A DNA stretch of 42,361 nucleotides from assembly GCF_003863355.1 (NCBI RefSeq), contig NZ_QQWG01000025.1, positions 1 to 42,361 on the forward strand, written 5' to 3'. A program made the translations under genes and the position numbers. Position 1 is the first letter of the stretch. Each line of letters begins with the position of its first letter. This stretch comes from Ancylomarina euxina. GTDB lineage: Bacteria > Bacteroidota > Bacteroidia > Bacteroidales > Marinifilaceae. The notes beneath the pieces are model-generated. The model had not been told where the DNA came from, did not search any database, and saw nothing but the letters and a program-made list of their open reading frames with translations. Positions 1 through 42,361 of this stretch are shown piece after piece.

Positions 1-523
1 CTTAACTCAACAGCATTTAATTTAAACTCTCTACTAAATTTTCGTCTCTCTTTTTCCATTTTCTAAGATATAAATTATTAAGATAATTATACCTTAACTC
101 ACTGTCCAAGTAAATGTAGCAACTCCACACATTTATACTCGTCCTGTTACTTTTTACCCCACCCTTTTGAAAAAAAAGTCGCCATGTTACTTTTTAACCC
201 GTCATGTTGAACATGGTGGATAAATAATTAACATGAGCATCAGAAAAGTAACATGGGCACTCATAAAGTAACATGGAGAGGCAAAAAAGCAGCAGTGGCA
301 GGTAAAATTCGACATGGCGCTATCTAAATCAACATGGGGCTTTTATCGCTTATCAGATATAATCGAAAAAGACTTCCCCATTCCTTTTTAAATCTTAATA
401 AAGCGCTTATTTTTGTGATCCATTTTTATAAGCGTTATTTTGAGTGGTATGGGTATTCCCTATCGCGAAACATACCATCTCCGCAAAGACTAAACCTTTT
501 ATTTAGTTTGTAAGCAAAATATC
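1..523. other. Intergenic region before queE
   Basis: No convincing gene is seen here. Positions 145-340 hold a block of 20-bp-spaced repeats described separately. Positions 400-445 contain an imperfect inverted repeat (GCGCTTAT at about 402 against ATAAGCG near 430), and GGTATG near 448 pairs with CATACC near 471. A near-match to the Bacteroidota -7 box, TTAGTTTG at 503-510, lies just upstream of queE and would give a very short leader. Confidence 0.5.
145..340. mobile_element. IS21-like paired ends lacking transposase genes (MITE-like)
   Basis: Units related to TGTTACTTTTTA start at 145 and 185, with a weaker TGTTGA at 205. From 211 the orientation flips and ACATGG-type units occur at 211, 231, 251, 271, a degenerate one at 291, then 312 and 332. 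The spacing is therefore 20, 20, 20, 20, 21 and 20 bases. Several units are preceded by AAAGTA or AAATCA. Multiple about 20-bp repeats at both ends, outward TGT/ACA, are a known property of IS21-family elements. Here the two sets face each other with no istA or istB between them. I infer a solo or internally deleted element; no target duplication was identified. Confidence 0.45.
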
Positions 524-1162
524 ATGATGAGAGATAAGTACAAAGACATATTCGAAGCCGGAACCGATTTACCCTTGGTTGAGGACTTCTATACCATACA
601 AGGCGAGGGTTACCACACGGGTAAGCCAGCTTACTTCATCCGTATTGGCGGTTGCGACATCGGTTGCCGTTGGTGCGACTCTAAAATTTCGTGGAACCCC
701 AAAGAGCATCGTTTAATCTCGGTTGAAGAGGTTGTTCGAAAAGCTGTTGAGTCACCAGCCAAATCGGTTGTAGTGACAGGTGGTGAGCCATCGCTATACA
801 ATTTGGAGCCTTTGTGTTCGGAATTGAAGAAACACAATATCGAGAACTTCCTTGAAACTTCAGGGGCTTATGAGATCACTGGTGAGTGGGATTGGATTTG
901 TTTATCGCCAAAAGCGAATAAAGCCCCGGTTGAAAGCTCATACAAAAAAGCAAACGAGCTGAAGTTTATCATCTTCGATTTGGAGAAAGATTTTGCTTTA
1001 GCTGAAGAGCATGCCAAATTGGTTGGTGATGATTGTCTGCTTTACCTTCAATCGGAATGGAGTCAGTACGTTCACAACATCAAAGCCATTGTGGAGTATG
1101 TGAAGAATAATCCAAAGTGGAATATTTCTTTGCAATCGCATAAGTTTATGCGTATTCCATAA
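524..1162 (+). CDS. queE: 7-carboxy-7-deazaguanine synthase (QueE)
   Basis: This is a radical SAM enzyme that rearranges 6-carboxytetrahydropterin to 7-carboxy-7-deazaguanine in queuosine (preQ0) biosynthesis, a cytosolic step. The N-terminal signature FYTIQGEG is followed by C44-x3-C48-x2-C51 (GGCDIGCRWCDS), which would hold the 4Fe-4S cluster. A glycine-rich VVTGGEPSL segment at about 83-91 is the SAM-binding region, and SPKA at about 127 is typical of QueE. At 212 residues it has the usual length. Two ATGs are adjacent (524 and 527) and either could serve. No other queuosine gene is nearby, so it appears to be a stand-alone transcript closed by the hairpin at 1191-1238. Confidence 0.93.
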   Translation: MMRDKYKDIFEAGTDLPLVEDFYTIQGEGYHTGKPAYFIRIGGCDIGCRWCDSKISWNPKEHRLISVEEVVRKAVESPAKSVVVTGGEPSLYNLEPLCSELKKHNIENFLETSGAYEITGEWDWICLSPKANKAPVESSYKKANELKFIIFDLEKDFALAEEHAKLVGDDCLLYLQSEWSQYVHNIKAIVEYVKNNPKWNISLQSHKFMRIP

Positions 1163-1190
1163 GCAGAAATTCAAGCAGTACAAAAGATAT

Positions 1191-1238
1191 AATGACCATG
1201 AATTAGACAGATAAATTTCTCTCTAATTCATGGTCATT
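1191..1238 (+). terminator. Hairpin after queE
   Basis: A perfect 17-bp stem (1191-1207 with 1222-1238) and a 14-nt loop sit 28 bases after the queE stop. The tail is only moderately T-rich, so termination is inferred. Confidence 0.6.
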
Positions 1239-1282
1239 CTTCATTTATTGCCTAATTTTCGGATTCAATTTATTATTATCTT

Positions 1283-1388
1283 AACACCCCTCTGTCCTTC
1301 GGACATCTCCCCTGAAAAGGGAGAAATAAAAAGTTAGAAATTAAATTTTTCCCTTTTAGGGAAAATGTTGGCAGACAAAAGGGTGTTT
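1283..1388. repeat. Foldback intergenic repeat
   Basis: The outer ends AACACCC (1283) and GGGTGTT (ending 1387) are complementary. Inside, CTCTGTCC...GGACATCTCCC is mirrored by GGGAAAATGTTGGCAGAC, and ggggag-type runs sit in the middle. The whole unit forms a long imperfect foldback ending in a T run. I recall similar ACACCCCTCTGTC-type elements in intergenic regions of Bacteroidota. It lacks a coding region. Confidence 0.5.
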
Positions 1389-1446
1389 TTTTTGTTCAAT
1401 TATGAATAAAAAAACTAATTACAGCTAGAAATAAATAATCACAAGC

Positions 1447-2403
1447 GTGAAGAAAACAATCCTTATTCAATATGCCATTCCAAAAGAAGGACTCAAAGCA
1501 CTCAGTCAATCATTTGATCTCATTTATCCTGATAAAGACTGTTTCACACAAGAGGAAATGCTCAAGCACATTCCCAATTGCGAAGCCTTGCTTTCCATCT
1601 TTAATCAGCCCGTGAATGCAGACCTGATTGAAGCAGGAAAAAAGCTTGAGATTATTTCCAACTATGGTGTAGGCTACAATAATATTGATGTGGAGGCTGC
1701 GACACAGAGAGGTATTGCGGTTTGCAACACGCCCGAGGCCGTTTGTGAACCAACGGCAGAGCTCTGCTTATCGCTAATGCTAGCACTTACTCGACGAGTA
1801 GCTGAGTGTAACCATCGCCTTAAAACCGAAGCTGATTTCAAATGGGGTGTGATGCGCAATCTGGGCCAAACCCTAAGAGGAAAAACGCTAGGCATTATTG
1901 GTATGGGTAAAATTGGTAAATCAGTTGCGCTAAAAGCTCAGGCCTTTGGTATGAAAGTAGTTTATAACAATCGTACACAATTATCGGCCAGCAAAGAAGC
2001 AAGCTTGAATATTGACTATTTAGGCTTTGAAGACCTACTTAAAACTGCTGATGTCATTTCATTACATTGTCCTTTGAATGAATCGACACATCATTTGATT
2101 AGTGAAAAGGAACTTAAGATAATGAAGACTTCAGCATACCTGATTAACACGGCTCGTGGGCCTGTTGTTGATGAACAAGCTTTAGCTGTAGCCTTGAAAA
2201 ATAATCTAATTGCAGGTGCAGGCTTGGATGTTTTCGAAGATGAACCCCACATCACAGAGCAACTAATGACACGTAATGATGTGGTGCTAGTGCCTCATAT
2301 TGGAACGGCTTGTATTGAGACCCGAATTGAAATGGCTGAGGAAGCCGCACAAAACATATTGGATCATTGGGAAAAAGGGAAATCAAAGAATCAGGTTAAT
2401 TAG
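1447..2403 (+). CDS. D-2-hydroxyacid dehydrogenase (NAD-dependent)
   Basis: This is a member of the D-isomer-specific 2-hydroxyacid dehydrogenase family, which reversibly reduces 2-oxoacids such as glyoxylate or hydroxypyruvate. The NAD-binding Rossmann signature LGIIGMGKIGKSVA lies at about residues 150-163. The catalytic triad can be placed: R237 in NTARGPVV, E266 in DVFEDEP and H284 in VPHIGTA. The length (318 aa) is normal. The start is a GTG at 1447, chosen because the N-terminal strand MKKTILIQYA aligns with the family start and no upstream ATG is in frame. The gene stands alone. The substrate cannot be told from sequence; glyoxylate/hydroxypyruvate reductase is the best guess. Confidence 0.88.
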   Translation: MKKTILIQYAIPKEGLKALSQSFDLIYPDKDCFTQEEMLKHIPNCEALLSIFNQPVNADLIEAGKKLEIISNYGVGYNNIDVEAATQRGIAVCNTPEAVCEPTAELCLSLMLALTRRVAECNHRLKTEADFKWGVMRNLGQTLRGKTLGIIGMGKIGKSVALKAQAFGMKVVYNNRTQLSASKEASLNIDYLGFEDLLKTADVISLHCPLNESTHHLISEKELKIMKTSAYLINTARGPVVDEQALAVALKNNLIAGAGLDVFEDEPHITEQLMTRNDVVLVPHIGTACIETRIEMAEEAAQNILDHWEKGKSKNQVN

Positions 2404-2460
2404 ATGATACGTTGATTAGAGAATGCGATGATTAGAGGATTTGGTGATGTGGATTTTTAA
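2404..2460. repeat. Degenerate GATGATTAG-type low-complexity repeat
   Basis: Just after the dehydrogenase stop there is a run of loosely repeated GATGAT/GATTAGAG/GGTGATGTGG motifs. Such imperfect GATGATTAGA tracts are a familiar type of intergenic filler in Bacteroidota. No function is apparent. Confidence 0.35.
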
Positions 2461-2539
2461 AATAATTTTCCACAAGTTATCTCAAATTACACAAATGGGT
2501 TTCTTATAAAACTGGATAATGAACGCACTTCGAAATTTA

Positions 2540-2563
2540 AGACGCGATAAATCGCGATCTCTA
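2540..2563. repeat. GACGCG palindrome, copy 1
   Basis: A short palindrome built of AGACGCGAT and ATCGCGATCTCT, followed by a pyrimidine-rich tail containing CTTTAACCTTT. A second copy with the same kind of tail is at 14108-14129. It lies between the upstream in-frame ATG (2519) and the ATG of the CYTH gene at 2612, which argues that the coding region starts at 2612. Confidence 0.55.
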
Positions 2564-2611
2564 CAGTTTATCTTTATTCCTTTATCCTTATCAACTTTAA
2601 CCTTTACAATT

Positions 2612-3070
2612 ATGGCAACAGAAATAGAACACAAATACCTCATAAAAGAAGATCTTCTTAATTTACCGGCTGAAGGGAATCGTATAGTGCAAGGCTACCT
2701 TTGGAGTGAAAAAAGCAAAAGTATGCGCATTCGCATCACTAAAGGCAAAGGCTTTTTAACTATCAAAACAGGAACAAATCCTTTATCGAGGTTGGAGTAT
2801 GAGTATGAGATTCCATTGACTGAGGCCGAGGAACTTTTAGCTCAATGCGATAAGAAGATTGAAAAGTGCAGATTCATTATTGAGTTTGCAGGAATGAATT
2901 GGGAAGTTGATGTGTTTGAGGGAGAAAATAAGGGGCTGGTAATGGCTGAAATTGAATTGGAATCGGAAGATCAGGAATTTGAAAAACCAGAATGGTTGGG
3001 ATTGGAAGTGACTCAGGATAAACGCTACTTAAACGTCAATCTGATTAATCAGCCAATTAGCTTATGGTAG
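2612..3070 (+). CDS. CYTH domain protein (class IV adenylate cyclase/triphosphatase-like)
   Basis: This is a 152-residue protein of the CYTH superfamily, whose members hydrolyse tripolyphosphate or nucleoside triphosphates inside a beta-barrel tunnel. The hallmark ExExK appears at the extreme N terminus as E4-I-E6-H-K8. Further charged strands follow: R-I-R-I-T-K at about 41-46, EYEYEIPL at about 65-72, and EIELESED near 115. I chose ATG 2612 rather than the in-frame ATG 2519 because the family begins at this motif and the upstream stretch contains a non-coding palindrome. The 3' end overlaps the end of the convergent GH3/beta-lactamase gene by 9 bases. Inorganic triphosphatase is the likeliest activity; the substrate is unproven. 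Confidence 0.85.
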   Translation: MATEIEHKYLIKEDLLNLPAEGNRIVQGYLWSEKSKSMRIRITKGKGFLTIKTGTNPLSRLEYEYEIPLTEAEELLAQCDKKIEKCRFIIEFAGMNWEVDVFEGENKGLVMAEIELESEDQEFEKPEWLGLEVTQDKRYLNVNLINQPISLW

Positions 3071-6000
3071 ATTAAGCTCCACGACATTCTGCGTCGTATC
3101 TTCTACCACAGGAGGGTTTATAGCATCGTAAAGACACTCTTGAATTTTTGTTCTAACGTCCATTTGCATCAGCTTGGTATTCCAATCATCAGGGAAAACA
3201 CGATTCGAGAGAAATACATAGACCAAGTCATAGTCTGGATCAACCCAAACCAAGGTTCCTGTATAACCGGAATGTCCAAAACTATTAGGTGAAGCTTTTG
3301 TTGTGGTTGGTCCATTGGTATCGGTACGATCCAAAAAAGGCTTATCAAAACCGATTCCTCTTCTGTTTTCACCATCAGGATAAGCTCTCGAAGTAAATTG
3401 CTCCAAAGTTTCTGGTTGAAAAAAAGTTACGCCACCATAGGAACCTTTTTGCAAATACATTTGCATGAGCTTAGCCACATCAGTCGCATTACCAAAAACT
3501 CCAGCATGACCAGCCACACCACCCAACATCGCTGCTGTCGGATCTTGGACATAGCCTTTGATCAACTGCTTTCTGAAAAACTGATCGTTTTGAGTGGGAA
3601 TAATACGTGACAAACTAAAACGCTGACGAGGGTGATAGCCTAAAGTTCCTGCCCCAAGCTTGCGATAGATATTCGTTTTCACATAGCTTTCCATACTACT
3701 AGTTAAATGCTCTTCAAACATTTTCTTAAGTAAGATAAAGCCCAAGTCACTGTATTTATAACCATTGGTTTCACTATAATCAGTAGCCAGAATCTGCTTG
3801 TAGATGGTATCACTAAATCCCTCGTGAATATACATATTCTTCGCAATCTGAACAGGGAACTCTTTTGAAGCACTTGCATTAAAAAGCCCCTTACGGAATC
3901 GATAATTTTTATTGGCAAAAAGATGATTCCCAAGCCTTACTCTATAGATCCTTGAAGAGTCACAACTATATAAATCACGACGTAAACGAGCCGTATCTAC
4001 CGCCTCTCGATGGAAAGGTTTCCAAGGAAGAAGTCGGGCTTCGTGGGCCAATATCTTTCTCAGGACCAAAGTATCCTTATTAGTACCCTTTGCAGCTGTT
4101 AAATAATCGCCCAATTGGCCATCAATATCGATCTCCCCTTCATCAACCAACTGCATCAGTATAGGCAACGAAGCAGCCACTTTGGTTACCGATGCCAAAT
4201 CATAAATATCGGTAGTTTTTACATCCACATTCTTTTTATAAGTGTGATATCCATAAGCTTTATTGTGAATGATTCGTCCCTTATGAGCAACTAAAATCTG
4301 GCAGCCAGGTGTTGCCTCTTGCTCTATAGCGTCATAAACTATAGAATCAATCTTCTTGAATTGTGAACCATCAAATCCCGTCTGACCCGGCAAAGCGTAT
4401 CCTAATCTGTTTTTTTTTGTATCCTGTCCTGTTCCTTCAGGAATGTCCTTATTAACCGAAACCGGCAAGCGACCTTTAGCTCCTATTCCACCAAAAATAA
4501 TTTGAGCTGATGCCTTTTGAGTTTCTTCATTGTCCTCATATGAAACAAGAGTTGCCTCTAGTCTATCCAGTTTTTTATAGAAATCCAGCGCATAAGGACT
4601 AGCAAACAAATCGAAAATAACCTTCTTCCTTTTCGAAAGGTTACTCACAAATGAAATGGTTTGGTCTGTTACACCAAACTTTTTAGAGGCTCTTAAATTG
4701 CTATCGTGCTTGCTGACAATGACCAAATTGTAGGACTCCAGATTTTTCAAAAGCGTATTGTATTGCTTTTGTGAGGCATTCTTATCAATCTGATAAAAAT
4801 CAATATCGGTATAACGACCTATATACTCTTGAAAATGGTTACGCTTATGAGCTCCCATAGCTACAGAAGCAATTCGTAAGGTATCCAATCGTTGCAGAGG
4901 CAATAAGTCATTCTTATTGCTCACCACTGTCATAGCATTCTCAATCAGCATGCTTCGTAAAATCATTCCCTGCTGCGTATTCAATCCTGACCACAAACGA
5001 TCTGATGAAACAGGCTTATACTGGTTTAATCCCAACCAATACTTCGTTTTAAGAATTTTTAAACAAGACTGATTGATATTCTCCTGAGATAGTTCACCTC
5101 TGGCAATGGCTGCCATTATTTCTTTGATGGCCTTAGGCACATCTTCTGAAAATAAAAGGACATCGTTTCCTGCAATAGCTGCCTTGGCATCAACCTCGCC
5201 TGGCTTATAAAATTTACGAACACCTTGCATATTCAAAGCATCGGTAAAAACCAAGCCTTTAAAACCCAACTCATTTTTCAATAAATCAGTTACGATAGGT
5301 CGAGAAAGGGTCGCGGCTTTTGCCTCTTTGTCAAGAGCTGGCACATTAAGGTGAGCAACCATTATACCCCCGATGCCAGCTTCAATAGATTCTCTGAATG
5401 GGTGTAATTCTAAATCATCAAGCTCTTCTCTTGAGCGACCGACAATGGGTAAATCGTGGTGAGAATCTTTATCTGTATCACCATGACCTGGAAAATGTTT
5501 TCCAACGGCTACTACGCCTCCAGATTGCATACCTCTGGCAAAAGCAATACCTTTTTCTGCCACATTCACTTTGCCTTCTCCATAAGAACGTGAATTGATG
5601 ACTGGATTCTTTGGATTACTATTGATATCCAGAACGGGTGCAAAATTAACATGTATACCCATTCGACGACATTCAACCGCCATCTCCTTACCTAACATGA
5701 AAAGTAAGTTGGTATCCTGAACGGCTCCCATTGTAATCTGCTGCGGGTATTTGAGTGTTTGCGTCAATCGAGCGCCCAAGCCGTATTCAGCATCCATTCC
5801 AATCCACAAAGGCAAAGTCGATTTACTTTGATATATATTAGTCAGCCGAGCTTGCTCCTGAGGAGTGCCTTGAAAAAAGATTAAGCCTCCAATTTGATAA
5901 TTTTCAATCAGATTCAATATCATTTTTTCCTCGGCAGAGGTTTTGTTGGAATAGGCCGCCACCATAAACAGCTGGGCAATTCGCTGCTCCTGGTTCATTC

Positions 6001-6160
6001 CCGACATGATAGAATCCGCCCAAGCAGTATCTGTTCCATAAATTGAACTCAGAGGCTGTGAACTTACAAAGTCAGACTGTGCGATACTTGACAAACTCAT
6101 AAAACAGAAAGTAGCTAGGACTAAATGTTTTAAGTTTGGAATCTTTAAAATCATATTCAA
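3062..6160 (-). CDS. Secreted GH3 beta-N-acetylglucosaminidase / class C beta-lactamase fusion
   Basis: This 1032-residue two-enzyme protein has an N-terminal signal peptide (cleavage near SSIAQ-SDF). Residues about 50-390 form a glycoside hydrolase family 3 domain of the NagZ type: KHFPGHGDT at about 222-230, which in NagZ supplies the catalytic His, and the nucleophile region VFTDALNMQG with D307. A GH3 C-terminal-like region follows to about 590. Residues about 600-1010 are a serine beta-lactamase/transpeptidase-like domain with S657-V-T-K660, Y803-S-D and H963-S-G. The enzyme probably cuts GlcNAc linkages in peptidoglycan fragments and acts on peptides or esters in the periplasm. Whether the second domain hydrolyses beta-lactams is not shown. 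The -7 box at 6209-6216 may drive it. Confidence 0.9.
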   Translation of the reverse strand: MNMILKIPNLKHLVLATFCFMSLSSIAQSDFVSSQPLSSIYGTDTAWADSIMSGMNQEQRIAQLFMVAAYSNKTSAEEKMILNLIENYQIGGLIFFQGTPQEQARLTNIYQSKSTLPLWIGMDAEYGLGARLTQTLKYPQQITMGAVQDTNLLFMLGKEMAVECRRMGIHVNFAPVLDINSNPKNPVINSRSYGEGKVNVAEKGIAFARGMQSGGVVAVGKHFPGHGDTDKDSHHDLPIVGRSREELDDLELHPFRESIEAGIGGIMVAHLNVPALDKEAKAATLSRPIVTDLLKNELGFKGLVFTDALNMQGVRKFYKPGEVDAKAAIAGNDVLLFSEDVPKAIKEIMAAIARGELSQENINQSCLKILKTKYWLGLNQYKPVSSDRLWSGLNTQQGMILRSMLIENAMTVVSNKNDLLPLQRLDTLRIASVAMGAHKRNHFQEYIGRYTDIDFYQIDKNASQKQYNTLLKNLESYNLVIVSKHDSNLRASKKFGVTDQTISFVSNLSKRKKVIFDLFASPYALDFYKKLDRLEATLVSYEDNEETQKASAQIIFGGIGAKGRLPVSVNKDIPEGTGQDTKKNRLGYALPGQTGFDGSQFKKIDSIVYDAIEQEATPGCQILVAHKGRIIHNKAYGYHTYKKNVDVKTTDIYDLASVTKVAASLPILMQLVDEGEIDIDGQLGDYLTAAKGTNKDTLVLRKILAHEARLLPWKPFHREAVDTARLRRDLYSCDSSRIYRVRLGNHLFANKNYRFRKGLFNASASKEFPVQIAKNMYIHEGFSDTIYKQILATDYSETNGYKYSDLGFILLKKMFEEHLTSSMESYVKTNIYRKLGAGTLGYHPRQRFSLSRIIPTQNDQFFRKQLIKGYVQDPTAAMLGGVAGHAGVFGNATDVAKLMQMYLQKGSYGGVTFFQPETLEQFTSRAYPDGENRRGIGFDKPFLDRTDTNGPTTTKASPNSFGHSGYTGTLVWVDPDYDLVYVFLSNRVFPDDWNTKLMQMDVRTKIQECLYDAINPPVVEDTTQNVVELNLP

Positions 6161-6208
6161 TAAAAGGATTTAATTAGACTTGATATTTCTAATTGTTGAA
6201 GTATCTAA

Positions 6209-6216
6209 CAAAAATA
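6209..6216 (-). promoter_or_regulatory. Putative -7 box for the GH3 fusion gene
   Basis: Read on the minus strand this is TATTTTTG, an exact match to the Bacteroidota -7 consensus TAnnTTTG. It lies about 49 bases before the start codon. No clear -33 TTTG is found at the usual spacing. Confidence 0.3.
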
Positions 6217-6275
6217 GAAATCCCAATTAGAATAAAATAGGAAAAGCCAAGAATAATATCAGAGAAGGGGAAAAT

Positions 6276-6304
6276 AAAAAAAGGGGCTGACGACCCCTTT
6301 TTTA
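6276..6304. terminator. Bidirectional hairpin in divergent region
   Basis: A run of seven As, GGGG, the loop CTGACGA, CCCC and a T run form a symmetric intrinsic-terminator-like hairpin. It lies between two divergently oriented transcription units, where neither protein gene needs it. It may insulate the region or end an unseen small RNA. Confidence 0.55.
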
Positions 6305-6357
6305 TTACTTACAACTAAACCATATTTAAAACTCGATCGAATGATACAAGCACTAAT

Positions 6358-6522
6358 ATGTATTTTAACATCTTAAAGATGTTCAAGCTAAAAGAGGAAA
6401 CTACACCTCTTTTGAACTCTACTTTCGTAAAAGTATTCGATAAGGACATGATATGCAAGTGTCAAGTTTGTCAAGTTTGTGACACTGAACATAAATACAT
6501 CTTCTTCGATTTCGAACACTAG
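6358..6522 (+). CDS. Possible small Cys-rich protein (54 aa)
   Basis: An ATG-started frame of 54 codons encodes a charged peptide with four clustered cysteines, ICKCQVCQVCDTEH at about 32-45 (C-x-C-x2-C-x2-C), followed by KYIFFDFEH. The pattern could bind zinc or iron. The cysteines are produced partly by a tandem 9-base duplication (TGTCAAGTT twice, near 6457-6475), and the ends of that stretch, GTGTCA and TGACAC, are complementary. It could therefore be a structured non-coding region that happens to be open. I do not recognise the family. It lies upstream of the secreted protein at 6652 in the same direction. Confidence 0.3.
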   Translation: MYFNILKMFKLKEETTPLLNSTFVKVFDKDMICKCQVCQVCDTEHKYIFFDFEH

Positions 6523-6651
6523 AAACATAAGCATATATATACCAAGCCTTACAGACTCTTAATAAAAAAAACCACTTGGAATTATCGTAAATAAAAGCTA
6601 CATTTAAGAGTCTTGCAAAAAAATCCCATTTCTAACTTAAATTCATTTCCT

Positions 6652-7179
6652 ATGAGAATATTCATGATTATTTCCATTTTAATTCTGAGTCAATTCTCTA
6701 TTTTGGCACAGAATGAAGTTGACATCAAATCTCAATTGAAAACCAATGGGGACTTGCAATTTGAACTTCAGCTGGAAAGTCAGCCATTCCAATTAGAAAC
6801 ATTTCACAATTGGATACAATCTACTAATCACTATGTATCAGGTGAAATTGTACGAATCAATTCGAAGGAATTTATTTACAAAGGAAAATCACATATCTAT
6901 TTGAGTCAAAAACCTTCAACTTTTCAAACGGAGATTTTATTCACTCTCCATATTTCTAAAAGCAATGAAGGCACTCATTATGTCCTAAAGGATATTCATT
7001 ACAAATCGATTCCTGAGTATGGAAAACAAGGGACTCCAGCTTTTCACACTTATTGCTCTGATTGGTTTACTCACAAAAAGCTTTATAAGAAATCTGGTAA
7101 GATGAAGTCACTCAATCAAAACCTGATGAAGAACTCAACAGAATTTGCTGAAGAACTGATACTCTCTTGTATCGATTAA
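6652..7179 (+). CDS. Secreted protein of unknown function
   Basis: This 175-residue protein begins with a clear signal peptide (MRIFMIISILILSQFSILAQ). I chose ATG 6652 over an in-frame TTG at 6613 because the signal sequence starts there. The mature part is about 155 residues, rich in beta-forming and charged stretches, and contains one HTYCSDWF segment at about 135-142 and a second Cys near the C terminus (LSCID). I do not recognise a domain. It may be a periplasmic or outer-surface protein. Neighbours give no functional hint; a hairpin at 7201-7237 ends the transcript. Confidence 0.7.
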   Translation: MRIFMIISILILSQFSILAQNEVDIKSQLKTNGDLQFELQLESQPFQLETFHNWIQSTNHYVSGEIVRINSKEFIYKGKSHIYLSQKPSTFQTEILFTLHISKSNEGTHYVLKDIHYKSIPEYGKQGTPAFHTYCSDWFTHKKLYKKSGKMKSLNQNLMKNSTEFAEELILSCID

Positions 7180-7200
7180 AAAGTCATTGCATATAACTAA

Positions 7201-7238
7201 AGAAGATGTCAAAAAGTTTTTGGCACCTTCTTTTTTTA
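7201..7238 (+). terminator. Terminator after secreted protein
   Basis: The arms GAAGATGTCAAAAA (7202-7215) and TTTTTGGCACCTTC (7217-7230) pair with one mismatch and one G-T pair, followed by seven Ts. It is a good intrinsic terminator placed about 20 bases after the stop codon. Confidence 0.8.
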
Positions 7239-7388
7239 TTGTCTCGTCTTAAAAGAGTCTAACACAAAACACTCACAAAATTCTCATAATTATCAGGACA
7301 AATATTTCAATATGTCCATTCTGAAAATTGTGTCAGTATGGAAAATTTATTTACTTTTTCAGTCAACTTCTTTTCTTAGTTAGGAAAT

Positions 7389-7994
7389 CTATTTCTTCCC
7401 AACATACCTGATTACAGAAGCGACACCTTGATGAAACTCACCTTCAGAAAGCTCTACATCCAATTCTTGCAGCTTTACTGTTTTTAATTCTGAAAAATCA
7501 TCCAATAAATTCTCTTTTGAGAAAAGCATACCTACTTGTCCTGGTCCTCCGGATTTCTTACCCAACTGCTCTTTCGAAAAACCTTCAAGAATCAAAACAC
7601 CGCCAGGTTTCAAATATTTTGTGATCAATTGATGGTAATCTTTTCGCTTGTTCTCTGGTACATGTGCATAGATTAGAGCAATACAATCGAAGCTCTCTTT
7701 TTCAAAGCTGAAATCCTCAAAACCTGCAAGCTCATAATCAATATCAACCTGATTCTTCCTAGCTAATTCCAGTGCTTTCAATCGTCCCTCTTTACTTAGA
7801 TCGAAGGCCGAAACCTGCCATGACTGGCTTGCTGCAAAAACAGCATTTCGTCCTTCTCCCTCAGCAGGAAGTAGTAGTCGGCCAACACTTAATTTCTGAA
7901 GTTCCTCCTTAAAGAACAGATTAGGATCAATACCATAAACAAAACTTTCGCTCGAATAGCGTTCATCCCACATTTCACTTTGTGATTTATCCAT
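7389..7994 (-). CDS. TehB-like SAM-dependent methyltransferase
   Basis: A 201-residue class I methyltransferase. The SAM-binding motif is an unusual LLLPAEGEGRNAVFAA (about 41-56) where most relatives have LDLGCGEGRNA; the acidic motif II (FDLS, about 64-67) and post-motif FDCIALIYAHVP (about 101-112) follow. The C-terminal segment, with VGMLFSKENLLDDF and ending in EGEFHQGVASVIRY, is typical of the small TehB-related family that methylates chalcogen oxyanions or small thiols. It begins one base after the stop of the cysteine desulfurase gene, so the two are surely cotranscribed. The substrate is not known. Linkage to a sulfur/selenium-mobilising enzyme suggests sulfur, selenium or tellurium chemistry; this is inference. 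Confidence 0.82.
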   Translation of the reverse strand: MDKSQSEMWDERYSSESFVYGIDPNLFFKEELQKLSVGRLLLPAEGEGRNAVFAASQSWQVSAFDLSKEGRLKALELARKNQVDIDYELAGFEDFSFEKESFDCIALIYAHVPENKRKDYHQLITKYLKPGGVLILEGFSKEQLGKKSGGPGQVGMLFSKENLLDDFSELKTVKLQELDVELSEGEFHQGVASVIRYVGKK

Positions 7995-7995
7995 C

Positions 7996-9126
7996 TTATT
8001 CCCTTAATTTTTGAACAGCTTCTATAATTGCCTTTGCAGCTTGATCAATTTCATCTTCAGTACTGTATTTACCTACTGAAAAACGAATGGTCCCCATGGC
8101 ATAAGATTGGTCTAAATTCATAGCCGCCAGTGTTGCTGACACCGAAATTGAATCGGTATGACAGGCAGCACCAGCTGATGCTGCAACCTGAGGCAGGTTA
8201 GATAGAAGCGTATTCGCTACGATATTTTTGAATGAAACACTTAAGGTGTTAGGCAAACAGAAGTCTGTATTTCCATTAAACTGAATATCATCAAGAACCG
8301 ATAATGCTTGTTTCATTCGATTAACCAAAGATTTATCGTGAACGAAACTTACTTGCAAATTGGCTTTGGCTAATTTGGCTGCCCTACCCAAACCTACAAT
8401 TTCCAAAACATTCTCTGTGCCTGCTCGTAAGTTATTTTCATGATCGGCTCCATGCATCAACTTTTGCAATTTAATGCCCTTTGCTATATACAAAGCGCCT
8501 ATCCCTTTAGGCCCATAAAACTTATGGCCTGCAACAGTCAGCAAATCAACACCTAATTCTTGAATATCAACAGGCACTTTTCCAACTGCCTGAGCACAAT
8601 CGGTATGAACAGCAATGCCATGCTTTTTTGCCAGTTCACTTATCTCAGTAATAGGCTGAAGGGTTCCAACCTCATTATTAGCATACATGACTGAAATCAA
8701 AATGGTTTCCGGACGAATAGCCGCTTCAAGATCTGAAAGCTGAACGCGCCCCGTATTGTCAACGGGAAGATAAGTCACTTCAAAACCTTCTGTTTCCAGA
8801 TATTTACAGACCTCGCTAACAGCGGGATGCTCAATGGTAGAGGTGATGATATGATTTCCTTTGCTTCTATTTGCAAAAGCATAGCCTTTTAGTGCATAAT
8901 TATTAGACTCCGTTCCTCCACTGGTGAATATCAATTCCGAAGCTTCGCAATTGAGCAAAGCTGCCAATTGTTTACGCCCCTTCTCCACCGCTTTTTTACA
9001 TGCCCTACCGTAAGTGTGAGAACTGGATGGGTTCCCAAAAAAATCATACAAATAAGGTCTCATCTCATCAGCCACTTCTTTTGCGATTGGTGTCGTGGCA
9101 TTATAATCCAAATATATCGGTTGCAT
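7996..9126 (-). CDS. Cysteine desulfurase / selenocysteine lyase-like (NifS family)
   Basis: This is a 376-residue PLP-dependent class V aminotransferase-fold enzyme that removes sulfur (or selenium) from cysteine (or selenocysteine). Visible features are the N-terminal YLDYNATTP, SGGTESNNYAL at about 70-80, HTDCAQAVG at about 175-183, the PLP lysine K202 in AGHKFYGP, and the catalytic C322 in SAGAACHTDS. The active-site loop AGAACHTD resembles that of mammalian selenocysteine lyase (VGAACHSD) more than IscS (SGSACTS). No iscU, iscR or suf genes adjoin, so it is unlikely to be the main Fe-S desulfurase. It is first in a two-gene operon with a TehB-like methyltransferase. Confidence 0.9.
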   Translation of the reverse strand: MQPIYLDYNATTPIAKEVADEMRPYLYDFFGNPSSSHTYGRACKKAVEKGRKQLAALLNCEASELIFTSGGTESNNYALKGYAFANRSKGNHIITSTIEHPAVSEVCKYLETEGFEVTYLPVDNTGRVQLSDLEAAIRPETILISVMYANNEVGTLQPITEISELAKKHGIAVHTDCAQAVGKVPVDIQELGVDLLTVAGHKFYGPKGIGALYIAKGIKLQKLMHGADHENNLRAGTENVLEIVGLGRAAKLAKANLQVSFVHDKSLVNRMKQALSVLDDIQFNGNTDFCLPNTLSVSFKNIVANTLLSNLPQVAASAGAACHTDSISVSATLAAMNLDQSYAMGTIRFSVGKYSTEDEIDQAAKAIIEAVQKLRE

Positions 9127-9235
9127 AGCTTATATTATTTTAAGGTGTGTTTTCTATTTCTGGTTCTATTCTGTTTTTAATGGGAAAACAATTTAGAAGT
9201 ACTTAAGGCACTTTAAATACTTTAGCCACTAATTA

Positions 9236-11173
9236 TTATTTCTTTATGACTTTGAATTCAGTTCTACGATTCATCGCCTTTCCTTCTTCAGATTGATTAT
9301 CTCCTATAGGTTTTGTTGACGCATAACCTTTATAAGTCAAACGATTTTCGGAAATACCTCTCTCAATTAAGGCAGTATAAACAGCCTTAGCTCTATTCTC
9401 CGATAAGCTTATATTTTGAGTCTCAGAACCTGTAATATCAGTATGACCAGAAATTTCAACACTGATACTATGATTCAAAACCAGGAACTCATAAAGGCTG
9501 TTTAACTCGCTATCTGACTCAGCTTTGATTTCCCAGGAATCTGTTTCGAAGAAGATATTTTTCAGAACGACTTCTTTTCCGATCTGAATTCGCTGCAAAG
9601 CAATATCTTTTTTCTGAGGCTGATCATCATTTCCCGTTTTCATTTGAAAATGCTCGGAATAGAACAAGTAACCATCAGCCTCAGCATGAAACAGATAATC
9701 TTTCCCCTTCGGCAAACAAACAAGATACTCACCTTCTTTTCTATCTGATTTCACAAAGGCAATCGTATCACGAGAGTCAATATCCAAAAGAACTAATGAT
9801 GCCGCTAATGGCTTCTTCGTTTCTTCATCAAAAACATGTCCTTTTAGATAGCTAACCTTGGGTGGATGCAATTCGAGTGGCATTTCAAATTCATAGATGT
9901 CACGACCTTTGCCAGCGACCCTATCAGATGAAAAATAAGCCTTATCGCCTTTTGCATTGATAATTAAACCGATTTCATCATTATGTGTGTTTATGGGATA
10001 AGACAAATTCTTTGGCACGGACCATTGTCCATCAGCTGATCGATCAATCTGGAATAAATCATAAGCCCCCATACCAACTAAACCGTCAGAGGCAAAAACC
10101 AGGTAATCGTTACTGGCATGGATAAAAGGTGACATCTCATTTTCGGAGGTGTTTATTTTCAAATTCTCTGCTTTAGACCATCGCTGCCTTCCATCTTCCA
10201 AAATCTCAATCAAATTGGATTTCCATATGTCCATCTTCCCCTTTCCTGATTTACGATTGCTCACAAAATAAAGGCTTCGTCCATCAGAAGAAATACTAGG
10301 CTGAGCCTCCCATGCTCTTGTATTGACATTTGCGCCACAATTTATAGGCTCCGACCAGGTATCACCTACTTTTTTTGAGTAGTAGATATCACAGCGTCCT
10401 TTACCATCCACTCTTCCGTTGGCTGTAAAATACATGAAACGCCCGTCTGCCGTAATGCTCTGTGCACCTTCATTCCCACTTGTATTGATTCTCTCTGATA
10501 AGGCTTTAGCATTCGTCCATAAATCATCCTCATTCTCAGAGTAACACAAATCTTCCTGAAAAACGGCTTTATGGTTTCTACCTATTTTCCCGGTTGGAAG
10601 AAGACGCGTAAAAATTAGAGTCTGCTCATCAGCCGTTAAACTTGGCCAATATTCATCAGCCTTTGTGTTTATTGAATCGCTAATGCTTTGCGCATTTAAG
10701 TCCTTTGGATTTTTTAAAGCCTCAATGGCAAACTCACAGCATTTGATTTTATGCAGACTGAGGTTTCGATTTCTATTTGATATTTTTCCAATATTTAAAA
10801 AAGCACGGTATGTAGCTGAGGCCTCCTCATATCTCCCATCCTTTAAATATGCATTAGCAAGATTAAAGAGCGCATTGGGGAAAAAGTTGGCATCTATAGC
10901 AATAGCCTGTTCATACATAGCGATCATCTTTGTATCATCCCCTTTATCACTATAAAGATCTGCAGAAAATAGCAGGGCTTCAATAAAACGACTATCTCGT
11001 TCTAACGCTTTCACGAGAAAAGATAAGGCCTCATCAGACTTTCTCAGCCTGCTGGATTCCTGAGCTATTTTATAGTATCTAATGGCTTTTTTATCTTCAG
11101 TGGAATATTTTTTCTGTGCTGAAAGTCCAAAACAAAAACTCGAAAGAAGGAGAATTAAAATGATGCGTTTCAT
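9236..11173 (-). CDS. PorE-like OmpA-family protein (TPR, propeller, carboxypeptidase-regulatory, OmpA)
   Basis: This is a 645-residue envelope protein with a signal peptide (MKRIILILLLSSFCFGLSAQ). Domain order: TPR-type helices at about 25-140; PD40/WD40-like propeller blades at about 170-430, with repeated segments such as PSISSDGRSLYFVSNR and KAYFSSDR; a carboxypeptidase-regulatory beta-sandwich at about 440-525 (KGHVFDEETKKPL); and an OmpA C-terminal peptidoglycan-binding domain at about 535-645 with ISGHTDITGSETQNISLSENRA. PorE of the type IX secretion system shows this order, but Bacteroidota carry several paralogues, so a T9SS role is only possible. The gene begins 29 bases after the AddB-like gene ends and is probably cotranscribed with it. 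Confidence 0.85.
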   Translation of the reverse strand: MKRIILILLLSSFCFGLSAQKKYSTEDKKAIRYYKIAQESSRLRKSDEALSFLVKALERDSRFIEALLFSADLYSDKGDDTKMIAMYEQAIAIDANFFPNALFNLANAYLKDGRYEEASATYRAFLNIGKISNRNRNLSLHKIKCCEFAIEALKNPKDLNAQSISDSINTKADEYWPSLTADEQTLIFTRLLPTGKIGRNHKAVFQEDLCYSENEDDLWTNAKALSERINTSGNEGAQSITADGRFMYFTANGRVDGKGRCDIYYSKKVGDTWSEPINCGANVNTRAWEAQPSISSDGRSLYFVSNRKSGKGKMDIWKSNLIEILEDGRQRWSKAENLKINTSENEMSPFIHASNDYLVFASDGLVGMGAYDLFQIDRSADGQWSVPKNLSYPINTHNDEIGLIINAKGDKAYFSSDRVAGKGRDIYEFEMPLELHPPKVSYLKGHVFDEETKKPLAASLVLLDIDSRDTIAFVKSDRKEGEYLVCLPKGKDYLFHAEADGYLFYSEHFQMKTGNDDQPQKKDIALQRIQIGKEVVLKNIFFETDSWEIKAESDSELNSLYEFLVLNHSISVEISGHTDITGSETQNISLSENRAKAVYTALIERGISENRLTYKGYASTKPIGDNQSEEGKAMNRRTEFKVIKK

Positions 11174-11202
11174 GATCTGGTGTTATAAAATCTAAACAAT
11201 AC

Positions 11203-14070
11203 TTATCTGTGACAAACCTCAATATAAGGACAAGTTCGACAAACATCAACATCCTCAACTTGCGTAAAGGGTATATCAGGATTAAAAATCTCTTCCAGAA
11301 GATCAGAAAAACCATCTAAGAATTCCTGCTTATAGGCTAAATAACTCCCAACAGGAACGCCCTTAGCTCTCCCCTCTTTTTGCTCAAGTACACACGAGAA
11401 CTTCGGATTAAAAATCGACTTTAAGCCATAAACATTAGGCGATATAGCTAAATCTTCGCCATGTTTCATGTCGTAGAACAAACAATACAGCAGGGTTTGA
11501 AAAGCGGCCTTGTTTCTCTTTTTATTCTCTGAGTCAAACAGAGATTCAATATCCTTAAAAATTAGCTCTGCCGCACCTGTTTTATAATCAATTACACGAA
11601 TTGTATTCTCAACCTGATCAACCCTATCGATGATTCCTGCAATATTAACCTTTCTACCATCGGATTTTAGAGGGATTTGTATCTTATAACGGCCTTCTAC
11701 AGCAATCATTTTGAAAGGAGCAAATTCAGAATCAACTTTCAATAACCTATCGATAAATTTTAAGATGATATTAAATATCAGACGATTCCTACCAGTAACT
11801 TCAACAGATTTCTCTTTATCTAAGTTGAAATAAAGTTCTTTAAAGGCATCTTCCAGAATTTTGTTTTGCACCTTTTTATTTTTTCTTAAGCCTTCAAGAT
11901 CAGCCTTACTTATTGTCTTGCCAATATAGGGCTCATACAATTTCTCCATTGCCTGATGAAAAAGATTTCCAAACATAGGCGGATCAATTTCCTCAAGAAT
12001 AGTATCAGGCTCTTTCATCCCTGCCAAATAGCGATAATAGAATCTCAAATTACAGCCCATATACGAATTTAGTGCAGAAGGTGAAAAGCTTCTCTTATCG
12101 CTTACACAGTATTCATGAAGCTGTTTCAGTATCCTTTCATTTTTCGCAATACTTATGGGTTTTGCATTGGTAATAACAATATCGTGTGAAGGGTGCTTTT
12201 CTTCAATCTTAAATACCGATTCGTATTTAAGTTGGTAAAGAAAACGACTCATTTCACCCGTTCTAATCCCATCACTTTGTGTACTATATAATAACTTGAT
12301 TTCTTCAGGTCTCTGAATTAATCTATAGAAATAATAGGCAAAAATGGCATCCTGATGGTCGATGGTTGGCATACCAAAGCCCTGACGCAAATGATAAGGA
12401 ACAAACGAATTGGTGGTTCCTGTTTTAGGGAGCTTTCCCTCGTTCATAGAGAGGACTATAATCTTTTTAAAATCGAGTAAACGCGTTTCAAGTATACCCA
12501 TTACTTGCAATCCTGCCAATGGTTCCCCCTCAAAAGGAATACTCAATGACTGAATCATCTTATCCAATAAACGATAAAAAGTATCGAGCTTAATCTCAAT
12601 CTTATGCTGATCCAACAGTCCCGTCAATCGTTTTATGGCTAAAAACAGATGGTAAATATATTCACGCTCAATCTTATCTAAACGTCCCTCATCTTCTTTA
12701 TCCAGATCGAGGTTTTTATAAATTGCTTGCAATAAATCAAGCAGGTAGGAAGAAACTTGTTCGACTGATTTTAAGGGGATGAATAGTTTTTCAATGACCG
12801 GATCGCCAACAAGAATTACACGATTAACGTGTACCCAATTGCTCTTTATAATTTGCTGAGCTAAACGATCTGCCAATTCTGGATTAATCGCATTCAGATA
12901 TTGATGATTCAGAAGCGCCAAGACTTGTTTGTGATGAAATACAAATCCTGAACCTTGCTGACGTCCACCCTTTTGCAAATCGATAATCAAGCCTAACAAA
13001 CTAGCGACAGGAGTGTTCTTTGCTGGATATCCCATGGTTACGTTCACATGCTCCACATTTTTTGGAATCGAATTCAAAACTGGTAAAAGCAATTCCTCAT
13101 CAGCCAAAATAACGGCTGTCTCTTCCAATTTCACATCCTTCTGCTCAGCATATTCCTTTAAGTATTGATGAGCAAATTTTGCTTGTCCAACTTCTGACGA
13201 AAGTGAAATAAACTCTATTGGCTCTCTATCTGCAACAATATTCTCAAAAGAAATTTGACTCTCTGGTGATGGAAATCGTCTTAAGTTATCACGCATAAAC
13301 AAGCCGGCTTCATGATAAGGATTTTTCACATACGACTTATCGTAATCCCAATAGAATTCGGCTTGCTCTCTTTCTTTAAGGCATGAAAAGATATCCTTTT
13401 CGCATTTATTCAGAGCATTGAAACCCGCAAAAATGATTTTCTCATATTTAATATCAATTTCCTTCTTCTCCAATTTATCAACCACCAACCTGCTTGCCAT
13501 TCCCTCATAAGCTAAATCTTCATTTTCCAACTCTTCTCTTAAGTTGGAGTAAATGGTAAATAAAGATTCCCAAACGGAAACGAACTGCTGTTGATGCTCT
13601 GATAGTTTTTCAGGATTGAAAGTGCTCCAAAAAGAACGAATGGCTTCAATCTGTTCCTCATCCAGATAGTCAAAGATGTTTTCGATCTCTTTCTCATCGG
13701 CCAAATTTTGAAATAAATGTTTCGCATCGACGCGATATTTATCCAGATCATCAAAATCACCCAAAATCATCTCACCCCAGTGATAGAATTCATCAAAGGT
13801 TTCTTCTGATTTACAAACAGAGCAATAGATTTTATACAAACGACACAATAGAGCCAAATTATCCTCAACCATCAGTGGAGACCATTTCTTTATCAGGTCA
13901 TTAATAGTTAGAACCTCTGGTGAAAAAGTGGGTTGTTCAACTAATTCGTTAAGGTATTTTGAGAAAAATAAGCCTGCACGACGATTGGGGAAAACCAACA
14001 AACAATTGGATAACTGATTGCCATATCGCGTGTATAATTCGTTTGTAACTTGTTGTAAGAATGAGGACAT
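11203..14070 (-). CDS. AddB-like PD-(D/E)XK nuclease
   Basis: A 955-residue protein resembling AddB, the inactive-helicase/nuclease subunit of AddAB recombinational repair enzymes. The N-terminal LLVFPNRRAGLFFSKYL aligns with the AddB start but lacks a GxGKT Walker A motif. The C-terminal third is a RecB-type nuclease: SPSALNSYMGCNLRFYYRYL near 675-694, then VIDYKTGAAEL near 830-840, which carries the D and K of the nuclease motif. The single Cys in YMGC plus the C-terminal C-x2-C-x5-C (CRTCPYIEVC) is the AddB four-cysteine Fe-S pattern. No AddA/UvrD-like helicase gene is in this window. The downstream PorE-like gene probably shares the transcript. Confidence 0.85.
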   Translation of the reverse strand: MSSFLQQVTNELYTRYGNQLSNCLLVFPNRRAGLFFSKYLNELVEQPTFSPEVLTINDLIKKWSPLMVEDNLALLCRLYKIYCSVCKSEETFDEFYHWGEMILGDFDDLDKYRVDAKHLFQNLADEKEIENIFDYLDEEQIEAIRSFWSTFNPEKLSEHQQQFVSVWESLFTIYSNLREELENEDLAYEGMASRLVVDKLEKKEIDIKYEKIIFAGFNALNKCEKDIFSCLKEREQAEFYWDYDKSYVKNPYHEAGLFMRDNLRRFPSPESQISFENIVADREPIEFISLSSEVGQAKFAHQYLKEYAEQKDVKLEETAVILADEELLLPVLNSIPKNVEHVNVTMGYPAKNTPVASLLGLIIDLQKGGRQQGSGFVFHHKQVLALLNHQYLNAINPELADRLAQQIIKSNWVHVNRVILVGDPVIEKLFIPLKSVEQVSSYLLDLLQAIYKNLDLDKEDEGRLDKIEREYIYHLFLAIKRLTGLLDQHKIEIKLDTFYRLLDKMIQSLSIPFEGEPLAGLQVMGILETRLLDFKKIIVLSMNEGKLPKTGTTNSFVPYHLRQGFGMPTIDHQDAIFAYYFYRLIQRPEEIKLLYSTQSDGIRTGEMSRFLYQLKYESVFKIEEKHPSHDIVITNAKPISIAKNERILKQLHEYCVSDKRSFSPSALNSYMGCNLRFYYRYLAGMKEPDTILEEIDPPMFGNLFHQAMEKLYEPYIGKTISKADLEGLRKNKKVQNKILEDAFKELYFNLDKEKSVEVTGRNRLIFNIILKFIDRLLKVDSEFAPFKMIAVEGRYKIQIPLKSDGRKVNIAGIIDRVDQVENTIRVIDYKTGAAELIFKDIESLFDSENKKRNKAAFQTLLYCLFYDMKHGEDLAISPNVYGLKSIFNPKFSCVLEQKEGRAKGVPVGSYLAYKQEFLDGFSDLLEEIFNPDIPFTQVEDVDVCRTCPYIEVCHR

Positions 14071-14107
14071 ATATATATTGAAGATGTATGTGTTTAAATT
14101 TGACTTT

Positions 14108-14129
14108 AGACGCGACTAATCGCGTTTCT
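14108..14129. repeat. GACGCG palindrome, copy 2
   Basis: AGACGCGAcTaaTCGCGTtTCT is a near-perfect palindrome followed, as in copy 1 at 2540, by a pyrimidine tail containing ACTTTAACCTTT and CTTTATCCTT. It occupies the gap between the YiiX-like and AddB-like genes. Confidence 0.55.
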
Positions 14130-14179
14130 AACGTTATTTTTTTCTTTCTACTTTAACCTTTTTACTTTATCCTTGTTTT

Positions 14180-14851
14180 CTATTTACTGTAATCAAAAAC
14201 CCAATCAATTTCTTTTGATTCAGACATACCGTTGGGGTTACATCCAGGTTTTCCTTCAGGAATTTCAACGCCTAACTCTTTATAATAATCGACCCAGACA
14301 GAATGAAAGGTTCCTGTTTTAGAATCTTTAAAGGTCATAGCATTTAATCTGAAAATTTCCGATCCATCACCAGAATGTTTAAACATCTCATAAATTAATT
14401 CAGAACAGTAATAAGTTGAATCAGACATGATATATATAGGATCGTAAGGTAAACCAACCAGACTTTCCCCAAACCTAATTGCCTTTTCAATTCGAGCGCG
14501 ATGTTGTTCTTTAAGTCGAGCCACACGTACCTTAGGCATTCTATCTAAATTAAGGCTTCTTGTTAAAAAGCTATCCAGAGAAGTATATTGCACTGCATCA
14601 CCAATAGCCTCCAAAACGACTAAAGAACCATCAAGCTTTGGTACTATGATTCCAACATGAGAAAAACTCATGGACTTTTCTTCTGCTGTTACCTCTTCAA
14701 TAGCGTCAGACAAAGAACTTCCATCCAAATCTTGGAATAGCAGATCACCTGCTCGTAATTCAAAAGTTTTTGTTGAGTTTTGGTTTCCACAAGCAAAAAG
14801 AAATAGTGAGAAAATCGCAAGAACAAAACATGATATATGGCTGGTTTTCAT
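14180..14851 (-). CDS. YiiX-type permuted NlpC/P60 lipoprotein
   Basis: This is a 223-residue lipoprotein; the signal peptide ends in a lipobox (LFLFA-C21). The rest matches the YiiX/YebB-like circularly permuted papain-fold (DUF830) family. RAGDLLFQ (33-40) opens the domain, H65 lies in SFSHVGII and C149 in STYYCSELIYEM, in the His-before-Cys order expected of the permuted fold. Members are thought to act as amidases or peptidases on peptidoglycan or lipid-linked substrates, but the reaction here is unknown. It has its own promoter with exact Bacteroidota consensus boxes (14898-14928). Confidence 0.85.
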   Translation of the reverse strand: MKTSHISCFVLAIFSLFLFACGNQNSTKTFELRAGDLLFQDLDGSSLSDAIEEVTAEEKSMSFSHVGIIVPKLDGSLVVLEAIGDAVQYTSLDSFLTRSLNLDRMPKVRVARLKEQHRARIEKAIRFGESLVGLPYDPIYIMSDSTYYCSELIYEMFKHSGDGSEIFRLNAMTFKDSKTGTFHSVWVDYYKELGVEIPEGKPGCNPNGMSESKEIDWVFDYSK

Positions 14852-14897
14852 AGGATAGTTATGGTTAAAAAAGAATAGATTTTTTATCTAGCTCAAC

Positions 14898-14928
14898 CAA
14901 AATTAATCAATTAGAATTAGCCATCAAA
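14898..14928 (-). promoter_or_regulatory. Consensus Bacteroidota promoter for the YiiX-like gene
   Basis: On the minus strand TTTG (14928-14925), a 19-base spacer and TAATTTTG (14905-14898) match the -33 TTTG / -7 TAnnTTTG consensus exactly. The -7 box ends about 47 bases before the start codon. Confidence 0.6.
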
Positions 14929-15070
14929 TATTGAAGGATAAACTATCCTATAAACTTGAAAATCGAAGAGCTTATCCACTGATAGAAAACCTCTATGTGC
15001 TGATTAAAAAAAAAGATGATTTTTTTATCTTTTAATCCTTTATAAACATTCGGATAAAACTCAATTTTAA

Positions 15071-15078
15071 TACATTTG
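15071..15078 (+). promoter_or_regulatory. Putative -7 box for sucAB
   Basis: TACATTTG matches TAnnTTTG exactly, but no -33 TTTG is seen at the right spacing. Use of this box would give a leader of about 185 bases. Confidence 0.3.
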
Positions 15079-15269
15079 TTAGTGTACAGGCTTTCTTAAT
15101 TATTTTTTATAATTTAATACATCTGTTTATAGACAGGAAAGGAGCTTTAAATATTTAAATAATGGATATTAAAACCATCCTCTAAATAGTCTTAAAGTCA
15201 TTACATCCTGTAGATTGAATTGAATCAAAACAAAGAAAACAAAACTTGACCCAACAACTTAATACTTTT

Positions 15270-18119
15270 ATGGATAAATTCAGTTTTTTAGGTAATAGCG
15301 AAATCGAATACATCGATGACTTATACCAATCCTATAAAAAAGACCCTAATTCGGTTGAAGAATCTTGGCAAAAATTTTTCCAGGGCTTCGACTTTGCTTC
15401 TGAAAAATTCTCAAGCAAACCTCAAACAGAAAACATAAGCACTCTTCCTGCTGAGTCGATGAGTAAAGAATTCAATGTGATTAACTTGATTCAAGCTTAT
15501 CGCCAAAGAGGACATTTGTTTACTAAAACCAACCCCGTTCGTGTTCGACGTAAGTATTTCCCTACTCTTGACATTGAAAACTTCGGGCTTTCTCAAGCAG
15601 ATATGGAAACCGTTTTTCAAGCGGGTAGTGAACTGGGAATTGGTCCATCAAAACTTAAAGACATTCTGGAGCATCTTCAGGAAACATATTGTCACTCTGT
15701 TGGCGTTGAGTATCTCTACCTACGTACGCCTGATAAAGTAAAATGGCTGCAAAACAAGATGGAAATCAGCAGAAACAAACCAAATTTCACCGATGAACAA
15801 CGCAAGCATATCTACTACCATTTAAAATTGGCGGTTGGTTTTGAGAATTTTATTCATAAGAAATTCGTCGGACAAAAGCGTTTCTCCCTTGAAGGAACCG
15901 AAACTCTAATTCCTGCACTTGATGCCTTAATTGAAAAAGGAGCTCAGTTGGGAGTTGAAGAGTTTATTTTTGGTATGGCACACCGTGGTCGTTTGAATGT
16001 TCTTGCTAACATTATTGAGAAACCTTATGAAAATATCTTCAAGGAATTTGTAGGTGAAGAATTTGAAGATGATATTGCACTTGGTGATGTAAAATACCAC
16101 TTAGGCTATGGTAATACAGTTAAAACCGATGATGGTAATGAAGTGAAGCTTCATTTAACACCCAATCCTTCGCACTTAGAGACTGTAGGAGCTGTAGTTG
16201 AAGGTATCTCTCGTTCGAAAATTGATAATGATTACAAGGGGGATGAAAACAAACTGGTTCCTATCATCATTCATGGTGATGCCGCAATTGCTGGTCAAGG
16301 TATCGTTTACGAAACCATTCAGATGGCTGAACTTCAGGCATACAGAACTGGCGGAACGATTCATTTGGTGATTAATAATCAAATTGGTTTTACAACAAAC
16401 TACCTGGATGCCCGTTCGAGCACGTATTGTACTGACGTCGCTAAAGTAACCCGATGTCCTGTGTTCCATATTAATGGTGACGATGTTGAAGCTCTGATAT
16501 ACACAATTGGCTTAGCAATGGAATACCGTCAGGAATTCAAAACGGATGTGTTCATTGATATTTTATCGTACCGAAAGTATGGTCATAACGAAGGTGATGA
16601 ACCTCGTTTTACTCAACCTTTATTATACGATCAAATTGCCAAGCATAAAAATCCAAGAGATATTTATGGTGATTACTTAATCAGCAAAGGGATTTACAAA
16701 CCTGAAAATATTAAGGAACTCATTACAGAATACAACAACAAACTCAACGAGAAGTTTGATATTTCAAAAAATATTGAAAAGCTTTACATTCAGCCATTCT
16801 TAGGGGATAATTATAAGGACATCCGCTATTCTAAAGATGCTGATTTTGTAGAAACGCCGGCTTTCAAAACAAAGAAAAGCAAACTAATTCAATTAGCTGA
16901 CAAAATAACGACTCTACCAAAAGACGTCGAGTTTTTCAAAAAAGTAGGCAAGTTGATGGCTGATCGTAAGAAAATGGTTAGCGAAGATCGCTTAGACTGG
17001 GCGATGGGAGAACTCCTGGCCTATGCAAGTCTGGTCGATGAAGGACATGGAGTAAGAATTAGTGGTCAGGATTCGGAGCGTGGAACTTTCTCACACCGTC
17101 ATGCATCACTAACAATTCACGATTCTGCACAAAAGTATTTTCCGTTAAAACATGTTAGCGAGAATCAAGCACCCTGTCATATTTACAACTCACATTTGAG
17201 TGAATATGCCGTTCTGGGTTTCGAATATGGTTACGCGTTAGCACACCCTTCAGGCCTTACCATTTGGGAAGCGCAGTTTGGTGATTTCCATAATGTGGCT
17301 CAAGCCGTAATCGACCAGTATATCAGTGCTGCAGAAGACAAGTGGGGTGTTAAGAATGGTCTGGTTCTTCTCTTACCACATGGTTACGAAGGACAAGGTG
17401 CCGAGCATTCAAGTTCAAGAATTGAGCGTTTCCTTACGCTTTGCGCCAACAACAACATGCAAGTGATTAACCCGACAACACCAGCCAATCATTACCATGC
17501 TTTGCGTCGTCAGGTTAAGCGAGATATTAGAATTCCTTTAATATGCTTTACCCCTAAGAGTTTATTGAGAAACGCCAACTGTGTTTCAACAATGGACGAA
17601 TTAGCTGAAGGCAGATTCCAGGAAGTGATTGATGACACGAATGTGAAAGCTGAAGAAGTGAGTCGCGTGGTATTCTGTTCGGGCAAAATCTATTACGATT
17701 TGCTAGCTAAGAAAACGGAACTCGATGCTCAGGATGTGGCTCTGATTCGTATCGAACAGCTATATCCTTTCCCACAAAAGCAGGTTGATGCTGTGTTGGC
17801 ACGCTACCCTAAAGCTCTTCTACACCTATGGGTACAGGAAGAACCTGAAAATATGGGCCCTTGGCAATTTATTAACTACAACATTAAGAATGTGAAGTTG
17901 ACACCAATAGCACGACTAGCTAGTGGTAGTCCAGCAACAGGTCTTGCTAAAATTCATAATATTGGACAAAATGAGATTATCCGTAAAGTTTTTAGAAGAT
18001 GTGATTGTGACAGAAAATTAAAATATTGTGGTTTACAATGTGTGGTTGGTAGCTCGAAAGAAGATATCCACCGCCAACATGAATATTTCCAAGACAAAAA
18101 AAGTAAATTACTGATGTAG
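15270..18119 (+). CDS. sucA: 2-oxoglutarate dehydrogenase E1 component
   Basis: A 949-residue thiamine-diphosphate enzyme that decarboxylates 2-oxoglutarate in the citric acid cycle and passes the succinyl group to the E2 lipoyl domain. The N-terminal E2-binding helix (FLGNSEIEYIDDLYQSYK) is present. FGMAHRGRLN, NPSHLETVGAVVEG, IHGDAAIAGQG and RKYGHNEGDEP are TPP and substrate-binding signatures; the C-terminal transketolase-like part holds GHEGQGAEH-type residues (GYEGQGAEHSSSR). I prefer ATG 15270 to the in-frame TTG at 15246, since homologues begin MDKFSFLG. The sucB gene follows after 88 bases. The E3 gene is not here, so lipoamide dehydrogenase must be encoded elsewhere. Confidence 0.96.
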   Translation: MDKFSFLGNSEIEYIDDLYQSYKKDPNSVEESWQKFFQGFDFASEKFSSKPQTENISTLPAESMSKEFNVINLIQAYRQRGHLFTKTNPVRVRRKYFPTLDIENFGLSQADMETVFQAGSELGIGPSKLKDILEHLQETYCHSVGVEYLYLRTPDKVKWLQNKMEISRNKPNFTDEQRKHIYYHLKLAVGFENFIHKKFVGQKRFSLEGTETLIPALDALIEKGAQLGVEEFIFGMAHRGRLNVLANIIEKPYENIFKEFVGEEFEDDIALGDVKYHLGYGNTVKTDDGNEVKLHLTPNPSHLETVGAVVEGISRSKIDNDYKGDENKLVPIIIHGDAAIAGQGIVYETIQMAELQAYRTGGTIHLVINNQIGFTTNYLDARSSTYCTDVAKVTRCPVFHINGDDVEALIYTIGLAMEYRQEFKTDVFIDILSYRKYGHNEGDEPRFTQPLLYDQIAKHKNPRDIYGDYLISKGIYKPENIKELITEYNNKLNEKFDISKNIEKLYIQPFLGDNYKDIRYSKDADFVETPAFKTKKSKLIQLADKITTLPKDVEFFKKVGKLMADRKKMVSEDRLDWAMGELLAYASLVDEGHGVRISGQDSERGTFSHRHASLTIHDSAQKYFPLKHVSENQAPCHIYNSHLSEYAVLGFEYGYALAHPSGLTIWEAQFGDFHNVAQAVIDQYISAAEDKWGVKNGLVLLLPHGYEGQGAEHSSSRIERFLTLCANNNMQVINPTTPANHYHALRRQVKRDIRIPLICFTPKSLLRNANCVSTMDELAEGRFQEVIDDTNVKAEEVSRVVFCSGKIYYDLLAKKTELDAQDVALIRIEQLYPFPQKQVDAVLARYPKALLHLWVQEEPENMGPWQFINYNIKNVKLTPIARLASGSPATGLAKIHNIGQNEIIRKVFRRCDCDRKLKYCGLQCVVGSSKEDIHRQHEYFQDKKSKLLM

Positions 18120-18207
18120 TTTAATTAAAGGAAAAAGTATCGAAGGTTAAAGGCTAAAGTTTGAGAAAAAGGAACAAAAACAAAACAACAATAAATAATA
18201 TCAAAAC

Positions 18208-19446
18208 ATGCTTGAAATAAAGATTCCCAGTCCGGGAGAATCCATATCCGAAGTTGAAATTGCCAATTGGTTTGTAGCCGATGGTGATATTGTTGAAAAA
18301 GAACAGGAGATTGCTGAAATCGAATCTGACAAAGCAACACTTACACTTGTTGCCGACGAGGGAGGTAAAATTTCGATCAAAGCTAACGAGGGCGATACAG
18401 TCGCAGTTGGATCAGTTGCTTGTACCATTGACACGAGTTTTGCTAGTACAGCAGCATCATCAAGCCCAAAGGCTGAAGCCAAAGAGGAAGCTCCTAAGCA
18501 AGAAGCAAAAACGACTGAAGCTACACCTATCAAATCTTCTGATGAATTTAAGGATGTTAAGATTTCTCCTGTTGCTAAAAAGCTGATGGAAGAAAACCAA
18601 CTATCTGTTGATGATGTGATTGCTGGTCTTCACCGATTATCGAAGAAAGATATTGAGCAAGTTATTGAAAATAAAGGACAGGCTCCAGCAGCTTTGGCAC
18701 AGCCAGAACCTGTTGAACGCAATATTGATCGTAAGAAAATGAGCAATCTTCGCAAGAAGTTAAGTGCTCGTTTGGTGTCGGTTAAGAATGAAACAGCGAT
18801 GCTAACAACCTTCAACGAAGTTGATATGTCAGCTGTGATGCAACTGAGAAAGAAATACCAGAAGCAATTTGTAGAGACTCATGATATCAAACTAGGTTTT
18901 ATGTCCTTCTTTACCAAGGCTGTGAGTATTGCCCTGAAAGCACACCCTGCCGTTAATTCAATGATGGATGGTGATGAGATTATCACACCAAACTATATGG
19001 ATGTAGCTATGGCCGTTCAAACCCCAAAAGGTTTGATGGTTCCCGTGATTAGGGATACTCAAAATCTTAGTTTAGCAGATATTGAAAGAGAGTTAATGCG
19101 ATTGGCCAATAAAGCGCGTTCAAGTAAAATCAGTTTGGACGAGATGACAGGTGGAACCTTTACCATTACCAACGGTGGGGTTTTCGGTTCACTTTTGAGT
19201 ACGCCAATTATTAACCCGCCTCAATCAGGAATTTTGGGTATGCACAATATTGTTGAGCGACCAATTGCCGTTAATGGCAAGGTTGAAATACGCCCAATGA
19301 TGTATATTGCACTATCCTACGACCACCGCGTGATTGATGGTAAAGACTCCGTTGGTTTCCTTGTGAAAATTAAGGAACTGATCGAAAATCCTCATCGCAT
19401 GATTACTATGGGACAAGATCCTGATAGCCTACTTTTAGGAATCTAA
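18208..19446 (+). CDS. sucB: Dihydrolipoyllysine-residue succinyltransferase (E2)
   Basis: This is the 412-residue E2 core of the 2-oxoglutarate dehydrogenase complex. Order: lipoyl domain at 1-75 with the lipoylated K42 in EIESDKAT; an Ala/Glu/Lys/Thr-rich linker; the E3/E1-binding domain at about 112-148 ([12 protein letters not shown], then LSKKDIEQV); and the catalytic acyltransferase domain from about 175, with the active site H373-x3-D377-G in SYDHRVIDG. It has one lipoyl domain, as in other bacterial SucB. It forms an operon with sucA and ends at a strong terminator (19466-19504). Confidence 0.96.
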
Positions 19447-19465
19447 AAATATATTTATCCAGATA

Positions 19466-19504
19466 AAAGGCCAGAACTCAATTGAGATTCTGGCCTTTCT
19501 TTTT
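19466..19504 (+). terminator. Terminator after sucB
   Basis: AAAGGCCAGAA (19466-19476) pairs perfectly with TTCTGGCCTTT (19488-19498), and the loop CTCAATTGAG is itself palindromic. A T-rich tail follows. It is one of the strongest terminators in the window. Confidence 0.9.
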
Positions 19505-19530
19505 ACTTCAATTTCCACGTAGTGATGTGT

Positions 19531-19719
19531 CAGCCATTCAGGCTGTGATTTGTATGCAGTCAAGATCTAGGGGCGCAGCCTCAAGTTAAAAGAATGGAAG
19601 GCTTTCAGCCTTTTTATGAAGCGATTATCCAATCGTAGTGAGCCTGAAGGGCTCTTATCCTTTAACTAGAGGCAAAGCCTCAAGCTTACCAAGCTGATAA
19701 TCCACAGCCTGAAGGGCTG
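19531..19719. repeat. REP-like palindromes downstream of the RAYT gene
   Basis: Short palindromes occur one after another: CAGCCattcaGGCTG (19531-19545), AAGGCTttcAGCCTT (about 19598-19612), AGCCTGAAGGGCT (19640-19652), GAGGCaaaGCCTC (19669-19681) and CAGCCTGAAGGGCTG (19705-19719). The same motifs reappear on the other side of the transposase gene at 20258-20495. Confidence 0.75.
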
Positions 19720-19726
19720 AAACTGA

Positions 19727-20176
19727 CTAAGTCCAAAAATACTTCTCATCATATTCAACCACATCACTCTCCTTTATGTAGGATTCTAATTCTGATTTAT
19801 AGGTTTTTGATTTATGATGCTCCTTTTGATGTTCAATATAGCTTTCAACTATATGTAATGCTCTGCTACTAACCGAAAAAGCACCATAACCGATTTGCCA
19901 AGTAAATTCTTTAACACCTTTCTCTTTCATCCACTTCGAACTTGACTTTTTCACTTCCTCTACAACTTTAGCCAAGGCATAATTCTTCGATAATCGAAAA
20001 AGAATGTGAATATGATCAGGCATAGAATTAACTCTTAATGATGGACTTTCCATTTTCCTCAATATTCCGATGATGTAGGCGTGCAGTTCTTTTTCGATTT
20101 CGGATCTGATATATGGCTCTCTAAATTTAGTCCCGAAAGTTAGATGGACGTAGAGTTGTGATAGTGATTGTCCCAT
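19727..20176 (-). CDS. REP-associated tyrosine transposase (IS200-like, RAYT)
   Basis: A 149-residue single-domain HUH transposase of the IS200/IS605 Y1 superfamily. The metal-binding HUH motif is H-I-H in MPDHIHILF (about 57-65), and the catalytic tyrosine is in the helix SYIEHQKEHH (about 119-128). The start at 20176 gives the typical MGQSLSQLYVHLTFGT N terminus; an upstream ATG at 20302 lies inside the palindrome repeats and is rejected. Palindromes on both sides are what RAYT enzymes recognise. No tnpB accompanies it. RAYTs are thought to mobilise REP hairpins as single-stranded DNA. It is intact and possibly active. Confidence 0.9.
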   Translation of the reverse strand: MGQSLSQLYVHLTFGTKFREPYIRSEIEKELHAYIIGILRKMESPSLRVNSMPDHIHILFRLSKNYALAKVVEEVKKSSSKWMKEKGVKEFTWQIGYGAFSVSSRALHIVESYIEHQKEHHKSKTYKSELESYIKESDVVEYDEKYFWT

Positions 20177-20257
20177 GATTTTTTTGCTTTTGTGAGTTCG
20201 AGGTGATGCCTCTTGTTCTGGAATACCTAGAGTCGATACCTCAGCTCTTGAGTACCC

Positions 20258-20495
20258 AGGGGCGATGCCCCTAGTTAAAGAATAAGAGCCTTTCAGGCTC
20301 AAATAAAAAGAAGGCTGAAAGCCTGATATTCCTTAACTCGGGATGAAGTCCCGAGATGATACTCCATGTGAACCACAGCCTGAAGGGCTGATATCCCCTA
20401 ACTCGGGATAGAGTCCCGAGATAAGGGATAGAGTCCCGAGATGAGAGACTGAGTCTCTAGATGATGCCCCATGTAAATCGCAGCCTGAAGGGCTG
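20258..20495. repeat. REP-like palindromes upstream of the RAYT gene
   Basis: Palindromes seen: AGGGGCgatGCCCCT (about 20258-20272), GAGCCTttcAGGCTC (about 20286-20300), AGGCTgaaAGCCT (20311-20323), CTCGGGAtgaagTCCCGAG (20338-20356), CAGCCTGAAGGGCTG (20376-20390 and 20481-20495), CTCGGGAtagagTCCCGAG (20402-20420) and a diverged neighbour ending at 20440. At least two palindrome families are interleaved. Confidence 0.75.
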
Positions 20496-20510
20496 ACATA
20501 TATAGAATTC

Positions 20511-20543
20511 AGAAGAAAACCTACCCAATTACGAGGTAGGCTT
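20511..20543 (-). terminator. Terminator of the DUF6261 gene
   Basis: Read on the minus strand, CCTACC (20540-20535) and GGTAGG (20525-20520) form a stem followed by TTTTCTTCT. It lies 26 bases beyond the stop codon of the DUF6261 gene. Confidence 0.7.
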
Positions 20544-20568
20544 TACTCTATTATTCATTCTCTTCTTA

Positions 20569-21297
20569 TTATTCAGCAGAAACTTCTTCGTTCTCTTTTT
20601 TGCTACGAGCATTAACTACAGAATTGTATTTTTCGATAAGGCTATTGCATTCATTAATGATTGCTGCATAAGCTGGCTCTTCGCCAATTGTAGCAAAAGC
20701 CTGAATTCTATTGGTTAGCGTTCGGTAAGATTGAATAGCCTCTTTACGCAAAGCGATAAGCTTCACATCAGGAGCTGCAGCGTCTTCTTTAACACGATCT
20801 ATGTAATGTGTATCAAACTGAGAATTAGCTGTGCCTAACTCCCCTACCCACTCGTTTAAACTCAACTTACTTAAACCTGCAATCAAATTCGTTTCTCTTT
20901 TCCATTCTTCGATTATGGCAGTGATCGTAGCCGTTTCAGCTTGGTAATTCTGCCTAGCAATACCCGTTCCAAATTTCTTAAGTGAAAGCGCTAAGGCTAA
21001 AGCAGCTTCTTTTTTGGCTTCATCGTAATGGTTGGTATAAGCCTCAATTAGGCTTTGAATACCCACAAGTGCACGATCACGTCTTTCATCGTCTTGTTCC
21101 AATAGTTTGGTTAACTGACTACCCAAATCAGGTTTATACAAAGCCGTTATGGTAGCCAAAAGTGCCGTTAGATCATCCGATTCTGATTTCAATTTTAGAG
21201 TTTCAAGGTCATTTGCATTTATAATTCCCGATAAATTCGTAATGAATTGGATAAACTCGTTGTGACGCAAAAGCGTTAAATGAATAGAAGAAAACAT
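20569..21297 (-). CDS. DUF6261 family protein
   Basis: This is a 242-residue, mainly helical protein without signal peptide or membrane segment. It resembles the DUF6261 family of Bacteroidota: an N-terminal SIHLTLLRHNEFIQF, a central NHYDEAKKEAALAL (about 91-104), a KFGTGIARQNYQAETATI stretch (about 109-126), LNEWVGELGTANSQFD (about 145-160) and a C-terminal INECNSLIEKYNSVV. The function of the family is not known. No catalytic residues stand out, and long helices suggest a structural or nucleic-acid/protein-binding role. Four 42-bp hairpin repeats lie 172 bases upstream of its start and probably belong to its leader or promoter region. A terminator follows at 20511-20543. Confidence 0.8.
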   Translation of the reverse strand: MFSSIHLTLLRHNEFIQFITNLSGIINANDLETLKLKSESDDLTALLATITALYKPDLGSQLTKLLEQDDERRDRALVGIQSLIEAYTNHYDEAKKEAALALALSLKKFGTGIARQNYQAETATITAIIEEWKRETNLIAGLSKLSLNEWVGELGTANSQFDTHYIDRVKEDAAAPDVKLIALRKEAIQSYRTLTNRIQAFATIGEEPAYAAIINECNSLIEKYNSVVNARSKKENEEVSAE

Positions 21298-21468
21298 AAA
21301 TTTAGTTTTTGAGTTAACATTAGAAACATGAAGTTATAAATTTCATTTTGATATTAAAAGTTTTTTATGTTTTAATACCAACCCATAAAATCCACCTATA
21401 TACTGACAGACAGGACATAATAAAATATCGTGGATTTCTAAATAAGCGATTCCCAGCTTCTTTATATT

Positions 21469-21636
21469 GAGAAAGCTTCAAACACGAGTGCAACAGGCTT
21501 TCTACCCTTTGATAAAGCTCCAAACACCAGTACGAGAAGCTTTCTCCAACCTGAGAAAGCTTCAAACACCAGTGCGAGAAGGTTTCTCAAACATGAGAAG
21601 GCTTCCCCCGCAGTGCAGGAAAGTTTCTCAAGTGTG
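21469..21636. repeat. Four 42-bp tandem repeats with complementary arms
   Basis: Units start at 21469, 21511, 21553 and 21595. Each has an 11-bp arm like GAGAAAGCTTC, a 12-13-nt spacer around AAACACCAGTGC, the complementary arm GAAGCTTTCTC, and a 6-nt linker. By my count units 2 and 3 agree at 36 of 42 positions, 1 and 3 at 31 of 42, and unit 4 is the most diverged. Arms can also pair across unit borders: unit 2 end with unit 3 start gives a perfect 11-bp stem with the loop CAACCT. Since 42 is a multiple of 3, frames stay open on both strands and spell a 14-residue repeat (LQTPVREAFSNLRK-like) on the plus strand. Confidence 0.85.
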
Positions 21637-21663
21637 TGGCGGTTTTAAACGATAAGAATGGTG

Positions 21664-21671
21664 CAAATATG
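21664..21671 (-). promoter_or_regulatory. Possible -7 box upstream of the 42-bp repeat array
   Basis: Minus-strand CATATTTG differs from TAnnTTTG by one base pattern at its first position. If used, the whole repeat array would be transcribed as a ~360-nt leader of the DUF6261 mRNA. No matching -33 element was found, so this is weak. Confidence 0.2.
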
Positions 21672-21675
21672 ATCT

Positions 21676-21769
21676 TGAGGGTCTCACTATTTTTGTGAGG
21701 CTCTCAATATGATAATGTAAGGGTAGTCATACCCTGACATATGCAACCTACTTAGAGACAGAGCATGAC
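21676..21769. repeat. ~94-bp hairpin module, copy A
   Basis: It begins with TGAGGGTCTCAC, a T-rich loop and GTGAGGCTCTCA, which pair imperfectly, and continues with GTCATACCCTGAC and a closing CAGAGCATGAC that can also pair. Copy B at 22644-22735 keeps both hairpins but differs in between. Confidence 0.65.
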
Positions 21770-22222
21770 GAATTCAAGGCTGTCTTTGCGAGGACGAAGA
21801 ATGAGGACGTGGCAATCTCATAATAAATGGACTGAGCATGCAGTAAGCAGATTCGCTTCTTTTGAGGGTCTCAATAGTTAGCTGCCCCAGATTTATAATC
21901 GCCTAATCTGAAAAGGGGATTATAAATCCCCAAAGCAAAACCTGCAGATAAGATATCTGCAGGAGCATGAATCCGTAGGATTCGAATGTTTATAGAAATA
22001 ATGATGTGAAAAAAAATACGACTCCGAAGGAGTCGCATGCGTACAATAAGATATTGTCTATAAATATATAATCCCGATGGGATTGATACAATCGTGTACT
22101 AAAAAGACTAATATAAATTAAACCTACATTATATTTAACTAAACATTCTTTCTTCTTAATTACACATGTATCTTTAATGTACTAACTTAAAATACGCAAG
22201 TTTATAACCCAAAAATAAATTC

Positions 22223-22543
22223 ATGAACAAATTAAAAGATTTTCTCCACAGACACCCAATGAAGGAGAAGGAATTAGGCCTAGATGAAGACCATGTAATA
22301 ATAAATAAAGATCACTGGCAACAAGTTCAGACATTCTTCACAGGTGTATCCCAAATTATTAATACAGAAACAAAAGAGAAACTAAAACCTACTAAAGCTC
22401 CAGTACAGCCTAGACAAAAAGTTATCTGTCCTGAATGTGAAGGTAGAGGATATAAACAGGCTCTTAGATGTGATCGATGCTGGGGTGAAGGCAAAATACC
22501 TGAGCACAATTTACGGACTAACGAATTAAATAATAACTATTAA
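22223..22543 (+). CDS. Small protein with DnaJ-type zinc finger
   Basis: A 106-residue soluble protein. The N-terminal half is helical and charged (KLKDFLHRHPMKEKEL). The C-terminal half carries two CxxCxGxG-type motifs, C69-x2-C72-x-G-x-G and C83-x2-C86-x-G-x-G, which together form one zinc site like that in the DnaJ central domain. There is no J domain. Between the halves is a Lys/Pro/Gln-rich linker. The family is not recognised beyond the finger. It sits alone between two diverged copies of a repeated hairpin module, a context suggesting an accessory or mobile unit. Confidence 0.7.
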   Translation: MNKLKDFLHRHPMKEKELGLDEDHVIINKDHWQQVQTFFTGVSQIINTETKEKLKPTKAPVQPRQKVICPECEGRGYKQALRCDRCWGEGKIPEHNLRTNELNNNY

Positions 22544-22643
22544 AATTGTGATGAGCAAAAATCACAAAAACCTAAGCTGAAATGAGGTTAGAAATCCCAC
22601 CCCTGCTCCTTCAGATAATATATTTGCAGGAGCTAATTCACAT

Positions 22644-22735
22644 TGAGGGTCTCACTCTTTTTGTGAGGCTCTCAATAAATAGTAATACTTAGTCATACCC
22701 TGATATTTACAGCTTGCCTATAGTCAGAGCATGAC
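22644..22735. repeat. ~92-bp hairpin module, copy B
   Basis: It shares TGAGGGTCTCACT, TTTTTGTGAGGCTCTCAA, AGTCATACCCTGA and AGAGCATGAC with copy A at 21676-21769, in the same order and orientation. Confidence 0.65.
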
Positions 22736-22804
22736 CGTCTAGGATTGATGCAAGGTTTGCGTTAAGGATTACTCATTCGAAAATATTTTGAATTGTATTC
22801 ATGA

Positions 22805-22913
22805 ATCGCTACGCTTATTTGCAGCGAAAACCCCACAGGATGGATTGAGGTACGAAAGGCATACGAGGAGTTGTAGCGGAAAGCCTGACCGAAGGGAACG
22901 CCCTAATTTGTTT
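22805..22913. repeat. gttgtagcggaaagcc-type intergenic element
   Basis: It contains CGCTacgcttatttgcAGCG, then gaggagttgtagcggaaagc and cgaagggaacgcccta. I recall related sequences in intergenic regions of other Bacteroidota, but I cannot confirm this without a search. No reading frame is apparent. Confidence 0.35.
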
Positions 22914-22990
22914 CTTTAAACCACCTCCCCCTCACAAGTTCGGGTACTCCTCCTTGAAAATAAGGAGGAGAAAATAAAATGTTATGACAT

Positions 22991-23024
22991 AAAAAAGCCC
23001 CGATAGTTTAGAACTATCGGGGCT
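22991..23024 (-). terminator. Terminator of ftcD
   Basis: A perfect 13-bp stem (22996-23008 with 23012-23024, core AGCCCCGATAGTT) and a 3-nt loop. On the minus strand it is followed by a run of five to six Ts, 22 bases beyond the ftcD stop. Confidence 0.9.
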
Positions 23025-23046
23025 AATAATATATAGTGATTCGCTA

Positions 23047-24747
23047 TTAGATTTTAGCGTTTACCATAGCTACAATCTCGTTTTCAAGAGCTACAGCCTT
23101 GTCAACAATTGCTTGTCCTTTTGCAAGGATATCGGCAGCCCAAGCTTTGTCAGCTAAATCGGCAGCGTTAATCTTCACATTCATATAAGCACCCAATACG
23201 CCCGAACGAGCAGCTAATGCACCAACGCCAGCGTCGGTAATTGAATTCGGGTTTCCGATTTCAGCCATAGCCTTACATACATCCATACAGCCTAAGCACA
23301 ATTCCATAGTTTGGAAAGGAACCATAGTCGCAAATTTAGTTGCTTCTTCCATTGCCTCAGTACGTGCAGTTTTTTCAGCATCGGTAGCTTTAGGTAAACG
23401 GATAGCATCCATAATTTTATTGAAGGCATTTGTGTCTTCGTCAACCAACCAATTTAGCTTCGTGTGGTAGAATTTACCCTTCTCAGCCCAATCAGAAAAC
23501 TCTTCCCAACGCTCGTCCCATCCTGGCTTGTGAGCAGAAAGGTTAGCCACCATTGAACCCAAAGCAGCACCCATTGCACCCATATAAGCAGAGATAGATC
23601 CTCCACCTGGAGCCATAGATTCAGAAGCGGTTTCTTCAACAAAAGCCGTTAAGCTCATGTCAACCAATTTCTTTGATCCTTTTTTAGCTTCGTTCTCAAG
23701 AATATACTCAATGATTTTCTTGTCAGCATCGAATGGATAAAGCTCGTCCAATCCTAAAGATTTAACAGCAATTTTGATAATCTCACGATCGGCAATACCT
23801 GTAGAACGCTCCTGCATACGTAGATAGTGCTTACCTGCATCTAACATAGCCTGCAACGGCACAACACCAACTAACTCAGATCCTGTAACACGGATACCAC
23901 GAGCTTGAGCCTTAGCACAAACTTCGTCGAAAGCTTGATGAATAGAAGTTACTGAGATATCAGTCATATTCATTGAGATTTGAGCAACGCCAAACTCCTC
24001 GATGAACCAACCAATCGCCTTAGTCGCTTTCAATGTTCCTGGCTCCATTACTGGATTTCCGTTAGCATCTGTTACGATTTTACCTGTTGATGGATTTCCT
24101 TCGCGCTTAGTACGACCTCTTTCGCGAACATCGAATGCGATTGCATTGGCACGACGAGTTGAAGTGGTGTTCAAGTTGAAGTTATATGCTACTAGGAAGT
24201 TACGTGCACTTACTGCAGTAACACCAGACTTAGCTACAGCTGGAGTAAACTCAGCAGGGCCAAAATCAGGCTTCCAACGCTCAGTTCCAATACGATCTTT
24301 AACCGCCTCGTATTCACCAGCACGACAAGTAGCCAAATTTTTACGCTCTTCGATAAGTGCTGCATTCTCGTAGCAATATACAGGAATGTTCAACTCAGTA
24401 CCAATACGCTCAGCTAATTTGTGAGCATAAGCTACGGTCTCTTCCATAGTAATATTGGCAACAGGTACCAATGGACAAACGTCAGTTGCACCGAAACGTG
24501 GGTGAGCACCAGAATGCTTACTCATATCGATCAACTCAGCTGCCTTTTTGATAGCACGACAAGCGGCTTCCAAAACCTCATCAGGAGTTCCAACCATAGT
24601 TACAACCGTACGGTTAGTCGCTTTACCTGGATCAACATCAACAAGGCTTACACCTTCTACAGATTCAATTTCGTCAGTAATCTGCTTAATGATATTCATG
24701 TCGTTCCCTTCAGAGAAATTAGGAACACATTCGATTAATTGTTTCAT
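23047..24747 (-). CDS. ftcD: Bifunctional glutamate formimidoyltransferase / formimidoyl-THF cyclodeaminase
   Basis: A 566-residue fusion enzyme of histidine breakdown. The N-terminal part (about 1-325) transfers the formimino group from N-formimino-glutamate to tetrahydrofolate; KQLIECVPNFSEG at 2-14 and the active-site region HSGAHPRFGATDVCPLVPV are clear. The C-terminal part (about 355-566) is the cyclodeaminase, with APGGGSISAYMGAMGAALG releasing ammonia and forming methenyl-THF. I chose the ATG at 24747 because homologues begin at MKQLIECVPNFSEG; the upstream in-frame ATG at 24771 adds eight unusual residues. It follows hutI by 80 bases on the same strand and ends at a strong hairpin. 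Confidence 0.94.
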   Translation of the reverse strand: MKQLIECVPNFSEGNDMNIIKQITDEIESVEGVSLVDVDPGKATNRTVVTMVGTPDEVLEAACRAIKKAAELIDMSKHSGAHPRFGATDVCPLVPVANITMEETVAYAHKLAERIGTELNIPVYCYENAALIEERKNLATCRAGEYEAVKDRIGTERWKPDFGPAEFTPAVAKSGVTAVSARNFLVAYNFNLNTTSTRRANAIAFDVRERGRTKREGNPSTGKIVTDANGNPVMEPGTLKATKAIGWFIEEFGVAQISMNMTDISVTSIHQAFDEVCAKAQARGIRVTGSELVGVVPLQAMLDAGKHYLRMQERSTGIADREIIKIAVKSLGLDELYPFDADKKIIEYILENEAKKGSKKLVDMSLTAFVEETASESMAPGGGSISAYMGAMGAALGSMVANLSAHKPGWDERWEEFSDWAEKGKFYHTKLNWLVDEDTNAFNKIMDAIRLPKATDAEKTARTEAMEEATKFATMVPFQTMELCLGCMDVCKAMAEIGNPNSITDAGVGALAARSGVLGAYMNVKINAADLADKAWAADILAKGQAIVDKAVALENEIVAMVNAKI

Positions 24748-24827
24748 TATATTGTAATTAGTAATTATCAATGAGCAATTAACAATTGGGGACTATTACT
24801 AATCCTTTTTTGTTAATCATTAATTAT

Positions 24828-26081
24828 TTAAAGTATTTGTCCATTTAGGATAACTGTATCAACCAAATTACTACCATAAGCATATGGCATAAACTCAATT
24901 GAAGGAATTTCCTTAGTGATAAATACGTTGGCGATTTTACCGCGGGCAATACTTCCTACTTCGTCCTGAACACCCATAGCGTAAGCAGAGTTTATGGTTG
25001 TTGCGTTAATCGCTTCCTGTGGTAACATCTTGTAATTAATACAAGCCAACGACAAAATAAATTTCATATTACCTGATGGTGACGAGCCTGGGTTAAAGTC
25101 AGACGCTAAAGCCACGGGTAAACCAGCATCCATCATTTTACGAACTGGTGAACACACCATATTTAGAAAGAAAGCTGCACCTGGTAATACAGTTGGCATA
25201 GTCTCCGATCCTTTTAAAGCTTCAATTTCAGCATCGCCTACAAACTCAAGATGGTCCACTGAAAGCGCATTATATTTTACGCCAACTTGAATACCGCCTG
25301 AGTAATCCAACTCATTCGCATGAATTTTTGGACGCATACCGTGTTTCATACCGGCATTCAAAATACGGTCAGTCTCTTCAACCGTAAAGAATCCTTTATC
25401 GCAGAATACATCGATATAATCTGCCAAATCTTCAGCAGCAACCATAGGAATCATTTCGCTGATCACCATATCGACATACTCAGCCTGACGGCCTTTGTAA
25501 TCAGCAGGAACAGCGTGAGCACCCAAGAAGCTTGATTTAATTATAAGCGGCGTTGTTTCCTTTAATCGCTTGATGACACGAAGCATTTTCAATTCATCTT
25601 CAAGGGTTAAACCGTATCCTGACTTAATCTCAACAGCTCCAGTCCCCATTCCAATAATCTCGTGAAGTCGCTCCATTGCAGATTCATAAAGCTCATCTTC
25701 AGTCGCCTCGTGCATACGCTGAGCAGAATTCAAAATTCCACCACCACGCTTAGCAATCTCTTCGTATGAAAGACCTTTGATTTTATCGGTATACTCAATT
25801 TCACGAGACCCGGCATAAACCAAGTGTGTATGTGAATCGCAGAAAGATGGGAAAACCATACGGCCTGTTGCATCAATTTCTTGCATCATATCAGTACCTT
25901 CCACCTCATCAAAATTTGGCAAAGCAGACATAGCACCAAAGTCTTCAATCTTACCTTCGTCAATTAATAAAAAAGCATCATTAATACAGTTTAGCTTAGC
26001 CATATCAGCACCAGCGACCCACTTTCTTGGTTCATCTTCAACCTGAACCAATTGTTTTATATTCTTAATAAGTAATTTCAT
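24828..26081 (-). CDS. hutI: Imidazolonepropionase
   Basis: A 417-residue amidohydrolase that opens 4-imidazolone-5-propionate to N-formimino-L-glutamate, the third step of histidine degradation. The metal-binding CDSHTHLVYAGSRE lies at about 79-92. KSGYGL at about 153, KIHANELDYSGG at about 252-263, VDHLEFVG and ASDFNPGSSPSG at about 329-340 supply further ligands and substrate contacts of the HutI family. The length is usual. It precedes ftcD, which uses its product, so the two form a catabolic operon. The genes for the first two steps (hutH, hutU) are not in this window. Confidence 0.95.
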   Translation of the reverse strand: MKLLIKNIKQLVQVEDEPRKWVAGADMAKLNCINDAFLLIDEGKIEDFGAMSALPNFDEVEGTDMMQEIDATGRMVFPSFCDSHTHLVYAGSREIEYTDKIKGLSYEEIAKRGGGILNSAQRMHEATEDELYESAMERLHEIIGMGTGAVEIKSGYGLTLEDELKMLRVIKRLKETTPLIIKSSFLGAHAVPADYKGRQAEYVDMVISEMIPMVAAEDLADYIDVFCDKGFFTVEETDRILNAGMKHGMRPKIHANELDYSGGIQVGVKYNALSVDHLEFVGDAEIEALKGSETMPTVLPGAAFFLNMVCSPVRKMMDAGLPVALASDFNPGSSPSGNMKFILSLACINYKMLPQEAINATTINSAYAMGVQDEVGSIARGKIANVFITKEIPSIEFMPYAYGSNLVDTVILNGQIL

Positions 26082-26108
26082 CTTATCGTATTCAATTAAT
26101 AACTAATG

Positions 26109-26173
26109 ATTATCAATTCATTCACTGGTGTAATGAATTGATAATTGTTAATTTAACTACTTTGCGAAAGTAG
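26109..26173. promoter_or_regulatory. Inverted repeats upstream of hutI
   Basis: ATTATCAATTCATT pairs perfectly with AATGAATTGATAAT across the 9-nt loop CACTGGTGT. A second palindrome, CTACTTTgcgAAAGTAG, follows 11 bases later. Both are within about 95 bases of the hutI start and could be operators, though AT-rich AATTGATAATTG filler is common in such genomes. Confidence 0.3.
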
Positions 26174-26399
26174 GAAAAAGGATACAATATTACACTCAAA
26201 TACAATTAAAAATCATGAGAATGCAAACCTTTTCGATAACATACAAAAGCCAGCTGATTATCTACTCAATATTGGCTGTATTCTATGGAATGTTTTTATT
26301 TTTACGGTTCGAAAATATGACGATGCGAGAACGAAGAGTTTAGATACGAAAACGAAGTATAAAAACCCATATTCCATTTCGGATTCTAAAAAAAAGAAC

Positions 26400-26540
26400 T
26401 AACGCCATCCTTTAGGATGGTGTGCTAAAAAGATATGCAAGTGGGCTTTAGCCATACAGCTTTGAGTTTATATATAAAGAATATTGTGGGCTAAAAGCCC
26501 ATTATTACCATACACATACCCCAGCATTTATGATGGGGTT
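26400..26540. repeat. REP-like palindrome cluster without a transposase
   Basis: GCCATCCtttAGGATGGTG (about 26403-26421), GGGCTTTAGCC (about 26443-26453), GGGCTaaAAGCCC (about 26488-26500) and CCCCAGCatttatGATGGGG (about 26520-26538) follow one another. They differ from the palindromes around 20000, so they probably belong to a different RAYT lineage located elsewhere. Confidence 0.6.
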
Positions 26541-26576
26541 AATTAAAACTTCTAAAATTAATTATATATCATAACT

Positions 26577-28172
26577 ATGTTTAAAAAAGTACCTCACACC
26601 TACGTTATTGTATTTGCAATAGTGATTCTCTCTGCCATCTTAACCTGGATTATTCCAGGTGGCGAATACGACCGAACTGTTGTAAATGTTAACGGCACCG
26701 ACCGTTCGGTTATCATTCAAGACTCATACCATCAGGTGGATAACAGTGGACAAAGCTGGGAAGTTTTCTCTTCATTTTTCAAGGGCTTTGTCGATAAAGC
26801 GGATATCATCATGTTTATTCTGATTATTGGTGGTGCCTTTTGGATTATGAATGCCAGTAAGTCGATTGATGTGGGGATCTATTCCTTTTTGGAGTTCACT
26901 AAGAAACTCGAAAAAAACAAGTTTATTCGAAAGATAGGTGTCAACAATATTATTCTGACTCTAATCATGCTCATATTCTCCGTCTTTGGAGCCACTTTTG
27001 GGATGAGTGAGGAAACCATAGCCTTTACCATTATTTTTGTGCCAATGGCTATTAAGATGGGATACGATTCCATTGTAGGTGTTGCAATCTGTTTTGTTGC
27101 AGCTGGTTTAGGTTTTGCAGGAGCATTATTGAATCCATTTACCATTGGTATTGCACAGGGGTTATCCAATCTTCCACTATTCTCAGGTATCGAGTACCGT
27201 CTGTTTTGTTGGTTTGTAATTAATATTATTGGCTTCACATTTATCTTGCGCTATGCGGCTAAGGTTCGCAGAAACCCTGAAAGTTCTTTAGTTTACACCG
27301 ACGATAGCTTCTGGAGAAAACACCACAGCTCAGATGTTGAAAATATTGAATACCATACACCTGCTTCAGCTTGGGTGACTTATATTATTCTTCTTGTTGG
27401 TATGATTGGGTTCTCATTTTATTACCCACAAAGCACATTAAAAATTGGTAATTCGGAAATGACGACTTACGTTCTTCCTTTTGTTACAGCCTTATTTGCC
27501 ATTTTTGGATTGGTTTCATTACGTAAATCAGTTCACTTCTTTATACTCAACCTTCTTCTATTCACCATTATCTATCTAATTGTTGGTGTTATGGGGTACG
27601 GTTGGTATATCATGGAAATTTCTACCCTGTTCTTTGCAATGGGTATTTTCTCAGGTATTGCTTATAGTAAATCGGCTAACGATATCACAAAATTATTCCT
27701 CGAAGGTGTTAGTGATATTCTATCTGCAGCACTTATTGTTGGTTTAGCAGGCGGTATCCTAATTGTACTTGAAGAAGGTCAAATCATTGACTCTATCCTA
27801 TTCTACATTTCTAAGTCGATGAACGATTTTGGTAAGATTGCCTCGGTGGGTATGATGTACTTTATCCAAAATGTGATTAATGTGATTATTCCATCTGGTT
27901 CGGCTAAGGCCGCTCTAACGATGCCAATGATGTCACAGTTTTCTGATTTAATTGGTGTATCGCGTCAGGCTACTGTTATGGCTTTCCAATTTGGAGATGG
28001 GTTTACCAATATGATTACACCAACCTCAGGTGTTTTAATTGGGGTACTTGGTGTTGCAAAAATCCCTTACGACAAGTGGGTGAAATGGATTGGTGGATTT
28101 ATGGTCATTCTTCTATTACTAGGATTCTTACTTCTGATTCCAACAGTAACTATGGAGTTGAATGGCTTTTAA
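26577..28172 (+). CDS. YfcC/DcuC-like membrane transporter
   Basis: A 531-residue inner-membrane protein with about 12 hydrophobic segments, beginning directly with a membrane helix ending in ITWIIPGGEYDR-like residues (TWIIPGGEYDR at about 23-33). The motif GATFGMSEETIAF (about 139-151) and the second-half NVIIPSGSAKAALTMP (about 440-455) are typical of the YfcC branch of the C4-dicarboxylate/basic amino-acid carrier group. Because it faces the hutI-ftcD operon, histidine, another histidine-pathway compound or a related amino acid is a plausible substrate. That link is inferred from position only. A strong terminator follows. Confidence 0.82.
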   Translation: MFKKVPHTYVIVFAIVILSAILTWIIPGGEYDRTVVNVNGTDRSVIIQDSYHQVDNSGQSWEVFSSFFKGFVDKADIIMFILIIGGAFWIMNASKSIDVGIYSFLEFTKKLEKNKFIRKIGVNNIILTLIMLIFSVFGATFGMSEETIAFTIIFVPMAIKMGYDSIVGVAICFVAAGLGFAGALLNPFTIGIAQGLSNLPLFSGIEYRLFCWFVINIIGFTFILRYAAKVRRNPESSLVYTDDSFWRKHHSSDVENIEYHTPASAWVTYIILLVGMIGFSFYYPQSTLKIGNSEMTTYVLPFVTALFAIFGLVSLRKSVHFFILNLLLFTIIYLIVGVMGYGWYIMEISTLFFAMGIFSGIAYSKSANDITKLFLEGVSDILSAALIVGLAGGILIVLEEGQIIDSILFYISKSMNDFGKIASVGMMYFIQNVINVIIPSGSAKAALTMPMMSQFSDLIGVSRQATVMAFQFGDGFTNMITPTSGVLIGVLGVAKIPYDKWVKWIGGFMVILLLLGFLLLIPTVTMELNGF

Positions 28173-28194
28173 TTAAGGATTCTAAACGAATTTT

Positions 28195-28232
28195 AAAAGA
28201 CGAAACGGGATGTATTTCCGTTTCGTCTTTTT
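28195..28232 (+). terminator. Terminator after YfcC-like transporter
   Basis: AAAAGACGAAACGG (28195-28208) pairs perfectly with CCGTTTCGTCTTTT (28218-28231), followed by Ts. Confidence 0.9.
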
Positions 28233-28478
28233 AATATCAAAATTTTTATAAAATAAATATTGGTTCATACTTTATTATTCATACAAAAGGTAATGAGGTC
28301 TTCAAGGATTAGAAATAGAAACTAAATTGTTTTTTACACCATATTTTCAATTACGTTCATGGGTAAATATTATTGCATTACAACTTTGTTAATAAAAGTC
28401 TTTCTCGTCACCTCAAATTTACTCCAAATTAAGCTGACAAGACTCAACAGCTTAACGGATAGAAATACCGAAAGAAAA
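28233..28478. other. AT-rich intergenic region between convergent genes
   Basis: No coding frame, strong hairpin or repeat was seen here. Confidence 0.4.
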
Positions 28479-29240
28479 TTAAATATTTAATTTCTCTTCA
28501 TTTATAAATTTCACCAATTCTATAAGAAATGCTTTATTTTTTGGTTTCACTTTTTTCTGACTAAAAAACTGTTCTATTTTCTTATTCTTCCTAAATTGTT
28601 TCTTGAACTTAGCTTTACTCTTCTCAAGCTTTATAAGATTTTCATCAACAAACAAATAGAAAAATTCTTGCTGAATAATCTTATCATCCCTACTTCCTGA
28701 ATTGGTGATGATATTAAAATCAGCACGCTCAACCTTAACTTTGGGCTGGCATAGCAAAGAGTATTTATCATCTACTATGATTTGATAAAAACCACTAGTA
28801 GGTGACTTCACAATATTTTCAGTAACAAAAACCATAGCTGTTTCTTTGAAGAAGAGACTCTTAATACGATAAGTTGGCAATACCAAAGTATCTTTCTTCG
28901 TTTTTATTTCTAATACATTATTACGTAAATCTATTCTGGTGTTTATATCACACAAAACAAGGCTATCATTTATTAAATAGATGTCAGTACCTGCCCAATC
29001 ATCATCCAAATAAAAAGAACCCAAGAGCTGCTTTTGGTAGGCTATTTCATTAATTTTTGAAGTTTTACTTACACCTCTGGAAAAAGGGGCAGCAGATGTT
29101 CCACCTACAACAATAACCTTTTCTTGAGCAGAAAGGGATAAAGCAGATATAAAGAAAGTAAGAATCAGAAAAACTCTATAAATAAGTAAAGTTGATTTTG
29201 ACAATTGATAACACTCTTCTAAAATAGGCTCTGTTTTCAT
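28479..29240 (-). CDS. Secreted or membrane-anchored protein of unknown function
   Basis: A 253-residue protein whose N terminus has an unusually long polar stretch (MKTEPILEECYQLSKS) before a hydrophobic segment (about 17-38) ending in SLSAQ-EKV, a likely signal peptide. I chose ATG 29240; an in-frame ATG at 29267 would lengthen the leader further. The middle is rich in short beta strands (DIYLINDSLVLCDINTRIDL); the C terminus is very lysine-rich with a helical KKFRKNKK-type region. No known domain is recognised. It lies beyond the terminator of the SusC/SusD operon, so it is probably transcribed separately. Confidence 0.65.
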   Translation of the reverse strand: MKTEPILEECYQLSKSTLLIYRVFLILTFFISALSLSAQEKVIVVGGTSAAPFSRGVSKTSKINEIAYQKQLLGSFYLDDDWAGTDIYLINDSLVLCDINTRIDLRNNVLEIKTKKDTLVLPTYRIKSLFFKETAMVFVTENIVKSPTSGFYQIIVDDKYSLLCQPKVKVERADFNIITNSGSRDDKIIQQEFFYLFVDENLIKLEKSKAKFKKQFRKNKKIEQFFSQKKVKPKNKAFLIELVKFINEEKLNI

Positions 29241-29291
29241 CACGATTGATTTAAATAAAAAACACACCTTAAGTTAATCAGAATAATCATA

Positions 29292-29324
29292 TAAGAAAAG
29301 AGCTGAATTCGAAAATTCAACTCT
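29292..29324 (-). terminator. Terminator of the SusC/SusD operon
   Basis: On the minus strand AGAGTTGAATT (29324-29314) pairs with AATTCAGCTCT (29309-29299) around a TTCG tetraloop, followed by TTTCTTAT. It lies 24 bases past the last gene of the operon. Confidence 0.8.
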
Positions 29325-29347
29325 CTAATTAAAAGGACATTATAATA

Positions 29348-29863
29348 CTATTCGTGCTCATCTTCTAAGAAACCAGTACGTCTTACTCCTGCAACTATAC
29401 GAGTTACAGGATCGGGATTTCCATCACCATCAACTTCGTTATACGTAATCTCAAAGTAAATACTATCCGTAACATTACCTGCGGCTGTGGTTCCTGCACC
29501 AGGAAGGACCTTACCATTTACAACATCAACAGTAATCCCATAGTACAATTCAGCAGCACCTGTGGCAGAAAAAGTATTATTTTCAGTATTACAATCAAGA
29601 ACACTCTTAAGTCCCCAGTAATTCTCTTCATCATCAATCCACATCTGCGTACCGTTATCTGTAGCAGTGTTAAATGTTGATATTTTAGAATTAACTGCTC
29701 TTACAACACCAGCAGTGGTAGTGTAAGTTACGTACCATTCACCTGCTAGCATTTCGCCAACAGAGGTATACTCTGTCTTGTAGTCCTCAATGGTGTCGTT
29801 AGGATCACAAGCACCAAGAGCTACAAGCATAGCTAATAAAATATAAATATATCTTAGTTTCAT
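29348..29863 (-). CDS. Lipid-binding-type lipoprotein of a Sus-like locus
   Basis: A 171-residue lipoprotein with lipobox ALGA-C19 just before DPNDTIEDYKTEYTSVGEMLAGEWYVTYT. It resembles the small lipid-binding putative hydrolase family (PF12888-like) that often closes SusC/SusD loci with an Ig-like partner. The mature domain is beta-rich and acidic, as in a lipocalin-like fold. It is the last gene of the operon, 27 bases after its neighbour. It probably sits on the outer membrane and helps recognise the imported substrate, but its ligand is unknown. Confidence 0.72.
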   Translation of the reverse strand: MKLRYIYILLAMLVALGACDPNDTIEDYKTEYTSVGEMLAGEWYVTYTTTAGVVRAVNSKISTFNTATDNGTQMWIDDEENYWGLKSVLDCNTENNTFSATGAAELYYGITVDVVNGKVLPGAGTTAAGNVTDSIYFEITYNEVDGDGNPDPVTRIVAGVRRTGFLEDEHE

Positions 29864-29890
29864 AAATTTAATTTTTAAATGAATTAACTT

Positions 29891-30592
29891 CTATCCTTTT
29901 GTTAAAGTAATAGCAAAATCGTAGTGACCTAACCACATGAAATTGTAAGTGAATACATCTGTTGCAACATCATAATTCCAATTAATCACCTCATCTGCAG
30001 GATCTCCCCAAGGATTTGAAGATTCAATATGACGAAATTCTGTTGGTGAAACCATTTCAAAATAGCCTGTAAATGCATAACCAGCACCGTAACCATATCC
30101 AACATTATAAAATCCTGCAATCCAATCGCTGATATAGAATAAACCAGGAACAGAAGTCGCAGAAATTACAACCTCGTTACCAGCAAAGCTACGAGTTGCG
30201 TTATTATTTGTATCTAATCTAAATACATCTCCTGAATAAGTCCCTGAAATATCTGTAGCAGATAAACCAGCTGAATAAACAACAACTTTTCTACTTACAG
30301 AACCTGCATATCCATCCGAATTTACAGCTGAATAAGTAAGTGTATAACTACCAATATTGTCTATATCAGGAGTTGTTGCAACTACACCATCAGTGACATC
30401 TACACCTGCTTCAGTAGCGGAGAAACCTGGATCAACCCAAGGAGTACCCTTTTGATGAAACACAACGTCATCACCATCCAACACAATAGTCACATAAGAC
30501 GTTAGTGTTGATACATCTTCTGATTCTTTATCACATGAAACTACTCCAAAAAATAAAGTCAGAAGAAAACTATATAATAATATTTTTTTCAT
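29891..30592 (-). CDS. Ig-like surface lipoprotein (DUF5012-type)
   Basis: A 233-residue lipoprotein with lipobox VVS-C20. Residues about 45-110 form an immunoglobulin-like domain of the HYR/DUF5012 kind (QKGTPWVDPGFSA, then IDNIGSYTLTYSAVNSDGYAGSVSRKVVVY). The C-terminal half (about 115-233) is a second beta-rich domain with aromatic patches (NVGYGYGAGYAFTGYFE) that could bind a ligand. It follows the SusD-like gene after 14 bases. A role as an accessory surface ligand-binding protein of the locus is likely by analogy. Confidence 0.75.
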   Translation of the reverse strand: MKKILLYSFLLTLFFGVVSCDKESEDVSTLTSYVTIVLDGDDVVFHQKGTPWVDPGFSATEAGVDVTDGVVATTPDIDNIGSYTLTYSAVNSDGYAGSVSRKVVVYSAGLSATDISGTYSGDVFRLDTNNNATRSFAGNEVVISATSVPGLFYISDWIAGFYNVGYGYGAGYAFTGYFEMVSPTEFRHIESSNPWGDPADEVINWNYDVATDVFTYNFMWLGHYDFAITLTKG

Positions 30593-30606
30593 AATTGTAT
30601 CTTTTA

Positions 30607-32109
30607 TTATTTAGCCCACCAAACTTTTTCAGTTACAGCAACTTTTGCAGGCGTATTAGGATTACGGTTAATCTCAATATCAGGAAATACTAAACGCTTA
30701 GGAAAAAGACCTCCAGTAACACCTTCCAAAGAATAAGTGAATTGTCCAGCAACATAAGTTGGATCTGATCCTGGAACAGTGCTCACTTGAGGATAACCTG
30801 TTCTGTTTTGTTCAAAGAAAGACTCTAAAGAGTGAGAACCAACACATGAAACCCATTTTTGAACAATAATGGCTTCAATCTTATTCTCAAGACTTCCTCC
30901 AGACGGGTACTCATACTTACCACCAGCGGCAATAAAAGGAGCGGCATCTAAATTATACTCATTATACTGAGCATCGAAAGCAAATTGTTCAAATGCAGCG
31001 GTTACACCAGCATCATACATAGCTTTAGCATCACCAGTTACACCAAAACGCTCGATAGCTTCAGCTTGCATAAAGTAAGATTCTGCAGCAGAAATAAAAC
31101 GAACAGGCTCAATAGGAGATTGTTTGGCTACTGAAGGTTGATCAGGATCAATTGCAGTAGAAGAAGCATTAAACTGACCTTGGTACATAGCAAACTGTCC
31201 ACCCGAACCTGGTTTATAAATCGCATCAAGTCTGGTATCACTATTTGATAATAAGTAAGACATTAATGTATTACTTGCTCTTAAGTTTGTTGCTACATTC
31301 AACTGACGGAAGTTATACTCAAAGAAAGGATTACTCTTATCAGGAGCGTCTTCAAACTGAGTCATAGCAGCATCTTCTCCTAAAAATCCAATACCATTAG
31401 CAAAAACAGATTCAACACCAGCTTGCGCAGCTGAAGGATCAGCATTTATCATTCTTAAATACAACTTTAATTTCAATGTATTGGCAAATTGCTTCCACTT
31501 TGTAGCATCGCCTTCAAATAAGAAATCTTTTTTACCAGGTACTGTATTGGTTGCGGCACTAAAATCTTTAATTAAAGCAGTATCGATAGAAGCAATTAAT
31601 TTAGTGTAGATATCTTTTCCATCTTCATAAACTGGTGCCAAATTAGCATCACCTAGGAAAGCTTCATCATAGGGTAGCTTATCATATAAGTCAACCATCA
31701 CCTGATAATTATAAGCTTTCATAACAGTTCCCATCAGATAATAAATCCAATTCTCTGTTTCTTCAGATTTATCAATTACAAACGTGTAATCGTTCAAAGC
31801 ACCTGAGAACATTTCAGAAAATGCACCATTATAACTACTAGATGTAATATTATACTGATCGACTGATTTATATTGATTCGCAGCATTAGATTGTGTCCAA
31901 TGTTGAGACCACATGCCACCAAGAACTGCATATTCGCCTCCTAAACGCCCAGCGCTAGAAGCAACAGCTGAAGGAAAAATTAATTCTGGAGTTCCAACTT
32001 CTGAAGGTGGATTATTGGGATCAATATTCACTTCCAAAAAATCCTTTTCACAGCCCCACAATGTAATAAACATTGCCAGACCTAAAATATATATTGATAT
32101 TTTTCTCAT
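30607..32109 (-). CDS. SusD/RagB-like outer-membrane lipoprotein
   Basis: A 500-residue lipoprotein with lipobox LWG-C20 followed by EKDFLEVNIDPNNPP, the usual SusD opening. It matches the SusD-like_2 branch, including FPSAVASSAGRLGGEYAVLG and FISAAESYFMQAEAIERFG at about 340-358, and the helical TPR-like scaffold. SusD-like proteins cap the SusC channel and bind the substrate. The gene follows the SusC-like gene after 22 bases. Substrate is not evident. Confidence 0.93.
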   Translation of the reverse strand: MRKISIYILGLAMFITLWGCEKDFLEVNIDPNNPPSEVGTPELIFPSAVASSAGRLGGEYAVLGGMWSQHWTQSNAANQYKSVDQYNITSSSYNGAFSEMFSGALNDYTFVIDKSEETENWIYYLMGTVMKAYNYQVMVDLYDKLPYDEAFLGDANLAPVYEDGKDIYTKLIASIDTALIKDFSAATNTVPGKKDFLFEGDATKWKQFANTLKLKLYLRMINADPSAAQAGVESVFANGIGFLGEDAAMTQFEDAPDKSNPFFEYNFRQLNVATNLRASNTLMSYLLSNSDTRLDAIYKPGSGGQFAMYQGQFNASSTAIDPDQPSVAKQSPIEPVRFISAAESYFMQAEAIERFGVTGDAKAMYDAGVTAAFEQFAFDAQYNEYNLDAAPFIAAGGKYEYPSGGSLENKIEAIIVQKWVSCVGSHSLESFFEQNRTGYPQVSTVPGSDPTYVAGQFTYSLEGVTGGLFPKRLVFPDIEINRNPNTPAKVAVTEKVWWAK

Positions 32110-32131
32110 TTTACAAGTTTTTATTGGTTAA

Positions 32132-35100
32132 TTAAAATGCAGCCTTTAGAGACATACCGAATGTTCTCACAGATGGTCCACCAGCAAATTCACCAAACTC
32201 ACTTCGTAAATCATTTCCGTAAGTTGATCCTTCAGGATCGATGAAGTTATTCTCCTTAGGAGTCCAAATAAACAAGTTACGTCCGTAAGCTGTTAATGAT
32301 AACTGAGAGAATGGAGTTTTGTTCAACATATTCTCAGGAAAATTATAAGACAATGTCAAATCTCTCATTTTCACATATGTTTTATCTAAAACGTGCTCGC
32401 GAGAAATCATCTTATTATTAGTTTGATTCCAATATTCATTAATTCTTTGCTTACCAACTGCAGTAGTATTTGCAGAGTAAGTTCCATCTGAATTTAAATT
32501 CACAGAACCTGGTACAATAAATGGATTACGTCCATTATAAGTTGTCTTCGTTGCATTACCCACAAAGTAATTCAAACGAGCGGTATAAGAATACATCAAA
32601 CCACCTTGACGGTAATCAAAAGAGAATCCTAAATTCCAGTTCTTATATTTGAAATTATTTGTAAGACCCATTTGGAAATCACTTTCAGCATTTCCATAAA
32701 CTTCTTTTTCACCTTCCAATGGAATACCAGTATCAGCAGACACAACAATATTTCCATTAGGATCTCTTAAAGCAGCATGACCTTTAAATACACCAATTGG
32801 CTGACCAACAACTGCATTAAATTCAATACCATAAGCAGAATAAATTTCATACTTATCAAGTCCATCAGGTAATTCAAGAACCTTATTTCTATTATTTGAG
32901 AAAGTCCAGTTTAAATCCCAAGTGAAATCCGAAGTTTTAATAGGAACTAAACCTACTTGAAGCTCAATACCTTTATTCTCAACCTTACCAAAATTCACAA
33001 CTTTAGATGTAAAACCGGAAGTTGAAGCAATATCTACAGGAAGAATCTGTCCATCAGTCTCTTTACTATAGTAAGCAAAATCAAGACTAACACGACTCTC
33101 GAAGAAACGAGCATCAACACCAAATTCCCACTCAGTTGTAATCTCAGGCTCAAGAACTGAATTTCCTAACTGATTAGAAATTTCAAAACCAGATACTCCT
33201 TTTAAAGGAAATACCAAGCTACCGAATCCACCAGAAATATTACCAGCGACAAGAGTGTTAAAAATATTGTAAGGATCTGCATCGTTACCTGTCTTACCCC
33301 AAGAACCTCTAATCTTAGCAAAAGTTATTGTTTTAGACTTTAATGATTCTACAGCATCAGTTAAGATAAAACCTATACTAACACCTGGGTAGAAGAATGA
33401 ATTATCTTTAGAAGGTAAAGTAGAAGACCAGTCATTTCTGGCAACTAATGCCAAGAATAAGTAATTTCTAAAAGCAAGGTCAGCTTGTGCATAAACACCA
33501 TACAAACGCTTCTTCTGATAATAAGTATCAGTTGTTGCTGGGTTTGGACTATTCGATAATGAGTAGAAATTAGGGATGGTCAACTCTTCTACAGAACTTG
33601 ATTGACGTCTGTAATTACTTTGAGTTACATTCCAACCTGCAAGTGCATTCAAATTAAAATCTTCATTAAGATCTTTCTTAAATTTCACAATCAAGTCAGT
33701 ATTAATCTCTCTGGAATGTCTTGATTCTTCAAGAACACCACCTACATCAGGAGTACGACTAAAGTTAGGACTTCCTGCTTTGGGACGACCAATTGCCTGC
33801 CAATCCTTTAGATATGAATTTGTTACATCAGTACCAATTCTAGCAGTTGCAGATAACTCATTGGTGAAATCATAATCTAAAGAAATATTACCGTAAATTC
33901 TATCTGAAGTAAAGTCGTTACCATTCTCGTTTAATACGAAATAAGGATTCTGTGCATATGGTGTATAAAAATTATCAACATTGTAAAACTTATTATTATA
34001 GTCTTTCATATCAACAATACTCATATCACGAGGCGTTTGAATAATCTCTTGGAATAGTGTTGCACCAGTACTTGATCCTTGTCCTGTTGCTACTGCCTTA
34101 GCTTTCTTACGAACATAATTCATAGACGTTGTAGCCGTAAACTTATCAAAATTCGTAGAACCATTAAAGTTGATTGCATTTCTCTTATATGAGTCTGCAT
34201 CTGTAGGAACGATACCATCAGCATCTACATTGTTAAAAGAAAGAAAGTAAGTTGCCTTGTCTGTACCACCACTAATAGACATAGAATGATTCATAGTAGT
34301 ACCTAGATCATAAAAGTCTTTTAGGTTATCTTTTTGAGCTTTAAAAGGCTTTAATAATTGTTGGTTATCAACAATATTACCCCACTGACGAATGGCTCCA
34401 TCTAATCTAGGTCCCCAAGACCCATTTTCATTTGAAGCGTAATGTCCACTCCAACCTTGTCCGAATTCGTTCTGTAACTCTGGCAATCTCAAAGGAGTAC
34501 TCAAGTCGAATGAACCTGAATAATTTACTTTTAATTTACCAGCTTTACCAGACTTAGTTGTAATCATGATTACACCGTTCGCAGCTCTAGAACCATAAAG
34601 GGCAGTTGCCGAGGCACCTTTCAAAATGGTTACAGACTCAATATTATCCGGATTAATATCATTCGCATTATTACCAAAGTCTGTCGAACGAGTTGACCCC
34701 GTAGCTCCTACCATTCTATTATCAACAGGCGTACCGTCAACAACATATAATGGTTGATTACCACCAGTTAATGAAGAATAACCACGCAAGATAACTTTAG
34801 TAGACGCTCCAGGAGAACCAGAAGCGGAAGAAATATTAACACCAGCGACTTTACCTTGAATACCACCAAGAGCATTCATTGGAGCTGCCTTTGTTAAATT
34901 TTCACTATTCACAGATGTTGCTGCATATCCCAAACTTTTTTGAGACCTTGAAACACCTATTGCAGTTACAACAACCTCATCCATTCCTATAGACTGTGTT
35001 TCCATAACAATGTTAATTACAGCTTGGCTACCAACAGGAATCTCCTGCGCAACCATACCCACGAAACTAAACACCAGTATATCTGAAGCTTGAGCTTCCA

Positions 35101-35284
35101 GAGTATACTTTCCATCAATATCGGTACTAGCACCGACTGTTGTTCCTTTAATGACAACAGATACTCCAGGCATTCCCAGTCCGTCATCTGCACTGGTTAC
35201 AGTACCAGTGATTTGCTTTGTTTGTGCATTAACAACTTGAATTATTAAGAGGAAAGCACAAACAAGAAAGGTCAGTTTTTTCAT
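32132..35284 (-). CDS. SusC/RagA-like TonB-dependent transporter
   Basis: A 1050-residue outer-membrane channel with signal peptide (cleavage at VVNAQ-TK). Residues about 24-105 form a carboxypeptidase-like regulatory domain (ITGTVTSADDGLGMPGVSV), about 115-240 the plug with VKVAGVNI-type and YVVDGTPVDN motifs, and the rest the 22-strand barrel ending in RTFGMSLKAAF. There is no TonB-box-adjacent STN domain, so no sigma/anti-sigma coupling is suggested. It leads a four-gene operon with SusD-like, Ig-like and lipid-binding lipoproteins. No glycosidase, sulfatase, protease or regulator lies next to it, so the substrate is unknown. Confidence 0.94.
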   Translation of the reverse strand: MKKLTFLVCAFLLIIQVVNAQTKQITGTVTSADDGLGMPGVSVVIKGTTVGASTDIDGKYTLEAQASDILVFSFVGMVAQEIPVGSQAVINIVMETQSIGMDEVVVTAIGVSRSQKSLGYAATSVNSENLTKAAPMNALGGIQGKVAGVNISSASGSPGASTKVILRGYSSLTGGNQPLYVVDGTPVDNRMVGATGSTRSTDFGNNANDINPDNIESVTILKGASATALYGSRAANGVIMITTKSGKAGKLKVNYSGSFDLSTPLRLPELQNEFGQGWSGHYASNENGSWGPRLDGAIRQWGNIVDNQQLLKPFKAQKDNLKDFYDLGTTMNHSMSISGGTDKATYFLSFNNVDADGIVPTDADSYKRNAINFNGSTNFDKFTATTSMNYVRKKAKAVATGQGSSTGATLFQEIIQTPRDMSIVDMKDYNNKFYNVDNFYTPYAQNPYFVLNENGNDFTSDRIYGNISLDYDFTNELSATARIGTDVTNSYLKDWQAIGRPKAGSPNFSRTPDVGGVLEESRHSREINTDLIVKFKKDLNEDFNLNALAGWNVTQSNYRRQSSSVEELTIPNFYSLSNSPNPATTDTYYQKKRLYGVYAQADLAFRNYLFLALVARNDWSSTLPSKDNSFFYPGVSIGFILTDAVESLKSKTITFAKIRGSWGKTGNDADPYNIFNTLVAGNISGGFGSLVFPLKGVSGFEISNQLGNSVLEPEITTEWEFGVDARFFESRVSLDFAYYSKETDGQILPVDIASTSGFTSKVVNFGKVENKGIELQVGLVPIKTSDFTWDLNWTFSNNRNKVLELPDGLDKYEIYSAYGIEFNAVVGQPIGVFKGHAALRDPNGNIVVSADTGIPLEGEKEVYGNAESDFQMGLTNNFKYKNWNLGFSFDYRQGGLMYSYTARLNYFVGNATKTTYNGRNPFIVPGSVNLNSDGTYSANTTAVGKQRINEYWNQTNNKMISREHVLDKTYVKMRDLTLSYNFPENMLNKTPFSQLSLTAYGRNLFIWTPKENNFIDPEGSTYGNDLRSEFGEFAGGPSVRTFGMSLKAAF

Positions 35285-35905
35285 AGATTAATTTTTTAGT
35301 TAATTATAAACTTGTGGTCAACAAGCACATAAATTAACAAATAAAATCATCTTTTAAAAACTTTTAACATTAAACAAGAGACTAAAAACCAGGCAATTAC
35401 ACATATTAAAAATACATGTTCACTTCATTATAATTAAATATGTTTTATATTATTATGATCCATAACTACATGTTAAGATAAATGGATCCCAATATCATTC
35501 TATATCATTTACCAAAATTATTCCTTTAAATACAGGCATCACCAACAACTAAGATCATGACAATTAAAATAAATTACTTTACAATCTTAAATATATCATA
35601 TTAAACTTTATCATACACAGCTCGTAATCAGAAGACTAAATACCCTGAGATAAATAAAATTTGATTTTTCAAGTTTTTTTTCCTCTCATTTAAGAATAAG
35701 ACAATCTTAAACAATACAAATACTTAACACCCATATAATCAAGATATCAAACAGAAGTATTATTTAATGTCAATATCAGCTTATTATAAAGATTTTAGAT
35801 ATTTAATTCAAAAAATAGATATACAAATATTCAGGAGAAATTAGCGAGCAAAAAAAAGAGGATATTCAATTACAAATATCCCCTGTTATACTTTATGAAA
35901 AAAAA
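35285..35905. other. Very AT-rich intergenic region upstream of the SusC-like gene
   Basis: About 620 bases with no coding frame. It contains a candidate leftward promoter at 35513-35545. Such a long leader region may hold regulatory RNA structure, but I see no strong hairpin. Confidence 0.5.
35513..35545 (-). promoter_or_regulatory. Putative promoter of the SusC/SusD operon
   Basis: On the minus strand TAATTTTG (35520-35513) fits TAnnTTTG exactly, with a TTG 22 bases upstream (35545-35543), slightly longer spacing than usual. It would give a leader of about 220 bases. Confidence 0.3.
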
Positions 35906-36073
35906 TCAGATCTCAGAAATAGCATCAACTGGACAAACATCGGCACAAGCAGCGCAATCAATACAATCATCTGCATTGACAATAAATATATCTCCAGCCG
36001 AAATCGCATCAACTGGGCATTCATTCATACAAGAACCACAAGCAATACATTCATTGGAAATAAAAAAAGTCAT
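35906..36073 (-). CDS. 2[4Fe-4S] ferredoxin
   Basis: A 55-residue low-potential electron carrier. Two classic cluster motifs are complete: C9-x2-C12-x2-C15-x3-C19-P (NECIACGSCMNECP) and C37-x2-C40-x2-C43-x3-C47-P (DDCIDCAACADVCP), each followed by VDAIS. Each cluster takes three cysteines from one motif and one from the other, as in clostridial-type ferredoxins. The gene is short and easily missed: a longer frame is open on the opposite strand at the same place. It is monocistronic and divergent from the ZIP transporter gene. Its redox partner cannot be told from context. Confidence 0.93.
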   Translation of the reverse strand: MTFFISNECIACGSCMNECPVDAISAGDIFIVNADDCIDCAACADVCPVDAISEI

Positions 36074-36184
36074 AGTAGGATCATTAAATTAAACGTTCGT
36101 CGATAATTATAGTAAATTTAAAACATGATTCTTTCTTTTACAAAAAAATCTAGACTGCTTATTAAGATTTATTCTATATAATAT

Positions 36185-36192
36185 TATCTTTG
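36185..36192 (+). promoter_or_regulatory. Putative -7 box of the ZIP transporter gene
   Basis: TATCTTTG, an exact match to TAnnTTTG, lies 38 bases before the start codon. No clear -33 TTTG was found. Confidence 0.4.
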
Positions 36193-36230
36193 CATCTCAA
36201 GAAACTATAAAACGAAACAAAACAATCTAT

Positions 36231-37049
36231 ATGGAATTTGATTATTCAACACTAGCCTTTGCATTCGGACTAACTCTTTTTGCAGGTTTATCTACTGGAA
36301 TTGGTAGTGCTATTGCTTTTTTTGCAAAGCGAACAAACACCAAGTTTTTATCTTTATCTCTCGGTTTTTCTGCTGGGGTTATGATCTATGTTTCTTTTGT
36401 AGAAATTCTACAAAAGGCAAAAGATGCTCTTGTTAGTGCACATGGCGAAGTAAATGGAACAATTTACACCGTTCTATCCTTTTTTGGAGGAATCCTTTTT
36501 ATAGCCATAATCGATAAATTAATTCCCTCCTATGAAAATCCTCACGAGGTAAAGAAAATTGAAGATCTTGATGAGAAAAAAGCAAAAGATAAAAAGTTGA
36601 TGAGAATGGGAATGTTTTCAGCATTAGCTATTGGCATTCATAATTTTCCTGAAGGTTTGGCGACATTTGCCGCAGCCTTAGCCGACCCAACTATAGCCAT
36701 TCCTATTGCAGTGGCTATCGCTATTCACAATATTCCAGAAGGAATCGCAGTCTCTGTCCCGATATTCTATGCAACAGGTAGTCGAAAAAAAGCATTTTTA
36801 TATTCCTTTCTCTCTGGATTAGCTGAACCTGTTGGAGCACTAATCGGTTTTGTACTGATTTATTCCTTTCTTGGATTAAACGATACGATTTTTGGAAGCT
36901 TGTTTGGTGGTGTTGCGGGTATTATGGTTTTTATTTCGCTTGACGAACTTCTGCCAACAGCTGAAGAATATGGCGAACACCATATTGCTATTTACGGTCT
37001 GATAGCTGGAATGGCTGTAATGGCTGCCAGCTTATTACTTTTTCTATAA
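36231..37049 (+). CDS. zupT: ZIP family metal transporter (ZupT-like)
   Basis: A 272-residue inner-membrane protein with about eight transmembrane helices. The paired metal-binding motifs HNFPEG (about 138-143) and HNIPEG (about 166-171) sit in helices IV and V and bind zinc and related divalent metals. [13 protein letters not shown] (helix I) and [13 protein letters not shown] (helix II) match ZupT. A short charged loop ([15 protein letters not shown]) separates helices III and IV. It imports Zn2+ and perhaps Fe2+ or Mn2+. No zinc-responsive operator was recognised upstream. Confidence 0.93.
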
Positions 37050-37067
37050 GCCCTTTATTAACCAAAC

Positions 37068-37102
37068 TATAATGCCACTATTCATCGAGTAGTGGCATTA
37101 TA
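37068..37102. terminator. Shared hairpin between convergent genes
   Basis: TATAATGCCACTA (37068-37080) and TAGTGGCATTATA (37090-37102) form a perfect 13-bp stem with a 9-nt loop, between the 3' ends of the ZIP and NlpC/P60 genes. Flanking T tracts are weak in both directions. Confidence 0.65.
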
Positions 37103-37121
37103 AGTATATCATATAGTCGGA

Positions 37122-37916
37122 TTAAGGAATAATCCTTTTTATCACTCTAAGTTTATGTGAATATTGCTTAGTATCCACATTAAAAATCCCAAGATGATCC
37201 ACATTATCAATTCTAACTTTTCCAGAAGCATGAATGATTTTGTGCCGATCCCAAATAATGCCTACATGAGTAATAACACCCGCCTCATTATCGAAAAAGG
37301 CTAAATCTCCAGGTAAGGCTTCTTCTACAAAAGTCAAAACCTCCCCTTCCTTTACCTGTTGACTCGCATCACGAGGCAAACAAATCCCATTAAGTTTATA
37401 TACGATTTGACTTAAACCAGAACAATCAATCCCATAAGGTGTTCTCCCACCCCATAAATAAGGTGCGTTAAAATACTTCAAAGCAGATTCAATAAGAGAA
37501 TCTCTTAGTTCTTCAGGCTTTTTACCATTAGATGATACAACTCCTTGATAATGGTAAAGCTTATCAGCCAGTACGAAGGTCTTCTTAGCCAAATCACAAA
37601 AAGGAAATGAACTACCTGGAACAATTAGTTTATTGGAATAATCTTCTTCTTGAAAAACTAAATTGAACGTATCGTTAGCAACAACAGGGAAATCTTTGTT
37701 CAATTTATTAAAAAGTTCTTCGTCAATACGAGTAATCATTTTTGTATCAACCCAACCCTCATAATTGTCAAAAGCTAAGCTTACCTTCGACCACTTCTCA
37801 GTAGATTCTATTATTTCAAAATGCTCACCAAAAAGAACTTGACTAACCATCTCACTTTTTTCGGTTGGTTCTCTTCGAACAGGAATAATACTTAAATCAG
37901 AAATGCCATAAGTCAT
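37122..37916 (-). CDS. NlpC/P60 peptidase with SH3-like domains (YkfC-type)
   Basis: A 264-residue cell-wall peptidase. Residues about 1-65 are an SH3b domain (VRREPTEKSEMVSQVLFGEHFEI, W near 57), 70-130 a second SH3-like region, and 135-264 the NlpC/P60 catalytic domain with C165 in GIDCSGLS, H217 in THVGI and a further His in IIHASG. There is no signal peptide. This layout and size resemble YkfC-like gamma-D-glutamyl-L-diamino acid endopeptidases that recycle muropeptide stems in the cytoplasm. An exact -7 box (minus-strand TATATTTG, 37978-37985) lies about 62 bases before the start. Confidence 0.88.
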   Translation of the reverse strand: MTYGISDLSIIPVRREPTEKSEMVSQVLFGEHFEIIESTEKWSKVSLAFDNYEGWVDTKMITRIDEELFNKLNKDFPVVANDTFNLVFQEEDYSNKLIVPGSSFPFCDLAKKTFVLADKLYHYQGVVSSNGKKPEELRDSLIESALKYFNAPYLWGGRTPYGIDCSGLSQIVYKLNGICLPRDASQQVKEGEVLTFVEEALPGDLAFFDNEAGVITHVGIIWDRHKIIHASGKVRIDNVDHLGIFNVDTKQYSHKLRVIKRIIP

Positions 37917-37977
37917 TTACAATACAAGTTTTAGGAACAGATTTATACTAATTTAATTTTATTGAACGTAACTGTAT

Positions 37978-37985
37978 CAAATATA
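37978..37985 (-). promoter_or_regulatory. Putative -7 box of the NlpC/P60 gene
   Basis: Minus-strand TATATTTG matches TAnnTTTG exactly. A correctly spaced -33 element is lacking. Confidence 0.3.
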
Positions 37986-38138
37986 TAAATAAATCAAATC
38001 AATCTCCCCTTTTTTATCTTAAGCTTAATATTAATGCAAAAAGAATCATCTTCTCCTTATTTTAAAGGATAATGATTACTTTTATCTGAACATTTTGATT
38101 ATAACTGAAGGTTAAAGACAGACTCCAATCTATAAAAT

Positions 38139-40256
38139 ATGAAAAAATACATTCGCTGGATTCGACAGAATATCAATGCTATATATCGAGTTTTACTTTT
38201 CATTTTCGCTTTAGGTGTTCTATCTATAATATATCCTAATATTGGTAATTTTAGATACGAGTATCAGAAGGGAAAACCATGGATGCACGAAACACTTATA
38301 GCTCCTTTCGATTTTGCTATTCATAAAACTGAGGCGGAACTAAATGAAAATAAAGATAGTCTTCTGGCGAACTATTATCCTTATTACCAATACAAGCCAG
38401 AGGTTCTAGAAGAAATTAAGAATCAGTTTAATTCCAATTTTGAAAAGAAATGGAACACTTATATTAAGACTGAAAATTTTAAAAAATTAAACTATAAAAA
38501 AAACAAAGTCGCAATAGAAAAAAAACGTCTTCTACTATACTTTCATGACATTATATCAGGAATTTATGAAATTGGAATTATAGAAGATTCAAATACTAAA
38601 AATCAATTACCTGAGAAAATAAACCGTTCTTCAAATAATGTAAGCGAGAAGGTTGAAACCAAAAGTCTTTATACTTCTAAAATTGCCTATGAGTATATAA
38701 GTCAAAGCATAAAAAATGACTTCAAAAATCAGAGCTATCATATCTTTTTTCAAAACTTAAACTTAGACACATACCTAACACCTAATCTTCTATATAATGA
38801 AGATATGTCTGAGAAGGTTAAAAACAGTATGCTCAGCAATATTTCACTAACAAAAGGTTTGGTGAAATCTGGTACGCGTATCGCCCTAATAGGTGATATT
38901 ATTGATGATGATACATTCAGGATTCTTGAATCATTAAAACGAGAATATGAAAGTATATTGGGGTCCTCTCAAAGTCACTACCTTATTATGGGGGGGCAAA
39001 GCTTACTCATATTGGCTTGTCTTGTTTTGTTGTTTTTATATCTTCGAAATTTCCGAACGCAAATCCTCGAAGACAATAAAAAGCTTCTTTTTATATTACT
39101 TCTAATCATTCTTTTTGTAGGGCTTTCAAGCTTACTTATTAAGTTTCCAAAATTCAACATTTATATTATTCCATTTGTACTAATTCCCATTGTACTTAGA
39201 ACTCTTCTCGATTCTCGATCAGCCTTATTTATTTTTATTATATCTCTGTTATTGTGTGGTTTTTTGGCACCTAATAGCTTTGAATTCCTATTCTTGCAAC
39301 TATCAGCAGGGATTATGTCAATATATTCTTTACCGCAGCTTGAAAGAAGAGGCCAACTCGTTATTACAGCCATTATAACTTTCTTCACATATAGTATTGT
39401 CTACTTCGCATTTGCTATTACACAAGAGGGTAGCATTCAGGAAATTGAATGGAAGAATTTCTTATGGTTTGCTATAAATGGTTTGCTACTCACTTTCTCA
39501 TATTCTCTTATTTATATCTTCGAAAAACTATTTGGTTTCATCTCCGATGTAACTCTTATTGAGCTATCCAATCAAAATCACCCAGTTTTACGACAACTCA
39601 TTCAGCATTCACCGGGCACATTTCAGCATTCCTTAACAGTAGCAAATTTAGCCGAAGCTGCAATTAACGAAATCGGTGGCAACCCACTTTTAGTAAGGAC
39701 AGGTGCTCTTTATCATGATATTGGGAAAATGAAAAATCCTATATATTTCATTGAGAATCAAATGTCCAATAGAAACCCCCATGATAATCTGGAATTTGAT
39801 AAATCAGCACAAATTATTACAGATCATGTGAAGTATGGTGTTAAGATTGCTAAGAAACACAAACTACCTCAACAAATTATCGATTTTATTCAAACCCATC
39901 ATGGAGCAGGACGAGTTCAATATTTCTACACTTCATTCAAAAATAAATATCCTGATAAAGAAATTGATGAAGAAAAATTCACCTATCCTGGACCTGATCC
40001 ATTTTCAAAAGAAACCGCTGTTCTAATGATGGCCGATTCAGTTGAAGCTGCATCCAGGAGTTTAAAAGAAAAAACACCCGAGGCTATTGAAAACCTTGTG
40101 ATTAACCTGATTAATAAACAGATTGCTGAAAATCGATTTGAAATGGCAGATATCAGTTTTAAAAATATCCATCAAGTCAAGCATATATTCACTCAGATGC
40201 TTATTAATATTTATCATGCACGAATAGAGTATCCTGAAGAGATAAAACGAGATTAA
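38139..40256 (+). CDS. 7TM-HD domain protein (PgpH-like cyclic-di-AMP phosphodiesterase)
   Basis: A 705-residue membrane protein. It starts with one transmembrane helix (about 16-35), followed by an extracytoplasmic 7TMR-HDED domain (about 40-280), a seven-helix membrane region (about 285-475, separated by the RNFRTQILEDNKK loop), and a cytoplasmic HD domain (about 490-695). The HD motif is H526-D527 in ALYHDIGKMKNP, with upstream H near PGTFQHS and downstream HVKYG and HHGAGR for the bimetal site. Relatives hydrolyse cyclic di-AMP to pApA and influence cell-wall and osmotic homeostasis. It is monocistronic, with a strong terminator. Confidence 0.93.
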   Translation: MKKYIRWIRQNINAIYRVLLFIFALGVLSIIYPNIGNFRYEYQKGKPWMHETLIAPFDFAIHKTEAELNENKDSLLANYYPYYQYKPEVLEEIKNQFNSNFEKKWNTYIKTENFKKLNYKKNKVAIEKKRLLLYFHDIISGIYEIGIIEDSNTKNQLPEKINRSSNNVSEKVETKSLYTSKIAYEYISQSIKNDFKNQSYHIFFQNLNLDTYLTPNLLYNEDMSEKVKNSMLSNISLTKGLVKSGTRIALIGDIIDDDTFRILESLKREYESILGSSQSHYLIMGGQSLLILACLVLLFLYLRNFRTQILEDNKKLLFILLLIILFVGLSSLLIKFPKFNIYIIPFVLIPIVLRTLLDSRSALFIFIISLLLCGFLAPNSFEFLFLQLSAGIMSIYSLPQLERRGQLVITAIITFFTYSIVYFAFAITQEGSIQEIEWKNFLWFAINGLLLTFSYSLIYIFEKLFGFISDVTLIELSNQNHPVLRQLIQHSPGTFQHSLTVANLAEAAINEIGGNPLLVRTGALYHDIGKMKNPIYFIENQMSNRNPHDNLEFDKSAQIITDHVKYGVKIAKKHKLPQQIIDFIQTHHGAGRVQYFYTSFKNKYPDKEIDEEKFTYPGPDPFSKETAVLMMADSVEAASRSLKEKTPEAIENLVINLINKQIAENRFEMADISFKNIHQVKHIFTQMLINIYHARIEYPEEIKRD

Positions 40257-40260
40257 TAAT

Positions 40261-40298
40261 AAAAACTTGACTGAATTATACCAGTCAAGTTTTTTTTT
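40261..40298 (+). terminator. Terminator after the HD phosphodiesterase gene
   Basis: AAAAACTTGACTG (40261-40273) pairs with CAGTCAAGTTTTT (40282-40294), and a run of Ts completes it. Confidence 0.9.
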
Positions 40299-40490
40299 GC
40301 CTTTATCTAACATTAAAATAAATATCTCGATACATTCTTTTATCTATTGCTTAAAGATGAGCTAGGAAATTTTCTTGTAATTAATCGAAACAATCCTTAA
40401 CTTAGAAATTAAACAATTCATTATTATTTGTTTGCACAGAATAATTGCTAACATATTCCAATTAATATCTAACGCCAAACACCCTCGATT

Positions 40491-42140
40491 ATGAAACGTT
40501 ACAACCTTTTTTCCCTATGCATTCTGCTGGTTCTCTTTTCTATTACAGCCTGCCAACCTAATAAAAAAGAGGTTCAAACCACAAAAGACACCGTAATGCA
40601 ACGCAAGCTTGCAAATTATGCAAAAGTAAAGCTCAGTGCTGATTTAAGCAGCCTATCAGAAGGTCATGCCAAACTATTCTCACACCTTTTAAAAGCAGCT
40701 GATGCGATTGATGAGCTATATTGGTTACAAGCTTATGGTGATAAAAATGAACTTTTAAATAAAATGGGAGACGATCCAGATATTAAAGCTTACGCAATGA
40801 TTAACTATGGCCCTTGGGATAGGCTCGATGGTAATGCTCCTTTTACAGATGACTATCCTCCCCGTCCTCTTGGTGTAGGTTTTTTCCCAAATGATATGAA
40901 TCAAAATGATTTTTTTGCCATCCCTGGGAATGATAAATTTGAACCATTCACAATTGTAAAAAAAGACAATAAAGGAGAATTAAAAGTTTTGCCATATCAC
41001 ATTGCATATAAAACTCAAATTGACAAAGCCGTTGAGCACATGAGAAAAGGTGCGGAATCATGCGATTGTGAAGACTTCAAGGCATATTTATTACAACGAG
41101 CTGAAGATTTATTAATTGATAATTTTAAAAAAAGTGATGCTCTTTGGTTGAACTTAAAGGATAATAAAATTGATTTTATTGCTGGTCCAATTGAAAACTT
41201 AGAAGATCATTTAATTTGGACAAAATACTCTTATGGAGCCTTTATTTTATTAAGGAATGTAGAATGGACTGAGAATGTTAAGAAATTCGCCTTACTTCTT
41301 CCCTACCTACAAAAGAACTTACCTGTTGACGAAAAATATAAGTCTGAAGCACCTGAAGCAACATCTGATATAGTCATTTACGATGTCCTTTATAATTCGG
41401 GCTATTGTAATGCCGGTAATAAACTAATCGGCTTAAACCTTCCAATAGGAACAGAACAAGTTGTTTCAAATTCGAGAAAGGTGCACTTCAAAAATGTAAT
41501 GGAGGCTAAGTTTCAACAAATTCTTCAACCAATTACCAATCTCGTTATCGACGAAAAACAAAGAAAGCATGTAAAATTTACCTCTTTCTTCCAGAATACA
41601 ATTTTTTATGAGATTAGTAATAGTCTTGGGATTTCGCAAACAATAAACAATAAAGGAAGCGTAAAGGATGCACTAAAAGAACATCATGCAATAATTCGTG
41701 AACTAAAGAATGATGTTTTAAGAATGTTCTTCATAACCAAACTTCACGAAATGAACGAACTAAAAGACGTCGATTTAATGGATAATTATGTGACTCACAT
41801 GGCAGATGTATTCCGTTCTATCCGATTTGGTGTAACCGATGCTCAAGGTGTAGCCAATATGATTCGTTTTAATTATTTCAATGAACACGAAGCTTTCAAA
41901 TATGACTCTAAAACAGGCACATACAAAATCAACGATTATAAAATGAAGAAAGCAGTTGAGTCTCTTTCCAAATTGGTTTTAGAAATTCAAGGTAATGGTG
42001 ATTATGACATGGCTGCAGAAATCATTCGCGATAAAGGTTATATTCATAATGAACTGTTGAATGACCTGTATCGCATTCAGCGAGCTAAAATTCCTAAGGA
42101 TGTCGTTTACGATCAAGGTGATCAACTTGCTATGAAATAG
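40491..42140 (+). CDS. M49-like lipoprotein with degenerate zinc site (putative pseudopeptidase)
   Basis: A 549-residue lipoprotein (lipobox SITA-C21). The layout follows bacterial M49-related metallopeptidase homologues: DRLDGNAPF near 105, EDCLI-like helices in the middle, the zinc-site helix near 368-383 and a long helical C terminus (MADVFRSIRFGVTDAQGVANMIRFNYF). Family members I recall have HEVAHGLG at the zinc helix; here the sequence is Y373-E-I-S-N377-S-L-G, so both zinc-binding histidines are replaced. The glutamate of the second motif, EEAKAD in active homologues, is kept as E404 in RELKND. The frame is intact over the full length, so this is not a decayed gene but probably a non-catalytic homologue on the outer membrane or periplasm side. 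Confidence 0.8.
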   Translation: MKRYNLFSLCILLVLFSITACQPNKKEVQTTKDTVMQRKLANYAKVKLSADLSSLSEGHAKLFSHLLKAADAIDELYWLQAYGDKNELLNKMGDDPDIKAYAMINYGPWDRLDGNAPFTDDYPPRPLGVGFFPNDMNQNDFFAIPGNDKFEPFTIVKKDNKGELKVLPYHIAYKTQIDKAVEHMRKGAESCDCEDFKAYLLQRAEDLLIDNFKKSDALWLNLKDNKIDFIAGPIENLEDHLIWTKYSYGAFILLRNVEWTENVKKFALLLPYLQKNLPVDEKYKSEAPEATSDIVIYDVLYNSGYCNAGNKLIGLNLPIGTEQVVSNSRKVHFKNVMEAKFQQILQPITNLVIDEKQRKHVKFTSFFQNTIFYEISNSLGISQTINNKGSVKDALKEHHAIIRELKNDVLRMFFITKLHEMNELKDVDLMDNYVTHMADVFRSIRFGVTDAQGVANMIRFNYFNEHEAFKYDSKTGTYKINDYKMKKAVESLSKLVLEIQGNGDYDMAAEIIRDKGYIHNELLNDLYRIQRAKIPKDVVYDQGDQLAMK

Positions 42141-42156
42141 AACTGAGTTGTTCAAA

Positions 42157-42361
42157 ATCGAGTAGGTAGGGGGATTACTCCCCCGCTCTCTCACACCACC
42201 GTGCGTACTCTCGTACACGGCGGTTTCGAATAATGTTTGAACTGTTTATAGATAACTGACATATTATATAATCCTAAATCTATGAACCATTGTAGATTCA
42301 TAGCCTGATGAGCTTGAGGACAACCTGATAATCGCCACCATCCTTTTCCTGATAGGGCTAA
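42157..42361 (-). mobile_element. Group II intron, 3' end (truncated by window edge)
   Basis: On the minus strand there is a domain V-like hairpin at about 42195-42225: CCGCCGTGTAC, GAGA tetraloop, GTAC, a 2-base bulge CG, then CACGGTGG. It is followed by a domain VI-like stem GGGGG...CCCCC (42184-42180 with 42173-42169) and the end CTACCTACTCGAT. The likely 3' splice point is near 42157, only about 17 bases after the stop of the M49-like gene. The 5' end lies beyond the window. Confidence 0.75.
42191..42361 (-). CDS. Group II intron maturase/reverse transcriptase, C-terminal fragment
   Basis: This partial frame enters from the right edge and gives 56 residues before TGA at 42193-42191. GKGWWRLSGCPQAHQAMNLQWF resembles the C-terminal end of group II intron-encoded proteins (GKGYWRxSxTPQ type), and the last residues (KPPCTRVRTVV) overlap domain V, as in other intron proteins read into the ribozyme core. 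The reverse-transcriptase domain would lie outside the window. Confidence 0.65.
   Translation of the reverse strand, partial: LALSGKGWWRLSGCPQAHQAMNLQWFIDLGLYNMSVIYKQFKHYSKPPCTRVRTVV

Follow-up and report, generated by a model that had tools for sequence, protein, structure and literature searches.

The window is the whole 42,361-nucleotide stretch of Ancylomarina euxina DNA that was analyzed (NZ_QQWG01000025.1, positions 1 to 42,361). It carries a DUF6261 gene and, upstream of the start codon, a tandem array of dyad-symmetric units (Table 1). TRF reported the array as two overlapping rows of period 42, with 3.3 and 3.9 copies and scores of 159 and 137. The in-register units start at 21468, 21510, and 21552, the later two are 81% and 86% identical to the first, and a partial fourth unit follows. 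These data bear out the four 42-bp repeats described in an earlier note on this DNA, which correctly placed them upstream of the gene, but at a distance of 172 bases where 169 bp were measured. The consensus unit (L001) forms 14 of 21 pairs about its dyad, which was equaled in 0 of 200 shuffles. The perfect stem that the note had read between units 2 and 3 is present and is the top palindrome of the consensus unit (0 of 100 shuffles equal). Because a dyad-symmetric unit is tandemly repeated, its arms can pair within a unit or with the next unit, as had also been noted, and a unit with one dyad axis gives the array a second axis half a period away.

Table 1. Features of the DUF6261 locus in the window.
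Feature	Position	Strand	Description
DUF6261 gene	20569..21297	minus	242 aa; PF19775, 134.1 bits against a cut-off of 27 (Pfam)
Gap, array to start codon	21298..21466	minus	169 bp; start codon ends at 21297
Tandem array	21467..21631		about four 42-bp units with dyad symmetry; TRF and direct-repeat families D1 and D5
Perfect 11-bp inverted repeat, 6-nt spacer	21536..21563		GAAGCTTTCTC-CAACCT-GAGAAAGCTTC; read from the sequence; one dyad of the array

Open frames of 62 and 66 aa cross the array, one per strand, in agreement with the earlier note. They look incidental because the period is not divisible by 3 in 43 of 90 arrays elsewhere, and the 14-residue repeat peptide that the note had considered was rejected on the same count. 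The gap contains a TATAACTTCATG-like block on the minus strand at 21327-21338 that resembles, by eye, blocks found close to the start in several relatives of clade B. This block is a candidate promoter and lies below the threshold of the promoter scan described below. The possible -7 box noted outside the array corresponds to a near match on the minus strand (TCATATTTG, about 21663-21671), and no site at this locus passed the scan threshold. No terminator-like site was found between the array and the gene, and one was found within the array (shuffles, 0.4 ± 0.7). A search of Rfam at E ≤ 5 over 19500-22300 returned 7 matches, all under their gathering scores.

The array and gene lie in a gap (19446-23047) between a dehydrogenase E2-like gene (18208-19446) and the gene at 23047-24771, and the length and content of this gap vary within the genus. 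A separate gene for a Y1 (IS200-like, PF01797) transposase is located just downstream of the DUF6261 gene (19727-20302, minus strand), accompanied by palindromic 20-bp and 46- to 48-bp repeats at about 20270-20500. A palindromic element, GAGGGTCTCACT...GTGAGGCTCTCAAT, occupies 21664-21770, and similar DNA is found in the same intergenic region of relatives (L180, L182, and L184). The plus-strand frame at 22223-22543 encodes a protein of 106 aa that includes a CXXCXGXG fragment of the DnaJ type (E 0.0009, under the cut-off).

The DUF6261 family was found in at least 34 of 96 related genomes, with at least 26 matches in one of them. From these genomes, 131 loci encoding 132 distinct proteins were sampled, covering most of the places among the matches listed in order of score. 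Weak members are under-sampled because the loci were drawn from the best-scoring matches listed, and most but not all of these were fetched. Repeats of the window locus (L010, L033, and L034) and two identical proteins (L007 and L131) were dropped. Upstream regions of 121 genes were scanned for self-matches at lags of 25 to 70 bp, with the strongest lag taken per region; the other 11 of the 132 genes had less than 300 bp upstream and were left out. The strongest upstream lag was 40 to 43 bp for 112 of the 121 genes. As controls from these loci, upstream regions of other genes gave such a lag in 14 of 106 cases and regions downstream of DUF6261 genes in 14 of 126. At a self-identity of at least 0.55, lags of 40 to 43 bp were found in 96 DUF6261 upstream regions, 1 upstream region of another gene, and 4 DUF6261 downstream regions. 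In 79 of the 121 upstream regions, TRF called an array with a period of 38 to 46 bp, and 9 of the 121 genes did not have the 40- to 43-bp upstream periodicity. The genes sampled include orthologs and are not independent; the 91 arrays form 65 unit clusters.

A phylum-wide draw gave DUF6261 matches in 12 of 392 genomes, counting the window's own genome and one match below the cut-off. It supplied 20 further genes from 10 other genomes of other families, and 19 of the 20 have an upstream lag of 40 to 43 bp. Thus, the pairing holds outside the discovery sample. When the third gene of the window's own genome, a miss, is added, the upstream count is 19 of 21, of which 14 have an identity of at least 0.55, and the downstream count is 4 of 21. 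One gene in this draw (L152) was missed by the profile, and another two, L141 and L138, do not enter the 21. TRF called an array at L141 (period 42, 3.8 copies) despite a best lag of 25, and called none at L138. These data support well the pairing of DUF6261 genes with upstream arrays as an association. The earlier note had named a lack of arrays at DUF6261 genes elsewhere as counting against a physically paired gene and array. These genes do not generally lack arrays, and the note's observation is confirmed and is much more general than it could see. No recurrent neighbor gene was found near the 131 loci; the commonest cluster is present at 8 of them and, judged by eye, resembles a Y1 transposase.

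Two loci and one genome in these collections have features of their own. The third DUF6261-like gene of the window's genome (L191:1490-2299, the same as L162) is divergent and has neither a TRF array nor a 40- to 43-bp lag. The L141 gene and its 42-bp array are on a contig titled as a Limnohabitans MAG, perhaps a mis-binned Bacteroidota contig. The genome with at least 26 DUF6261 matches (G041) is a 2.0 Mb assembly, 68% complete, and several of its matches are near contig ends.

The arrays share a geometry. The period is 42, 41, 43, and 40 bp in 48, 38, 3, and 2 of 91 arrays, respectively, which places sites spaced at 41 or 42 bp, about four turns of B-DNA and helically phased, beside the protein gene in 86 of 91. 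Arrays contain a median of 5 units (range, 3-10). Below 30% protein identity, the unit identity between loci is 0.418, compared to a shuffled baseline of 0.416, and it climbs with protein identity to reach 0.82 above 90%. The dyad test comprised 98 rows, of which 97 were counted; the L046 unit, which is a run of N, was left out. Whole-unit dyad symmetry was found at p ≤ 0.005 in 28 and at p ≤ 0.05 in 44 of the 97 consensus units, with 53 missing p ≤ 0.05, and a local palindrome was found at p ≤ 0.05 in 39 of 89, so about half of the units are not significant singly. In many arrays, dyad axes alternate about every 21 bp.

The letters of the arms were compared in clade A, the DUF6261 proteins that start like MALIKKI. 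These arrays have a variable palindrome beside AAAGC whose two arms change together from locus to locus. Between clade A paralogs, 52 of 88 cells were Watson-Crick compared to 25.4 ± 4.0 for shuffled partners (maximum of 37 in 2000 shuffles); this axis is the best of five, and a neighboring axis gave 32 versus 26.7. Within arrays, 29 of 75 double changes were Watson-Crick where about 25 are expected, no more than chance. Covariation of the arms, as foreseen in the earlier note, therefore stands between clade A paralogs and does not stand within arrays. A weak shared core, approximately GMRAGCnnGAAA, was found beyond chance (log-likelihood 98.8 compared to ≤38.9 in 8 shuffled sets per width, the controls having 20 restarts and the real data 60). 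Relative to the gene, the best occurrence of the core is on one strand in 32 and on the other in 33 of 65 cases, and the two strands often score alike. In the sequences compared, period and symmetry tend to persist while the letters change.

Arrays were also compared between close relatives. The array length differs by at least 0.8 unit in 21 of 31 pairs with ≥78% protein identity, which answers the earlier note's question of whether unit number varies. In the 7 pairs with ≥92.9% protein identity, the unit identity ranges from 0.67 to 1.0; examples are L028/L097 (95% protein identity, 0.68 unit identity), L043/L045 (97.5%, 0.83), and L095/L098 (98%, 1.0). In these comparisons, arrays often change faster than DUF6261 proteins, and strict cognate sequence recognition is disfavored for this reason. 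Among 15 windows of protein columns tested for a tie to array changes, one (residues 106-135) gave p = 0.005, which is not significant after correction.

The own-genome survey covered 826,131 bp, consisting of 783,770 bp fetched plus the window, and showed that arrays also occur without the gene. Of 13 TRF rows with periods of 25 to 70, 12 have a period of 40 to 42 bp. Two of the 8 arrays precede DUF6261 genes and 6 do not. The six lone arrays occupy five places between genes, the flanking genes being convergent at four of these, and none is beside the three DUF6261 places that the family search lists for this genome. At DUF6261 loci, beyond the gene and the 900 bp that precede it, TRF gave 24 rows with periods of 25 to 70, and in 15 of these the period is 40 to 43 bp. 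A 400-kb region of a complete DUF6261-free relative contained one 33-bp array and no 40- to 43-bp array; this control is weak and suggestive only because about 3.9 arrays are expected in 400 kb at the own-genome density. DNA similar to two lone arrays was found at 27 places. At 13 of these there is a DUF6261 match within 1.5 kb, two of which are fragments (L300 and L304). The other 14 places lack such a match, and TRF called an array at 11 of them. Judged by eye, one lone array (L290) retains apparent first codons of the gene and another (L302) has a module-like leader; L306 is at a contig end and cannot be judged as a lone array. The gene fragments, codons, and leader argue that some lone arrays are relics of modules. 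The sole match to the lone C58 array outside its own genome is upstream of a DUF6261 gene in another genus. The earlier note had taken repeats at unrelated loci as evidence against a two-part system; gene-less arrays of the same period do occur and count partly against such a system, though the relics account for some of them.

The presence of the gene is variable as well. No DNA match to the DUF6261 gene was found in the orthologous gap between the window's flanking genes in 3 of 3 genomes of the genus with a complete gap (G001, G002, and G003); the gap in G004 is broken by contig ends and was left out of this count. The closest named relatives of the window protein are from Marinifilum and a Marinifilaceae bacterium. 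With the window protein as query, tblastn gave no match in 72,556 plasmid and 50,697 phage records, and three queries gave none against viral contigs.

These distributions raise the idea of a selfish repeat, in which the arrays would be a REP/BIME-like intergenic class propagated or maintained with the help of DUF6261 and the gene would be the autonomous member. The lone arrays of the own genome, their lack in the DUF6261-free relative (the weak control), the 14 similar places without the gene, and a patchy placement among genus genomes are consistent with it. REP/BIME elements with a RAYT likewise consist of intergenic palindromes of alternating orientation, some copies having the gene and others lacking it. 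RAYT belongs to the Y1 transposases, whereas DUF6261 does not and matches no transposase family, and here the period is fixed and the sequence is locus-specific. Units differ from locus to locus and are not one family per genome, and several lone arrays are the relics described above. Unlike REP/BIME elements, the window array does not have many near-identical genome copies: against own-genome DNA it matches itself and then only weakly, with a best other E of 0.34. We consider the selfish repeat unlikely. The idea that DUF6261 serves many sites in trans was rejected, since nothing closely similar to the window array was found elsewhere in its own genome.

The arrays were examined for signs of function as RNA. 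Selection for a hairpin in sense-strand RNA should produce more G-T than A-C mismatches in the arms. The counts were 25 G-T and 27 A-C of 149 mismatches in 89 consensus units, and 153 G-T and 135 A-C in 276 units of 53 arrays. In 58 arrays, the fold z-scores against shuffles were -6.05 for the sense and -6.24 for the antisense strand (p = 0.97), and the raw folding energy was slightly lower for the antisense strand (p = 0.04). The Bacteroidota promoter consensus is TTTG at -33 and TAnnTTTG at -7. A two-block scan of 63 arrays with this consensus, at a threshold of our own choosing, gave sense/antisense pairs of 16/4 in the distal 150 bp, 10/0 between array and gene, 2/1 within arrays, and 3/6 farther upstream. 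Distal or proximal sites were present at 25 of the 63 arrays, and most arrays, including that of the window, have none over the threshold. Fifteen of the 16 distal sites belong to clade A, and the 10 proximal sites (9 arrays) are all in other clades. Motif discovery did not find a promoter motif common to all clades. In clade A, the array is directly preceded by a TTTG...TATATTTG-like block and is therefore probably transcribed. The lack of sense bias in mismatches and folding, together with promoter-like sites on either side of the array, favors a DNA element over a leader RNA, and specifically one that may work on either side of a promoter. The data leave room for an RNA role, most of all in clade A. 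The structured leader RNA of the earlier note thus keeps a likely transcribed example in clade A and is weakened as a general account.

An RNA module would have the array transcribed as a tandem hairpin RNA, either a leader or a processed small RNA, that binds or inhibits DUF6261 in the manner of a type III toxin-antitoxin system. The repeats of type III systems are a few tens of nucleotides long. In ToxIN, CptIN, and TenpIN, as in the DUF6261 loci, tandem repeats lie directly upstream of a protein gene and differ between systems. The placement of the repeats right before the gene in type III systems is described in PMC5086642. The covarying arms and probable transcription of the array in clade A also fit an RNA module. 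Against it, mismatches and folding carry no strand-specific RNA signature, the core is found on either strand, and the promoter-like sites of other clades lie between array and gene. Unlike type III loci, the window has no Rho-independent terminator between repeats and gene, and DUF6261, predicted to be all-helical, matched neither the ToxN/CptN/TenpN endoribonuclease families nor any other known toxin family in the scans run. On this balance, an RNA module is rather unlikely. A passive minisatellite, in which a repeat prone to slippage is maintained more by mutation than by selection and perhaps tunes expression by unit number, would fit the length differences between close pairs and the speed at which units can change, but it is improbable because it leaves unexplained a 40- to 43-bp period that holds while letters become unrelated, the rarity of arrays at other genes of the same loci, and the covariation of arms between paralogs.

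The window protein was modeled with AlphaFold2 from 8 sequences as an all-helical protein of nine helices (pLDDT 81.7, pTM 0.49). Its pI is 5.1, and the family is mostly acidic (median pI 5.2, with 13 of 125 members above 7). A diverse alignment of 34 members was scanned with Pfam; each of the 34 matches DUF6261, and other Pfam families each match at most 1 member. No PDB structure matched the model at E ≤ 0.001 by Foldseek, and no recognized DNA-binding domain was found with Pfam on the 34 members or Foldseek against the PDB. The DUF6261 profile gave 10 matches to PDB sequences (best E 0.0025), which comprise designed helical proteins and tail-anchor insertion factors. In one member (L040), a number of weak matches to winged-helix (HTH) families fall around residues 24-76, far under the cut-offs. 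PADLOC gave no match for the window protein. Among four proteins scanned, the best matches were those of L005 to ZorA in PADLOC (E 5.8e-5), of the same protein to DNA polymerase IV in NCBIfam (E 1.8e-4, 20.7 bits against a cut-off of 256), and of L087 to an unknown PHROG (E 0.0011). These three were taken as chance matches of helical sequence. DUF6261 matched no known transposase family in the scans run.

The reading that we prefer, tentatively and as a plausible one, is that DUF6261 and its array form a two-part module in which the array is a cis-acting DNA element, putatively read mainly by its geometry. DUF6261, a predicted helical bundle, would multimerize on the array, each half-unit taking one protomer. 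It would read mainly the geometry, either phased dyads or extrudable hairpins, together with a weak AAGC/GAAA-type core, and this reading would control either the DUF6261 gene itself or the state of its locus. We infer geometry over letters because arrays outpace proteins, double changes are at chance, and no protein region is significantly tied to array changes. The modules appear to be accessory: they would be gained and lost between species and decay, and an array could outlast its gene.

The proposed module can be compared with known DNA elements. Iteron and centromere arrays (Rep-iteron and parS/parC) adjoin the gene of their binding protein, are helically phased, and diverge in sequence between systems. 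The DUF6261 gene likewise sits beside an array of helix-phased sites, but the DUF6261 modules are chromosomal, are often many per genome, and have no recurrent partner gene and no recognized DNA-binding fold. Within Bacteroidota, BrickBuilt is a 23-nt minisatellite repeat inside a MITE of Porphyromonas gingivalis and is likewise a set of tandem repeats between genes; its repeat is shorter and MITE-borne, and the parts of that report consulted describe no tie to a protein family (PMC4596501). A search of the open-access literature, the scope of which excluded subscription journals and preprints, found no description of such arrays in Bacteroidetes/Bacteroidota, and the word DUF6261 appeared there in one paper, on Streptococcus. 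Since defining features of type III and REP/RAYT systems are lacking and the literature searched holds no description, DUF6261 with its array appears to be an undescribed system.

It is possible, if doubtful, that these modules represent a new class of chromosomal protein-DNA element with putative recognition of array geometry and hardly of letters. Dyads would then alternate every 20.5 to 21 bp, and they might be extruded as hairpins or lie beneath a protein filament with two sides. If recognition is by geometry and hardly by letters, the copies in a genome, of which there can be dozens, could each drift to a private sequence, and the family would offer a model for sequence-tolerant DNA recognition and for the coexistence of many module copies in one genome. 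DUF6261, a family of unknown function, can be tested right away, since its probable partner adjoins the gene in nearly every genome examined. A repeat that keeps its period and symmetry while its sequence changes is difficult to detect by homology, and the same design may therefore hide elsewhere.

Variant array forms were also seen. An array near rmuC is present in 3 of 5 genus genomes (L267:1295-1470, L270:3295-3491, and L271:1202-1366) and has an 83-bp super-period made of two alternating 41- to 42-bp units. The array at L280:417-605 has a direct 21-bp sub-period of 8.2 copies, half the usual unit.
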